Below are positions 1 to 64,000 of a stretch of DNA of 64,000 nt, piece after piece. The notes below the pieces were generated by a model, which did no database searches, was not told where the DNA came from, and saw only the letters and a program-made list of their open reading frames with translations. The position numbers were made by a program, and so were the translations under genes. The first letter of the stretch is position 1, and each line of letters starts with the position of its first letter. Location of the stretch: the NCBI GenBank assembly GCA_024867545.1, contig JANFNE010000011.1, forward strand, positions 186,001 through 250,000, read 5' to 3'. This DNA comes from Phytopythium helicoides. Taxonomy: Eukaryota > Oomycota > Peronosporomycetes > Pythiales > Pythiaceae.

Positions 1-42
1 GATTTCATCGTGCTTAATGATACTGCTGTGATACCTTCCCAG

Positions 43-674
43 TGAACAATTTTGCTTACTTCGTCCCCTCCAATCACATTCGCGTGAATATGGCAGTGGA
101 TTTAGCACACACTTTCAGCGGCATAATAGCTCGAGTGGACTTACGTGATTTCCGGTCGGTGGAGTTCTTGGATCTAGCTCAAGACGTCGACGATGATCTG
201 CGGGGTTTCCAGCATGGATTCAGCTACAAGCACTACGTGTTCTTGGTTCCGCATCGGCCCAAGTCGTTTGTGCCAGCTGATTCCTCCCAGTTTTCTGGAA
301 AAGTGGCGCGGATCGACACAAGAGACTTCACAGCCAGTGGAGTGGCAGTTCTAGATCTGGCTGCAGCTTTGCGTAGTCAGGTGCCCGACTTTGCCGACCG
401 TGACCTGCGTGGCTTCCATGGAGGCTTTGCGTCAGGCAAGTACGGATTCTTCGTGCCATTTTATTCTGGTGCGGTTTACTCGGGGAAAGTCTGCCGCATC
501 AACTTGGACAAGTTTGAAGAGGTACAAGCTCTCGACCTGACGCAACTAGATGACCGACTTCGCGGATTTTCGGACGGCGTCGTCTCTCGTGTCCAAGAGG
601 ATCTTGACGTCGATCTCTTTGGCGAGTTCCAAATGCGTGTCGGCACGACCACGCCATACGAGTACATCTACTGA
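43..674 (+). CDS. Partial 3' exon of a repeat protein (LRGF..GF repeats)
   Basis: Only the last exon is present. Bases 35-42 read as a 3' splice site (cttcccag), so the coding sequence enters at about 43 with one base of its first codon supplied by an exon outside the window. About 210 residues follow to a TGA. The protein consists of about three imperfect repeats of 50-58 residues, each with a Y-x-FVP box, a SGKV/I-R-I-D/N segment, a VLDL element and an LRGF-x-GF box. There is no catalytic motif, signal peptide or membrane segment in this part. I do not recognise a named family; the spacing suggests a repeat (solenoid or propeller-like) scaffold, which is inference. Length, localisation and function cannot be judged without the 5' part. 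Confidence 0.7.
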
Positions 675-1105
675 GGCCTCGCCAAGTATGTAGTTGAGGT
701 TGGATTGAAGACCGTGGCCGCCATGGGATTGGATCTGAATGGAGAAACCAAGCAGGACGAGCCAACACTTTATCAACACTAAATCAGTAGATTGGATACT
801 AACGTAATGAAATAAGTACATTTATTCCCTCACTTTGTCAGATGGGATCTTGATGGCAGCAGCGTCCTACATGGTCAAAATGCCTCGCCAAGCACCAATT
901 CGCTGCCTCGCGACTTAACACAAACTGAAGTTAGTGGTGCCCATGACACCATTGACTCATGTCGGGTTCAGAATTGTAGGTTTGCTCATTCAGCATTCCA
1001 CGTTGCTCCTCCCTCTCGCCACCCACCACGACGGTGGCACCGTGGCGCCTGCGTGGGATGCCCTGACGCGACGAGGGTGCGATGGGCAAGCCCTCTCCGT
1101 ACACG

Positions 1106-1126
1106 CGCTTCGCGTGACGCGAAGCG
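1106..1126. repeat. Perfect 10-bp inverted repeat, 1-nt loop
   Basis: CGCTTCGCGT, one base, then its exact reverse complement ACGCGAAGCG. It would form a very GC-rich hairpin or cruciform. No gene ends immediately upstream, so a terminator role is not supported; it may be a remnant of a repeat element. Confidence 0.75.
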
Positions 1127-1743
1127 GATGGATCCGATTGCCGCCCCGCTTCAGAAGCGACCAGATGCGGCAGCAAACTTTGGCAACACGAGCAAAAACC
1201 CAAGGAAAAGCATCTAGGAAAGCGCTCGCTCCAAGCAGCAGCTCGCTTCAGTTCTGAGCAAGCAAGCGTGCTGCATGGCTCTCGAGAGTGGCACGGGCGG
1301 CTGGCATTGTGGGTCCTGCGCGGCCGTAGGCCTGAGCGAGTTGAAGCTGGCAGCATCGCGGCAAAGATGATGCGAAACCCGAAAGGCATTCACAGTGTCA
1401 ACAGTGTGATCGCGCCACAGCAGCACTTGGTCGTTGTACTGTATCGACCGATCGAGTGGAGGGCTGATCCTGAACGAATCTCAGGCAGCAGCGGCGTTGT
1501 GGGTGTAGCGATCATCGCTTCCTCATTTGCTTGGTGTGCTCTCAGTCTCCACGGCGTGTCAACGTCAACGCGATGCGATGGACCAGGCATCTCGAAACAG
1601 CCACTCACTTAGCGTTTGTATGCAGGTCCGGCTCACCACCGCTCGCCGAATGGTGGTGTAGGTGTCGGGTTGAACTCCTGTGAAACCTGATAGTCCAGCC
1701 CGTTGGACCTGCGAAAATCCATGTAGCGTAAACGACACACATG

Positions 1744-1764
1744 AAAAACCCAACTTGGGTTTTT
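1744..1764. repeat. Perfect 10-bp inverted repeat, 1-nt loop
   Basis: AAAAACCCAA, one base, then TTGGGTTTTT, exactly self-complementary. It lies 593 bp upstream of the first epimerase start codon. The function is unknown. Confidence 0.75.
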
Positions 1765-2320
1765 GCTCGATCTGCCCCCACCCACCGCGTCACGCTAGTC
1801 GAGCGAGCCTCCGTTCCGCTTGGTCTGAAGCCTGTCGCGACGGCCGGCGTTTGCGTTCGAGGTGCGGTTGCATCGGTCGCTGCAGCCCTAGGATACTACT
1901 GTGCGGTACATGCACATACACTCGTCGCATACAGTCGACGCCCGCGCGTCAGTCTCGCCGTCACGAAGTGGTGGTGTACAGCCAGCGCTCTGCGACGTCA
2001 GTGGACGCGGTGTTTTTTTCTGGGGCGCAACTTGATTTCTTGGTCGCCGCTGGGTTTTTGCCGGCCCGACCTCTGAGACTCGATGCGCGGCTCCGTGCGT
2101 CTGTAAACATGGCGTTCCGCCCCGGACGCCATACAAACTTCAAGTCGCCATCAGTGCATGCAGATGCTGCGAGACTCGGGACCAGCCCGCAGAGTGGCAC
2201 GGCGCGGCGTCCATCTCTCTGCGCGACGCGCTGGCTGGTCCGTCGGCCCCGCGGGCGGCGCGTGCGTCGCCTGCGCTCACTTTGGAATCTTCCGCACACG
2301 CAGCAAGCAGGACGCGAGCG

Positions 2321-2340
2321 AGCCAAGCCAAGCCAAGCCA
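2321..2340 (+). repeat. Short tandem repeat (AGCCA)x4 in a 5' leader
   Basis: Four perfect copies of AGCCA lie about 16 bp before the start codon of the first epimerase gene. They probably sit in its 5' UTR. Confidence 0.7.
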
Positions 2341-2356
2341 AGAAGAGCCGACCGCC

Positions 2357-3637
2357 ATGGCGCCGCAGACGTTCCCCAACCACAAGGGCCACCCCGAGCA
2401 GAAGGAGGTCAAGCTCGAGAGCAGCTGGATGCTCGTGTCCAAGACCCACCTGTACCTCGGCGCCGTGCTTGTCTTCCTCGTCGGCGCGCTCTTCGGCGGA
2501 GGATACCTGTACCAGTCGACCAGCCTCGCGCGTTCGCTCGGGGCGACGATTGTCGAGGAGGCCGCGCCGCACAAGCCCACCGTGCTCGTCACTGGTGGTC
2601 TCGGCTTCATTGGCAGCCACGTCGTGGAGGACCTCATTGCCAACGACTTCCAGGTGAGCTGGTGTTGTTGTTGTCGTCACGGATTCGTGGGAGTTTGGGG
2701 CTGACTGGACGTCGTGCAGGTCGTGATCTACGATGACATGAGCAACGGCAAGAACTTCAACCACGACGTCGCCGCCGTGCTTGTCAAGGACATCACGGTC
2801 GTCAACGACTACTCGTACATCATCCACAAGGTCGGCTCTCGTTGGCAGTAGCATTGCTCATGGACCAGTGGAACTCACAGCAGCATTCTTGCATCCTCAC
2901 AGATTGACTACATTGTGCACCTGGCCGCTGCCATCTCGGTCGAGGAGAGCACGCGCCTCCCGGAGAAGTACGAGCGTATCAACATTGAGGGCTCGCGCAA
3001 GGTGCTCGAGTGGGCCCTGAAGCACGGCGTCAAGCGTGTCGTGGCTGCCTCGTCGGGTGCTACCTACGGTACTCCTCTGCCGGAGAACCTCCCGCTCAAG
3101 GAGGAGTCGGCCACGGGCGGTATCTGCGCGTACGCCACCACCAAGTTCGACATGGAGAAGCTCATGAACGAGTACAACCAGAAGTACGGCCTCCCGTCGA
3201 CGGCACTCCGCTTCTTCAACGTGTACGGCCCGCGCCAGGACCCCCACTCGTCGTACAGCGGTGTCGTCTCGTGGATGATGGAGCAGGCCAAGATCAACGG
3301 CACCATCAAGGTGACGGGCGACGGTGAGCAGTACCGTGACTTTGTCTACGTCAAGGATGTCGCTCGCGCCATCCGCACGGCCATGCTGCTGAACGACAAC
3401 GAGTACGACGTGTTCAACGTGTGCACGGGTGTGCCGACGTCGATCAACGAGGTGGCCACGCGCATCAAGGAGAAGTTCGGCTCGTCGGCCCCGATTGTTC
3501 ACATCCCGTACCGCCAGGGCGACGTCAAGGAGTCGGTCTGCTCGCCGGTCAAGGCGGCCACGAAGCTCGGCTTCACGGCCGGCTTCACGTTCTCGGAGGG
3601 CATCGGCGAGACCCGCGACTGGTTCATGACTCTGTAA
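2357..3637 (+). CDS. Membrane-anchored UDP-sugar 4-epimerase-like SDR, copy 1
   Basis: Extended short-chain dehydrogenase/reductase resembling UDP-glucose/UDP-GlcNAc 4-epimerases, which interconvert nucleotide sugars using bound NAD. Three exons: 2357-2653, 2720-2830, 2903-3637 (380 aa), with both introns in phase 0. Residues about 32-50 form one hydrophobic segment after a short charged N-terminus, suggesting a type II anchor with the enzyme in the Golgi or ER lumen (inference). The Rossmann motif is G80-x2-G83-x2-G86. The catalytic Tyr213-x3-Lys217 follows a Ser-rich strand at 184-188. The YGPRQDP motif matches 4-epimerases better than UDP-xylose synthases. The start was chosen for its strong context (gccATGg). 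A second copy lies downstream at 5182. Substrate is not determined; a UDP-glucuronate-acting relative is possible. Confidence 0.88.
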
Positions 3638-5181
3638 GAGAGTACCTACCCACAAAATTGACTGGACTGTGATGATCGAGAGCCACGACAAATCAGCAGC
3701 GACACCGTCAATCAGCGACTTCGCCCATCCAACCATTGCGAATCTCGCGAAGGAGAGGATGGCATTCCTGATTCATCGACGCATCACAGGGAAGCGAGGC
3801 GAGAGACCGGCTGGCTGGCAATGCGAAGCTCCCGCGCCATTGAGACAGTCAAAAGAGAGTTGAAGAGAGAAAAACGTAGCAGAAAAACAACAGAAAAAGA
3901 CAAAAACCCACCACAAGAAAAACCCACGTAAATATAGACAAAAACACTACTTTTTGGGAATTTCTTTGTATTTACAGTGTATGACCATGTAGTGTCACTT
4001 CAATGTAGCCATCGATGCCGTCGGAGCTCGTCGTCGCCGTGTTCGTTGTTTCCGTTGTGTTTGTCACCAACTAAACTAAAATTCGTCACATCTTCATTGC
4101 CCACTTTACAAAACACGAACACCGAGTCGACACAGGCTCAGTTGTCGCTGCTACCACCCCGTACCAACTTGATGTTGCTGCAGATCATTCATTCAGCGCT
4201 CTTGGACACTGTCGCTCGTGCTGACCGTTGTATAGCGGCTATGGAACCATCTACACCGCCAAATGCATCGCTATAGCAGCTGCTGGTACTGCTGCCGCTG
4301 CTGCTGGTGTCAGCATCTTTTCCACCATCTAATATTAATTCTACGGTTGAAAACGACCTGAATAACACGCTGACGATACTCGTACTGAATCACAAGCTGC
4401 TCCGAATACTCGCAGCGATCGAAGCATGTCAAGGTGCTGCCAAACTGATCCAGCAGCCCGCACCACTGCGCACTTCGCTCATCATAAAAACGTCACAGGT
4501 TGAACGGCCCGAAGAGCCACCATCACCCATTGCGATGAAGCCACACGGGAACGAAATCGAAGTCGAGCATGCCGAGCCGGCAAAAACTGCACCTTCGTGA
4601 ATGAACTCGAGGCCAGTTTTCCTAGCGATGAGTATGCGGTAACAGAACCTCAGACGCGCTGCCAACCACGTGCTTGCTCGCGCGCGCTAAGTACAAACTC
4701 ATCTACGAAGTGAACTTGCTCAGTATCGCCATGCCCACAGACCATGCACATCCAGTCAACTCGTTCACTTTCTACAACCCTCCTTATCGCCCTCCATCGA
4801 CATGTCCGCCGACCCCGCCGACGAACAGAAAGCAGATATCGCTTCAACTCAACTGTTGACAAGTCATTCCACGGTTGCTCGAAGGTCGTTCTTCACGGCC
4901 GCATCCCCGCCACGATATCCACTGTCCAAGGCTATGCGCTCTCTCCTCCATCCTTCCTACGCAACTCAAGTCAGCATCTATTCCTCCGTAATTACACTAC
5001 TACCCTCATATTCGTTTCAGGAGGCTTTAGTGTGCACCCGTGCGCCGCCGCTGACACCTCGTCGTCCGTACGTGGCATTGCGACACCTCACCCAGTCGAC
5101 GCACGCGGATCTCTCCCTCGGCCGCGGCTCACTCCTGCTCCTGCCGCCTCCGCCGCCCGCCGCCTGACGCCTGACGCCACG
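3638..5181. other. Intergenic region between the epimerase paralogs
   Basis: About 1.5 kb with an A/C-rich stretch (about 3850-3960), probably the 3' UTR and tail of copy 1, followed by DNA with short open frames and no recognisable domain. The last few hundred bases are the presumed promoter of copy 2. An in-frame ATG at 4744 would extend copy 2 but gives an unstructured, basic, low-quality extension and was not used. Confidence 0.5.
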
Positions 5182-6439
5182 ATGCTGCCGACGCGCGTGG
5201 GCCGCAATGGCCGTCCCGAGTCCAGCTGGCTGCTGCTGCCCAAGCTCTACGTGTACGTCGGCGCGCTGCTCATCTTCCTCATCGGCGCGCTCTTCGGCGG
5301 CGGCTACTACCAGTCGAGCGCCGTGCGGCTGGCCGGCAGCTCCATCTTCCAGCGCTTCGGCTCGGCCAAGCCCACGGTGCTCGTCACGGGCGGCCTGGGC
5401 TTCATTGGCAGCCACGTCGTCGAGGACCTGCTCGCCAACGGCTTCGAGGTGCGCTCGTCGCGAGCTGGTTGATGGGGAACGGGACGGGCTTTCCTTGCTG
5501 ACCAGCGACCGCCGCTTGAACAGGTTGTCATCTACGATGACATGAGCAACGGCAAGAACTTCAACCGCGGCACGGCTGCCGTGCTCGTCAAGGACATCAC
5601 GGTCGTCTCGGACTACGACTTCATCGTCCACAAGGTGGGGGCACCGGTCTCGTCTCACTCGCCCGTGGCAACTCTAACGGGATCGTGCTGTCGTTGTTGT
5701 GCAGATTGACTACGTTGTGCACCTGGCTGCTGCCATCTCGGTCGAGGAGAGCACGCGCCTGCCCGAGAAGTACGAACGCATCAACGTCGAGGGCTCGCGC
5801 AAGGTGCTCGAGTGGGCTGTCAAGAACAAGGTCAAGCGCGTCGTTGCAGCTTCCTCGGGTGCCACGTATGGCACCCCGCTCCCTGAAAATCTGCCCCTCA
5901 AGGAGGAGTCAGCCACGGGCGGTATCTGCGCGTATGCGACCACCAAGTTCGACATGGAGAAGCTGATGCGCCAGTTCAACGAGCAGTACGGGCTTCCGTC
6001 GACGGCGCTCCGCTTCTTCAACGTGTACGGCCCGCGCCAGGACCCCCACTCGTCCTACAGCGGCGTCGTCTCCTGGTTCATGGAGCAGGCGAAGATCAAC
6101 GGAACGCTGAAGGTGACGGGCGACGGTGAGCAGTACCGTGACTTTGTCTACGTCAAGGATGTCGCTCGCGCCATCCGCACGGCCATGCTGCTGAACGACA
6201 ACGAGTACGATGTGTTCAACGTGTGCACGGGCGTCAAGACGACCGTCAAGGAGGTTGCGACTCGCATCGTCGAGAAGTTTGGCTCGTCAGCCGCGATTGT
6301 CAACGTGCCGTTCCGCTCGGGCGACGTCAAGGAGTCGGTCGGGTCTCCCGAGAAGGCGTCCTCGAAGCTCGGCTTCACTGCGGCGTACTCGTTCTCGGAG
6401 GGCATCGGCGAGACCCGCGACTGGTTCCTCTCTCTGTAG
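5182..6439 (+). CDS. Membrane-anchored UDP-sugar 4-epimerase-like SDR, copy 2
   Basis: Paralog of the gene at 2357 with the same three-exon structure: 5182-5448, 5524-5634, 5705-6439 (370 aa). Intron positions and phases are identical; intron lengths differ slightly (75 and 70 nt against 66 and 72). It keeps the N-terminal hydrophobic anchor, the GxxGxxG nucleotide-binding loop and the Tyr-Ala-Thr-Thr-Lys catalytic motif. The N-terminal cytosolic tail differs (MLPTRVGRNG), while the last exon is nearly identical to copy 1, including 101 identical bases at 6110-6210. The start is the first ATG that gives the conserved tail-anchor layout. Presumably it is a redundant or compartment-specific isoform. 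Confidence 0.88.
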
Positions 6440-7929
6440 AATTGACTCTCCTTTTTCTTCCTGCGGTGGTGCTCGTTTCCGTGATACAATTGCGTTGATG
6501 TCACCTCGACAGGACAGCACCGATCGACCCTCTCTGCTACACTACCTACCTAGACCGTCACCAATACATATACGAGGCTTACTCACTTCAGCTTGCACCA
6601 ACGGAGCCGTTTGCGCGCCGCTCGATTGCCTGTCCACATTGCATTGCGCTAACACGAGCTCACCTCCTCCGTACCTCCCGAAAACCAGCAAGCAGTCCAG
6701 ACAGGAAAGAAGCTGGGTGCAGGTGCCACCTCATTTTCTCAGCCCAACCCGAGATGAGCCGATGATTTGCGAGACTAAAAACCTAGGTGCTGCAACACCA
6801 CCGGAGCTTGGAGCTTAACTCCATTGCCAAACGGCAGCAAACAGCACCCCATGGTGCCAGCAACTCCCGCCTGGTCCAAGCCACGGAAACTGAAGCTGCT
6901 GGGCGTTTGGAAACGGATAGGATCCGCTTGACGCCCGCTTTTCCAAACCACTGCGAGTGCAAGATCTGTAAATGGTGCCAAGTGCAGCAAAGCGATGGCA
7001 ATCACCGAGTGGCAATCACTGCCAAGTGAAGAAGAGCGTGGGATGACACAGACTGCAAGTTGCAGTCCTCGTAGCTGCTCACCGTTGAATACTCGAGGCG
7101 GTCTTAGTCCGACCGACTTGCGCAAATGGTGCCAAGCGACTTGGATTTTGTATGCGAATGTTGAACGGTCACGAGCAGTGACGAGGTGGTCGTCGTCGAG
7201 TGCACCCCCGCGCAGAAAAGGTGCGCGCGGGACCCTCTTTACACTTAATCGGGAGGGATTCCCTGCTTGGTTGAGATGGGCGGCTGCTTGCGCATGCCTT
7301 TTCACTGGCCAAAACTCGTTGCAAATCAAGCTCTCATTGGTCCAAATGCCCTACAATAAACTTGATCGGGAGATTTCCCCGCCGGGATTGCGCGCTATGG
7401 TGGCCAGCGCCGGCCCATACTCGGCGCCATACACTTCCGCGCGCTCTCGGGGTGGAAGGCGACAGACAGGCTCTTCCATTCGTCAAGCGCTCGCCGGCCG
7501 CCGAGGCGTCGGCAGCTCGCGAGGTCAGCCGCCGGGCGTCGCCCCAGCGTTTCGCGCGCGTGCGCGGGCTCTCGGCGCGTCGATCGAGCCGCCACTCGCC
7601 GTTTGGCGCGCAGCAGGTGAGGCGTTTTTCCCCTCTGTCCAAAGCCGAGCGAGACAGGCGCCAGCGGCACGGCCGGAAGGCTCGCGGGGCCTGCGAGCGG
7701 GCCACATGGGGCGCCGTGGAGGTGGTGATCCGACGTCTAACGGCCTGTGCGTGCACGTGCGACGTCTTTCTATGCAGGATCAGCGCCGGCTTTTTTGCTT
7801 GGTGACGGGGAGGGCGTAACGCGGACGCGTCCCGCCGTCGAGCTAACGGGGAGGGAGGCAGAGGGAGACTGGAGCGAGAGAGGTCGACTGGCGGACGGAG
7901 GTGCGCTCAGCAGACTGGAAGCACCGAGC
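6440..7929. other. Intergenic region, no supported gene
   Basis: About 1.5 kb holding the 3' end of epimerase copy 2 and the promoter of the GPCR-PIPK gene. Open frames on both strands lack domain signatures. The GPCR-PIPK frame remains open upstream to 7747, but the segment before 7930 is compositionally poor and has no good start. Confidence 0.5.
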
Positions 7930-10415
7930 ATGGGGGAGGACTACATGAGGCGCGACGTGCGCCCGCGACCGCTATACACGCGCGTCGGCGCGCTCACCTC
8001 GATCGTGAGCTGCTCCGTCATCATCGTGTCGTACCTGTGGAAGCGCAAGTGGCGGCGCCACCCAAACCCGCTCATCTACTGGAAGGCCGTCGTCGACTTA
8101 CTCTATGCGTTGCGCTTCCAGTTCGACTGGGACCAGTACATGAACCGCATGGGCTGTCGCGCCATCGCGACGGCCACGCAGTTCCTGTCGTTCGCGACCG
8201 AGTGCTGGTTCCTTAGCATGTCGGTCAACCTGTACCAGTGCTCCACGAACCCGTTCACGAACCTCAAGAGTAACCGCAAGGGCTACCACGCCTTCTCGTG
8301 GGGTGTCAGCTTCCTGTTTGCGCTCGTGCTGTGGATCTCCAACACAGACTTTGACCCCAAGCACCGCGCCACATGCTTTGTCGACGAGAACAACGCGGTC
8401 CATTTGATGATCTACTACTTGATCGTCGTCGTGTTCGTGCTCTTTGCTGTGGTGCTTGCTGTGCTGGAGACGCGAACGCACCCATACGGAGGCATGAACG
8501 AAGCTTTGAAGGCCAAGAAAGACGTCATTCGAAGCGCGCGGATATTTACCGTTGCGTACATTATCTACCAGATTGTAATCATCTCGCTTTGGGCGGCGGA
8601 TGTGTTGTACGTATGGAGGTACCCTGTGGCTCTCGAGTTGGTACGAAGTGTGGCGTCATTTCTCCAGACAGCCAAGGGCTTCATCGACATGGTAATTTGG
8701 ATTTCGATCAACGGAGTGCCGCGATTCGACTGCCAACCAAGCAAATGGAACGAAGTGTTTGATGGTGATCGATACAGTGACGTCGATATTGATCTCCAGC
8801 CCCAGCTCAATCTGGCTCTGCGCAAGGAAGTACTGCATTTTACCACCCGGGGTGTTGTTGCTGCTTCATCGAACTCCCACATGATCACAGATGGTCGCAG
8901 CGTTGTTCGGCTGCGTCTTCACGAGCTTGGAATGACGGTTCGCTTTGATGACTATCAACCCGAGCACTTCCGTGATATTCGTCAAGGATTCGGCATCAAT
9001 GAAACTCTGTATCGAAAGTCCTTCATGGCTACCTGCCATGAGCGGATAGAATCCGGTGGTTCCAGCGGCGCTTTCATGTTTTATACAGCTGATTACTCTT
9101 TCCTCGTCAAGTCAGTCACTAAGAGTGAGCGGAATGTGCTGCTTCGAATGCTTCCAGCGTATATTCGCCACATGAAGCAGAACCCAGACTCGCACCTGAC
9201 GCGATTCTACGGCTGCCACTCGATCGAAATGTATGGCCAGGTCTTTAATTTCGTTGTCATGGGTAATGCCATCGGTCGTGTGAGCATGCACCAGTTTTTC
9301 GACATCAAGGGTTCATGGGTCAATCGGAACGCTAAGGTACGCATTGCCAAATTTTGTTGTTGGCGTTACCTCTGTAGTTTGTTAACGCGTACCATCGTCT
9401 GGCATTAGGCTATCCCACCAGGAAAGACCGTGATCTGCACCTACTGCAACAACGCCTTCCGCTACGGAACCAAGTATGTAATGTACTGCAGCATGATGTA
9501 GCCGGGTTGAAAGACTAACGCTGATGTTTTCGATATATCAGCGAGTTTTGTCCGTACAGCATTCGCGGGAGCCACATGCCGCATATTGTTCTAAAGGACA
9601 ATGACTTTCATCGGAAGTTACGAGTGCTACCTGAAACAGCAGAAGACATTGTTCTTCAACTCGAAAGGGACAGCAACTTTTTGTGCGGCCAAGGCATCAT
9701 GGACTACAGCATGCTACTTAGTGTCCACAGTACCAAATACGTTGTCGATATCTGCGCCACTCGGCGATCCCACCGTGAAGACGGTCTCCAACGAAACGAA
9801 AGATCAATTACCCATCCTGCCACCCAGACGCGAGCGACTCGTTTATCGCGATGTCGGCCGAGCCTGATCCGACAGAGATTTCGAGTGATGAGGACCTTGA
9901 GCAGGTTGAGACTGTAAACCGCCGGACGTTCAACCGCAACTGCCGCTACTCAGGTACTCAATCTGAACGAAGACCCGAACACAGAAACACCGTTGCTGAA
10001 TGACAAACGGCTTGAACGGTATGACTCAATATCGTTCAGTGCACCCGATATGGATGGTCTGGGATTCGACGACGATGCGTTAGATTGGATTGGTTCGCGC
10101 TCTGTCGATAAACAAGGCTACAAGGCATGCGTCGTTGTCGGGCCAGACTACTACACTTTGGGTGTCGTCGACATGCTCCAAACCTGGACATGGGGTAAGC
10201 GCCTGGAGCGACTGTGGAAGACGATTGTGCTGCGGCAGGACCCGCTTGGAATTTCGGCAGCGCCGCCCAAGTTGTACGCTGAGCGCTTTCAGCGCAAGAT
10301 GCATGATATTCTTATGGTCCCGCAGGCGCAGCTCGGTTGCCGCGATCATGGCACTGAGATGAGCACCAACTCAACGAGTGCCTCATCAACTATGAGTATC
10401 TCGGCCGTTGTTTGA
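7930..10415 (+). CDS. GPCR-PIPK: 7TM receptor fused to phosphatidylinositol phosphate kinase
   Basis: The N-terminal about 290 residues carry seven hydrophobic segments. A PIP kinase domain follows with a G-loop (GGSSGAF), an ATP-binding Lys (FLVKS), the DIKGSW motif (family DLKGS), MDYSML and GVVDMLQ (family IID). This is the receptor-kinase architecture characteristic of oomycetes, also known in Dictyostelium, expected to link an external cue to phosphoinositide production at a membrane. Exons: 7930-9336, 9409-9473, 9542-10415. The last exon changes frame three times (about 9750, 9826 and 9943), each consistent with one extra base; removing them gives a continuous 780-aa protein. I read these as sequence errors, although introns of 98 nt (9730-9827) and 49 nt (9905-9953) could also restore the frame. 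It converges on the next gene with a 56-bp gap. Confidence 0.88.
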
Positions 10416-10471
10416 GTTTGCGAAATGGTTATGTAGCTAGAGAAAGTAATGTACGATGCACAACCTAGCTT

Positions 10472-11977
10472 CTAGGACTCCATGATCATACGGTCGTACT
10501 CTTGCAACTTCTGCAGGGTCTGGAAGGCCGAGTGCGTAATGAGCATGTACTCTCGCTCACCCATTTCGTTCGGCTCGGCGAGGGCCAGCAACGCGCGCAG
10601 CTGCCGCTGGTTGAGCTCAGGAAGTGCATTCCGATTGCCTCTGCAATCTCCTCGCGTCCCAACAGTCCGCGGCGGTCCTCGTCCGCAGCCTCCAGCGCAC
10701 GGGCTAGAGTCTGCTCGAATGCGTGCTCGTTCATATCGAGAACCGTGTAAAACTCACCGCTTTGTCGATACTGGAGCACGTACGCTGCAAGAGCAGGCTG
10801 CGCGTCCAAATGGAGCAACACGAGAAGCATACCAGCAACGTGGCCGGCAAATTTCTCATAGTGGACGAATCCGCTTTTATCTTCCTGCGCCTCGGCCATC
10901 GCGATCACAATTTGCAGTCGAGTGAGCCCAATATCAGCAGCGCGAAGCAATCGCGCGAGATCAGCGACGGTGAGAAGACCCGTTGCGTCACTGTCGCCGC
11001 TCGCAAACACCTCCAGCAGAAACTGCGTGAGTGAATCTTGCTCGTTTGGTAGCTCTAGGACGCCTGCTCCAAAGCAATCCTGGAGGATAGGGAAACAAAC
11101 CGGCACAAAATCTTGGGAGGAGACTAAAGTCGGCTCGCTATCCACAAGCGGCGCCTCTGCCATGAGGATGTTAACTTCGCGTCGCGTGAAGCCTAGATCG
11201 GCATCTCGAATAGCATCCATGAACGCTACTCTGGGGAGGCCGCCGTTGTCTCCTCCCTCTTGGTCCATACGCTGGAAAATATCTCGCAACAGACTCTCCA
11301 TTTCGTCTTGCGTCATACCGTGCAGGAACTGAGCACTGTGGTTGTTTCGAAAGCTCTCAGCGCGAGCAAGGCGATGCGTTCGAGTTTCCCGAAGCATTAG
11401 TGTCGCTTGGACCGCGAGCGGGACGTACTCTGAAGGAATGCGTCAGCCTTTTCATGGAGATGATATACAACCAGCAACGCACCGTTGAAAGCGATGAAAC
11501 CCTCGTCATTCTCGTCAGCGTCGGCAAAGAGAGCTCGAAGCTCAGACGGCGAAAACTGGAGCTGCTCGGCCAGCTGATAAACTATCTGCGTATCCAAAAG
11601 TGTAAGGTTTCGCTGTCTTAACTGCGCAAGAGCCTTTCACGCACCTCTCTGATATCATTGAAGCTGATCAACCCTTCGTCTTCTTGTCGATTGACGCTTT
11701 CGAACGCATTTAAGACGATACTTCGAACTTCCTCTTCGCTCAGTTGCATATACACCGGAAGCGGAGCTTCCCCAGGGCCTCCAGCTCCTCCAGAAGCCTT
11801 AGAGGCGCCTCCATTTCGCTTATCAAGCAGGTCGCGAAAGTATTGAGTGCCAAACTCGAAAATGGCTTCCTGCGTCTCGACCTTGCCCTGTTGGCGCAGC
11901 ACTTCGCGTGCGAAAGACCTCAGGACATCAGGAAACTCGGCGGGTACTTGTAGTGGTTTGGCGTACTTGGATGCCAT
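10472..11977 (-). CDS. RIIa-domain EF-hand protein, radial-spoke RSP7-like (frame-broken)
   Basis: The N-terminus (from ATG at 11977) has an RIIa docking motif, VPAEFPDVLRSFAREVLRQQ, as in PKA regulatory subunits and ropporin-type flagellar proteins. Several degenerate EF-hand-like helix-loop-helix pairs follow (for example around DADENDEGFIAF and SGDSDATGLLTV). RIIa plus EF-hands is the layout of Chlamydomonas radial spoke protein RSP7, so a role in zoospore flagella is a reasonable inference. The gene appears intronless, but the reading frame breaks near 11620, 11433 and 10626. Each break is repaired by one additional base, giving about 502 aa ending at 10472. The frame-shifted C-terminus is clearly coding. 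Errors in the sequence are likelier than three natural mutations, but a pseudogene cannot be excluded. Confidence 0.75.
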
Positions 11978-12154
11978 CACGATTCTGGACAAAGCGATGC
12001 AGCCGGCGTCTTGTGGGGAAGATCTGCGTCTGTTGAAGGCACAGGGTAAATTTGGCAACTTCCTACGGTTGCACCACCACCAAATTGGTCAATATTTGTT
12101 CAATATGGAATGCTTGCTATGTCTCTATAGCTCACCAACTCTTAAGTACGGCAT

Positions 12155-13921
12155 TTAGAAGAAGCCGTCGTCATCGTCACTACGCTTCTCTTTCTTGGAT
12201 GGCGAAGGCGATCGGTATATGGCTGATGAAATGTCGCTCTTTGGTGGGGATGCTGCGGACCCACGCGGGTTTGGAGCAACACGAGCGCCAGATCCACCAG
12301 CTGCAGATCCAGACCCAGAGTCCGACTTTTGGGATGGCGACAACTTGAGCTGAATTTCTTCTTCGTCAGAATCGTCTGTATTCCAAGCTGAGCTCGGCGT
12401 AACATTCTGTAGTCAAATCCGGGAACGTTAGAATAGCAGCAAGAACAACATGAAAAGCGCAAACATACCAGCTCGACGTAAAGCTCGCCACCTCCACCTT
12501 CACCTTCATCCTGGCGGGTCTTAAGCAGGAAGATGATACCAAAGATGGTGATAAGACCACCAAGCGTGAACATGGCCATCTGCGTCTTGGTCATGCTCGT
12601 GTACTCCTCAAAGTACATGATACCTCCGAGTACGCTTGTAAGGATCCAAAAGCTTTGGTACACGGGGATGACCACAAGCGCATCAAAGCGAGCAAGTCCG
12701 CCGTTGAGAAAGTGCACTTGGCAAGCCAGGCACATGCCGAGACCAGCGATGATCAGGTACGAAATAAACTGTGTGAACATGTAGCCACCGGCTTGCCCCC
12801 AAATAGCGCTCTTGAGCAACTCGACAGTAGACTTCGCTAGCAGCACAGACTGGCCACCAAATGTACCTGCTATCCCGCCATAGCACATAATGTGGAATAG
12901 TCCACCTTCATAGTTGTGTGTGCGCTCAATGTATCGGCAAAAGTAGAAGAGACCCTGTGAGGAAGCACACAATAAGAAAGATGTACACGTGCATCACTGA
13001 TTCTCCATATAGCCGAATGAGGTCCTCGAGCTCATAAGACGGTGTGCTGTGGCCAGCAAAAATGACCGGTAAGCGTGACGCCTGCGAAAATGATGATTGT
13101 TGCAATGATGTTTGATCGCGTCACCGTCTCTTTGTGGAAAATGGGGGCGATGAACATGTTCCAGACAAGTGAGAGAGGCCGCAAGAGGCGCCAGCAACGT
13201 CTGCGGAGCCATGCCGAAAGCAACAAAGTCGAGTAGCGAACCGAGACAAACAAGGCCCAAAGCCCATGACCCAGAGCGGCTGCTTGAACGTGCCCTTCTT
13301 GACCTCAGCCATCTCGTTCTTGGACATTGAAAGTTTCTGCAGGTTGATACCGACCGAGTTGAGTATAGAAAAGATGAGCGAGATGAGGAATCCTGCGACC
13401 CACATGCCGACCGCAGGGCCAGAGTAGGACAGTTTGAAGCAATTGCTCTTGGTCTCCACCTCCTCCGAGGAGTATGTAGCGCAGATGTTGACGAGACCTG
13501 GACATGTTTTCTTCGCCTGCTCGCGGCACGAGTTGCTGCACACGCGTTTGTAGTCACGCCCAATCTCGCACACTGGGAAGTGTATAGCACACTCTAACCT
13601 CTTGAGAAATGCACCGCAAGAACTGCTCGTGTTGGCCAGGTCGAGATTCTGGATAGTCTCTCCGAGTTGTTCAGTGGTGTAGTCGACGTACTGCGGCAAT
13701 TGGCCGAGCTTCGTTGTCGTGACGTTCGTCCACGAAGTGTACGCGTTCTTGGCGATCTCATCGAGTTCCGTCCACTCATAGTTAGAGCCACAGACGCTAA
13801 ATGTAACTTGAGAGCAGAACTCGAGCGATGGTGTTCCGCACGTGCTAGAGCATTCCTGAGCACTGGATCTGGAACAAAGCAGCGCTATCGCAGCCGCGAT
13901 CAGCGGCGTGCGGCGCAGCAT
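12155..13921 (-). CDS. Secreted-topology Cys-rich (Frizzled-like) ectodomain fused to NIPA-type transporter (frame-broken)
   Basis: The start at 13921 gives a clean signal peptide (residues 1-22). A Cys-rich ectodomain of about 120 residues follows, with 12 cysteines; the block CGAFLKRLECAIHFPVC...C...C resembles the Frizzled CRD. A multi-span domain then matches the NIPA/DUF803 magnesium-transporter family (DFVAFGMAPQTLLAPLAA, GGQSVLLAKSTVELL, VVIPVYQSFWI), ending in an acidic Ser-rich tail. Exons 13921-12469 and 12406-12155; intron 12407-12468. In exon 1 the frame changes at about 13256, 13178, 13068 and 12953, each explained by one surplus base in a short G/C run; with these removed the protein is about 566 aa. 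Magnesium transport is inferred from the family only, and the ligand of the ectodomain is unknown. Confidence 0.8.
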
Positions 13922-14567
13922 GGCGAGGCGATCTCCCTTCGGACGCCGGTTGTTGCCTTCTTTTGCTGTCGCTCCACGTCTGGCACGTGATGCTTGCGAA
14001 TTGAGCTCTTCGACTCGATTGGATTGCTGTTCGCGCTCGCCGCTGGAGGAAAATGGCTACTGCAGTCGCAGCTGTCGACGCATCTTGCCTTCGCCAAAGC
14101 TTTTCTTGTGCAGCAGCGACCGAAAATAGCTCTACCAGCGCGCGCTCTCTCTCTCTCTGGCATCAGCTCCTGCAGTTCGCAGCCGCCTTGCGGCCCCACG
14201 AGCGAGCGAGCCCTGCACACTCGGGTATCACGTCTCGCAGGCGCGAGCTAACTTTGGCATGACCGCAGCTCGCTCCCTCGCCGCCATTGGCCCGCGCTGC
14301 ACCGGAATCCTCGCGCTCCAACCGCACGCTCGCTGGTATTTTCAGCGCGATCCAGCGCAGCGTCGTCGGCCGCGAGCTTCAAGCTCGGCGCTGGCATTTG
14401 CGCGAATACGGCAAACGTTGTTAACGTATATAATCACCCATCATGTGGAGTCTATTACTGATTCATACAAGTTGTAAACAAACAATAAGTGATAGATTTG
14501 TGGTCGTAGAGTGGATATCAGATGAGAGAATCCCCCAGCGGGCGTGAAGAAGCAAACGTTGGCGAGC
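13922..14567. other. Divergent intergenic region (NIPA-like / TLDc genes)
   Basis: About 650 bp between two divergent start codons. It contains a CT run near 14145-14158 and an ATTGG (inverted CCAAT) at about 14285. No open frame with a recognisable product was found. Confidence 0.5.
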
Positions 14568-16293
14568 ATGGGGAACGTAGCGGGGCGATCGGCGGCGGCT
14601 GCGCGCGGCTCCGGGAGCGACTGGCGCGGGCCCTTTCAGTGATGAGGCGTGTGGATAGACAAGTTTTATAGGCGCTGGTCGGATTTTGGCGCGTTCGGCT
14701 CACTGTGGGTGTCGGTGCAGGAGTTCTCGTGTCTGTCGGCGAGATTCAAGGAGGCGGTGGCTGGAAAGCAGCGAGCTGAGGTGGAGAAGAGCTGCCAAGT
14801 AGGTTAGATGTTGGTTTGCATGTCAAGGGAGTTATGGCCAACGTTCACTGGTGTTTCGATGATTTGGCAGGCATGGCTGGATATCGAGGCCCCGACAGCA
14901 ACGCCGAATGAGGTCTCGAGCGTGCTCAAGCGAGTTGGAGCTGCGTTCTGCCGACTGAACGACCGCCACGCGGAGGTCAACGCCATGTCGGAGCACGCAT
15001 TTGCCGAAACTGGTAGGTTGCATTCATATACGGTGGGATCTTTGAAGCTACATTTTGCTGAGTTTCTTTGGTAACGTCAGTCGCGCAGTGCACACGAGCG
15101 TCATCGCAGAGCGTGCTGCGTTCGCTATTTGCACTGTTCGCATCACCTGAAAACGAGGCTACGCTTTCTTCAACCGAGACCACTGCGCTCCTGCTCGCTG
15201 TTTTATGTATGGCAGATGCTTCGTCGATGGTGGAGGATGGCGATGGGGCCGTTGCAGCTGCCAACACGCTCGCCGAGTCAGCAATTCGCTACTCTGGGCA
15301 AGGCGCCGACAGTTCCACCATTTCACAAGACGAGTTTGTCCGGTGGGCGTCCGCACAATGCCCTCTACTCTACACGGTGTTTGTATCGTGGATGGCGCAC
15401 CGAAGCTTCCACTCGCTTGCGAGAATTTCGTTCGTGCCTCCTTCGTATTTGCACAAGTCCCAAATCCTCTCACGGTACGTCCCAGCAACTAGAAATGATA
15501 GAACAAAGTGACACTAAGTTCATCCGAATCCTGCAGAGCCCACTTTGTGAACTTGTCGATGGCGACCACGGCTCTGCAACAGCCATTAGATCGATTGTAT
15601 ACGAGCGCACAGGATGGATTGAGTTTCAACCGTCTGTGTTACCACGTGCTCGGCTACTCCGGTCCAACGCTTGTAATCATCCAAGACACGGAAGGCGGTG
15701 GGCACTCTGTTTACTCGAATGAAATTTATGCAATGCAATCAAGGATGTTGACATTGCACTTTTGCTGACTTGCTGCAGCGGTCTTCGGCATGTTCTGCGA
15801 TACCGAGTGGAAAGTGTCGAGCCGATTCTTTGGAGGTAACGGGTGCTTCCTGTTCCGCTCAGCGCCTGATTTTCGTCTCTACCGTGTCACTCCGAGCGGA
15901 GCGAACGAAAACTACATGTACCTCAACTCGAAGGGATATGCCCTGCCGCGAGGACTTGGCATGGGCGGTGATACGAACAGCTTCCGCTTGTTCTTGAGCG
16001 AAGACTTTGACGAAAACAGCTACACAACCCCCAAGGATTTGTCCTTCGAGCAAGGTGCTCTTTCATCTCGCAAAAAGTTTTTGATCAACGCGATGGAAGT
16101 CTGGGGCTGCGGCGGTGAGGACGCCAGAGCGAGCCAAGGCTCACACCGTCAGGAAACGGCCGAGCTCATCAATCGCGCGCGCAAGGTGGATAAGGCGCAA
16201 TTTGTGGGCAGCGACTTCGACAAGGAGATGTTTTTGGGTAAAACGTTCGGCCACGGCACTGATCGCGGCCGTATCGCCGATGATGAGCATTAG
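14568..16293 (+). CDS. TLDc-domain protein
   Basis: The C-terminal half is a TLDc domain (FNRLCYHVLGYSG, FGMFCDTEWK, GNGCFLFR, SKGYALPRGLGMGGD, VWGCGG), as in OXR1/TBC1D24-type proteins linked to oxidative-stress resistance and V-ATPase regulation. The N-terminal half resembles the EF-hand-like region of fungal and protist TLDc proteins. Exons C-F are secure: 14871-15012, 15081-15474, 15537-15697, 15779-16293, with all intron phases consistent. Exon B ends at 14798 with a consensus donor. The start is less certain: an ATG at 14568 (MGNVAGRS, a possible N-myristoylation signal) is in frame, but two stop codons at 14639-14645 must be removed, possibly by a 33-nt intron (14639-14671). With that model the protein has 469 aa. 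No transmembrane segment was seen. Confidence 0.8.
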
Positions 16294-16459
16294 GTCGCCC
16301 GAACAGCATTGCGTGCAAGGTTCATTCCAAGTCAATTGTTGAGCATTGAGTTTGTTTTGCATGCGCGTTACTTGTCACTCACTAGCCGCCATCGCTCGCC
16401 GTTTTGTATAGTATTGTACAATAGCAAAGGGCGATGATAGATATAAAGTTCCGTGCCAA

Positions 16460-19132
16460 TCATTCAGCCATCTCTGCATCCTCGTCCTCTCCACGCCCGC
16501 CACTCTCTTCGTCATCACCGTCATCTTCATCTTCTTCCACATCGTCTTCCTCATCATCCTCGTCTTCCTCGTCGTCCTCGTCGTCCTCCATATCAACCAT
16601 TTGGTCAAAGTGGCACCGCCGAGCACCATCCAGCACGTTGCAGTTCTCTTCATCGTCATAGTCACCCCGGTAGGTATTGCACACGCGGAGCTTCCCTTGT
16701 TTGGTACCGTACAGAAACCCACCGCCACAAATTGGGCTGAACAACGCGATGTTGACATCGTCCAACTCACTCTCCACATGCGATAACAGTTTCATGTCTT
16801 CCCATCGGTAGATGCGAGTCACCCGATGCACGCGGAACTCCGTGTCCCTGCAAACGAGAACTAGTCAGTACCAGTCATCCTACCCAAATCAAAACTTGTT
16901 GAAACGCACCGTTGTATCCGGTCTCGCACGCCGTATCCAAGAAGCACATACGACGACGTCGGCGAGATCTTGACTGAAGTCACACCACCAGCTGCCGTTT
17001 CAGCCAGGTGACATGTCTGAACTACGCGTCCGAGTTGCTGAGGGTCGAGTGAAATGAGCGCCAGCCACGTTGATTGGTTTTCAGTAGCGAGGCGACCCCG
17101 TCTTGTTCGCTGATTCCGCGTTAGCCGTGTGCGACTCAGCGCAATATTTGGTCGAATACGAGAGTACGGCTGCTGAGGCATGGAGGCAGCACCAGCTCCG
17201 GCAGCTCCGGGGACAGCACTGGGACCAATACCAGCAAGCACAGGGTTCCGGGCTGCGGTGACCAGGGGGTGACGGTGCATCCCAGATGGTGGGTGAAGCC
17301 GCGGTCGAACGCGCCGGATATGCTGCTCAAAGTATTGGTCCATTGTCAATGCAGCGAGGTCTGGTACATTCTGGAGCGTCATAAGCATATTTGGTGCGCT
17401 AGCACCGTGAGGAAGCGCGAGTAGTCGAGCAGGCGGCTGGATTGGCATAGGCATCGGCGTCACACGAGCTCGAGGGAGCATCGATCCTGTAATAGCTGCC
17501 GTGCCCGTAGGCGTCGACGAGCTGCTGTCATTGCTTGCCATAGACGCCTGGAGGTTCGAGATCGCAACATCCGCCACCACATCTTCAGCCACAGTGGTAT
17601 CATCGGCCGTGGGTTCTTGATTGACGGTAGCCAAGATCTGCTCTACGTCAGATGTGGCATCCATCTCCGCAACCATTTCCACTTCTTTTTCGGCTTGGCG
17701 GAGCGAGAAGTCTGCGCAGATTGCTAGATATCGGCCACACCTGGAAATGTCGAACCCGCCATCGTTGTAGATCAGTGCATGAGAGAGTATGACTCGGCTA
17801 TTGCTCATGGCTTTCTTGATAAGATGGGGCTCAGGGGACAAAGCCCAAGACGGATCAAAGTCCCACATTGTCAGTGTGACAGTGAGGTCTGATGGCGGAG
17901 ATTGTCCTTGAGGGCGCTGATTGGCGTAGCGAAGTACATCATATCAGAGCCGGCTTAGAATCATAAGAAACAAATCAGGCCACCTACCAGATAACGCTCG
18001 TTGGCCTCGCCGACCATGATTTTTGTGGGGTCAGGGAGAAATGTGACCGAGCGCAGCGTCTGGTAACTGAACATAGCGATTCTTGGAAGCGTGTGCTAGA
18101 CGTAGATGGTAAGTTTGAATAGCGGGCATATCCAGCCAGGAAAAAAAAAAGAGATCGTACCTGGTAATCCCATGTGTAGACGCACGTGCCACTAGCAATT
18201 GCCAAAATATCTCCGGATGGGTGGAACGAGATGGAGATAATCGCGTGCCGAAGTGTTGACATGTACAAGCAGCGCCCTGTCTCAATATCCCAGAACCTGA
18301 AGCGCAACAACCATTATCAATAAAACTTGATGTAAAGGCGTCAGCGCAGTGAATCGTTATACCTGACTTGGAAGCCGAGGCAACCAGACGCAACATAACG
18401 AGGATCTGTCGGGTGAAATTTGACACTCCACGGAGTTCGCGGATGGCCCACAAGCGTCTGCGTGACACATACAGCAACAAAATACTATTCAGTTGCGTTG
18501 CTGGATGCGGATCCACTGCAGGATGAACGAACCTGAATGACCCGCCCAGTCTCGAGACAAATGATCTTCACAGTGTGGTCACCATGCGTCGACGCAAACG
18601 TTTTCCTGCACGATATCGCTTGAGAACTTCGTTGCGCCGCGTATCCATAGCACCCATAGTTTCCACGCACCCATCGGGGCTAATGGCAATCGAAATGGTT
18701 GACTTGGTGGTGGGCGGCAGCTCAAAGTATCTGCTCTGGTGCTGCTCGCAACAACATCGCAACAACATCGCAACAACATCGCATCGCATCACGACGAGCA
18801 ATTAGTTCTCGACTCCTCTCCACAACACCACCAACAGCCGCCTTCTTCCGCACCTTGCTGGCGCTCTCGCTCTCCGCCCAGAAGTTCTCTTCCTTGTCAT
18901 TGCCGAGCGCGCGCGCGGTTTTCAGCTTCCGTCCGCCGCCGAACTCTCGGCGCAGCAGCACGGAGGCGATATTCTGCGGGCTCTTGACGTGCCGGAACGA
19001 CGTGGGCACGCCCGGCGGGTTCAGGTCGGCCGCGGCGCGCTGCCAGACCTTGGAATCCATGCGGGCTCGGCGCTTGGCAGGCTGCTGCGCGCGCGGGGGA
19101 CGAGCGGACACAGAGGCAAACGCGTCAGCCAT
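16460..19132 (-). CDS. AMBRA1-like WD40 protein
   Basis: WD40 protein matching the layout of AMBRA1, a scaffold of autophagy initiation and CUL4 ubiquitin ligase. An N-terminal extension is followed by KSTISIAISPDG, STHGDHTVKI, GHPRTPWSVKFHPT, ASGCLG and a string of WD strands. A long Ser/Ala/Pro-rich insert comes next, then a second WD segment (YNDGGFDISRCGRYLAICAD; GGVTSVKISPTSSYVLLGYG) and an extremely acidic tail. Eight exons: 19132-18854, 18741-18671, 18605-18533, 18457-18363, 18296-18161, 18095-17988, 17916-16910, 16847-16460; the sum gives 718 aa with all phases matching. The first intron (112 nt) has a consensus donor and a CTAAT branch-like site. Autophagy function is by similarity only; another WD40 DCAF is possible. 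Confidence 0.82.
18747..18779. repeat. 11-bp tandem repeat, three perfect copies, inside an AMBRA1-like intron
   Basis: CGCAACAACAT is repeated three times, followed by a degenerate fourth unit to 18790. It lies between the putative branch site and the acceptor of the first intron of the AMBRA1-like gene. Because 11 is not a multiple of three, it would disrupt the frame if exonised. Confidence 0.85.
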
Positions 19133-19671
19133 TCCGTCGTGGGGCCGGGGGGACAGTACGCGGAGGAGGGGGGAGCGCAGCGCCCACCCGTTCTCCCGTG
19201 GCCGCCTCCCCTGGGCGAGCGCGCCGGCAGTATAAATAACCGCATTGCGCGCGCTGTAGAGCGCGTCGAGCAGTGGGAGGACCACGTACGGGATCGGCGG
19301 GACGCGGCGGGTCTGCAGCTGCGTAGCGGGCGCGAGTCGACGCCTCGGGGGCGCGCGGGGGCCGCGAGGTGGCTGGCACCGGTGGCTCGGTGCGTTCCCT
19401 GCGGGGGCTCGACGGCAAGGAACAACGACACCGCGGCTTCACCGCACGAGAAATTGGCTGCGGGCACAGAAAGACAAGTCATCACCAGTCGGGCACAAGA
19501 TGGGGCACTACTCATATCACCGACCGCTGAGACATACCGGTGTGTCGGTACCGGAAACGCGACTTCAACGAGGTCAAGTGGAGGGTGTCTACCCCCAAGC
19601 AGCCCCGCAAGGAGCGTGCGCGTTGATACTTCAAGCATTTATTAAGGTACACACTTGCACGCGAGGATACG
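19133..19671. other. Intergenic region upstream of the AMBRA1-like gene
   Basis: About 540 bp between the AMBRA1-like start and the SSXT-like stop, very GC-rich in the left half. TATAAATA occurs at 19231-19238, about 100 bp from the start codon but reading in the opposite direction. Long open frames here are GC-driven and show no domain. Confidence 0.45.
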
Positions 19672-19873
19672 CTACAGGAACGTGTCGTCCGAGAAGCCCT
19701 CGAACAGATTGGCCGCGTCTTCGAACAATGCCGCGTCGGACATCAGCTCCTGCGGCAACGCCTGGGACTGCAATGAATGATGCTGGGATGCTTCGGGCTG
19801 CTGCTGTTGCGGAATTGGCGCCTGCTGCGTACTTGCTGAATGCTGCTGCTGAGGTTGAGAGACTGGTGGTGGC

Positions 19874-19905
<32 letters not shown>

Positions 19906-21683
19906 TTGCTGCCGCTGTTGCTGGGTTGGTGGCGGCTGTGGTTGCCGAGATGGCTGTTGAGTCGGTTGCTGAGGCGGCTGTTGAGATTGTTGCTGAGGTG
20001 GCTGCTGCTGAGGATACATACCAACACTAGTCGGTACGTTTGCTTGGTACATTTGCGCTTGGCGTTGCTGTTGTTGCTGCTGGCTTCCCAAGTTGCCCGT
20101 GCCATTCATCGTGCCGTACTGAAAGTTGTTCCCCATCATGGCCGGATTCCCTACTGCCGGGAATCCTCCGCCCATCGGATTCGTCATTTGGTTTGCTGGC
20201 ATGCTCCCAGCCATTCCATACGGTGCCATACCTCCGCCATTTCCACTGGGTTGCGCACCGGGAAAGCCCATTGCTGGCTGCCCATACGAGATTGACGCGT
20301 TGAAAGGGTCCATTGGCAGCGGATTCGAACCACCGCCCATCATTCCGTATCCAGGATTCGCAAACATGTTGGGCTGGTTGAACATACCGACCCCCATGCC
20401 CATGTTCATTGGCATCTGCATTTGCATCTGCATTTGCATCATCATGAGCTGCTGCGGGTTCATCATGCCGTTGCCTCCTGTCTGGCCCATTCCGCCCATT
20501 GGCATCCCAGGGTTCATGAAACCCGCATTGTTGGCAGCCGAACGGTTGAAAGCAGTCGGGTCGAATTGTGACGACGTCGGTGGAGCCATCATTGGTGCAG
20601 ATACACTCATTGCTGGCACACTAGACGAAACAGTGCTGGAAGCACCCATCGAAGCTGGGTTTGCGGTCGTGGTGGCACCTCCCATACTAGTCATCGGCAT
20701 TGACATTCCTGAGAAATAGAGTCACAGCGAGTGAGCATACTGTGGAGTGCAAGTGTCAAGTAGAGAGAAGTTGAACGCACCAAACTGCTGTGTGCTGATA
20801 GGTGCGCTAGCATTCATCGGGACCGGTGCCGACGAGGTTCCCAACGGAGAGCTAGCTGGAGTAGTAGCTGCGGAATTTAGCGGCATCGATGTCACAATCG
20901 TCGCGGGCTTGGAAGGGACCTTCTTTGATGATTTCATTGTTGCTGCGGGGATCGGAGATGAGGTCGTTTTCGTCACTGGTGTCGGGCTAGGCGCTGGTGT
21001 AGCGTCTTTCTTGACACCCGTCTTGGAATCTTCACTAGCGATCTGTCTGTCAGCCAGTGACGCTAGCACTTCGAGGCGAGCGCCAATCTGCTGTCGGTAC
21101 AAGTAGCATTTCTTGAGCCATTCCTTGTGTTCGATCTGGTTGTGTACAGGCGCTATCGCACAGCATTTAACAGGACGGACAGTCAGCACCTGCCCAGCCG
21201 CAAGCACCATCGAAACACACACACAGCCACCAACATACGTTGCTGCCGATGAAGCGCATTCCACATTCTCAGCGCCGCCTCGTTCTTCTCCAGCATAGCC
21301 TGAATCTCCCTCGCCGACACCTTTCGGTCCGACCCCAGCACCTGCCGCGAACACCAAAGCACGTCAGCCACAGCTCCTCCCCAGCATTTGCAACGCCCAG
21401 CCGCTCGCACCTGCGCTGCTGCCGCCGCTCGCTGCTGGAGCCTCGACATCGCCAGCGCGTTGCTGTTCACGCCCGGAGCGGCCGCCATCCCACTCGCCGA
21501 CGCGCCGAACTCCTGCTTCTGCGCCAGGCTGGCGGCGTGCGCGCGCGCCTGCAGCAGTAGCTGCTGCTGCTCCGGCGACGGCTGGAAGCCGCCGGGGCCT
21601 GAGACGGGCGCCTGGGGAGCCGCCGGGGCCGCCGCGAAGCCGAACGCGGCGCTCGGAGGCGTCGGCGGCGCGCCGTTCGCCAT
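19672..21683 (-). CDS. SSXT (SS18/GIF)-like transcriptional coactivator, Q/M-rich
   Basis: Four exons: 21683-21411, 21341-21239, 21152-20781, 20708-19672, summing to 594 aa with matching phases. The middle contains a segment like the SSXT/SS18 N-terminal homology helices (REIQAMLEKNEAALRMWNAL, then LKKCYLYRQQIGARLEVLAS and LAD). SS18 and plant GIF proteins use this segment to join SWI/SNF complexes and GRF partners. The C-terminal 340 residues are very rich in Met, Gly, Pro and Gln with a 13-residue Gln run, as in SS18 activation domains. An Ala/Pro-rich N-terminus precedes the homology. Nuclear localisation and chromatin function are inferred. The homology is short, so another Q-rich coactivator is the main alternative. 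Confidence 0.68.
19872..19923 (-). repeat. Imperfect CAG/CAA tract encoding polyglutamine
   Basis: A CTG/TTG run on the plus strand encodes about 13 Gln (interrupted once by Arg) in the SSXT-like protein. Mixed CAG and CAA codons suggest selection for Gln rather than simple slippage. Confidence 0.8.
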
Positions 21684-23582
21684 GCTTGGAGCGGCGGGAG
21701 CGTCGAGTGACTCCGGGAGACGCCAAAATGTATCAACACTGGCGGGCTAACAAACGTTCGAATTTGTAACCGTTAGGGTTGTTATGTGGTTTTACAAGTG
21801 CAAGTCAACGGTTTTGACTGCAAATAGCCAACTCAAGTGCAGGCTTCCCGAGTTCGTGCAGTCCATCGCCCCCTCGAGTCGAGCTCGCTTGCAGCCTGAA
21901 TGCGGATTGGAATACACACCACTCATGACTTGTTGAGCACCTGCAGCGAGCCAGCGTTGAAAAAGAGCAGGATGCTGAGCGAAGCGTTTGCATCTCGACC
22001 ACCTCGGAAGCCACAGGGAGGTGTCCGGTTTGTCGTTTGGGGTGAGCATGTTGACTGCGTTGGTGCTGCTAGGGAAGAAGTGTACATACATGAACAAGGG
22101 AGTTAGTCGTGGCAGATTCTGAGCAGATCTGGCAAGGCAAGTTGCACACTTCCATCTCACAACCCGAGCTTCTGTGTTGCAGTAGGTAATCTGCTCCCCT
22201 GCGTCACAATGGATTGAATCTCTAGCATTTGAATCTCTAGCACAGGTATCCAGGAGCAATGCTGCTGCTCCTGCGTGAACGATAGAGTGGATGGACGGAA
22301 CTCGCGCTGGCAAGCATCCAAACCTGCGCACAAACTGAGCCTTGGTGCGAAAACAAAAGATCACAGCCCCAATTGCCTTCTAGATCGACAAGACGTGACC
22401 GTCGATAGACCCTCGTAACAAAGGGGAGGATGCCGACAACGATATATTGGTACGGTAACGACATCTTGGTTTGTTGTGGCATCGAGGAACACGTCTTGTC
22501 GATCTGAAACAAGCAGGACACGCACAGAACTGTTTGCGTCATGCTTCTCCCTCCTTGAGCTGCTTACGATAGTAAATTTGGCTGTTGCGTCGTGCGTCTG
22601 TCACATCGATGATGAAGCCATTTTGCCGGTTGGCCAACGATGACCCGACGCGGCCGAGATGGCGCGCATCGTCGTCGTGTACCACCATTGTGTACAGCAA
22701 ATAGCATCGACAGGCGTGACCCTGTGTGAGCCCGCATACATGCATCCTTGGGGCGTCATTGAGATGGCAGCGCGACCGCAATGCGAGCAAGCTTCAAGGA
22801 GCGACGTAGACGGAGCCATGACGACCACATACCAGTGCATGCACCATCTCGTCGAGCAGCTGATGCAGGGCCTGATGTTCCAGTTCTCTCTCTGTTTGAA
22901 GATTCAGGCGGATGGGAGAATGCGTAACGTCACATCCAAGGATGGAAAATTGGTTGGCCAAACCAGCAACCGCCATGTCAGCACTGCAGAAATCTGCTCG
23001 CTCGCGTGGTGATCAATGCGTCGCTTCCGAGCGTCTCGCTCCTCCACCTCTACCTGTTCGACGCCGTGCAATGGTCGCCACCAACCTATCCATCCCAACG
23101 ACCATCATCGACGTGTTTGCCTTCGAGAACATGGCGTTCGCACGTGACGCCGCGCTCGTCACAGCGGCAACGAGATTCCCGAGAGTATAGTTGCCGCAAG
23201 AGAAGTGCGTGGTGGGTGCAACACTCCCCGCCGTGACTTGCGTTCAGTATACTCGCCCCATTTCTCTTCGCCCGATCACCATGTCGCGCGCCACGCTGTG
23301 CCGCCGTCACTCATTCTTCAAGCGGCGGCGAGCGACACCAAGCGCCATCGCCCGCGTCGCCAGCTGAGGTCGGCGGCCAGTCGCGCTCCGCAGGCCCCGC
23401 CGAGTCGCGGCGCGTCACTCGAATCTGCGCGCGCGCGCCACGACACAAGAAAAAGGAAGGAACGGCCGAGCGAGTTGAAGCAGCAGCAGCGCCTGCGCTA
23501 CGGTACCACTTGCGCGGAAAGATCGTGGCATAGCCGAACGGCCTCCCCCCGCGCTCCCCTCGACCCCCTCGCCGCCGCCGCC
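21684..23582. other. Intergenic region, no confident gene
   Basis: About 1.9 kb between divergent genes. Several open frames of 60-190 residues exist on both strands but none carries a family motif and none can be joined by good splice sites into a longer frame. The last 250 bp are GC-rich and probably hold the promoter and leader of the nucleotidyltransferase gene. Confidence 0.5.
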
Positions 23583-25567
23583 ATGGGCGCCGCCAACAGC
23601 GTGCGCAAGCTCACGATCGACTCGATCGCGCTGCTCGAGCAGCTCGAGCCCAACGCGGCCGAGACGATGCACAAGAGCGCCATCTGCCGCCGCGTGCAGA
23701 AGCTGCTAGCGCGCCAGTGGCCCTCGTGCCGCGTGCTCCCCTACGGATCCTCCGAGAGGTGCGTTTTCAACCCATCGCTTGGTGCTTGTTGACTCTCTTG
23801 AGGCTGAACGACCGCGTGGACGATGGTTCAGCGGACTGGGGTTCGGCGGCTGCGATCTGGACCTGGGCATCTACTTTGACGGCGTGGACGTCGAGGCCCA
23901 GGGCCACTTCTCGCCCGACGAGCGGATTGACATCTTGTCGGCTGCTTGCGAGCGCCTGCAGCCCGAGTTTGAGGTGCGCGAGTTTGTGCGCCATGCGCGT
24001 GTCCCGATTCTCAAGCTGTGGGATCCAAAGCACCAGGTACGCGAGCCGGCGGTAGAGCGTTGTGTATACGCGGGTGGGAAGATTGACACGTGCGTGCTTC
24101 GTGATGTAGATTGCGTGCGATCTGTGCGTTGGTGGGGTTCACGCGCTACTAAACACGGCATTGCTCAAGTACTATGGGCAAGCCGACCCGCGCGTTCGTC
24201 CGCTCGCGTTTGCAGTCAAGTACTGGGCAAAGCAGCGCGGCATCAACGACTCGTCGAATGGAACTCTCAGCTCATACGGTGCGTTTCTCTCACTCGAGAA
24301 GCTCGGCGTGTTTCATCGCTAACCGAAACGCGCTGCGCATTGGTATACTGCAGGGTTCTTGCTGCTTTTGATTTTTTATCTCCAGTCGCAGCATCAAGAA
24401 ATCCGCTTGCCTCGTGTCGATTCGCTGTTCCAAAACGTGATGACAGAACCCACCATCTCTGCGCTAGTCGCGCGGCTGAATGCGTTACCGTTCATGGAGA
24501 CGATTCCGTCCACGTTCGGCACATCTGAAGTGAATTCGGTCGGCGCATTGCTGGCAGGCTTCTTTGAGTTCTACTCGCAGCGCTTTAACGTCGAAGACGA
24601 AGTTGTGAGCGTGCGAACCGGGGTGCCGCTGTCGAAGACGACGAAATGGAGCCACCCAGTGTCGTGGCGAATCAGCATTGAAGACCCGTTTGAGCTCGAT
24701 CATGATGTTGGTCGCGTCGTGTTCCACAAGGCTGGACAAGAGCTTCTCAGCTGCGAGTTTACCCGCGCGTTTGAGATGATTCACAGCGGGCGTCGGTGGG
24801 AAGATATTTGCCTTCAGGACGAAACTACGTGGAATACGACAGCAACGTGCTACATTTGCCTTGGCAACGACCACACGACTCGCAACTGCTGCCAGCTCAG
24901 CCGCCACCGCATGGGTGGAGCATCTCTGAACGCGAATGCGGCTTCAGCCTTGTCAGACTGCTGGTACTGTGGTGAGCACGGCCATTACAAGGCGAACTGC
25001 CCCATGCTCTTCTTCCGCGACATTCCGCTGCCGGCACCAATATTTGTCGGCTCTCCTGACGATGTCAGCACTTTCTCGGCAATCCCTCCTCAAAGGCAAC
25101 AATATCAACCGCAGCAGTCTCGTGTACCAGTGAAATCGGTTATTTCCGATCCGATTCCAATTCCAAAGGCAGCTTCAAGGACCGGCCTCGCAGTGTGGGA
25201 GCGCGGTGCGTCCCCAGCTTCCTCTACCTCGTCACTTTCCCGCCCAACCAAGCGCAAGAAGCGCTCTCGCCACGGATCTTCCGGATCTGCGTCTCCTCCA
25301 CTGGCATCTCCATCATCAGTTTCATCGTCCGCGTCGACGTCGTTTTCGTCCGAGAAGCGGTACAACTCCCAGCGCCTCAGCAATCGCCACCAGCTCCAGC
25401 CAAGGCGCCTACGACACGCCGGTTTGGTGCCATGGACCGCCCCCGGCTCTCGAGTCGGCGGAAAGAAGTGTGCAGCCGCATTGGAGTCGGCAGCTGGAGC
25501 TCGAAGGCGCCGTGGGGGCGTGGGCAAACCACCCGCGAACGTCATGAGCGCCGCGGTGCCATGTTGA
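23583..25567 (+). CDS. Non-canonical poly(A)/poly(U) polymerase (Cid1/TUT-type) with two CCHC zinc knuckles
   Basis: Four exons: 23583-23758, 23832-24036, 24110-24278, 24354-25567 (587 aa, all phases fit). The polymerase-beta-type core has GSS at 55-57, catalytic Asp67 and Asp69 in GFGGCDLDLG, and a third likely Asp131. The central and PAP-associated domains follow (VKYWAKQRGIND, SSYGFLLLLIFYLQ, SIEDPFELDHD). Two C-x2-C-x4-H-x4-C knuckles occur at 349-362 and 386-399, as in TUT4/7 uridylyltransferases. The enzyme is expected to add A or U to RNA 3' ends in the cytoplasm. The N-terminus MGAANS is a good N-myristoylation signal, unusual for this family. The tail is Ser/Arg-rich; its last about 80 residues could be in the wrong frame. 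Confidence 0.88.
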
Positions 25568-25713
25568 AGCGCTCGTGCTCTTGACCTATTTTATTTACTG
25601 AATTAGCATGTATACCATAAACAAAATACAAAGTAAAACTGTTGGTTGGTGGCTGGCGAAAAGCCACACCACCACCTTGCAAGCCTTGATTGAGACGAGA
25701 GAGAGTGAGAGCC

Positions 25714-26659
25714 ATGTCGGTGCGTCGGAACGTGCGTCTGCGCCGCGAGTACCTGTACCGCAAGGGCCTGGAGGGCAAGGAGCGCGCGCTGTACGAGCAC
25801 AAGCAGCAGCTCAAGGAGGCGGTGCGCAGCGGCAAGGCGATCCCGACCGAGCTGCGCAGCACGGAGAAGCGCCTGCGCCATGAGATGGAGTACGACGACG
25901 AGGCCCACGAGGCGCCGCGCAGCCACATTGACGACGAGTACAAGAACGCGGGCATGTTCGACCCCAAGGTGGCCATCACCACGTCGCGCGACCCGAGCTC
26001 GCGCCTCAAGCAGTTTGCGCAGGAGATCCGCCTCATCTTCCCCAACGCCGTGCGCCTCAACCGTGGCGCTCACACCATCAGCGATGTGCGTCTCTCTTGC
26101 CGAGCTGCGTGCTACATGACTGCTGTGGCCTGGTGGACTGACTTCGCTCCTTGTGGATGAACTGCAGCTGGTCGAGAGCGCGCGCTCCAACGACTACACG
26201 GACCTGGTGCTCGTGACGGAGACGCGCGGTGAGCCGGATGGACTGGTCGTGTGCCACCTGCCGTACGGCCCTACGGCATACTTCTCGCTCAGCAATGCTG
26301 TGCTGCGCCACGACATTGAGGACCGTGCGACCGTGTCCGAGGCATACCCGCACGTGATCTTGAACGAGTTCCAGACGACGCTCGGAAAGCGCGTGGCCAA
26401 CATCCTCAAGCACCTCTTCCCGGTGCCCAAACCCGACGCCAAGCGAGTGATCACGTTTTCAAACGATAACGACTTTGTGTCGTTCCGCCACCACGTCTTC
26501 AAGAAGACTGGCAAGGAGGTCGAGCTGCAGGAATGCGGTCCGCGATTTGAGCTGCAGCTGTATCAGGTCAAGCTCGGCACGTGTGACCAGAAGGAGGCTG
26601 AGAACGAGTGGGTGCTTCGTCCGTACATGAACTCGGCCAAGAAGCGCCGCATTTTGTGA
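25714..26659 (+). CDS. IMP4: U3 snoRNP protein IMP4 (Brix domain)
   Basis: Component of the U3 snoRNP/SSU processome, needed for early 18S rRNA processing in the nucleolus. Two exons, 25714-26085 and 26168-26659 (287 aa), close to the usual 290. Conserved stretches are RLRREYLYRK at the N-terminus, ITTSRDPSSRLKQFAQE opening the Brix domain, HLPYGPTAYFSLSNAVLRHD and VGPRFELQLYQVKLGT-type sequence at the end. The intron donor is GTGCGT. The start context (gccATGt) is good, and an in-frame ATG at 25690 would add eight residues not seen in the family. The gene converges on the myosin gene with a gap of 172 bp. Confidence 0.96.
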
Positions 26660-26831
26660 GCGCATCAGCCATAAGACAGCGGCACCTGCGGCGATGTTGT
26701 GTTTCTAAATAGATATCGGTGATTCAACGACAACCTCACTGGAGCAGCGATCGGATCGATCACCTAGTTCATTTTCACACACAAACGGGGGTACTTACTA
26801 TCGGCTGACTTCTTCTATCCACAGGAATCGC

Positions 26832-29800
26832 CTAGAGCGACACATTGATCTCGGCCTGCAGGAACGAATCGCCCGGGATGCGCGCAAGAATCTTGCTCAG
26901 TGGGTCAACGGGCGGTGCGTACATCTCGAACGTCGCAGGAGCCGTCGTGATCTTGCTTAGGTCGAGCCGGAAGAATGTCCAGCAGCCGACCTCAATTTCC
27001 TCCGTGACGAGGCTGCGGTGCCGCAACTCCATCACCGCAACGCAACCTGCCATCAAGCACATCATAATGACCATTAAACACGAGATCACAACGCACAACT
27101 TGTGCTAGCACGGAGAAACGTACCCTCCTTGAGATGCTCCAGTGGTGTCTGGATGTACCACGAGTTGCCGAACCACCAGTAATTGCCGCCAGTCTGGATC
27201 AATGAGTTGGGAGTTTGCTGCTGGCGCTCGACCACGGCGCCGTTTGCATCGAGAACATATAGGTTAAAGTGTGGTGTCTCCATGATGGGTCCCGTGGCGA
27301 CGGCGATGGCGCCAAGGAACACCGACACGTAAGTGCTGTCCGAGAGACGAGTAGGCACGCCGATGAGTGGCATTCGCTCCGGATCCTTTTCGGCATGTGT
27401 CGCTGGGTCAAGGATCTCGCGGAGATCGTCCTCATCAGCTAGACCCACAGGAGTGAGGCCCTTGTTGTTAGCGATCGTTGGGTCCGCGCCGCGCTTCATC
27501 AGCGTCTCCGCCAAGTCATACCGGTTGAGCTCAACGGCATAATGCAGCGCAGTATCACCGTTCTCATCGACTGCATTCACGTCAGCTCCATTCTCAATGA
27601 GCCAGACGCTGACCTTGGCGGCTTCAAAACCTTCGTCCTCGTCGTTCTGGACGGCCAAGTGCAAAGGAGTGAAACCCGCGCGATTCTTCATATTGACGTA
27701 CTCGCGGCGCAGGAAAGTGTCGATGCAGATCATGTTCTGGAACGCCGGCACCGCAGTCGTAATGCGCACGCCCTGAACCTTGCGAATTGCCGTCATCCAT
27801 TCGTGGACCTCCTCCTCAGAGTCGGCAGCAAGGGACATGATGCCCTCGGGGTTCTTGCTGCTCTTGAGACGAGGGGAATGGATCTCAAAACAGTGGTCGA
27901 CATGGGAGACGCGCTTGATGGTTGCATCGCACAACTCGAGCATCTTGAGCGGGATCTTTTCCTTCGGAGCCTTGTAGTACGAAAGACAGACTTCGTCTAC
28001 AATCACATATCGCTTGGTCGCCCACCGGTTTCCGCTTGCCTTACGCAAGAAACCTTCCTTGTAGATTTCAATTTGAACAGTGGTTGGGAGCACTGGGGGG
28101 AGTCCGCCAGCCGTCGACAGTCGGCGGTTGGCACCACTCATCCCATTACGAGGAGTAGACGAAACGAGTGTGCGTCGTCCCGGCCGCTTCGGAGCAGAGT
28201 GGTCACCGGGCTTGAACGATGGCTGCATCGAGAACGAGGAGCTACTGAACGTGGACAAACTCTTCGATGGCGAGCGAGCAGGGGTCGAGCCGTTTGCAGG
28301 TGTACCGAGCGACGCGGTGCTAGCACTAGACACTGAGCGAAGCTTGTTGGTGAGGTTGTCCAGCTGCTGCTGCTGCGTCAATCCGTCTTCAAGTCCAGCA
28401 GAGCTGCTGGCACTGCTTGCACTGCGTGTTCGGGCACCAGCAAAGTCGAAGTGCGCGCCTGCACCCGAGTTTCGGTTGGCCACCTTGCACAACAACCGCA
28501 CCATGTCCAAGTGCGCAACGCGGGCCGCGTAATGAAGCGGCGTGCTGCCAGCGGCATCCTTGCCGTATACAAGGTCCTCCAGCTGCGGGGATTCTTCCAA
28601 AACGAACCGAGCGAGGTTCAAGTCACCATTCTTGGCGGCAACATGTACTAGGGAGATCATATCATGACGGCGATCACGCACACGCAACATTCCTGGGATT
28701 TCTTGCGCGATACGGCTGACTTCAGTCAGGTCGTACTCATCCGCAGCATCGAACATGTGAGCAGTGCGGTTGCGCATTCGGACGCGAGCCAAGAAAATTC
28801 GCACGACGCCAAGGACACGCGCCATTGCTCGACGGCGAGTGCTTGCAACCTTTGATGCCCTCTTCTGCCTGAAAACGCTCTGCACCAAAATGATACGAGC
28901 CCTCATCTTGTTGTACTTGATTCGCTGCACATGTCCGCGGTAGCGTGCCTGAAGGCAGATAACTCCACGGCGACATTTCTTAAACGTCCTGCGGCCCAAG
29001 AAAGTGCGGACGGCATTCTGAACGATCCTTGTTGAACGGAGGATGCGCAGATACTGTTTGCGGGCGACTGTCATGCGCGAAAAGGCTTGCAATGTAATGA
29101 TCTTCTCGCGCGTGTCACGGTACTTGCGGGCCTGGGCGTGGCAACGCCACAGTGACTGCAACAGGATAATGTGATCATTGCGCTTTGCGAACCGTCGGCG
29201 CTGGTTCTGCATGCGCCACAGGGACTGAATGATAATAATCTTCTTGCGCTCATCGCGGTACCGCTGTCGGCAGATGACCATACGACCGAATGCCTGAATC
29301 CGGATAGCCATCTTTCGGTCGTGTGCAAGCTTCCTACGCAGAAGATTGCGACGAATCATCGTTTGCATCGCGATAGTCGCCTCTCTGCCCTTAAGGTACT
29401 CAGTTCGCACTTTGTTGGCACGGACTCGGGCTTGGATCATGATCACACGGCGACGTGAGCGAGCAAATCTGCGTCGAGCCAGGAAGCCGCGAATAATGCG
29501 GGCAATCTGAATCTGCGCCTTATTACGCTTAGCAGCGCGAGCACGAGCAGACTTGCCGTATTTAAGCCGCGCAATGTATCCCCGACCAGCAGCATGCAGC
29601 ACGATTCCTGCACTCTTCATCTCGCTGTATTTCTTGCGTCCACGGTATCCCTTGTATCGAGCCGCAATCACAGTAGCAGCCTTTCGTTTCTGAAGGAATG
29701 CACGACGATCATGACGAACATTACGAGCGTTCGCGAGTTTGGCCGCAGCACGTTTCTGCCGCAAGAATCGTCGACGCGCAAGGAAGCACCGAACTTGAGC

Positions 29801-32614
29801 GTTAATCTTGGTCGCCGCAGGAGGTGCATGGCGTAGATACCAGATGTGGCGACGTGCTCGCTTGCCTCGGATTCGGCTTTGAACAATAACGGTTGCCTTT
29901 CGAAGTCGAAGGTACTTTCGGCGCTGAATAAACTGTCGGCTCACTGCCTGGGCACGTGTGACTCGGCGCTTGGTCTTAAGGAACCAACGGCGTGCAATGA
30001 ATCGACGCGCCAGCGCTTGAACACGGATAATGTGAGCACGCGCAGTCAGGTACTTGCGGCGCTGTAAACTACCGCGAATTTGGCTTTGGATCTTGACCGC
30101 AGCGTCACTCATGATCTTGCGCATCTCGTTGTCTAGGTTTCTCAGCTGGCTGTCTCGAAGGAAAACCTTTTTGTGGCCAAGCTGCCAGTTTTCGCGAGGA
30201 ATAAGCCGCAAGATGACTTCACAAAGCTGCTTCTCATCCATACTTGCACGCTTTTCCTTCGGAAGATGGCGCGTGAGGATCTGATACTTCTGATAGAACT
30301 CACCAAAGAGACGGCGTACAGGAAAACCCGATCTACGGATGCGCACAGTCTCCATGACACCGAGGTAGATAAGTTGGTTCAAAATCAAGTCTGCGTTCCA
30401 CCCTTGAGGGAATCGGAGGTTGTTAGGCTTCACACATCGCACAAACCACGGAGCTGTAGCCTTCAGTTCAAGCATTAGATTCGCCATTTGATCGCGGAAC
30501 TTTCGGCCCACAGTCATTGTACCAGTCATCTTGTTGCCTGCACGAGAGATAGGCTTTCGGGCCGCATTGCCACCTGCTGCGGCACCACCAGGCTTCTTTT
30601 CAGCGACCGGATAAAGCTGTCGTAAGAACTCGCACTTGGAGCTATCCATAAGTGAGACAAGGTCGCTGTGTAGCGAGTCGTCGTTCTTTTCAAGGAAGCC
30701 AGTAACGTTGTACGTGACCTGCCCAGCGTAGTGGTGAATGATGAATTCGTCGTTGGCAAAGCGCGGCTTGGAGTAATAAATCACTGTGCCTTCCGGGACT
30801 TTGCCTTGAGGAATGTGGGTCTGGTGCAGCTTCTTGATAAAGTTCTCATCGCTTGCGCGTCGCCCAAGCATTGCTTGCTCGTCAAGCAGAGGAAGGATAC
30901 CAAGCGGCTTCTTGTCAATAAGATCGAGACAGGGGCCATTGTCCTTGAACTCGAGTCGCGAGAAGTCAATGCCTTCCTCAACGTAGACATCCTGCTCATA
31001 CACGAACACGTGTTGGTTGAACTGTTGCTGTAGCATCTCGTTGGTATAGTTGATGCACAGCTGCTCGAACGAATTCACTTGAAGACTCTCAAAGCCGAAA
31101 ATGTCCAGAATACCGATGAACTTGGCGGCTGCGCCAGCGCCAGAACCTCCGCCAGTGAGTTGAGAGGTCGACTTGTTGATCTGCCCAACAAGCCAATCGA
31201 ATAGCTTGCTGAAAATGTCTTTCGCGAGACCATTCGTAGATCGGGCAGACTCCACCGAAGATAGAGAGATCTCAGCCATGGAGCCACGCGCACCAGCAGA
31301 AATCGTTCGCTTTGTCAGCGCAAATTCAAGCTCGCCAGGTGTCACCATCATGAGTTCAGCAAGGTTCGTGATGTCGTCATTGTTCGCGATTTGAGACTCG
31401 TTTTTCTCGTTTTCTGTAAACTCGAGGTTTCCCAAGTGCAACACGCAAGCAACCAGCGTAAAGATCGTCTTTTGAAGATCCGGATCAATGCCAACAGTGC
31501 CCATCGCCTCAACGAGCTCCTTGAAGTCCTTCTTGTCGTTGATTTCGGGGACCTGGATACAATTTCCCTGGTTGAGGTAGAAAAATTCGCTGGCACTCTT
31601 GAGCTTCAGAGCAGTCTTCTCCGCAGGAGACATGCCCGCACACATCTGATAGAAAATATGGTAGTTACGCTCGTTCTCGGCGCAGCCAACGATGCGACTC
31701 TTCTCGAGCAAGAAGTGGTTTGTCGTCGCACCCGAGATCGTGCCGTCGTTGTGGTAGTAGATCTTGATGAACTTGCCGAAGCGACTACTGTTGTCATTTC
31801 GGATGGTCTTGGCATTGCCGAACGCCTCCAGCAGCGGGTTACTCTGCAGCACGCACTGCTCAACAGATCCACCGCCGCTGCCACTACCGTCAGTACCGGC
31901 AGAGCTGCTTGGGGCGCTCTTGCTGCCGCTCTTTGGTCCTTTCTTTCCGATTTCACTGATGTTGGCTAGGTACTGCCTCAACAAAGATTATACGTCAGAG
32001 CTCTGGTCCGGACGATCAAGTGAGAGTGTGCACTCTACACACCCGCATGATGTACTTGGAAGCCTCCGTTTTGCCGGCACCACTCTCACCCGACACCAGC
32101 ACGGACTGGCACTTGCCGTCCCTCCACAGTGCGTGGTAAGCTCCGTGCGCCGTCGAGTAGACGTGTGGCACAGGGTTGTCGAGCTTGCCGATCGAGTCCA
32201 GCTCGGGAAAGTTGTAGAGCATGGGGATGTTTTTGTACGGGTTGATGGAGATGAGGATGTCGCCGGTGTAAGTCTGTCAGCAAAGTGCGTTAGCCAAAGA
32301 TCCAAGGATCGCCGCCATAGCACGAAGCCACGTACGTAGATGTGGTCCTCGAGGTAGCGGCGGCGCAGCAGGTCGAGCAGCGGCGCCTCGTGCAGGTTGT
32401 CCATCTCGGCGATGTTGTCCAAGTCCATCGAGTGTGTCGGGTCGTACGGGTGCACCTGGTCCACCGAGAACTGCTGCTCTGTGTCCACCTCGGGCACCAC
32501 CACGTGCAGCTTCTCGCCATCGTCCTCCACGACCGTGGCGAGCTGCCACACGTTGCGCGCGTCCGGCACCCAGACCTTCTCGCCCTCTCGGCGCGGCACG
32601 CGCGGCGTCGCCAT
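26832..32614 (-). CDS. Oomycete long-neck myosin (class-31-like): motor, ~19 IQ, ANK, PH, ANK
   Basis: Actin-based motor of 1857 aa. Exons: 32614-32336, 32273-32043, 31972-27124, 27046-26832. The motor has the P-loop GESGAGKTEASKYIM, switch-1 NDNSSRFGKFIKI and switch-2 LDIFGFESLQVNSFEQL. A neck of about 19 consecutive IQ-type repeats of about 23 residues follows (roughly 790-1240), then ankyrin repeats (about 1250-1330), a PH domain (about 1467-1572), more ankyrin repeats (about 1594-1680) and a C-terminal domain I cannot name. From memory, this order matches myosin class 31, described from Phytophthora. No coiled coil is obvious, so it may act as a monomeric membrane-linked motor (inference). 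The frame stays open upstream to 32734; ATG at 32614 was chosen because the SH3-like start of the motor follows directly. The gene has no frame breaks. Confidence 0.93.
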
Positions 32615-32992
32615 GCTAGCGCTGGAGCTGCTGGAGCCTCCGGCGAGTGCGCGCCGTCCTTTCTCGGGAGAAAATCGCGAATGAACCCGCGGGTCACTTT
32701 GCGGCAGCGGCCAGGCATACTGAACCCAAGACAAAAGGGTGACGCAGCCCGCTGATTCGCGTCAAAATCCTCCCGACGCTTCTCTTTTTTCCCCCTCAGC
32801 TCGTTTCCCCCCCTATGTGGCAACAGGGTGGTGCAAATGTATCGGTTATAGTAGATGCGTTGTCAATTACGTTGCACAATGGGGGGCGATGGGTAAATGA
32901 TATGGGTTCAATAAATCTTTTCAGCCAATCAAAAGGATTTGGCAGCTTCAATTTTCACCCTGATTGGACAATAATACATTTTCCGACTAGTG
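32615..32992. promoter_or_regulatory. Divergent promoter with CCAAT boxes in both orientations
   Basis: 378 bp between the myosin and TTL-like start codons, A/T-richer in its right half than the flanking exons. It contains CCAAT at 32925-32929 and the inverted form ATTGG at 32963-32967, plus a T6-C6 pyrimidine stretch at about 32786-32797. A shared bidirectional promoter is likely, but no transcription start is demonstrated. Confidence 0.45.
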
Positions 32993-34416
32993 ATGGGTTT
33001 GGCTGGCCGCCATTCCATCTCGAACATGGACGTCCACTGGCAGCAGAGCGAGCATGCCGTCGCACTGAGCTACCGACTGCTCGCCGCGGGATGCAACGCT
33101 CGCTACAAGCCCGCGCTAACTGCGCGCGTCGGTGTGCCGAGCGTCTACGTGGCGCCGCTTGTTGAGCGCGCGTTCGCGCTGCATCCAGCCATGTATCTGG
33201 TCACCGAAGCGTCCGACGATAATGACGAGTCCGCTACTCCGTCTGCGTTGCCTTTGCCGGACCTGATCGTACGTGGCTTCTTCCTACATGCTTGCGTTGG
33301 TCATGGAGCTAGATGTGTTTAACAAGCTTTTGTGCGGTTTTGTAGTGGGACGAGTACGAGAACCTGGACTGGAAAAGCGTGCTGGGTGGCAAGGTCGTCG
33401 CCAACGCCTACTGCGTGCGCAAGGGACTGTCGCGCAAGGCACAGCTGTCTATCTACCTGTCCAAGTACATCACCAAGCATCCCAAGTGCTACCTGAGCAA
33501 GGCGCTGCCGCGCACGTTCGTAGTTGACACATGGGAGGCTTACGATGATAGCATGGCGCAGTTCGGGATCTCGTTCCGTCAACGCCTTGACTCGTGCCTG
33601 TGGGAGGTGCGCCAAGAGATCGAAGCCGGCCAGAAGGATGGAAAAAAGTGGATCATGAAGCCGAGCGCCACTAACAAGGGCGCTGAGGTCAACGTCATCT
33701 CAAACTTTGCCAAGCTGCGCTCCATCGTCAACGAGTGGACCGACATCCGCGAGTGGGTCGTGCAGGACTACATTGCTCGCCCGCTGCTCGTTCGAGGACG
33801 AAAGTTCCACATCCGCGTTTACGTGCTTGCACTGGGCGGTCTCCAGGTGTTTGTGTACCAGCGGTGCCTCATGCTCACGGCGCTTGAGAAGTACCGCGAC
33901 AGTGACACTGACAACGCGTACGCGCACATCACGAACACGTTCCAGCAACAGAGCCACCCGGATTTTGTCGAAAGCGAGTGTGTCATGTTGCTTGACGATT
34001 TGGAGGAGATATTGCGAGAGCAGGGTGTCGCTGACGCCGCTGCCAAAAAGGCCAAGATTCTGGAAGACATTGGTCACATCACCGCCGAAACCTTCGATGC
34101 ATACAAGGGAGAGTTCTCTGTTTTCCAGCCGCTGCCGAACTGCTTTGAGCTCTACGGCGTCGATTTCATGGTGGATGAGGACTATAATGTGTGGCTGCTC
34201 GAACTGAACCCCGGTCCGGACTTCAAGCAGACAGGAAACCGTCTGAACGGGGTGATCCGCGACCTCATGGCCGACACACTCAATATCGTGACAGATCACT
34301 TCTTCACGGCCCATGGGGGTGAGAAAGGCAATGAGCTCGGGTCTTTCAAGAAAGTCTACAACCAAGAATGGGGATTCCGCTCCAAGGAGCCTGTGACTAT
34401 GAAGTTCCGTGAGTGA
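32993..34416 (+). CDS. Tubulin-tyrosine-ligase family protein
   Basis: Two exons, 32993-33268 and 33346-34416 (448 aa). The ATP-grasp core of TTL/TTLL enzymes is seen: KKWIMKPSATNKG, WVVQDYIARPLLVRGRKFHIRVYVL, HITNTFQQQ, and FELYGVDFMVDEDYNVWLLELNPGP with the metal-binding E-x-N. These enzymes ligate amino acids (Tyr, Glu or Gly) to tubulin or other substrates. The compact size and the N-terminal part resemble true TTL more than long TTLLs, but the acceptor cannot be told from sequence. An alternative start, Met at 33026, would remove 11 residues. It is transcribed divergently from the myosin gene. Confidence 0.88.
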
Positions 34417-34546
34417 GTGGAATAGAGCTCTCAAACGCATGCATCTTCCTTCATCTAACTTTCAATGATAGAGCACACATGCCTGATTTGTGTTTCTAAT
34501 CGTCTCTACACAAGTTATTTGGCCTACTACATCGAGAGACTTTTGC

Positions 34547-37500
34547 TCAAAAGTATCTACTAGACCGATTTTCGCCTTCGCGCAGATACGAGCTGGTCGC
34601 GGAGGACAAAAAGCCGATACCCTTGGCGGCCGAAGATAGCAGCGTGGTGCCCGACGACGCAGCTTGAAGCAGATTTGTGCCTGCAGAGCCTGAAAGTAGA
34701 TTTTGGAAGCGAAGCGCAGCTGGCTGTTGAGATTCTCCGTCACCATCTTCTGACAGCTCATGAAACAAGTTGCGACTATTAGCGCGACTTCGTGGCTCCA
34801 CGGGTTCATCCTCGCTGGATTTTGACAGCGTCGAGGTACTACGGTGAAATTTGCGTCGACTCGACGGTACCGGTAGTAGAGAAAAACGAGCAACTGGCTC
34901 CATTACCCGAGCTAGGGGTCGAGTGTCCTGCGAGCTGATGACAATCTCCTTTCCGTCTGCAAAAGATACGAAGCGTGTTAGATGCAATTGGAAACATGAA
35001 CAGCTAGCAAGAAGTTATCGGTGGAATACGTACTAATCTGGTTGATATCGTTGGACTCTGACAGCGACGAGAAGAGGAGTCGGCTTTTGCGAAATTGCAT
35101 AACAACGTTTCTCTACGAGCTGTGGTCCGTAGATCTCCCAGTCAACCGGGTCGATAAACTCTTGCATCCGAGCAAACAACTTCTTTAGCTGAAGCAGCCC
35201 AGGACTACACTCCTCAGGGATCCAACTCATCACCCCAACCAAAGCGGATAAAATCCGAGAAACCAAGAGTTGCTCGAACAAAGTACATGTCGAACAGAAA
35301 CTGAAGGACACAGCACTCGCCAAAATTCAGAATCGTAGAGTCGCTTTTTGCCTTGGCATCCACCTAGCTGCGATACTGCATCGCTGTATACTTTGGTAGG
35401 TGATCAGAGTTAGCTGCTCAACAAGCACGTTTCGATAGTCCGCATGCATCAGTGCGATCTGCAGCTCGTCACTCCCTCGCGATCGTCGAACGATACGGTT
35501 TGCTTCATCCAAGCCATAGCAGCACGAGAAAAGAAAACTCGATACCACAGGCGTCTCGCACCACGGCAGCCATACCTTCTCTTCTCCCAAACGTATCTCC
35601 GTATCCGATGAGTCGTCTGTGTCTTCAGCGCCAAGCACTTCATCCGTAATCACATGTTCGGACCATCCTTCGTGCGCAGCGATCCAATCCTGTTCAATAG
35701 AAGTTAATAATGGCTAGAGTTACCGGCAAATGAGATACAAGGCCAATTAACATTACCTCGTTGGTTGCAGCATAGTTCTCCATCTCGAGCAGATCTCGAA
35801 GTGGTTGGACTTTTTGGCCCAGCAAGATTTGAGCCCACACCTCACAGTAGGCCGCAGAAAGATTTTGCAGAACCCGCTCAAAAACCTCAGGGTATGGAGC
35901 ACCAACTTGAATCTGGCAAACCAAGTAACACGAGTGGACTCCAAGGGTAGAAATGCTCTTCACTTCCTCATCAACGAAGCTCAGTGCGCTGGTACGTTTG
36001 GTCAGCCCCATATCCTATAGTTCCAGTGCAACCACCAGATTAGCCTCCTTGCTCATTGGTAGAACAATCCTCAAAGATTACGCACCTGAAAAAGCAGTGG
36101 AATAGCAGCTGAATCAACAAATCCATTCTTCGTATGCTTCTGGATGATCTCATTGAATGCATTTAGGGTTATAGTCTTCAATCCAGACTGGACATTGGCA
36201 CCCGGAAATAACTTGTCGCGTCTGCTGGAAAAACCACTCAATATGCCGGCAAGCATATTCGAGATTGCGAGGTATCCAGTTGCTCGACCCACTGGGTCTT
36301 GGTTGACTTCATCGGATAGCGGAAAGTTATGCTCCAAAAAGTTTACGAACTGTAGAACCGTGCGCATAAACTCTTCAATAAGCACGCTTTGCAAGTCGCT
36401 TGCATCCAATGCCGATGTGTTTTCGTGAATCTGCTCGAAGAAATCGTAGAAAGTGATTCCGCTGAGCTGGAAATCGCCACGGTTGTTGGTGGCGCTAGGA
36501 GCTCCGATTACCGAACGAACTTGTTTCTGGATCGCTTCTAAGGCATCTACAAATGAGCTCTGCACCAACTCGCGAGTTTGGCGTCGGAAGATGTCTGCGA
36601 AAAGTACAGAAAAGACAGAGCTGGGCTCATTGCTTCTCGAGAACTCTGACTTTGCAATTGTACGCCATACGCTCACTTCCTTGCATCCATTGAACTTCCT
36701 GTTGACCCCTCGCAAATGGGTTTGCAACTTTGAAAGCTGCAACGTAGAGTTGATTTTTGACACAATCGGTGTTGTCGTTGCGTGAATCTGTGGGAGAGGG
36801 CCACTTATTAGAAAACTTAGCCAAAACACTAGCTTCCTACGAACGTACCTTTGACAACTCGGCTCTGAACCATTTAGTGAGGGCAGAAGTGAACAACCCA
36901 GATGACACGAACTTATTGAGCCCGTCCTTGAAACCAGGAACGTCGTTCAACACTGATGTCAGCATGGGGTCGCCATGTTCAGGAGCAAAAATGTCAGCTA
37001 AATGGCTCATCGTCATGCAAATAGTCTTCAAAATTGTGGTAAGGATGCGTTGCTGCGATCTTGTGATTGTAGCTCGAGAGGTATCTTCCTCCTCATCTTG
37101 AATATCGCCGGTGTCCATCCATTTGGAGCGTGAACTCAGAAAGCACTCCAATAGAGCAGAAGGATCCGATAACGACGGTTCGGTTACCACAAGTGTGCCA
37201 AGGTTTTCGGCATAAAATTTGCTTTCACGCCCTCGGCACGCTAGGTAACTCCTTGCGAGAGAGGTCACGCGCTGCGCAATACAAACTTTAAGAAATACGC
37301 TTGAAAAAAGCTTACAGCAACAACCAACACATCCGTACCGCATTGAAACTTTCGATGCTCGACCATAGAGCTCTCAGGAACGGGAATAGTTGCTCTGCGG
37401 AATCCAAATCGAGCTGCTCGTACACAGCGGTAGCCTTCTGGAGCAAAAGATACGCTTGGAAAGTATCACCTCGGTCGAGGGCTCTCCACAGGTTTTCAGG

Positions 37501-37967
37501 GGTCTTGACTAGGAAAGCCACACACTCCTCGACTAGTCTCACATGGAGCTTCATCGCTCTCATTGTCCTCATTCGGTGAGCTCTCCTCTAGCTGGATAGC
37601 CGTTACGACGTCGGCAGTCGGAGCCAGCGCAGCTGTCAATGTTTTCTCCACACTGCGCCACTGTTCAGGCATCTCCTTGAGCGACACCTCCAGACGCAGC
37701 GCTGCCGAGTGCATGTTGACAATCTTGTCGGCCGACTCGATGAGGTCTCGGTAGCGCACGCCGATCATCTTCTGCATCTCGAGCGTCTTGCTCTCCTTCT
37801 CCTTCCTGCTCAACTCCCGTCAGCAGCCCATTACGGCGCCGCCGCTAACCGCAGAAAGGCTGGAGCAGCACGCACCTCGTGCGATCTAGCAGCACCTTGG
37901 CGTCAGCCACCGCCAGGCGCCGCAGGAACCCCGCGGCGTCGTCCATCCTCGCGTCCGCGGCCGCCAT
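34547..37967 (-). CDS. COG1: Conserved oligomeric Golgi complex subunit 1 (COG1), three frame breaks
   Basis: Tethering-complex subunit for retrograde intra-Golgi vesicles. The N-terminus LEMQKMIGVRYRDLIESADK is the COG1/VPS51 signature. Later blocks are FLVKTPENLWRALDRG, CVLQFLFDMY, DPVDWEIYGPQLVEKR and the terminal MEPVARFSLLP. Eight exons: 37967-37876, 37805-37339, 37271-36849, 36787-36086, 36014-35757, 35689-35429, 35363-35034, 34956-34547. Intron 35364-35428 has a CTAAC branch site. Within exons 2 and 7 the frame changes at about 37548, 35281 and 35078; each is explained by one extra base and exon sums then fit. Its start codon lies 83 bp from that of the next gene, divergently transcribed. 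Confidence 0.85.
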
Positions 37968-38050
37968 CGTCACCCCCAGGCTTCCGCGTGTGTCTCGGCG
38001 ATTCCCCCACTTGAAGGACGACGGATATATGCCATAACAGAGTTTCTACT

Positions 38051-39702
38051 ATGAGCGACGACAGTGCTCAAGTGGCCTGGAAGGCGACAATGGGGAGGCC
38101 CGACCAACCTCGACGCGACGCGAGCTCGGGCGACTCGGAGCCCGAGGCGGAGGACTACGCGTCGCCAGGCAAGGCGCGCGCTGTGCTGCTTGGCATTGAC
38201 AGGAAGCGGCCGAGCGCGGTGCGCTCCGGCGGTTTTGCGCTTGGAGAAAGGGCGGAAAAGCTCATTTTTGTGGGCTGCCAGGTGCTGTCGGATGAGAGTG
38301 ATGAGAGCGAGAGAACCGAGAGCGACGAGAAGCAGCACCTGGCGCGGCTGCATCGTGCTGGGCCACGGCGGCGGTGCTGACGGACCACGATAGCGTGGAT
38401 GGTTGGTGCTGCTTTTTTTTTTTTTTTTTGAATTACCATCAGGCGGGAAGGCAGAGCTGATTGAGACCGTGCGCACACAGTCAAGTTGGCGAGTATTCGG
38501 CGGTTCCTGCGCGCGGCACGAGCGCTGTACGATATTCAGTACCAGATGAAGAGGCCGTCTGCCATTCTAAAGACGAAGTCTAGCTCGGTTCGTTATATGC
38601 AGGATTGTTGAGACGTGGAGCAATTGCCAATGCGTTCGCGCCAACAGTACGGATTCAAGCCGGGGTCAACATACGACGCGCTAGCAGCGCTGCTTTCACC
38701 TCTGCGCGCTCATCAAGTTCTCGGTGCGCTCTTGTTCAATGCCATCGAAGATCATTATTTACTGACAAACATCTTTCACGAAGATAATTGGACTGCTCTT
38801 GAAATCGCCACCTTTGAGGAGTGCTACGACAAGTTCGGGAAAAATTTTCATGCCATCTCCCAGCAGGTATTTACGATACACCTTGATATGTCTAAGCATG
38901 CATTCGTTCATCTAACCTACATATTGCAGCTGCCGAATAAAACGACTCGGGATGCCATCGCGCTCTACTACGTTTGGAAAAAACACGGATCCCATGCGAA
39001 AGTGAAGCTTCCAGATGGAAATCGGAGCCCGAGTGACGACTACTTTGGTCTCACTGGGCCTGACGTCTCGAACGATACGCTAACGCTTCTGGATCGTCTA
39101 CGAAGTGAGTTGATGGGGGCATTGGCTCTGTGTATCGATGGTACCTTCCAATCTAACGCTCTCTTTTTCCTCTCCTAGAGCGCCAATTGTGCATGCAAGA
39201 GTACTTTGACGCTTCCCGGGCCCTCTGTCCACCGAGGGCCCCCTCGCACGGGCATGAACGAAAGCGACTGAAGGGAGCAGAGATGTTTGGTTTTCAGACG
39301 CTCCCACACACTCAGTGTGCCACAGCTGGGTCGTCGCCCCTCAGATTGTCGAGTGTGCTGGGTATGGCCATCGCCTGAAAGATTCCAGTACTGCTTCTGA
39401 CAGAATCTTTCCAACCATAGACTCGTGGACCCCGTTCGAAGTTCGAGTATTTGAAGTTGCTATCGAATGCTACGGCAAAGAGTTCCATCGCATTGCAGAG
39501 GCGGTAAGCGCGCGAGGGATGTATTATCGTTTGTTCGAATGATTATTGACCCCCACCTTATTCGCTGCAGGTGGTCACCAAGTCGTGTCGGGACGTTATT
39601 GCATTCTACTACGTCTGGAAGAAGGATTCGTACTACCAAGTTGTCAAGAACCGATGGGAGAAACGGAATGAAGCAACTCAAATCCCCAAGAAGGCTGGAT
39701 AG
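38051..39702 (+). CDS. ELM2/SANT-type chromatin corepressor-like protein (two SANT domains)
   Basis: Two SANT domains are clear. The first is NWTALEIATFEECYDKFGKNFHAIS, joined across an intron (38867-38929) to TTRDAIALYYVWKKHG. The second is SWTPFEVRVFEVAIECYGKEFHRIAEA, joined (39504-39570) to SCRDVIAFYYVWKKDSYY. Another intron is 39105-39178. Upstream, VGEYSAVP (from 38485) looks like the start of an ELM2 domain, as in CoREST, MIER and MTA proteins that recruit histone deacetylases. The first ATG (38051) begins an acidic N-terminal segment. The joins between 38280 and 38640, and between 39280 and 39370, are not resolved; an intron with a 17-T tract (38413-38429) and one or two frame errors are likely. 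A nuclear corepressor role is inferred from the domains. Confidence 0.72.
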
Positions 39703-39833
39703 GGGTGTTCACCCTGAGTTGATAACCCTGAATCCATGTACTGTACATTGCACATCAAATCGCTCTTGCAAACACACAAAATGGAGGCAATGGGCAGTCC
39801 AAACGCGTGTATTTTCGGTATCTGAAGCTACTG

Positions 39834-41783
39834 CTACTCGATCGCGATGACCTCCTGCTCCACATCCTCGACAATGCCCTGCACAGGAAAATTCTGGAGC
39901 TTCTTGCACGCAGAGCAGACCCACGACGCCGGAGGCAGCTCCTTGATGTTCAGGCAGTACGTGTGGAACATTCGATTGCACAGGTCACAGAGCACAAGCT
40001 CCGTGTCGTTCTCCGCCGAGGCACAAATCTCGCAAGGCTCCGATTCCATAAGATATGAGCGCGACGAGTACCCCACAGGAGTCGTCGTTCCCGGAACTTG
40101 CTTGCGCAGCATCTTATGCTCCAGCAACTTGATATTGCGATACACTTGGAAGCCATGAAGCGCGTGGCCAATATTCTTCAGGTCGAGCTTTTGACCCATG
40201 AAGAAAGGAAAGCTCACTTGAAGAGCCTTGAAACCCTGGCTCTGGCGTTGCTGCAGCAGACGAGCAAGAGCAACAAACTCACTGGGCCGAGCACGGTTCT
40301 TGCCAAAAATGTGGACAAGGCTCGTTCGAGCGTCAAATGTGAGCCACACAAAATCGTCGGTTGGGATCTCCGGGTCCAGCATCCGAAGATCCATCAGATC
40401 ACTGGTCACCTGCCAGCTAGTGAAAGAACCAAGTGCGTTGTTGTTGAACTTCCGGAGCGTCTCGAAGACCTGCTCGATGCTCTCGCACCCCTTGATAGAC
40501 ATCGTAAAGTCATCGAGCCGAGCGAGAAACTCTCCCAGCGTGTCCAGATATGAGTTGATAGTGAGATTTCGGTTGCCCGCCATGTGCTTCTGGTCGTCGC
40601 TGCGCTTTGCGAGCGCCAGCATACTGCCCACGCAGCCCAGTAAGATTTCTCGAACGAATGTTAAGCGAAAAAAATGTAGCAGTAACTCACCGCTTCTTAA
40701 ACGCCTCGAACGAATCAGAGCTGGGAATGCCCTTCACCTTGTCAAACGTTTCCAGTTTGTTGCAAAGCCGAAAGGCAACGGTGGACCACAGCACTTCGCG
40801 CAGACTCAGCCGCCCCTGGTGCGCGTGCTGCCAGCTGTGGAGACCGGTCAGGCTCAATGCCAACAACAAGTATGCTCAGCTCAGCCCCGAGTACGTACCG
40901 CATCACATGCTTGCGAAGATATGCCGAGCTTCGGTCAAGCTCGCGATAGATGTTCCAGGTCGCTAAAAGAGAGGAGCACGTGTCAGTTTCGCAAACTACA
41001 GGTGCTGAGGCCAGCGCCGACATGCGCACCGTATGTGATAAGGCATTTGTCGACGCGGGGCGTGATATTGTCGATGCAGTAGCTGTGCCACATGCCGTGG
41101 CGTTGATAGACAAAGTCGTAGAACGTGAGCGCGCCGAGCCACCAGCTCTTGTACGCGTTCGCGTCGTCGTTGCCAATCAGATGGTCCTCCAGGAAGTTGA
41201 GCGCGCGCCGCGGTCGCTTCGCGTCTTCGTCCTCCTTGTCGCTGTCGCGCTTGCCTCGCTTGGCGCGCGTCGCGCTGCTGCTGCGGGACGGCGGCGTGGA
41301 CGGCGGCTCCTCGTCGGCCTTGCCCGGCGTCTTCTTCTTCATGGACGCGAGGTACTTGGCCTCGCACTCGACGCCGCAGATGGGGACGGACGGCGCGCCC
41401 TTGACCTTGTTGGTGGACATGTACTCTGGGTTGGCGCGCTGGCACACGTAGCACTCCGAGACGGACGGCTCGAGCATCTCGTAGGTGCGCTCTCCGCGCG
41501 GACGCAACCCCTTGCGGTCCAGGTACTCGTCCTCGCACGCGATCGAGCACACGGGCACGGGCGGCGCCAGCTTGTTGGACGCCGTCGACATGTAGTCCGG
41601 GTTGGCCGCGCCGCACACGTAGCAGTGCAGGCTCCCGCCGTCGGCCGCCTCGCGCTCGTCCGCGCTGCCGCGCGCCCCCGAGCCCTCGCCATCCTCGCTG
41701 TCGGTCGTGTGCGCGCTGGCCGACGCCTCACTGCGCGCCACCGACGCGTTGAACCACTTGCTGAGCCGGAAGTCCTCGATCAT
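39834..41783 (-). CDS. PHD-finger protein with tandem Cys4 motifs and a 5-hmdU DNA kinase/aGPT-PPlase-like helical domain
   Basis: Four exons: 41783-41030, 40962-40899, 40834-40691, 40623-39834 (583 aa, phases consistent). Domains in order are: two near-identical C-x2-C-x21-C-x3-C units (Cys54/57/79/83 and 111/114/136/140); a Lys/Arg-rich stretch; a helical domain at about 195-470 with TFYDFVYQRH, WNIYRELDRSSAYLR, VLWSTVAFRLCNKLETFD and LGSFTSWQVTSDLMDL; and a C4HC3 PHD finger (518-560). The helical pattern matches, as I recall it, the alpha-glutamyl/putrescinyl-thymine pyrophosphorylase family. Phage members of that family were shown to be 5-hydroxymethyl-dU DNA kinases, and eukaryotic members were predicted to act on modified DNA in chromatin. 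Activity is unproven. Inter-domain introns all use consensus donors. Confidence 0.8.
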
Positions 41784-42207
41784 GGCGACGCCCACGGCTT
41801 CCCGCCTTTTGTCGGCGGTGGGAGGTTGCGGCCCAATCTTTCGACGGAATGGGAGCCGCGCACCGAGAAGATTCGACTAGGTGCGGGTGAGATGCGGTTC
41901 GATTAAGTACGAATCTTGTGGCGATGCGTCGACGGCCTACGTCACCACATGGGGGCCACGTCGCTGCAAGCATCAACATCATCGTACTGGTGCTTCGACC
42001 GCCCGCTGCAATCGCACGCGTTCGATGACACGTGCTGCACGTTGAGAGAGGGAGGGAGGGAGGGAGGAGAGATCAAGATATCCTTTCCAGAACGCTAGTT
42101 GTTTTTATATTTTGGATTGCTGCATGCGATCGAGAGAGGCAAGGAGGGGAAATACTAGACGAATGGCTCCCTTCGCAGGAGACAAACTGGAGTCACGCTC
42201 GCGACGC
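41784..42207. other. Intergenic region with a G-quadruplex motif
   Basis: 424 bp between two minus-strand genes: upstream of the PHD protein and downstream of transaldolase. Positions 42050-42064 read as four GGG runs separated by single A, a textbook intramolecular G-quadruplex motif on the plus strand. Nothing else is recognisable. Confidence 0.6.
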
Positions 42208-43209
42208 TTACGCCTTGAGCTTGGCCTTGAGGATCTCCTCGAGCTTGACAATGTCGGCGCTGAAGCCGCGGATGCCCTCCGACAGCTTCTCCGTAGCCAT
42301 GGCATCCTCGTTGAGGCTCAGGCGGAAGGCCTTCTCGTCCATCGACACCTTCTCGCCCGAGTACTGCTTGGCCGACTCGACCTCCTCCAGCTTGCGGACG
42401 ACCTTGTCCGTGCTCTTGGTCAGCTCCTCAAGGAGGTTGGGCGAGATGGTCAGGCGGTCGCAGCCGGCGAGCTCAATGATCTCGCCCGTGTTGCGGAAGC
42501 TGGCACCCATGACGATCGTCTTGTAGCCGTACTTCTTGTAGTACTGGTAGATCTTGGACACCGACACGACACCGGGGTCCTCGTGCGACTCGTAGCTCGA
42601 CTTGCCCGTCTTGGCCTTGTGCCAGTCCAGGATGCGGCCGACGAAGGGCGAGATGAGCGTGGCACCGGCCTCGGCACAGCCGACGGCCTGGGCAAAGCCG
42701 AAGAGCAGCGTCATGTTGCACGAGATGCCCTCCTGCTGGAGCTGCTTGCACGCCTGGATGCCCTCCCACGTGGAAGCGATCTTGATGAGGATGCGGTCCT
42801 TGGAGATACCGGCCTTCTTGTACAGCTCGATGATGCGGTGGGCGCGCTCAATCGTGCCCTCCGTGTCGAAGCTCAAACGCGCGTCGACCTCGGTCGAGAC
42901 GTAGCCGGGGACGATCTTGAGGATCTCGAGGCCGAAGTTGACCGAGAGCTTGTCAATGACGTAGCCGAGGCGCTCCGAGTCCGACACGCCCTCGAGCGTC
43001 TTGCCGTAGGCCACGGCGTCGTCCACGAGGTGCGCGTACTGCTCCATGGTGGCGGCCTTGAACAGCAGCGACGGGTTCGTGGTCGCGTCCTGCGGCTTGT
43101 ACTTGTCGATCGACGCGATGTCGCCCGTGTCGGCCACCACGGTCGTGACCTGCTTCAGCTGGTCGAGCTGCGTGGCCTCGCGCTGCTTCTTGTTGGGGGA
43201 CGCGCTCAT
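42208..43209 (-). CDS. Transaldolase
   Basis: Non-oxidative pentose phosphate pathway enzyme that transfers a dihydroxyacetone unit between sugar phosphates via a Schiff base. It is a single exon of 333 aa, typical for the TalB/TALDO1 type. Key stretches are [12 protein letters not shown] near the N-terminus, the Schiff-base Lys in [35 protein letters not shown] and [11 protein letters not shown]. The frame is open further upstream to 43383, but there is no ATG before 43209. A cytosolic enzyme is therefore assumed, although an N-terminal targeting extension on a separate exon cannot be excluded. Codon use is strongly G/C-ending, suggesting high expression. Confidence 0.97.
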
Positions 43210-43781
43210 CTTGACGAGGAAGGAGGAGGAGGAGGACGAGGGCGGAGAACTTGAGTCGCTCGGCGCAGATTCGAAAGTGAGCTCGCCTGCGAGGCAGCGC
43301 GGCCCGAAAAAGCGTAGCGCCCATTGCGCACTCGTCGACGCGACACTTCGTAACGCCTCATGAGACAAGCCGGGCCGGCCCACGGGTCTGTTTTGTATGG
43401 GGTTTTTACTGCTGAGATGTCGCGGACCGGGCGGTACGTGTGAGACCCGTTTTACTGGACCCGAATAGGCTTTTTTTATCGTCCTGACACAAACATGCTC
43501 GCGTACATGTGTGTGCTTACGCTGGCGTCGGCATTGGCGCCGCCGAGATGATCACATGGAAGCGTAGCGCGTGGGTAAGACTCGCTCCATGACAACCTTA
43601 TCATCACCATCATAAATTTGACTCCAGACGGTGAACGTCATCTACATCACACCGACCTGACGTATCGCGCGCCGCCGTCCTCAACAACAACATCAACAAC
43701 TCGAATTGGGCTGGGATTGCGATGGAGCTCGGTGCTGCTGCGAGGAAATGCGCGCTGCTTGCTCTATCTTGATGCTGGCCA
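43210..43781. other. Intergenic region between the SAM carrier and transaldolase
   Basis: 572 bp on the 5' side of transaldolase and the 3' side of the mitochondrial carrier, both on the minus strand. It contains a GA/CT-rich leader close to the transaldolase ATG and a T7 run near 43470. No gene was seen. Confidence 0.5.
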
Positions 43782-44913
43782 TTACAGCACGTCCTCAAAG
43801 GTGCGCGTCGCCTTCTCGTACATGCCGAAGAACACGAAGCCGCCGATGCCGATCCACATCGTGCGCGGTCCAACACCGGAAAACAGGCGCTTTGGGCCTT
43901 CCTCGCGGTACACGCGCATGAACGTGTCCACCGTGCCCGTGTACGGCACGCCTGCAGCGTCCTTGCCGAGCATCAAGCGGGTCTTGACGACGTCTAGGGG
44001 CGTCGTGATCGAGGCCGCAACGCTACCAGCGATTGAGCCGCACAAGGCGACTTGCAGCGAGTTCAACGGCGCCTCCTGCTTCTTTGCCCATTGGTACTAC
44101 GGAAAATGATGCAGACGTGGGGTCATTAGCAATGAATTCATGGTCGATCGAGCTGCAACAATTGCCAGACTCACCTTGAGGCCCTCCCAAAGCGGGAACT
44201 GGATAAACGAGAACGGGATCTCACGGGCGATCAGGCTCCAGTATCCTCGGTAGAATCCCAAGACCCCCTCAGCCGCGCGAATGCCAGCAAAGGCTTCTCC
44301 GATCGAAGCGTACATGCCAGTTTGCATGCGCTGCTTTACGATCTCCGTGGGCGTTCGCACCAAGCACGCCGCCTGCAAACCGCTCGGGTCAGTCGAACTG
44401 TGTCACTACCTCGACATGCATTCGTGAGCACCTCACCATCTCTCCAGACGCAGCAGCCGCCATGTGCACGAGCGGCGAGTGCTTCTGCTCCGGTAGATAG
44501 TACCCGATAACCTTCTTGGACGTCTCGTACGCGCTGAAGAAGAGCGCACCTGCACACACCGGCATCCACGTGCCATCATCAGCGCCATCGCATCGAAAAT
44601 CCAAACATAGCTCAACGAGCAACGCACCACCGGGAGCAGAACCAGCAGCAGCAGCGGAGAGACCTGAGTAGACGCCGCGAAAGCCACCGGCCTTGAAGAA
44701 GCCCTCGGCCGACTGCAGGCGCGTCTTGATCGTGTCAAGCGGGAAGAGCGCAATGTCCACCGACGTGCCCGCGACCGCGCCGCCCTGTGCTCGCACGCAG
44801 ACCAGTCAGTATGAGCAACTCCTGGTCTTCTCTATCATCAGTATGCACAGTAGCAGCAGACGTACCAGCAGCGCGGGGATGAAGCGCTTGCCTTGCTCGC
44901 CAGTCTCCCCCAT
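43782..44913 (-). CDS. Mitochondrial S-adenosylmethionine carrier (SLC25A26-type)
   Basis: Five exons: 44913-44866, 44784-44628, 44549-44438 (approximately), 44372-44175, 44096-43782; 276 aa, matching the about 270-aa family. Three solute-carrier repeats carry the Px[DE]xx[KR] signatures PLDTIKTR, PTEIVKQR and PLDVVKTR. Flanking sequences (AGTSVDIALFPLDTIKTRLQS, GFRGVYSGL, YRGYWSLIAREIPFSFIQFPLWE) resemble SAM carriers more than other SLC25 members. It should exchange cytosolic SAM for mitochondrial S-adenosylhomocysteine at the inner membrane. The start is the first ATG and gives a short polar N-terminus before helix 1. It is divergent from DRG2. Confidence 0.9.
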
Positions 44914-45220
44914 GATGGATGAAGCAAGAAGTGCGCTTGCCGTGTCAAGCCGAGCAATGAGCGGCTACGCGCTCCGGGGAGCTCACGAGAGGTTAAAAAC
45001 AGGCCATAATGAGGCTCATCAGCCAATGAAATGTGAGGAAAGACGCGCACGCAGCCAATCGCAGCGCAGGGAGGATGGTTGCGTAAACCGAGCACTCAGA
45101 ATAGTGACACCAACTCCTCCCAGGATGACCACACAACGCACCCGCAAGGCGTCTGGCGCTGGTCGAGATCTCCGCTGGTGACGCAGGCGCTCGTGCGCCT
45201 CGCTGGGCTCGTCGACGACC
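44914..45220. promoter_or_regulatory. Divergent promoter with two CCAAT boxes
   Basis: 307 bp between the SAM-carrier and DRG2 start codons. CCAAT occurs at 45023-45027 and 45055-45059, both reading on the plus strand and 32 bp apart, which is about three helical turns. A shared promoter is plausible; no start sites are shown. Confidence 0.45.
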
Positions 45221-47114
45221 ATGGGGATCGTCGATCGCATCAAGGAGATCGGTGGGGCTCCATTTGTGCTGGTTGCGGTGTCGTTGGCTCGTGAGCTGAC
45301 GCTGTGGCGCTGGTTAGAGGATGAGATGAAGCGGACGCAGAAGAACAAGGCCACCGAGGGGCACCTGGGCTTCCTCAAGGCCAAGCTCGCCAAGCTGCGC
45401 ACGGAGGTGGGTTTCAGTGGTACTGCTTTTGCTAGTGATGGGGGTTGTGGAGTGACCGGTGGGGCGGTATGGCGAGTAGCTGCTTGAGGGCGAAAAGTCG
45501 AGTGGCGGAGGTGGCGGAGAAGGTGTGTGCACGCAATTCTGCTCGATGAAACGTGTCCATTGCTGACAAAAGAGTAAATGTGTGTCTTGCAACAATAGGC
45601 TTTGATGTCGCTCGAAGCGGTGATGGTCGAGTCGCGCTGATTGGCTTCCCTAGTGTCGGCAAGTCGACCATGCTCAGGTGCGTCTGCAATCAGTAACCAT
45701 CATTGCAAGGGGTGCCCGCTCATCGGCACGTGATGCGTTTATGAAAACAGTCAGCTGACGGAGACGCAGTCTGAAACGAGTGCTGTGGAGTTCACGACGC
45801 TGACGTGCATTCCTGGTAACCTCATCTACAACGACGTTCGCATCCAGGTGCGAATCGCGGCTTGATCGCTTGCAGCACACTGTGTATCTGACGAAAATAA
45901 TATTCCATATGGTGCTATGTAGCTGCTGGATCTGCCTGGTATCATTGAAGGTGCCGCTCATGGCAAGGGTCGCGGTCGCGAGGTCATTGCCGTGGCCAAG
46001 TCGGCAGATATGATTCTCATGGTGCTGGACGCTGGGCAAGAAGCTGGCAACCGACATCGCGAGATCCTCGAGAACGAATTGGAGACGGTCGGTTTGCGCC
46101 TGAACCGCCAGCCGCCGGACATTTACCTCAAGCGAAAGAACGGAGGAGGCATCACTTTCAACAGTACCGTGCGGCTCACCAAGGTTTGATGCCAGTGTTT
46201 CGAGGTGCTGGGAAACCAACGACACGTTCGACTGATAAACATTTGTTGATTCTGTGCAGCTGGGTGATGACCCATACAAGACGGTCTACAAGATTCTCCA
46301 CGAGTACAAGATGCACAACTGTGAGGTGTTGTTCCGCGAAGACGCGACCACCGACGACTTTATTGATGTGATTGAGGGCAACCGCAAGTACATCAAGTGT
46401 CTGTACGTGTACAACAAGATTGATGTGGTCTCGATCGAGGACGTCGACCGCCTTGCACGTCTCCCAAACTCGACCGTCATCGCCTGCGCTCACGGCGACC
46501 GCCCGGCGGTAAGCAAACGTGAAGTGTCGTTGAATTGCCCGCCAAACGCTGACTGTTTCTGCCTTTCAAATGTTGCGTGAAACGCATTAGCTCAACTTTG
46601 ATACGCTCCTGGCCAAAATGTGGGACTACATGGGACTGACGCGAGTTTACACCAAGCGTCGTGGCGAGGTAAGTTCATGTGTTGGGTTGCAATGTTTCGT
46701 TGAGCCCAAGCCAATGTGTTTACACTTCACTCGTTTGTAGGCACCCGACTTTGCAGGGCCCGTCGTGTTGTCATCTGAACGCAAGGGTGTGACCGTCAGC
46801 TCCGCCTGCCTCTCGGTAAGAGATTGTTCTTGCTTGGATGTAGGTGAGGTGCTGCGAACTCTAACTCTACCGAATTTTGTTGTTTGCAGATTTCGAAGGA
46901 CATGCTCGACAATTTCAACTACGCGCTCGTGTGGGGTACGAGTACTAAATACAACCCCCAGCGTGTTGGACGAGACCATGTGCTGCAGGACGAGGACGTG
47001 CTTCAGGTGATTGTGAAGACAGCTAACCAGCAGAAGCACGACAAGAACTACAACCAGAAGGTGCAGGCGTACTTCGACAAGTACAAGCGCAAGAAGAAGG
47101 CACTCAAGACCTAG
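45221..47114 (+). CDS. DRG2: Developmentally regulated GTP-binding protein DRG2
   Basis: Translation-associated Obg-type GTPase that works with a DFRP partner on stalled ribosomes. Ten exons: 45221-45251, 45318-45406, 45480-45522, 45599-45677, 45751-45847, 45923-46183, 46260-46508, 46591-46668, 46741-46815, 46890-47114; the sum gives 408 aa with all phases fitting. The N-terminus [21 protein letters not shown]1 [10 protein letters not shown]3 [10 protein letters not shown]4 NKID and the C-terminal TGS segment ending in [14 protein letters not shown] identify DRG2 rather than DRG1. A Lys-rich C-terminal extension (about 30 residues) follows the TGS domain. This is the most intron-dense gene in the window; introns are 66-82 nt. 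Confidence 0.97.
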
Positions 47115-47286
47115 AGTGGACAAAGCGTCATGTGGGGTTGAGGACTAGTGATTGCACCTTCATAACACGACAACGGATGTACACGAACAGCATCCATTTG
47201 TGCACCATTGGCTTCTGGTAGACCCAATTGATGTGGTCCATACAAACACGACGAGTGCAAGCGGTTCACTGTTGAAGATGTAAAGA

Positions 47287-49421
47287 TTAGTTACGAGATA
47301 GGTCTTCACGAATCATTCGCTCGAAGAAGTCGTCGTCTTCGGGTCGCCACGACTGGTCGTTCACAGCCTTCAGGCGGTCACGAATACGTTCCATCGTCCT
47401 GGACCACCATCACACACCGTTATTTTCCCGGATATGAGATGAGAAACGCACACAACGTACGTTGGCTTCATTCGTGGCCAAAAGGATCCACTCGACTCTC
47501 CAAATTGAGCGTCACGGTTCATAAGCATATGCTCAAAAACAAATCGCCAATTCGCAATTGGACGCCTCGACACCGGCAGAGGTGTCCATGCGCGCTGGCT
47601 GTATTTGATCCGATCACCCGCCCCTTGCATCTCTGTCAGGTTTGCTTTCAGCAACGACTCCACAAAGGTGTCGGTAAAAGCCGTTGCCGTTCTCGAAAGA
47701 TTCATGAACGAATCAGTCGAGATAGCATCATCTGGACGCACTTTGACGTTTTTTCGATCTTGCTCCTCGTCGAATCCATCGTCCCGTCTTCGCTTTCGTT
47801 TTTCATGCCGAAATGCTAGAGCCGTGGATGCCAAAATTGGTCGTGGAGCTGACGCAAAGGCACTTGTCTCCGATGAAAATTGGTCAAATCGGCCGTCATC
47901 GTTGGATTCTTCAAAAGCCGAGTCTTTCGTCGCAACTATCTCGTAGTCATCAATAATCTCGGTGGCGTCTTGGGAGAAACTGACATAACTCATCGTGTTA
48001 GCAGCGGCATCAAGGTTTGAATACGAAAAAAGTCAACGTACCTGGTGTTCCGTACATTCCGCACGTGCAATGGCCATCGAAATTTGCTGTCCATCGATCA
48101 GTCCCCAAACATGAGCCAACTTATACCAGCAAAGAACAGCATCTCTTTGGACTCACCGCGCAAGCACGTCGATTTGGGAGAGCGGCTCATGGATTGGAGG
48201 TCCAACTACGCTCTCTCCACGAGCTATAGCACGCCGTTCCAAGGAAGACGTGTATTGCATCAACGCTCCGACGCTTTCGCCCACCATGCGCACTTCTGAG
48301 CGATACATCCCTCTTCCCTCCAGCGTAGAAGAAACTCGTACTCGCTCAGTAGAGTGCGCCTTCGAGTCGGAGGCATCTTCTTCATCTTCGTCTTCTAATT
48401 CGTCGTCGCCACTTTCTTTCTCCTCCTCCACATTACTTCCGGGTGTGTACTCATCTTCAGTGCTGCTGCCACTGAGCTCGCTCAGATCCGACTCTGGCTC
48501 CTCCTTGCCGCGTCGCGTTGATGTCGTGCTTTTATCATTGACTTCTACACCTGATTCACTCTTCGTCTTCGCTTGTTGTGTTGGCAGTTTACCCTCTCTT
48601 TGCTCATCGTCCTGTGTGGCCGAATCGTTCACTTTAGTCCCTTGTTGGCGGAGACCATCAGCTTTTTTACTAGCTCTGGGCTGAGGCTCGTCCGTCTCTG
48701 TTTCATCTTCGTCGGCGCTCTCATCACTGCTTGTAGCCTTATCCTCAGGTGCATCCGAGTCGGAGTCGTCCTCGTCTTCCAAGATTTCTTCTTCGTAGTC
48801 TTCGAAGCTATCGTAGTCGTCTTCGATTTCTAGCGTCGAGAAGTCGTAATTGTCTCGAAGGTTGTGCTTGACTTGCTCTAGCTTTGAGCCCCTCTTCTTG
48901 CGATGCCCAAGCGTGGTCGGTTTGCTTTTAGCCGTTGGCTCTGCTCCTTGTGCTGCTACCACCAATGGCGCCGCCGCTCGAGCCGCAACCGCCGCTTGTG
49001 CCGCCGCTCTCGCCGCCCTCGCTGGCGTTACTGTGGCTTGCTTCCCAGTAGCTCGCTTCATCGGCACTGCCACCACCTTCTCGCCCTTTGCTGCTGCAAT
49101 CGCCGCCTGTGCTGCTGCTCGTGCTGCTCTCGCTGGAGCCACCGCCGTCCCTGGCACCGCCGGCCTCTCGTCGTCCCAGACGCCGTCCGACTCGCCACCC
49201 GAGTCCTCGTCATCGCCATCGTCCGACGACGTCAACGTGGCGCGAATCACCAGCCGCCCACCCGGCACCCTCCTTGACTTGGCGAGCGCTGGCACCGCCG
49301 TGGCGTCGCCATCCGAGTCGCTGCTTGACACCACCATCGCTTCCTGTCGTTTCGAAGGAGGTACCAATTTGGTCCCATACAAACGCCAAGTGAATTGCTG
49401 CCACGCACTGAGCGTACCCAT
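47287..49421 (-). CDS. Acidic nuclear-type orphan protein
   Basis: Four exons: 49421-48157, 48086-48042, 47988-47461, 47398-47287. All three introns interrupt codons after the second base and the sum is 649 aa. The N-terminal 420 residues are low-complexity: acidic clusters (DDGDDEDSGGESD, EEEILEDEDDSDSD), two ARAARAAAQAA blocks and Ser/Thr/Glu stretches, with a Lys/Arg patch (HRKKRGSKLEQ). The C-terminal 200 residues look folded and more conserved in character (WPLHVRNVRNT, NWRFVFEHMLMNRDAQFGE, DFFERMIREDL). I do not recognise a family. A nuclear scaffold is plausible from composition only. The start could be the internal Met at 49337. The neighbouring AMP-binding gene starts only 30 bp away on the other strand. 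Confidence 0.7.
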
Positions 49422-49451
49422 CAAACACTACTGGCGCTGGAAGCTCGAGCC

Positions 49452-50954
49452 ATGGCGAGTCTGGGGGTCAAGGGCGGGCGCCTCGTGCTCTTCGGAGACC
49501 CAAAGCAGCGCCAGGAAGTGCCCAGCGAGCCGCAGGTGCTGCGTGGAGGTGTGCGTCGCCAGCTACTGCCGCTGGGCCTCGAATTGCTGCGTCAAGCGGG
49601 CGTCAATGCTGGGGACGCCTTCGTGCTCGTGCTGGACAACGACAAAACGAGCGCGGCGTGCATGCTGGGCGCAATGGAGCTGCGCTGCGTTTGTGCAGTG
49701 GTTGGTGCTAGTCGCGTGGCGCTGCTGGACTTGGTCTGCCACCAGACGGGCATCTTGACTGTGCTCACGGTCGACGACGCCACGAGTTCTGTCAGCGTGA
49801 GCTCAGCTGACGTGGAGCTCCCGAACGGGAAGGCCACGTGGCTACAAGACGCAGCGATCGAAGGTGGCGGCGGTTGTGTCTGCATGCTCACGTCGGGGAG
49901 TGTTGGCGAGCCCAAGGTTGTGCCGTGCACGTGGGAGCACATGAAACTGCAGGGCGAGGCGACACAGGCAGAGCTCTTTCCAGACAGCCCAGCTCGCCTG
50001 GTGTGCGGCACATCCATTGCCCACGCATTCTCGATTAACACCATCTTCACGCTCTGGAGCTCCCCATTTGACGAACAGTCTGAGCTGTGCTTCGCGCGCT
50101 CGACCGATGGACTCTACACTTTGCTGCAGCAAGAGACTCCAGGTCGCGTGACGGTGCTCTACGGAACTCCTGGGACGTACACTGCGCTCGCTGAGATGCC
50201 GCCGGCCCCACTTCATGTTGACGTCCCGTACTGTGCAGGGACGCGTTTGTCCATGGAGCTGTTCGAGATGATGCAGCGCAACTTTGGACTGCGGCTCATG
50301 CAAAACTACGGATCGACCGAGATGGGCGATATTGCCGCCTGGGGACTCGGTGGTAGAAGCTTTGACGACGATTTTGAAGAGCTAAAGGATGGCCAGCATA
50401 CAGGTATCCCGCACGTCGGTGCGCTTTGGAGTGGCGTCCGCATAGCAATTGACGAAAGCCAGCAAGTCTGCGTGTCGACACCCTGGCAGTGCCTTGGATA
50501 TGTGAAGCAGCGCGAGCTCCACAGATTTGATTCCAAGGCCCATCCAACGGCCGACATTGGTAGCCTCCGACCAAGCTCTGATGGTTCCACACAACTCGTG
50601 TGGCTTCAAGGACGCCTTCGTCCAGCAGTCAAACTTGAATGGGAAGGCGAACGCTTCGAGTTCAGCCCCAACGAGATTGAACGTGTTCTGGTTAGCCACC
50701 CGCGTGTGAGTGACGCATTGGTGCTAATGCAGCCGGCCAATGAGGTTGGAACCGTTCGAGCGCGAGTCGTGGTGGTCTTGGAGGGCGATAGTGCCGGCAT
50801 CGATCAGAAGCTTACAGCATCTCAGCCACTCTCGGAGGCAGAGCTGTCCTACTGGTGCAAGCAGCATGGGCTGCCGGCGGTGGGGCATGCCCTTCGAGTT
50901 TCGTTTGTCCCGTTTTTGCCTTGCAGTCCAGCTGGGAAACTCATGTACTCATGA
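49452..50954 (+). CDS. AMP-binding (ANL superfamily) adenylate-forming enzyme
   Basis: Intronless, 500 aa. Adenylation-domain motifs are present in order: MLTSGSVGEPKVVP (phosphate-binding loop), QNYGSTEMGDI (Y-G-x-TE), TADIGSL and LQGRLRPAVKLE (the hinge region), and a terminal PAGKLMYS with the catalytic Lys. These enzymes activate a carboxylic acid as acyl-AMP, usually then forming a CoA thioester. The substrate pocket gives no clear match to acetyl-CoA, 4-coumarate or long-chain ligases. No carrier-protein or reductase domain is attached. There is no clear PTS1 peroxisomal signal (it ends MYS). Its ATG is 30 bp from the divergent ATG of the acidic orphan. Fatty-acid or aryl-CoA ligase are both possible. 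Confidence 0.85.
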   Translation: MASLGVKGGRLVLFGDPKQRQEVPSEPQVLRGGVRRQLLPLGLELLRQAGVNAGDAFVLVLDNDKTSAACMLGAMELRCVCAVVGASRVALLDLVCHQTGILTVLTVDDATSSVSVSSADVELPNGKATWLQDAAIEGGGGCVCMLTSGSVGEPKVVPCTWEHMKLQGEATQAELFPDSPARLVCGTSIAHAFSINTIFTLWSSPFDEQSELCFARSTDGLYTLLQQETPGRVTVLYGTPGTYTALAEMPPAPLHVDVPYCAGTRLSMELFEMMQRNFGLRLMQNYGSTEMGDIAAWGLGGRSFDDDFEELKDGQHTGIPHVGALWSGVRIAIDESQQVCVSTPWQCLGYVKQRELHRFDSKAHPTADIGSLRPSSDGSTQLVWLQGRLRPAVKLEWEGERFEFSPNEIERVLVSHPRVSDALVLMQPANEVGTVRARVVVVLEGDSAGIDQKLTASQPLSEAELSYWCKQHGLPAVGHALRVSFVPFLPCSPAGKLMYS

Positions 50955-51225
50955 ACTGCAACTCAAGCTCTTTTCGATGAAGGCGTTTACCGCTTTGATG
51001 TGATGCATTAGACCTCGCTTCCATACCGTTAGTATGAGAAGGTGAGCTCCCATCCACACATCCTCGCGCTGGTAATAGACTTTTTGAGCTGCAGTGAGTG
51101 CTTTGGTGACAATTTTGACATATCCTTACCGGATCACCTCAAGAAACTCATGGATGACAAAAAAGTGCATTGACACCTCTTACACTCAACATTCAATGTC
51201 GCCGATCTAGAGCACACCAAACAGC

Positions 51226-53061
51226 TTAGACGATGTGGATGTCGCTCTCCGAGTACTGGCACAGTGGGTCCTTGATACCGGCACCGAGCTCCTCGGGCTC
51301 GCCGTCCTCGCTGCCCTGAGACCAAGCGCACACGTCGTAGCCATCATCGTCGGCCTTGATGTAGATGTTGGAAAGCGTAGCCTCGTCGCCGTAGTTATCG
51401 TTGACAGTCACGATGCTCTTTCCCGGGTTCACGGCGTAGATGTTGGACAGCTGCACGAAGCGCTGGCGGTCACCGCAGGTGCCGCACGAGCGGTAGAGCT
51501 TGCCAAAGTCCTCAGCGTAGAAGCTGTCAACCTTGACCGTACCGTAGCCGTTGTGCTGGATGACCTTGTCGTCGGCGTAGCGAGCACCACCGCCGTTCAC
51601 CGTCGAGACACTGCTGGCCGAGCCACCCTTGATGCTGAGCGCATCCTCGCAAACATCGTCCCACCACACGTTCTCGATGGTGCAATCGTGCTCGTCGCAG
51701 TGCACACCCTCCATCTGGTTCTTGCCGATGATCACGTTCTTCAGCGTGCCACCAGGCTTGACCTGGAAGACAGCCGTGGAACCACCGCTCTCAGTCTGGC
51801 CATCGCACGACACGTCCGAGCGCTCGTACGTCTGCATATTGCCGTCAAACACTTCGCCGGCCGCAACAACGTAGACTTCATCAAGCTGGACGGTTCCAGT
51901 GCTGGCCGGCCACGATCCATCCGGGACACCCGAAGAAGTGGTGGTCGTCGAGGTGGACGAGCTAGTAGAGTTGGACGACGAAGTCGAAGCCGACGTCGCA
52001 GCCGTCGTTGGTTCGGGGGTGTACTCGCTGTTGTCATCATCGTTGTTGTCATCGTCGTTGCCTCCCTCCTCGCTGGACGAGGGGGCCTCCGTTGATTCAT
52101 CGTCATCGTTGTCGTCGGTGTTCTCCTCCTCGCTGGACGAGGGGGCCTCCGTCGACTCCTCTTCATCGTTGTCGTCGGTGTTCTCCTCTTCGCTTGAAGA
52201 GGGAGCCTCCGTCGACTCCTCCTCCGCGTTGTCGCTGCCGTTGTTCTCCTCCTCGCTAGTCGACGGAGCATCAGTCGTTTCCTCGTCGTCACCCTCGTTA
52301 CCCGTCTCAGTGATTCCGCTGCCGCCGTTCAGCGGGATGCAGTTCTCTGCGATTCAGATTTTGAACATCAGCAGACTGCACATGGCAACATTGCAAGCTC
52401 GGAGAAGAAGAACTTACTGTAGACCTGCCACACGGTGTCGCCGTCGACGCCCTGGAAGGCGAGCCAGTAGAAGCGCATCATGCCACAGTCGCCGTTTGCA
52501 CACGACGAGTAGTCAACCGGGAAGATGGACTTGACGTCCTGGTCCTCACCGCCGTAGGCCGAGTAGCAGTCGTCATTGTGCAGCACCATGGTGTCATCAA
52601 GCCAAATCTCGCAGGGGCCCTACAGACGCCAACCCAATGCAGTGTTAGCCTTCGATACCCACCAGGTGAGCAGCTACGATTGTGGAATAAGAAATACGTA
52701 CCACGTGGACCATGCCGCGCGAGAAGGTGGCCGTGCCGTCGGTCGGGATGTCCTGGGGCGTGCCGTTAGGATCCGTGAAGCCGCAGTCCTCGCCGTACTT
52801 GGACGTGTCGTCGAGCAGCGAGCGGATGTTGGTCACGCCGTTCTCCTTGGCGAGCTTGACGTACGTGTCGACACTGCCCTGGTTGTTGCCGTCCCACTCG
52901 TCGCTGGGCCAGGTGGGCTCGATCTGCACGATCCATGCCGAGGTGGTCGAGTCCTTGAACTGCGACTCGGGGATAAGCATGTAGCCGTGGCCGGCCACGA
53001 GCGTCACGCGGGCGGTCACAGCCACAGCGGCCGACAGGATAGTGAAGCGAGTCGACACCAT
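51226..53061 (-). CDS. Secreted AA17-type pectin monooxygenase fused to a PL3 pectate lyase
   Basis: One 560-aa polypeptide from exons 53061-52702, 52619-52418, 52346-51226, with exact phases. A signal peptide (1-24) ends so that His25 (HGYM) becomes the mature N-terminal His of a copper histidine brace. The second His is probably His119 in MVHVGPCEIWLDD, and MMRFYWLAFQ...VYKNC completes the AA17 pattern known from Phytophthora pectin LPMOs. A Ser/Thr/Glu/Asp-rich linker (about 196-330) contains 60-bp tandem repeats. A PL3 pectate lyase follows, with VHC, CTIENVWWDDVCEDALSIKG, VIQHNGYGTV and GKLYRSCGTC. The protein should be extracellular and attack homogalacturonan oxidatively and by beta-elimination. 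The fusion is seen directly; activity is inferred. The gene has a long upstream region. Confidence 0.93.
52069..52260 (-). repeat. 60-bp tandem repeat encoding the AA17-PL3 linker
   Basis: About three units in 60-bp register encode EESTEAPSSSEEENTDDND-like peptides. Units differ mainly by synonymous or conservative changes. The length is a multiple of three, so copy-number change would alter linker length without breaking the frame. Confidence 0.85.
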
Positions 53062-54017
53062 GGCGTTCTTCTCGTCGAGGCTTGAGGGCTGAGCGGAAGA
53101 AGCGGAAGTGAGTGAGCGAGTGAGCCCGCCAGTCTCCTCGAAGGCGAGTCCAGCACCAGTCCCAATCAAGTTGCCTTTACTACTTGGAGTTTGTATGCCG
53201 CGGTGGTCGCGGGTCACGTTCGAACAGCAACGTGTCGACGGGATACAACTACCAAGATATTGCAAAAGGCGCGGGCAGCGAGCGCTCTCGATTTCCAGCT
53301 GGTGGAGCCTTGCATGACTAATTTCGCTTAGTCGCTGTTGGGAGAGGCACGTCAACAACTTGAGCTCACGCTCGTAAGCATTGAGCTGACAGACGTACGC
53401 ATGTGCGAGTGTGTACGATAGACTCGGACTCCTTTACCCTACTGGAGTTCAAGGGTATGGACCAGATAATTAGTCGAGACTCGAATATCCATTCACTCGA
53501 GTGATCCGGCAGCTCAAGCGATGGCAAATGAGAAACAATAGAGCCGAGGGAGAGTCGCACCGTTGGCCAACCCCCACGACAGACAGTGGGCCACGCTGTC
53601 TCGAGAGGGCGACGGCAAGGGAAAATTCTCAACGGGAGCAGTCTGCGTGAGCTGGCGCGTAGAGAGCGTGTACAGTACGCCATTGCCCAGCACGAGAGGA
53701 TAAAGAGAGCGCACATCAATCAGCATCAACAACCGGGTGGTGGCTGCACATCGCCATTAATTTCCCGTGCCCGGCCTATCTCGACTAATAGACTAACAGC
53801 TCGGAGCCGCATGTTTTCGAGGACTCCAGAGCTTCGAGCCTTTACAGATGCATCCCACGATTTGTGATCCTGATTCAGTGTCCTCATACACTGACTGCAC
53901 CGACCACCGGTGTTGAAATCCTGGCGGGTGCGCATGACAGATGATCGTGCGTCAAAAGTTGCTCGGAAGTGTCGACGTGGGCTTCATCCATCTCAATTTG
54001 CTCAAACACTTTCTTGG
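53062..54017. other. Upstream region of the AA17-PL3 gene
   Basis: 956 bp between the CAZyme start and the DCAF7 stop, both on the minus strand; this is one of the longer gaps in the right half of the window. It includes a G/A-rich leader next to the ATG. No convincing gene was found. An extended regulatory region for an inducible secreted enzyme would fit, but no specific site was recognised. Confidence 0.45.
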
Positions 54018-55313
54018 TCACACTTGAATAACATGCAGCGCCTTTTCGTCCACAAGCCCGATGCAGCTAGGCTCGGTCGGCGACCAACTAACCTGGTTGA
54101 TGGGTTCATCCGACTTGAGTAGCAAATTACTATTCCAGTGGCTGTTTTCCAGTCCCTTGCCGTTCTCCTGGCCGATGGTGACGCTAGCACAAATGTCGTA
54201 CACGCGGAGACATCGGTCTTCACCGGCGCTGCACAGCTCATACCGAGAATGCGGGGACCACGAGAAGGAATTGACAGCAGCATCGTGGTGCGTCAGCTGA
54301 ACCACAGGGTACGATGTGTGCCTCCTGTCGATGACACAAATGGTAGACCCGCCATTCCAGAAAGTCGCCAAATATCTGTCATCGCGCTTGTTGAACGCTA
54401 CCCGGACGAGTGGTCTATGATCAGGAGACTCGTACACAATCACGCTCGAGTCCAGGTCTCTGACGATCCAGCAGCATATTTGATCAGTAACGCCGCTACC
54501 ATTTCAATAACCGCGACAGGGCTGGACCTATACCTCAGATCAAATAGCCGCAGCGTGCCATCACCACCAACGGAGCCAAACATATACGGCAGGTTGCTGA
54601 AAGCAACGTCGTAAACTTCTTGATCGTGCGCAATGATCTTGTGCCTCGCACTCGTTGGACGCTGTTCAAGTAGCACATGGGGTTCGATGAGCGCCAATAT
54701 AAACAACCCACCAGCCATTGAGAGGCAGCGTACATTGAGGTCCCATAGCGTGCAGCTCATATCGACGCTGGATGTGATGATTAGGTTGGGCTCGGCGTCG
54801 CTCCAATCGAAGTTGGTCAGCGGTGGGGTCGTGTCCTGCTTTCGCTGCGCCATCCGTTCAAACCCCATCAGAAAACATTCCAGACGCGCTTGGCGACAAC
54901 CGACCGACTCACGTCCGCAATGGTCATCTTCTGCTCGATGGCGGTCTCGTTGACCGTCCACAACCGCAGGTAGTCGGCCGTGGTCGCCAGATACTCGGTC
55001 GGAACGTTGAGCGAGCTCGGCGACCACATGATCTTGGTAGGAGGGTACGGGTGATCGATCTCCAGCGAGCATGTGATGCCACTGTGGCCGACCATGGGCT
55101 GGAAGATCTGCTCGCGCGCGTTTATTAGCAAGGGGAGCCTGGCCGAGCCGTGGGGACGGGCGCCTACTTGCGCACCTTGATCTTGTTGACGTACTCGCCC
55201 GGGATGAACGTGGAGGCCGCGAGGCGCAGCGTACTGACGTCCGTGCGCCAGCAGAGCCCGAAGAGCCGGTCGCGCGTCGCGTAGCTGATAAACGGGAGGT
55301 CGCAGTGCGCCAT
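54018..55313 (-). CDS. DCAF7: WD40 protein DCAF7 (WDR68/TTG1/AN11 family)
   Basis: Conserved WD40 adaptor for DYRK/HIPK kinases and CUL4-DDB1; plant relatives (TTG1) work with MYB/bHLH factors. Five exons: 55313-55176, 55107-54913, 54835-54734, 54661-54534, 54459-54018, totalling 334 aa (family about 340). Diagnostic strings are DHPYPPTKIMWSP, TEYLATTADYLRLW, TNFDWSDAEPNLIITSSVD, KIIAHDQEVYDVAFS, FGSVGGDGTLRLFDLR and INQVSWSPTEPSCIGLVDEK. The start codon is the only ATG in the open first exon. It is transcribed divergently from the IQ-motif gene with 166 bp between start codons. Confidence 0.94.
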
Positions 55314-55370
55314 TTCGTCGCCTTTGCCAGGCTTCTTCGCGTCCAACTTGCACTTTGGTCCCTAACTTCA

Positions 55371-55378
55371 TCATTTTC
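55371..55378 (+). promoter_or_regulatory. Possible oomycete initiator (Inr-like TCATTTTC)
   Basis: TCATTTTC fits the oomycete initiator consensus TCAYTYYN. It sits about 100 bp upstream of the ATG of the IQ-motif gene, in the expected orientation. An 8-base match occurs often by chance. Confidence 0.3.
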
Positions 55379-55479
55379 ATCACTAGGGACGTGTCCCGAA
55401 TATTGGAGAGGATGAATGAGGGACGCGTTGAAGTGGGCAGAACACCAAGCGACGCCGACCACGAAAGAAACAACATGCA

Positions 55480-58400
55480 ATGACGCGCACGAGCGATATG
55501 CTGCGCCTACCCCAGCCACCTGTGGTCCATAAGTTCAAGCCTGAACAACTAGCGGCATCGTCTGCGATTTGTCGAAGTGAGACTCTGCTACCGCTGATTG
55601 TTGAGCGGCAGAGCAAGATTTCTACAGAACCGACTGGCAACCAGCTCAACGCTCAAAGTGAGCTGCCTCGAGGTTGGGCTGGCTCAAACAAGCGCAATGC
55701 TGGAAAACTAACAGGGAAGAGACTAATTGCAAGAAAACGTACGAGCAAGGCAGTCATCCGCGTCCGACATGAAGAGGCGTGCGTTGAGCTGTCGCCTTTG
55801 GATGAACGAATCCTCATCCTGTACCATTCATCTCTAAAGCATCAGAGGCAAGAAAAAACGACGAGCAGCGCTCATCCGACTGAGTCAGACCGCTTGCTGG
55901 AAACCTACGGACCAGAGGCAACCTACGCAGCGATCAAAATACAAAAAGTCACTCGGGGGATGCTTACGCGGCACCAACTCGCAGCCTTCCACGGTCCGAA
56001 GAATCAGCATGCAGCTGCTATAATCCAGTTTGCATTCCGACGCGCACTCATTCGAGATCGCATTAAACTGCGACTAAAGGAAAAGCAACGGCAAATGGCA
56101 ACTCGTATTCAGGCTTGGTATCGCGGGTATCACGCGCGTGACCACGCGCTGCAAATATTCGCGACCAGAATCAACAGGCAAATTTCCAATTTCCAGCGCC
56201 GATTTCGAGGGCTTCGATTTTGGCGAGTAGTTTCCGCGGCATTGCACAAACGCAAATGGGACGCTGCACGCGAGGTTCAACGTGTATACCGTGGTTGGAG
56301 AGGTCGCTGTTATGCTTCAGATGTTCGCTTCGAAAAAATTCGTTTCGCACAGGAACTTCATAGCCACGCAATATTGCACGCTCAATATGCAAGGTGCGAA
56401 GGCTGCCAAATTGACCGCTGCGACGAGAAATCGCTCCTTCGGTGCTTTATGGCAAGATACTTGGGGCTGCACGATCTTGAAGGGGCAAAATCACTTGGAG
56501 AGCAAGCAATTGTCATGTTTCCGTCGTCGGCGCTGTTTGTATTCGTATATGGAGTTCTGCTTCAGTCGATCTGCGATGATTTAGAAGTTTCCATGGCCTT
56601 TTTGAATCGGGCAAAAGCTAGTGGTTTGAATTCAAGACAGCTTGATAAGGTACGACAGTCTTCCCTGTTGTGAGCCGTAGTTAATCTCATTTTACTGCGT
56701 TGTCTCGTGGATACTCGACTCACTTTGACTTTGCTGCTATGGCAGTGTGAAGAGCAGTTCTTCCAAGCAGCGTTGATGTTGAGGCCCAACGATGCTGCTA
56801 TTCATTTGGACTTGGCGATCTTTTTCCAAAGTCGTGAAGAGACTGACCGGGCTTTACTTCATTATGAAAAAGCGTTTATGCAAGCCCCCCACGATTATCC
56901 AGTCACAGGATACCTGAATCGTGTCCGCATGGTCGACAGGCTCTTGCTGAATTATCATCGTTTCTGTTCTGTCTTTAACTATCGACAAGTTAACGTGCTG
57001 GCGAAGGATATCATGATCTCAAAACGCGGGCCAAAAGTTCGCCTATGTGTTGCTAAGCTCAACCACTATACCATTATTGCTCCGATTGAGCAAGTTAACA
57101 CATGCAAAATCAACGCAATCTACTTGACCGACGAGGAGCTCATCTTGCTCAATGAAAACGGAACAGGAGTGATGAAAGTAGATGGATCGTCACAGATTGG
57201 TGCTAGTGAGAACAATCGAGGGTTCTTGAGGCTGTCTGAGTGGCGGAGTAACAGTTCCCGAGCCACCGTTCGTCGTTCAAGTAGTTCCAAACAGATTGGT
57301 CATACTCGGACAACTACAAAACACAACCAGCCACATCGAGTTCAACCTGTAATTACTCAGTTGTACCAGGATGAGTTTCTTGGATTGTATATAAACCCTC
57401 ACGAGCTATCAAAATACTCGGAGACGCGTTCGCGCATACGGCTAACTAAAGAAAACGCGGAAGCACTCTTGAAGCTTGTCAAGTTTATTGACACAGCGGT
57501 GCCTCCTGCAGAAGTGAACGATACGCATGCTTATAAGAACATGGACGACACGCTCTACAGGGTCATTGTGATTCCGCAAATTCTACGCAAACGCTTTGAT
57601 CGCCTGAATGACTTTCGACGCACTCATGCTTCGATTGCTATCCAAAGCGTTTTTCGGGGCTTTCGCTTTCGGGCTGAAGTGCGGCGAGAGCGTTTATTAT
57701 ACGATATTCACCAGCGGCAGGTGGATGATGTGCTCGCGAAACTACAAGCCAACTTTGCACGCCGCGAAAAGCGACGGATCAACGCAACAGAGATTCAACG
57801 AATTGTCAGAGGAGTTCAGCAAAGGAACTTATTAAATGCATGGCGTCGCAGCGCTATCCAAATCCAACGCGTGTTCAGGGGATTTCTAGGAAGAAAGCGC
57901 GCCATTGCATTTCGAGAAGGTAGTTTCACCTTCTGTATGGTCGATAGAGTATTCCAGCGTGGACATGAAGTATGTGGGAGATACCTCATGCTCAGCATCG
58001 ACCAGGTGCGCTGTTATTAGCTGGCAGTATTACGTGTCAAGATTGCTAACAGTGTTCACGCATATTCCAGTGCGGATTGTCGTTCCGGTTCGAAGCTTAC
58101 GATGTTGAGAATTGTACAAGCTTCCACGGATTTCAGTCACATCAAAGCACTCTTGCGTTACTGTGCTACACAAACTGGATGTACGCGAAATCGTTTCGAG
58201 GACAAGAGCTTCAGCTTCAAAACAATCATGTCCGGATCGTGGACGTTGCGTCGATAGATCCTATCACAGGCGACTGCTTTGTTTGTATTGAAAGCATAGC
58301 TTCAGAAAAGACTACACCTGCTCCATCCAACGAAGATTCGCACTCATCCTCAACATCTGAAGTGTCATTGGTCGATTGTATCAATTCTATCAATTTGCGA

Positions 58401-58949
58401 AACGTCAGTTCAGGAAAGACTGAAGCAGCAGTAGAGTTACCACTGAAGCACGAAGATACCAAAAGGCTTGTGGCAGTCATTGTTGAGCGTCTTGTTCTCG
58501 TTCCACCGTTGCCTATGGCGACGCGTGAGCTACGGAGCAGAAATGGAGATGGCTTAATTCTCACAGTTACTCCGCCGCCTGCAATGCACTACACCTTCAA
58601 GCGTCAGATTCATCTACGGCCCAAACAACCATTATTGCAGAGACGAAAAAGCAACCTCAAGAAAAAGGCGGTACCTGCATTCAAGGTCCCCGCAACAGAA
58701 GTGTTAGCTCCTACAATATTTCCACGACCAGTTGTTTTTCCAGTCGTTGACGGTCTTCGTGGATCTTGCGTTGGAAAAGAGTTGTTTCGGAGGAAATGCA
58801 GTCGGCACGCGACATCGTTCACGCGATGCCGATGCGTGTTACCACTCGTTTCGACGCCAGCGTACGTTGAATCGCTTCGGTTGGCGTTAGCACCGCCAAC
58901 ATTGCTGCCATATTTGCAAATCGCCAAGCCGTTGGATGCAAAATCTTAG
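55480..58949 (+). CDS. Large IQ-motif protein with TPR-like segment, orphan
   Basis: Three exons: 55480-56649, 56746-58005, 58071-58949; 1102 aa, both introns in phase 0. IQ motifs occur in two groups: ATYAAIKIQKVTRGML and following repeats at about 147-280, and SIAIQSVFRGFRFR, ATEIQRIVRG and AIQIQRVFRGFLGRKR at about 715-805. Between them is a TPR-like helical stretch (FFQAALMLRPNDAAIHLDLAIFFQ). The C-terminal 290 residues carry no recognised domain. IQ clusters bind calmodulin-type proteins, so a cytoskeletal or flagellar scaffold is a reasonable guess. I know no named family with this order. The start is the first ATG, and the frame is uninterrupted. Confidence 0.82.
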
Positions 58950-59008
58950 GAACCGAGCAACCGTGTTTTTTTTTTTTTTCGTAATGATCATCCCATAGAT
59001 TTTACTGG

Positions 59009-62000
59009 TTATCGATCTTCGTTCGTACCGCTCGATATTGGAGTTATGGGCATGAAATATCGCCGGATCGCCTCTAGAAAGCGTTTGCCATACATGCCTG
59101 GCTCGATAATTGTGGGCGACGACTGTCCAGCAATCATCCCGACTGACTTGCCGACGCTTTCGACGCGTTTGATGAAGTCGAACTGCCGCATGTAATCGAT
59201 AATGCCAACAGTCATTTCAGACGAAGATGGCGATGTTGGTCCCATGCCAACCACCATGGAGTAATCCACAATGTTACTTGAGTACAAAAACGCCGTGTCG
59301 TTCTTGACCGCATTCACCATGAATTCGTGATCCTCCGCAAAGAGCCCAAGCGGGTGCCCCTTTGTTGACTCTACAAAGTCGCCATCGAGGAGAACATGAC
59401 CTGTAGGATTTGCAACTGCAGTTCCGCCACCAACTTGTTGATGGGTTGGTGTTGTGACTGCGTTTGTAGAGCTGTTCACGGTCCCTGAGCTTGGAGACGA
59501 TGCACCGACACTTCCTGAGCTGTTTCGGCTGACCAATTTAGCAAATCGATTTCGCGAGCTGCCCTTCAAATCATAGGTCTGGGTCAGCTGCTTGCGGAAA
59601 AAAGCATTCTCCATGACACAAATGTTTTGCACAATCCGCTGCCCCGAGTCCTTGCGAATGATTGTGGTCTGATACAGCCCCACCGTCTTTGACAGGATGC
59701 TTTCTTCGCCGTCAAAATAAATCTTCGCCATGTACTTGAAATACCCCGGAAGAACTTCTAGAAAGCTCTGTGTTGAGCGGCCACAACGAGAGATTTGAAG
59801 GCGAGTTCGTAAGTACATCTTAAGGAGGAAATATCATCATACGGAACTAACCTGCATCTCCGTTGATGAAATGTGCTTCACAACAAAGCGGTCGTCCAGA
59901 GTTCGGAAGAACGAGGCGCCTGACTTGCCGCCTTTGGCCTGCCAGTCCGCTACATGAGCGATAGATCCCAGGAAATTCGGGAGGCTCCCGTAGAACAGCT
60001 CACGAAGAACTTCGAACTACAGAACAACAGTTAGTTTTATAGGCATGAACTAATACAAAAATCGTCAGCGCACCTGCACAGGGTAGTACGCGATCATAGA
60101 CAACTCCCAACTCGCATTCCAAAGATTCAGCGAGGATTTCTCTGACAGCAATGACAAATGCAGTGGAACGTCGGTGGCGCTGTACTTGAACGGCGTACTC
60201 AATGAACTTGTGAGAGCCGCACGTGACCAATTTGTTGAGACTGGAAGGATGTCACTTCGATCATGACGTGAGCCCTTGGCGTTCATAGACACAGTAGCAG
60301 CGTTCTCGCGATGCACAATCAGCTTCCAGGCATCAAGTTGTTCTTCATACGCGTCGGAGGCGAGCGAGTATGCGACTAGAGTAATTGGAACCAAGTGATT
60401 CACCAGAATCACACGATCTTTCCATCGATGAGGTAAGCTTGGGTGACCTGCTGCCAAAGCGTCTGGTAAAGTGACTGTAAAGTCGCTGCCGGTAGTTGAT
60501 CTTCCAAGAGCACGATAAAGATCCCAAAGTGCTGACTTCCAGCTTGATTGTTGTGCCTAATAGAGCCATTGCACAAAAACTCATGAGTTGTTGCAACGAC
60601 AATTCCACAGCGGACTTTAAAAGGCTTACCTCTTTTAGATCGATAGCACTCTTGGCAGCCAACAGTTTTTCGCCAGTTGAGACAAACGGTGATGTCGAAG
60701 CCTTTGAATAATCACCGTCACCATCAACGGATGCGGATGCTGACGAAATGATACTCTTTGGCGACCGCTCGTCATCATTGATGCTATTGGCCCCTTCGCT
60801 GCTACCAACTCGCTTCCTGCGCTCTTTTGGCTCGCCAAAATCAAAGCTTTTGGATATCTCGCTAGGTGTTAAGGTAGGCTCTTCGTAAACCCGCGGAGAC
60901 GATGGCTCAGACTCCACTGCTGGAACATTAAATGTCACGCCGCCGAGGGTAAACGATCCGCCGGTTGATAGCGGCTTCGGTTTTGTTGGCGTCGAGCGCC
61001 CGCTCTTACCCTTTGTTATGTACGCCTTGATCAACTTGCGAAGTTGAAGCATGCAAGCAATCCACTTGCATGCTAATAAATAAAGTGAGCGCTGAATAGC
61101 ATCACACGATGCTAAGCTTTGTGCGGGCTGCTCGTCCGGTCGAAGTTGCTCGAGTTTGTACTGATACGTTGCCTCGCCAGCTTTGACAAGATTTGACAGG
61201 CACATGACTTCAAGCACTACCCGTCCATAGTGTTCCTTGTCCACAAGCTGCAGCGCATCGACAGCTAGTCCTATACCACGTATCTTCTCAAAGAAGATCT
61301 CAGTGATAGAACCCAGTAGGGTTTTCAATTCAGCCAGGCGCTTCTGGACTGCGTCATGAATAGCAGCAAATTTGCCGGCGTCTGCGTCTTCATCATTTTC
61401 ACTCGCTGGGCTGACTGAGCCCTTGAAAACGTTATTCACGCGTGCGAGGCGAAGCGGGATAGATCGTGTGAAATCAAACCGAGCGACACGATTTCCAATG
61501 TTGAAAAACAGCACGTGGGACTCGAGAGATGAGTGATTGCACTCTACTGCGGCACCGTCACTCTCGTGTTCGGATGGTGGAGGCTGATAGGCACCATCAT
61601 CGGAGAATAAAACTTCTAGGAATCGCGCGAAAGAATACTTGTAAATATACTTCTCCATCGGAATGAACGGTGTCACCACTCCGTGGCACTCACGGCACCA
61701 GCGCCAGAAGATGATAGCAGGGTGCTCAGCGTCAATATTCCCGATGCCCGAGGAACTCTCCACTTCGCTGATTGAAGACTGAGACAGAGGATTCGACGCA
61801 AGCATGCTGAGAACGTTGATCTCGTTGTCGAGGCTGCCAATAGTAGTACCTGAACGCTCACTCATCGACTTTTCCGTCGCGCTTTGTTCACTTGTCTGGA
61901 TCGCTGAGTTTGTTAACCGCTTGCTCTTGTCGGGCAGCTCTTCAAACGAGATAATAACAGTTCCCGATCGACAGCTAAACGAATGGATATGAGCTGCCAT

Positions 62001-64000
62001 GATTTCGTGGCACTTCACGTTCTGTATCAAGCACGAAAAAGTATTAGCAATGTGCAGCACAGCGGAAGGATCAGTCAAGTCCCCTTTACCTGGCATTTTA
62101 GTGACAATGCAGCCATTTCTTGGGTTAGAAAATTGCCAAACGAAATGTCGTTATCAGAATATGTCATGATGCCCAGGTGCTTCGACTCCACGCATTGATG
62201 ATAGCGCTGACTGAGACCACCACCAGAAGCATCACGAACGCGAAGCGTGCACGTTGTACACCAGGTTGTGTTTTTGTTGCCCAGCAGCTCAACACTCTCA
62301 CGAGATGTCAACATTCTCTGGTTCAAATTTAGGTCGGAGAGCACATGAGCTTCAAGAAGAAGACGATACGTCATGGACAGCACTCCACGCGTCAAACGCT
62401 TCAGCAGTCGGAGCTTTTGCTTGGATAGCCCAGTGATCAGCACTGTGCATCCGTTTAAAGGGTCACATCCGTCGAGGTAAAGGAAAGTCTCCGTGCGTGT
62501 CCGCGTAGACTCTTTGGGGGGTGCGGCCTTCACCATTCCAAAAAGCTTTCTTGGAGCACTTGGCCGAGCACTTTCTGGAAGCGGATCTTCATCTGGAACT
62601 GTAGGTATGGTCTTTACCTGGAAGGTTCGACAAGTTCCAACGACCTCTGCTCTGTCCGCTTTGTCGACGTGATCAACAGATGTCAGCAATGCTGCGCCAG
62701 TGTGGCGTGCGATTCGCTCGAGCAGTTCGTGCTTGACGTTCAGAACGATCGCGACATTACGCTCGCGTAGTGACTCTTGAGCGTAGCGTGACACGGTCTT
62801 CTCAACGAATATCACGTCAGGCTCCAGAGCCGAAATCTTTTCCACCAAAATGCTCATATAGCTCTTCTCTTGTTCTAAGAGAGTGTCAAGAGAGCTCAGC
62901 CGACCTGTCCCACTCGAGCGGTCGTAGCTAATACCGCAAGCAAAAAGCAAAATGCGCGGATTCGTGATTTGCCGTGCCATTTGCTTGTGACTGACATGCT
63001 TCCGGAATACCGTGCCGGCGAGCCACTTGAAGTGATAGTTTTTCTCCTTGACGTTCTTTTGCACAGTGTCAGCTGCAGCTATGCTCTTCACCTTGACTAG
63101 ACTCGAGTAGTTAAATCCGCTGGGAGATCGGAAATTCATACTGAACAGTAGATGTCCTGCCACCACGAAGGCAACGTCTTCGAGTGACTGAGAGAGACGA
63201 GACAGATCCATCGGATCTGACGCAAGGAGGCTTCCAGACATATCTTCAACAGCGTGTTTGATTCCGTCTCGAATGCGTTCGTGAGCTGCATGCTAAGAAA
63301 ACAATGAATGCATATCAATTTGTGAGTACAGTAGTGAATAACAATAATAAGAGACATAGAGTCACGTACCATATATCGGTCGAGAGAGATCTCACGCCGA
63401 GTATGAAGGGCATCTTTTGAGTTGGATGATGACGGCTCGCTACCGGACGACAGCTCGATTCCGTCAGGAGTTTTCTTCTCTTTTTTACGCATCATGATGG
63501 CTTGAATTTCGGCATCAAGGAGACCGCCACTTTCGATCGCACCGAGCAGCTCCACACTTGAGCGCCTCCAAGTTGGCCGATGGTGCAATCTCGCTCGCAT
63601 TTTATCGACTGTCCCATTTAGAGTGGCCACCGACGACTCCGACGAAGCTCTTCGATGCTGCGGAGGAGCGTCAAGCTGCGGAGCCGCAATATCACTGTCT
63701 TCACTGGAGTCTGTTGGCGACGGCGGTGCGTTTACTTCGCTGTCATCGCCTGGAGCCAGCAGCTCTGCTACACTCGGGTCCGGGCCAAATACTAGAGGCG
63801 AAGGGTGGATTCCAACAGCCTCTGGATTGATCAAGTTTGTGCGACGGTCCACACCCTCTCGTCCTGCGCTGTGAACGGTGGTGCCACCGCTATCTGTATT
63901 GCTTGCACTTGTTGCCGAGCCGTACGCACCGTTGCCAGGTGTCCTTTGGCTAGCATCGGTGCCTTTCTGCTTATTTGCTTCTTCCACATATCTCGCGCAA
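59009..64000 (-). CDS. PIKfyve/Fab1-type phosphatidylinositol 3-phosphate 5-kinase, 5' part missing
   Basis: Makes PtdIns(3,5)P2 on endosomes and vacuoles. Exons seen: 64000(edge)-63370, 63292-62090, 62021-60630, 60556-60074, 60016-59852, 59767-59009, all in phase. The order is: an acidic Ser-rich region; a chaperonin-like Cpn60/TCP1 domain (GISYDRSSGTGRLSSLDTLL, VIFVEKTVSRYAQE); the Cys-rich region (WCTTCTLRVRDASGGG, CRECHGVVTP); and a C-terminal PIP kinase domain with GGKSGASFF, FVVKHIS, YDLKGSSRNR, IVDYSMVVG and VGIIDYMR. Any FYVE domain would lie beyond the right edge. Intron lengths are 57-84 nt. The gene shows no frame breaks. It converges with the IQ gene at a gap of only 59 bp, which includes a T14 run (58966-58979). 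Confidence 0.93.

What the first reader, a model, noticed from the sequence alone, without database searches (positions are those of the whole stretch)
51226..53061. AA17 pectin monooxygenase and PL3 pectate lyase encoded as one secreted protein
The sequence shows a continuous three-exon frame joining a signal peptide, an AA17-like module with a mature N-terminal His, a repetitive acidic Ser/Thr linker and a complete PL3 module. AA17 enzymes are oomycete copper enzymes that oxidise pectin, and PL3 enzymes cleave the same polymer by beta-elimination. I know them as separate proteins. A bifunctional fusion would let oxidation and elimination act on the same chain and could matter for plant infection.
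Basis: partly seen in the sequence, partly recalled or inferred. Interest (0 to 1): 0.92.

Follow-up and report, generated by a model that had tools for sequence, protein, structure and literature searches.

The report
One-gene pectin oxidase and pectate lyase
An oomycete gene encodes, in one protein with a secretion-like start, a copper enzyme that should oxidise plant pectin and a lyase that should cut it; a second, broken copy of the same arrangement lies elsewhere in the genome, and none of the related proteins retrieved here has this combination.

Summary
On the minus strand, 53061-51226 encodes 560 aa in three exons: a signal-peptide-like start, an AA17 module beginning at His25, a 135-residue acidic Ser/Thr linker, and a complete PL3 module. 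Comparison with solved structures confirms both modules; copper-brace and lyase catalytic residues are kept. The PL3 part has no start codon or signal-like stretch of its own directly upstream, unlike 35 of the genome's 38 PL3 loci. A second AA17-linker-PL3 locus, frame-disrupted, lies on another contig (C23). Both share a specific 40-residue linker end next to PL3, yet their AA17 parts come from different AA17 lineages. The simplest history is one fusion whose AA17 part was later exchanged or overwritten, with the boundary at intron 2. None of 184 retrieved relatives (67 AA17, 117 PL3) combines the families; 59 of the 117 PL3 proteins hold two full PL3 modules, so same-type tandems are common. 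Intron-containing fusions would be split where genes are called without introns, and no named proteome close to the window's organism appeared among the hits, so 'unique' is not shown. Transcript and enzyme activity are untested. I call it a new domain architecture of two known families: probably a bifunctional pectin-degrading enzyme.

The parts
52990..53061 (-). signal-peptide-like N-terminus, residues 1-24
   Evidence: mature start His25 matches residue 1 of PDB 8s71/8s6s/6z5y; no signal predictor was run
52702..52989 (-). AA17 module, exon 1 part (residues 25-120); His25 and His119 of the copper brace
52620..52701 (-). intron 1, GT..AG, phase 0, 82 nt
   Evidence: homologous AA17 proteins are continuous across it
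52418..52619 (-). AA17 module, exon 2 part (residue 121 to first base of codon 188)
52347..52417 (-). intron 2, GT..AG, phase 1, 71 nt, near the end of the AA17 module
   Evidence: a GT..AG intron at the same place can be read in the second fusion locus L022
52330..52346 (-). start of exon 3: last residues of the AA17 module (K188 completed, NCIPL 189-193)
51925..52329 (-). acidic Ser/Thr linker, residues 194-328, net charge -45, low model confidence consistent with disorder
   Evidence: block means of pLDDT 38-52
52065..52284 (-). 60-bp tandem repeat in the linker, about 3.6 copies
51925..52044 (-). C-terminal 40 residues of the linker, specifically shared with the second fusion locus on contig C23
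   Evidence: score 117; next best target outside that locus 77; best of 500 shuffles 84
51226..51924 (-). PL3 pectate lyase module, residues 329-560, with stop codon; E421, D422, K448, K470 and R473 match Ca and catalytic residues of 1EE6
   Evidence: residue roles from PMC10992409 (passages)

Best explanation
The gene encodes one secreted two-enzyme protein. After signal cleavage His25 becomes the N-terminus and forms, with His119, the copper brace of an AA17 pectin monooxygenase, which would oxidatively nick homogalacturonan. A flexible, strongly negative linker of about 135 residues carries a PL3 pectate lyase that cuts de-esterified homogalacturonan by Ca-dependent beta-elimination, with K448 as the expected base. 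Tethering would let the lyase work on chains loosened by the oxidase and give fragments altered at both ends (oxidised and 4,5-unsaturated), which could be degraded more easily and be less readily sensed by a plant. The linker-PL3 exon probably arose once by joining a PL3 module to an AA17 gene, and at a second locus it now sits behind a different AA17 5' part. Shown: gene structure, module identities, kept catalytic residues, the shared linker-PL3 joint, a second locus. Inferred: secretion, expression, both activities, cooperation, infection role, the order of the rearrangements.
For: Intact 560-codon frame. AA17 matches to three solved structures; His25 in 65 of 65 and His119 in 98% of 66 aligned AA17 domains. 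PL3 by Pfam and PDB; E421, D422, K448, K470, R473 align with 1EE6 E83, D84, K107, K129, R132, named as Ca-binding and catalytic residues in PMC10992409 (passages). AlphaFold model of exon 3: linker block means of pLDDT 38-52, PL3 79-97; the 23 PDB hits at E<=0.001 are pectate lyases of the C. bescii family 3, PelI, Pel3 and 1EE6 kind. No in-frame Met at 169-357; 35 of 38 PL3 starts in the genome have a Met and a signal-like stretch just upstream, the exceptions being the two fusions and a divergent PL3 on C57 with its own signal further upstream. Second AA17-linker-PL3 locus on C23, gap 446 nt against 501 nt here; these are the only two pairs within 1 kb among 73 AA17 and 38 PL3 merged loci. 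Shared joint. PL3 dN/dS 0.084 against its free-standing sister, with similar terminal branches (0.080 and 0.070).
Against: No RNA or protein data. The second copy is frame-disrupted, so at least one fusion was not kept intact, or the assembly has errors there. dN/dS for AA17 against array copies (0.21-0.28) is higher than between two free-standing copies (0.147), and pairwise values include time before the fusion. The modules of the two fusions are not sisters: AA17 p-AU 7e-67, from a fragment filling about half the columns; PL3 p-AU 0.045, so independent fusions remain possible. At DNA level the shared joint is weak: 1 of 300 codon shuffles reaches the observed score. Asp63 of 1EE6 aligns with Glu400 here, though that Glu is at least 97% conserved in the oomycete PL3 set.
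Confidence: 0.72

Rival explanations
1. Two genes or transcripts read as one: the AA17 message ends in or before the linker and the PL3 part is made separately or not at all.
For: Retaining intron 2 would end the AA17 protein soon after the domain. Free-standing AA17 and PL3 loci are the rule in this genome.
Against: No in-frame Met at 169-357 and no signal-like stretch before PL3; the joint is shared with a second locus; the linker frame is open through a repeat array.
Confidence: 0.1
2. The fusion is a mis-assembly or a recent neutral by-product of array recombination with no selected function.
For: AA17 and PL3 both sit in multi-copy clusters with frame-broken members; the second fusion is disrupted.
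Against: Two loci on two contigs share the joint yet differ strongly (PL3 dS 0.88), which argues against an assembly chimera and for an old joint; frame and catalytic residues are intact in the window copy.
Confidence: 0.13
3. The joined protein works as one enzyme plus an anchor: PL3 mainly serves as a pectate-binding module that targets AA17, or AA17 is inactive and the protein is a lyase.
For: [quoted passage not shown]
Against: Copper-brace and lyase catalytic residues are kept.
Confidence: 0.15
4. Two independent fusions in one genome, each from local paralogues.
For: AA17 and PL3 parts of the two loci fall in different places of the trees.
Against: The 40-residue linker end before PL3 is shared by the two and by no other of the targets compared; not every AA17 locus of the genome was among those targets.
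Confidence: 0.2

Closest known systems
AA17 pectin monooxygenases (PDB 8s71, 8s6s, 6z5y; Phytophthora origin recalled)
   Same: Full-length match of the module, His1 and the second His, conserved cysteines; relatives carry a C-terminal extension after the domain, described as disordered and Ser/Pro/Thr-rich in PMC8615602 (passage)
   Different: Known ones end in that extension; here it leads into a PL3 lyase, and the Cys-basic tail seen on some relatives is absent
Free-standing oomycete PL3 pectate lyases (closest in this genome C19:399460, 88% identity)
   Same: Whole PL3 module, catalytic and Ca residues
   Different: C19:399460 has its own signal-like start and a long C-terminal extension; the fused module has neither
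Tandem PL3-PL3 and AA17-AA17 proteins, mostly of Phytophthora and Nothophytophthora
   Same: Several catalytic modules in one chain joined by Ser/Thr-rich linkers
   Different: Modules of one family only; the fused PL3 groups with single-PL3 proteins and one first module, not with second modules of tandems
Multimodular LPMOs with GH domains or carbohydrate-binding modules (AA15 with GH9/GH18 mentioned in PMC8615602, passage)
   Same: An LPMO joined to another carbohydrate-active module
   Different: Here the partner is a polysaccharide lyase and the substrate should be pectin

Membership tests
AA17 | Sequence homology over the whole catalytic domain to solved AA17 enzymes | tested here: met
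   1.3e-67 to 3.6e-63, query residues 1-169
AA17 | Mature N-terminal His plus second His (copper brace) | tested here: met
   His25 and His119 align with H1 and H97 of 8s71; cleavage before His25 inferred
AA17 | Copper-dependent oxidation of pectin | not testable with these tools
   needs assay
PL3 | PF03211 / parallel beta-helix PL3 fold | tested here: met
   2.1e-76; predicted model matches 23 pectate lyase chains at E<=0.001
PL3 | Ca ligands and catalytic Lys/Lys/Arg | tested here: met
   E421, D422, K448, K470, R473 kept; the Asp63 position is Glu400, as in at least 97% of 166 PL3 domains compared
PL3 | Ca-dependent pectate lyase activity | not testable with these tools
   needs assay
AA17-PL3 bifunctional fusion | One continuous spliced frame joining both modules | tested here: met
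AA17-PL3 bifunctional fusion | One transcript | not testable with these tools
   no RNA data held
AA17-PL3 bifunctional fusion | Found in other species | tested here: inconclusive
   0 of 184 retrieved proteins combine both; gene calls without introns would split such a gene
Tandem PL3-PL3 proteins | Fused PL3 groups with second modules of tandems | tested here: not met

The most novel reading that the evidence does not exclude
A lyase-bearing terminal exon (linker plus PL3) was created once and has been recombined with different AA17 5' parts at intron 2, giving an oomycete lineage a family of oxidase-lyase proteins in which copper oxidation and beta-elimination are physically coupled on pectin; it would be the first LPMO-lyase fusion of which I am aware.
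Probability: 0.35. Interest if true: 0.75.

Novelty: new variant of a known kind. Interest (0 to 1): 0.58.

Why it matters
Expression of PL3 and AA17 genes, with other pectin enzymes, goes together with the infection-induced AA7 oxidases of Phytophthora according to PMC12537922 (one passage read), but as separate enzymes. A natural fusion says that evolution has tied two of these steps together and gives a ready construct to test whether oxidation and elimination cooperate on pectin. It also suggests how module exchange at an intron boundary can build new wall-degrading enzymes in oomycetes.

Tried and rejected
First thought that the best database hits were fusions, since they scored 700-813 bits over the full query; module mapping showed they are PL3 proteins, many of them PL3-PL3 tandems. 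Rejected.

Thought the fused PL3 might be the second module of a tandem PL3 protein whose first module was replaced; the trees place it with single-PL3 proteins and C19:399460. Rejected.

Searched AA17 alone within the fusion's length range: 195 candidates, 67 proteins, none with PF03211. Full-query search: 321 hits among the 7986 candidates sharing most words; the best 120 were listed and examined. An AA17+PL3 protein should score about 600 bits by adding module scores (my estimate) and so fall within the listed part.

First counted tandems by matched stretches; some stretches are split pieces of one module (for example P0130, which has no full module), so I recounted with at least 75% module coverage.

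First took the C23 AA17 array to lack intron 1; on checking, one frame-broken member (C23:414313-414885) has an intron at that place.

Papers, listings only: AA17 with pectin and oomycete (20 of 23 listed), AA17 with PL3 (7 of 7), LPMO with pectate lyase, fusion and Phytophthora (11 of 11), PL3 catalysis (12 of 25), AA17 and histidine brace (12 of 16), AA17 with modular terms (4 of 4), Phytopythium CAZymes (6 of 6), pectin monooxygenases since 2022 (30 of 56): no title or abstract start shown describes such a fusion. No full text was read; passages only in PMC8615602, PMC13224840, PMC12537922, PMC10952591, PMC10080066, PMC8993506, PMC10992409, PMC12296172. The original AA17 paper (Science 2021) is not held, so this is no proof of absence in print.

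Organism: a neighbouring AMP-ligase ORF is 80% identical to an unnamed 'lgn' protein, 56% to Nothophytophthora, 49-56% to Phytophthora, 47-49% to Globisporangium. Phytopythium is my guess only; P. vexans assemblies are 34-42 Mb at 58-59% GC, against 49.1 Mb and 49-58% GC per 8-kb block of the window.

Oomycete initiator motif (recalled): 11 matches with up to 3 mismatches in the window, 12.9 expected, so no information. The bacterial promoter scan found nothing and does not apply. A paper search on the Cys-basic tail listed four papers, none of which looked relevant from title and abstract start.

Rows dropped: the PL3 tree kept database domains covering at least 85% and genome pieces at least 70% of the module; the AA17 tree 85% and 50%; database rows over 95% alike and identical genome rows were dropped (169 database PL3 domains plus 20 genome rows gave 110, and one of these, the window itself under a second name, was removed; 68 plus 45 AA17 rows gave 95). 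The careful trees with AU tests used rows that I chose: 37 of 109 PL3 and 33 of 95 AA17. The frame-broken C19:367-370k PL3 copies fell out of the trees; AA17 member C23:414313-414885 was, read through its intron, and left out. Not all 73 AA17 loci were fetched (for example those on C90 and C22).

Full report
OBSERVATION. Exons of 360, 202 and 1121 nt give 560 codons and a stop. Introns of 82 nt (GTACGT..TGTAG) and 71 nt (GTAAGT..CGCAG) look ordinary. The linker repeat (60 bp, about 3.6 copies) is confirmed.

MODULES. Residues 25-193 match three solved chains over residues 1 to 170-171, E 1.3e-67 to 3.6e-63 (the depositors call two of them 'mucin-like protein' and 6z5y a lytic polysaccharide monooxygenase; that these are AA17 enzymes, and 6z5y the founding one, is recalled). 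Pfam gives no match for this part and finds only PF03211 at 332-532, 2.1e-76. The PL3 part matches 13 pectate lyase sequences of the PDB. Across 66 AA17 domains and 166 PL3 domains cut from the retrieved proteins, the copper-brace histidines and the Ca and catalytic residues of 1EE6 are conserved and present in the window protein, except that Asp63 of 1EE6 is Glu throughout most of this set (roles from PMC10992409, passages). The AlphaFold model of exon 3, on 18 sequences, has low confidence over its first 137 residues or so (block means 38-52, consistent with disorder, though the linker also has few aligned relatives) and an almost all-beta PL3 body with block means 79-97. The 23 PDB hits at E<=0.001 are pectate lyases of the PL3 type. 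I did not model the AA17 part or the whole protein.

IS IT ONE PROTEIN? There is no in-frame Met between residues 168 and 358, and 358 lies inside the PL3 module. Of 38 distinct PL3 starts in the genome (39 rows, one gene seen twice), 35 have a Met and signal-like stretch just upstream, judged by eye. The three others are the window gene, the C23 fusion, and a divergent PL3 on C57 with its own signal-like start and a Thr/Pro-rich linker. A transcript remains to be shown.

SECOND LOCUS. The 49.06-Mb assembly holds 42 PL3 and 83 AA17 frame matches, merging to 38 and 73 loci; uncollapsed haplotypes may inflate these counts. Only two AA17-PL3 pairs lie within 1 kb: the window gene (gap 501 nt) and C23:404867-406500 (gap 446 nt), same order and strand. 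The C23 copy matches in several changing reading frames and its linker frame ends in a stop. It may be a pseudogene or carry assembly errors; it was only described, not mended. C57 has a PL3 gene 1.7 kb before an AA17 gene, but both have their own starts.

ORIGIN. The last 40 linker residues before PL3 score 117 against the C23 linker, 77 against the best other target, and at most 84 in 500 shuffles. There were 448 targets: the segments of more than 40 residues outside the modules of the retrieved proteins, and Ser/Thr-rich windows of the fetched loci; two of them, by their scores, are the C23 stretch itself. The acidic N-terminal part of the linker is generic: 7 of 448 targets reach the C23 score, one of them the C23 stretch itself. 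At DNA level the joint is weaker, 1 of 300 codon shuffles reaching the observed score. The linker-PL3 joint therefore probably has one origin. Yet the AA17 parts differ: the C23 one belongs to the C23 array (100/99), while the window one falls outside a node (96/97) that holds that array and a Phytophthora group and joins them at 88/68; holding the two together is rejected (p-AU 7e-67; the C23 piece fills about half the columns). The window gene has intron 1. The C23 copies that read through the position in one frame lack it, but a frame-broken member, C23:414313-414885, has an intron there, and other AA17 loci break at the same place, so the intron looks old. The PL3 parts differ too, less clearly (p-AU 0.045): the window PL3 is sister to free-standing C19:399460 (100/99). 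One fusion followed by exchange of the AA17 part at intron 2, or by gene conversion from array neighbours, fits best; two independent fusions are the rival.

CONSTRAINT. PL3 dN/dS is 0.084 against C19:399460 (dS 0.98), and 0.124 between two free-standing copies. AA17 is 0.21-0.28 against three array copies, compared with 0.147 between two of those. Both modules look constrained, the AA17 somewhat less; the values mix time before and after fusion.

DISTRIBUTION. The full-length search gave 321 hits, of which 120 were listed. Counting modules with at least 75% coverage, these hold 59 proteins with two PL3, 55 with one, three AA17-only proteins and three with no full module; by matched stretches of any length none combines the families. 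The AA17-only search gave 67 proteins of fusion-like length, none with PF03211. Together 0 of 184 combine both. Limits: candidates must share exact words; sources that call genes without introns would split this gene at intron 2; no named proteome close to the window's organism appears among the hits.

MECHANISM. AA17 cleaves pectin; oxidised and decarboxylated oligogalacturonides, not recognised by the host, are given as products in PMC13224840 (passage; that passage also calls the enzyme berberine-bridge-like, which mixes up two families). PL3 cuts by Ca-assisted beta-elimination (PMC10992409, passages). Coupling through a flexible acidic linker is inferred. The negative linker may keep itself off the negative polymer. 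The fused protein also lacks the Cys-basic C-terminal tail found on some AA17 and PL3 relatives, which may mean different surface retention; that is speculation.

VERDICT. A real, apparently intact fusion gene with a second, broken relative. It is a new architecture of two known families, not a new kind of enzyme. Homotypic tandems are common in these families, which lowers the surprise; the heterotypic joining of an oxidase and a lyase for one polymer raises it.

Noticed in passing
P0001-P0184 C-termini; L024, L025: A short Cys-basic C-terminus (like KCN.RRKRN) ends 20 of 67 AA17 and 18 of 117 PL3 proteins, two unrelated folds, after an extension of at least 40 residues; 19 of 3680 shuffled tails and 0 of 43 control proteins match. 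It may be a sorting or retention signal. In this genome a similar end closes AA17 and PL3 genes and an unrelated Ser/Thr-rich ORF (L025:4582-5655).
   Followed up: partly
G000 C35:1905144-1932715, C67:70464-82941, C19:17045-25270: PL3 genes sit in arrays of near-identical copies whose orientation alternates (-,+,-,+), i.e. inverted-repeat arrays rather than tandem ones.
   Followed up: no
G000 C23:392717-414885: AA17 array with several frame-broken members; the second AA17-PL3 fusion lies within it, and C23:414313-414885 keeps an intron at the intron-1 position.
   Followed up: partly
G000 C57:746910-804572 and C90:899579-951263: AA17 matches on these contigs have similar scores; C90 may be an uncollapsed haplotype of C57, so gene counts may be inflated.
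   Followed up: no
P0057, P0082, P0155: Database proteins with two or three AA17 modules in one chain; some may be annotation merges.
   Followed up: no
window 27086-31984 (-): ORF of 1632 aa with myosin head, IQ, PH, ankyrin and Aida_C2 domains, an unusual-looking myosin.
   Followed up: no
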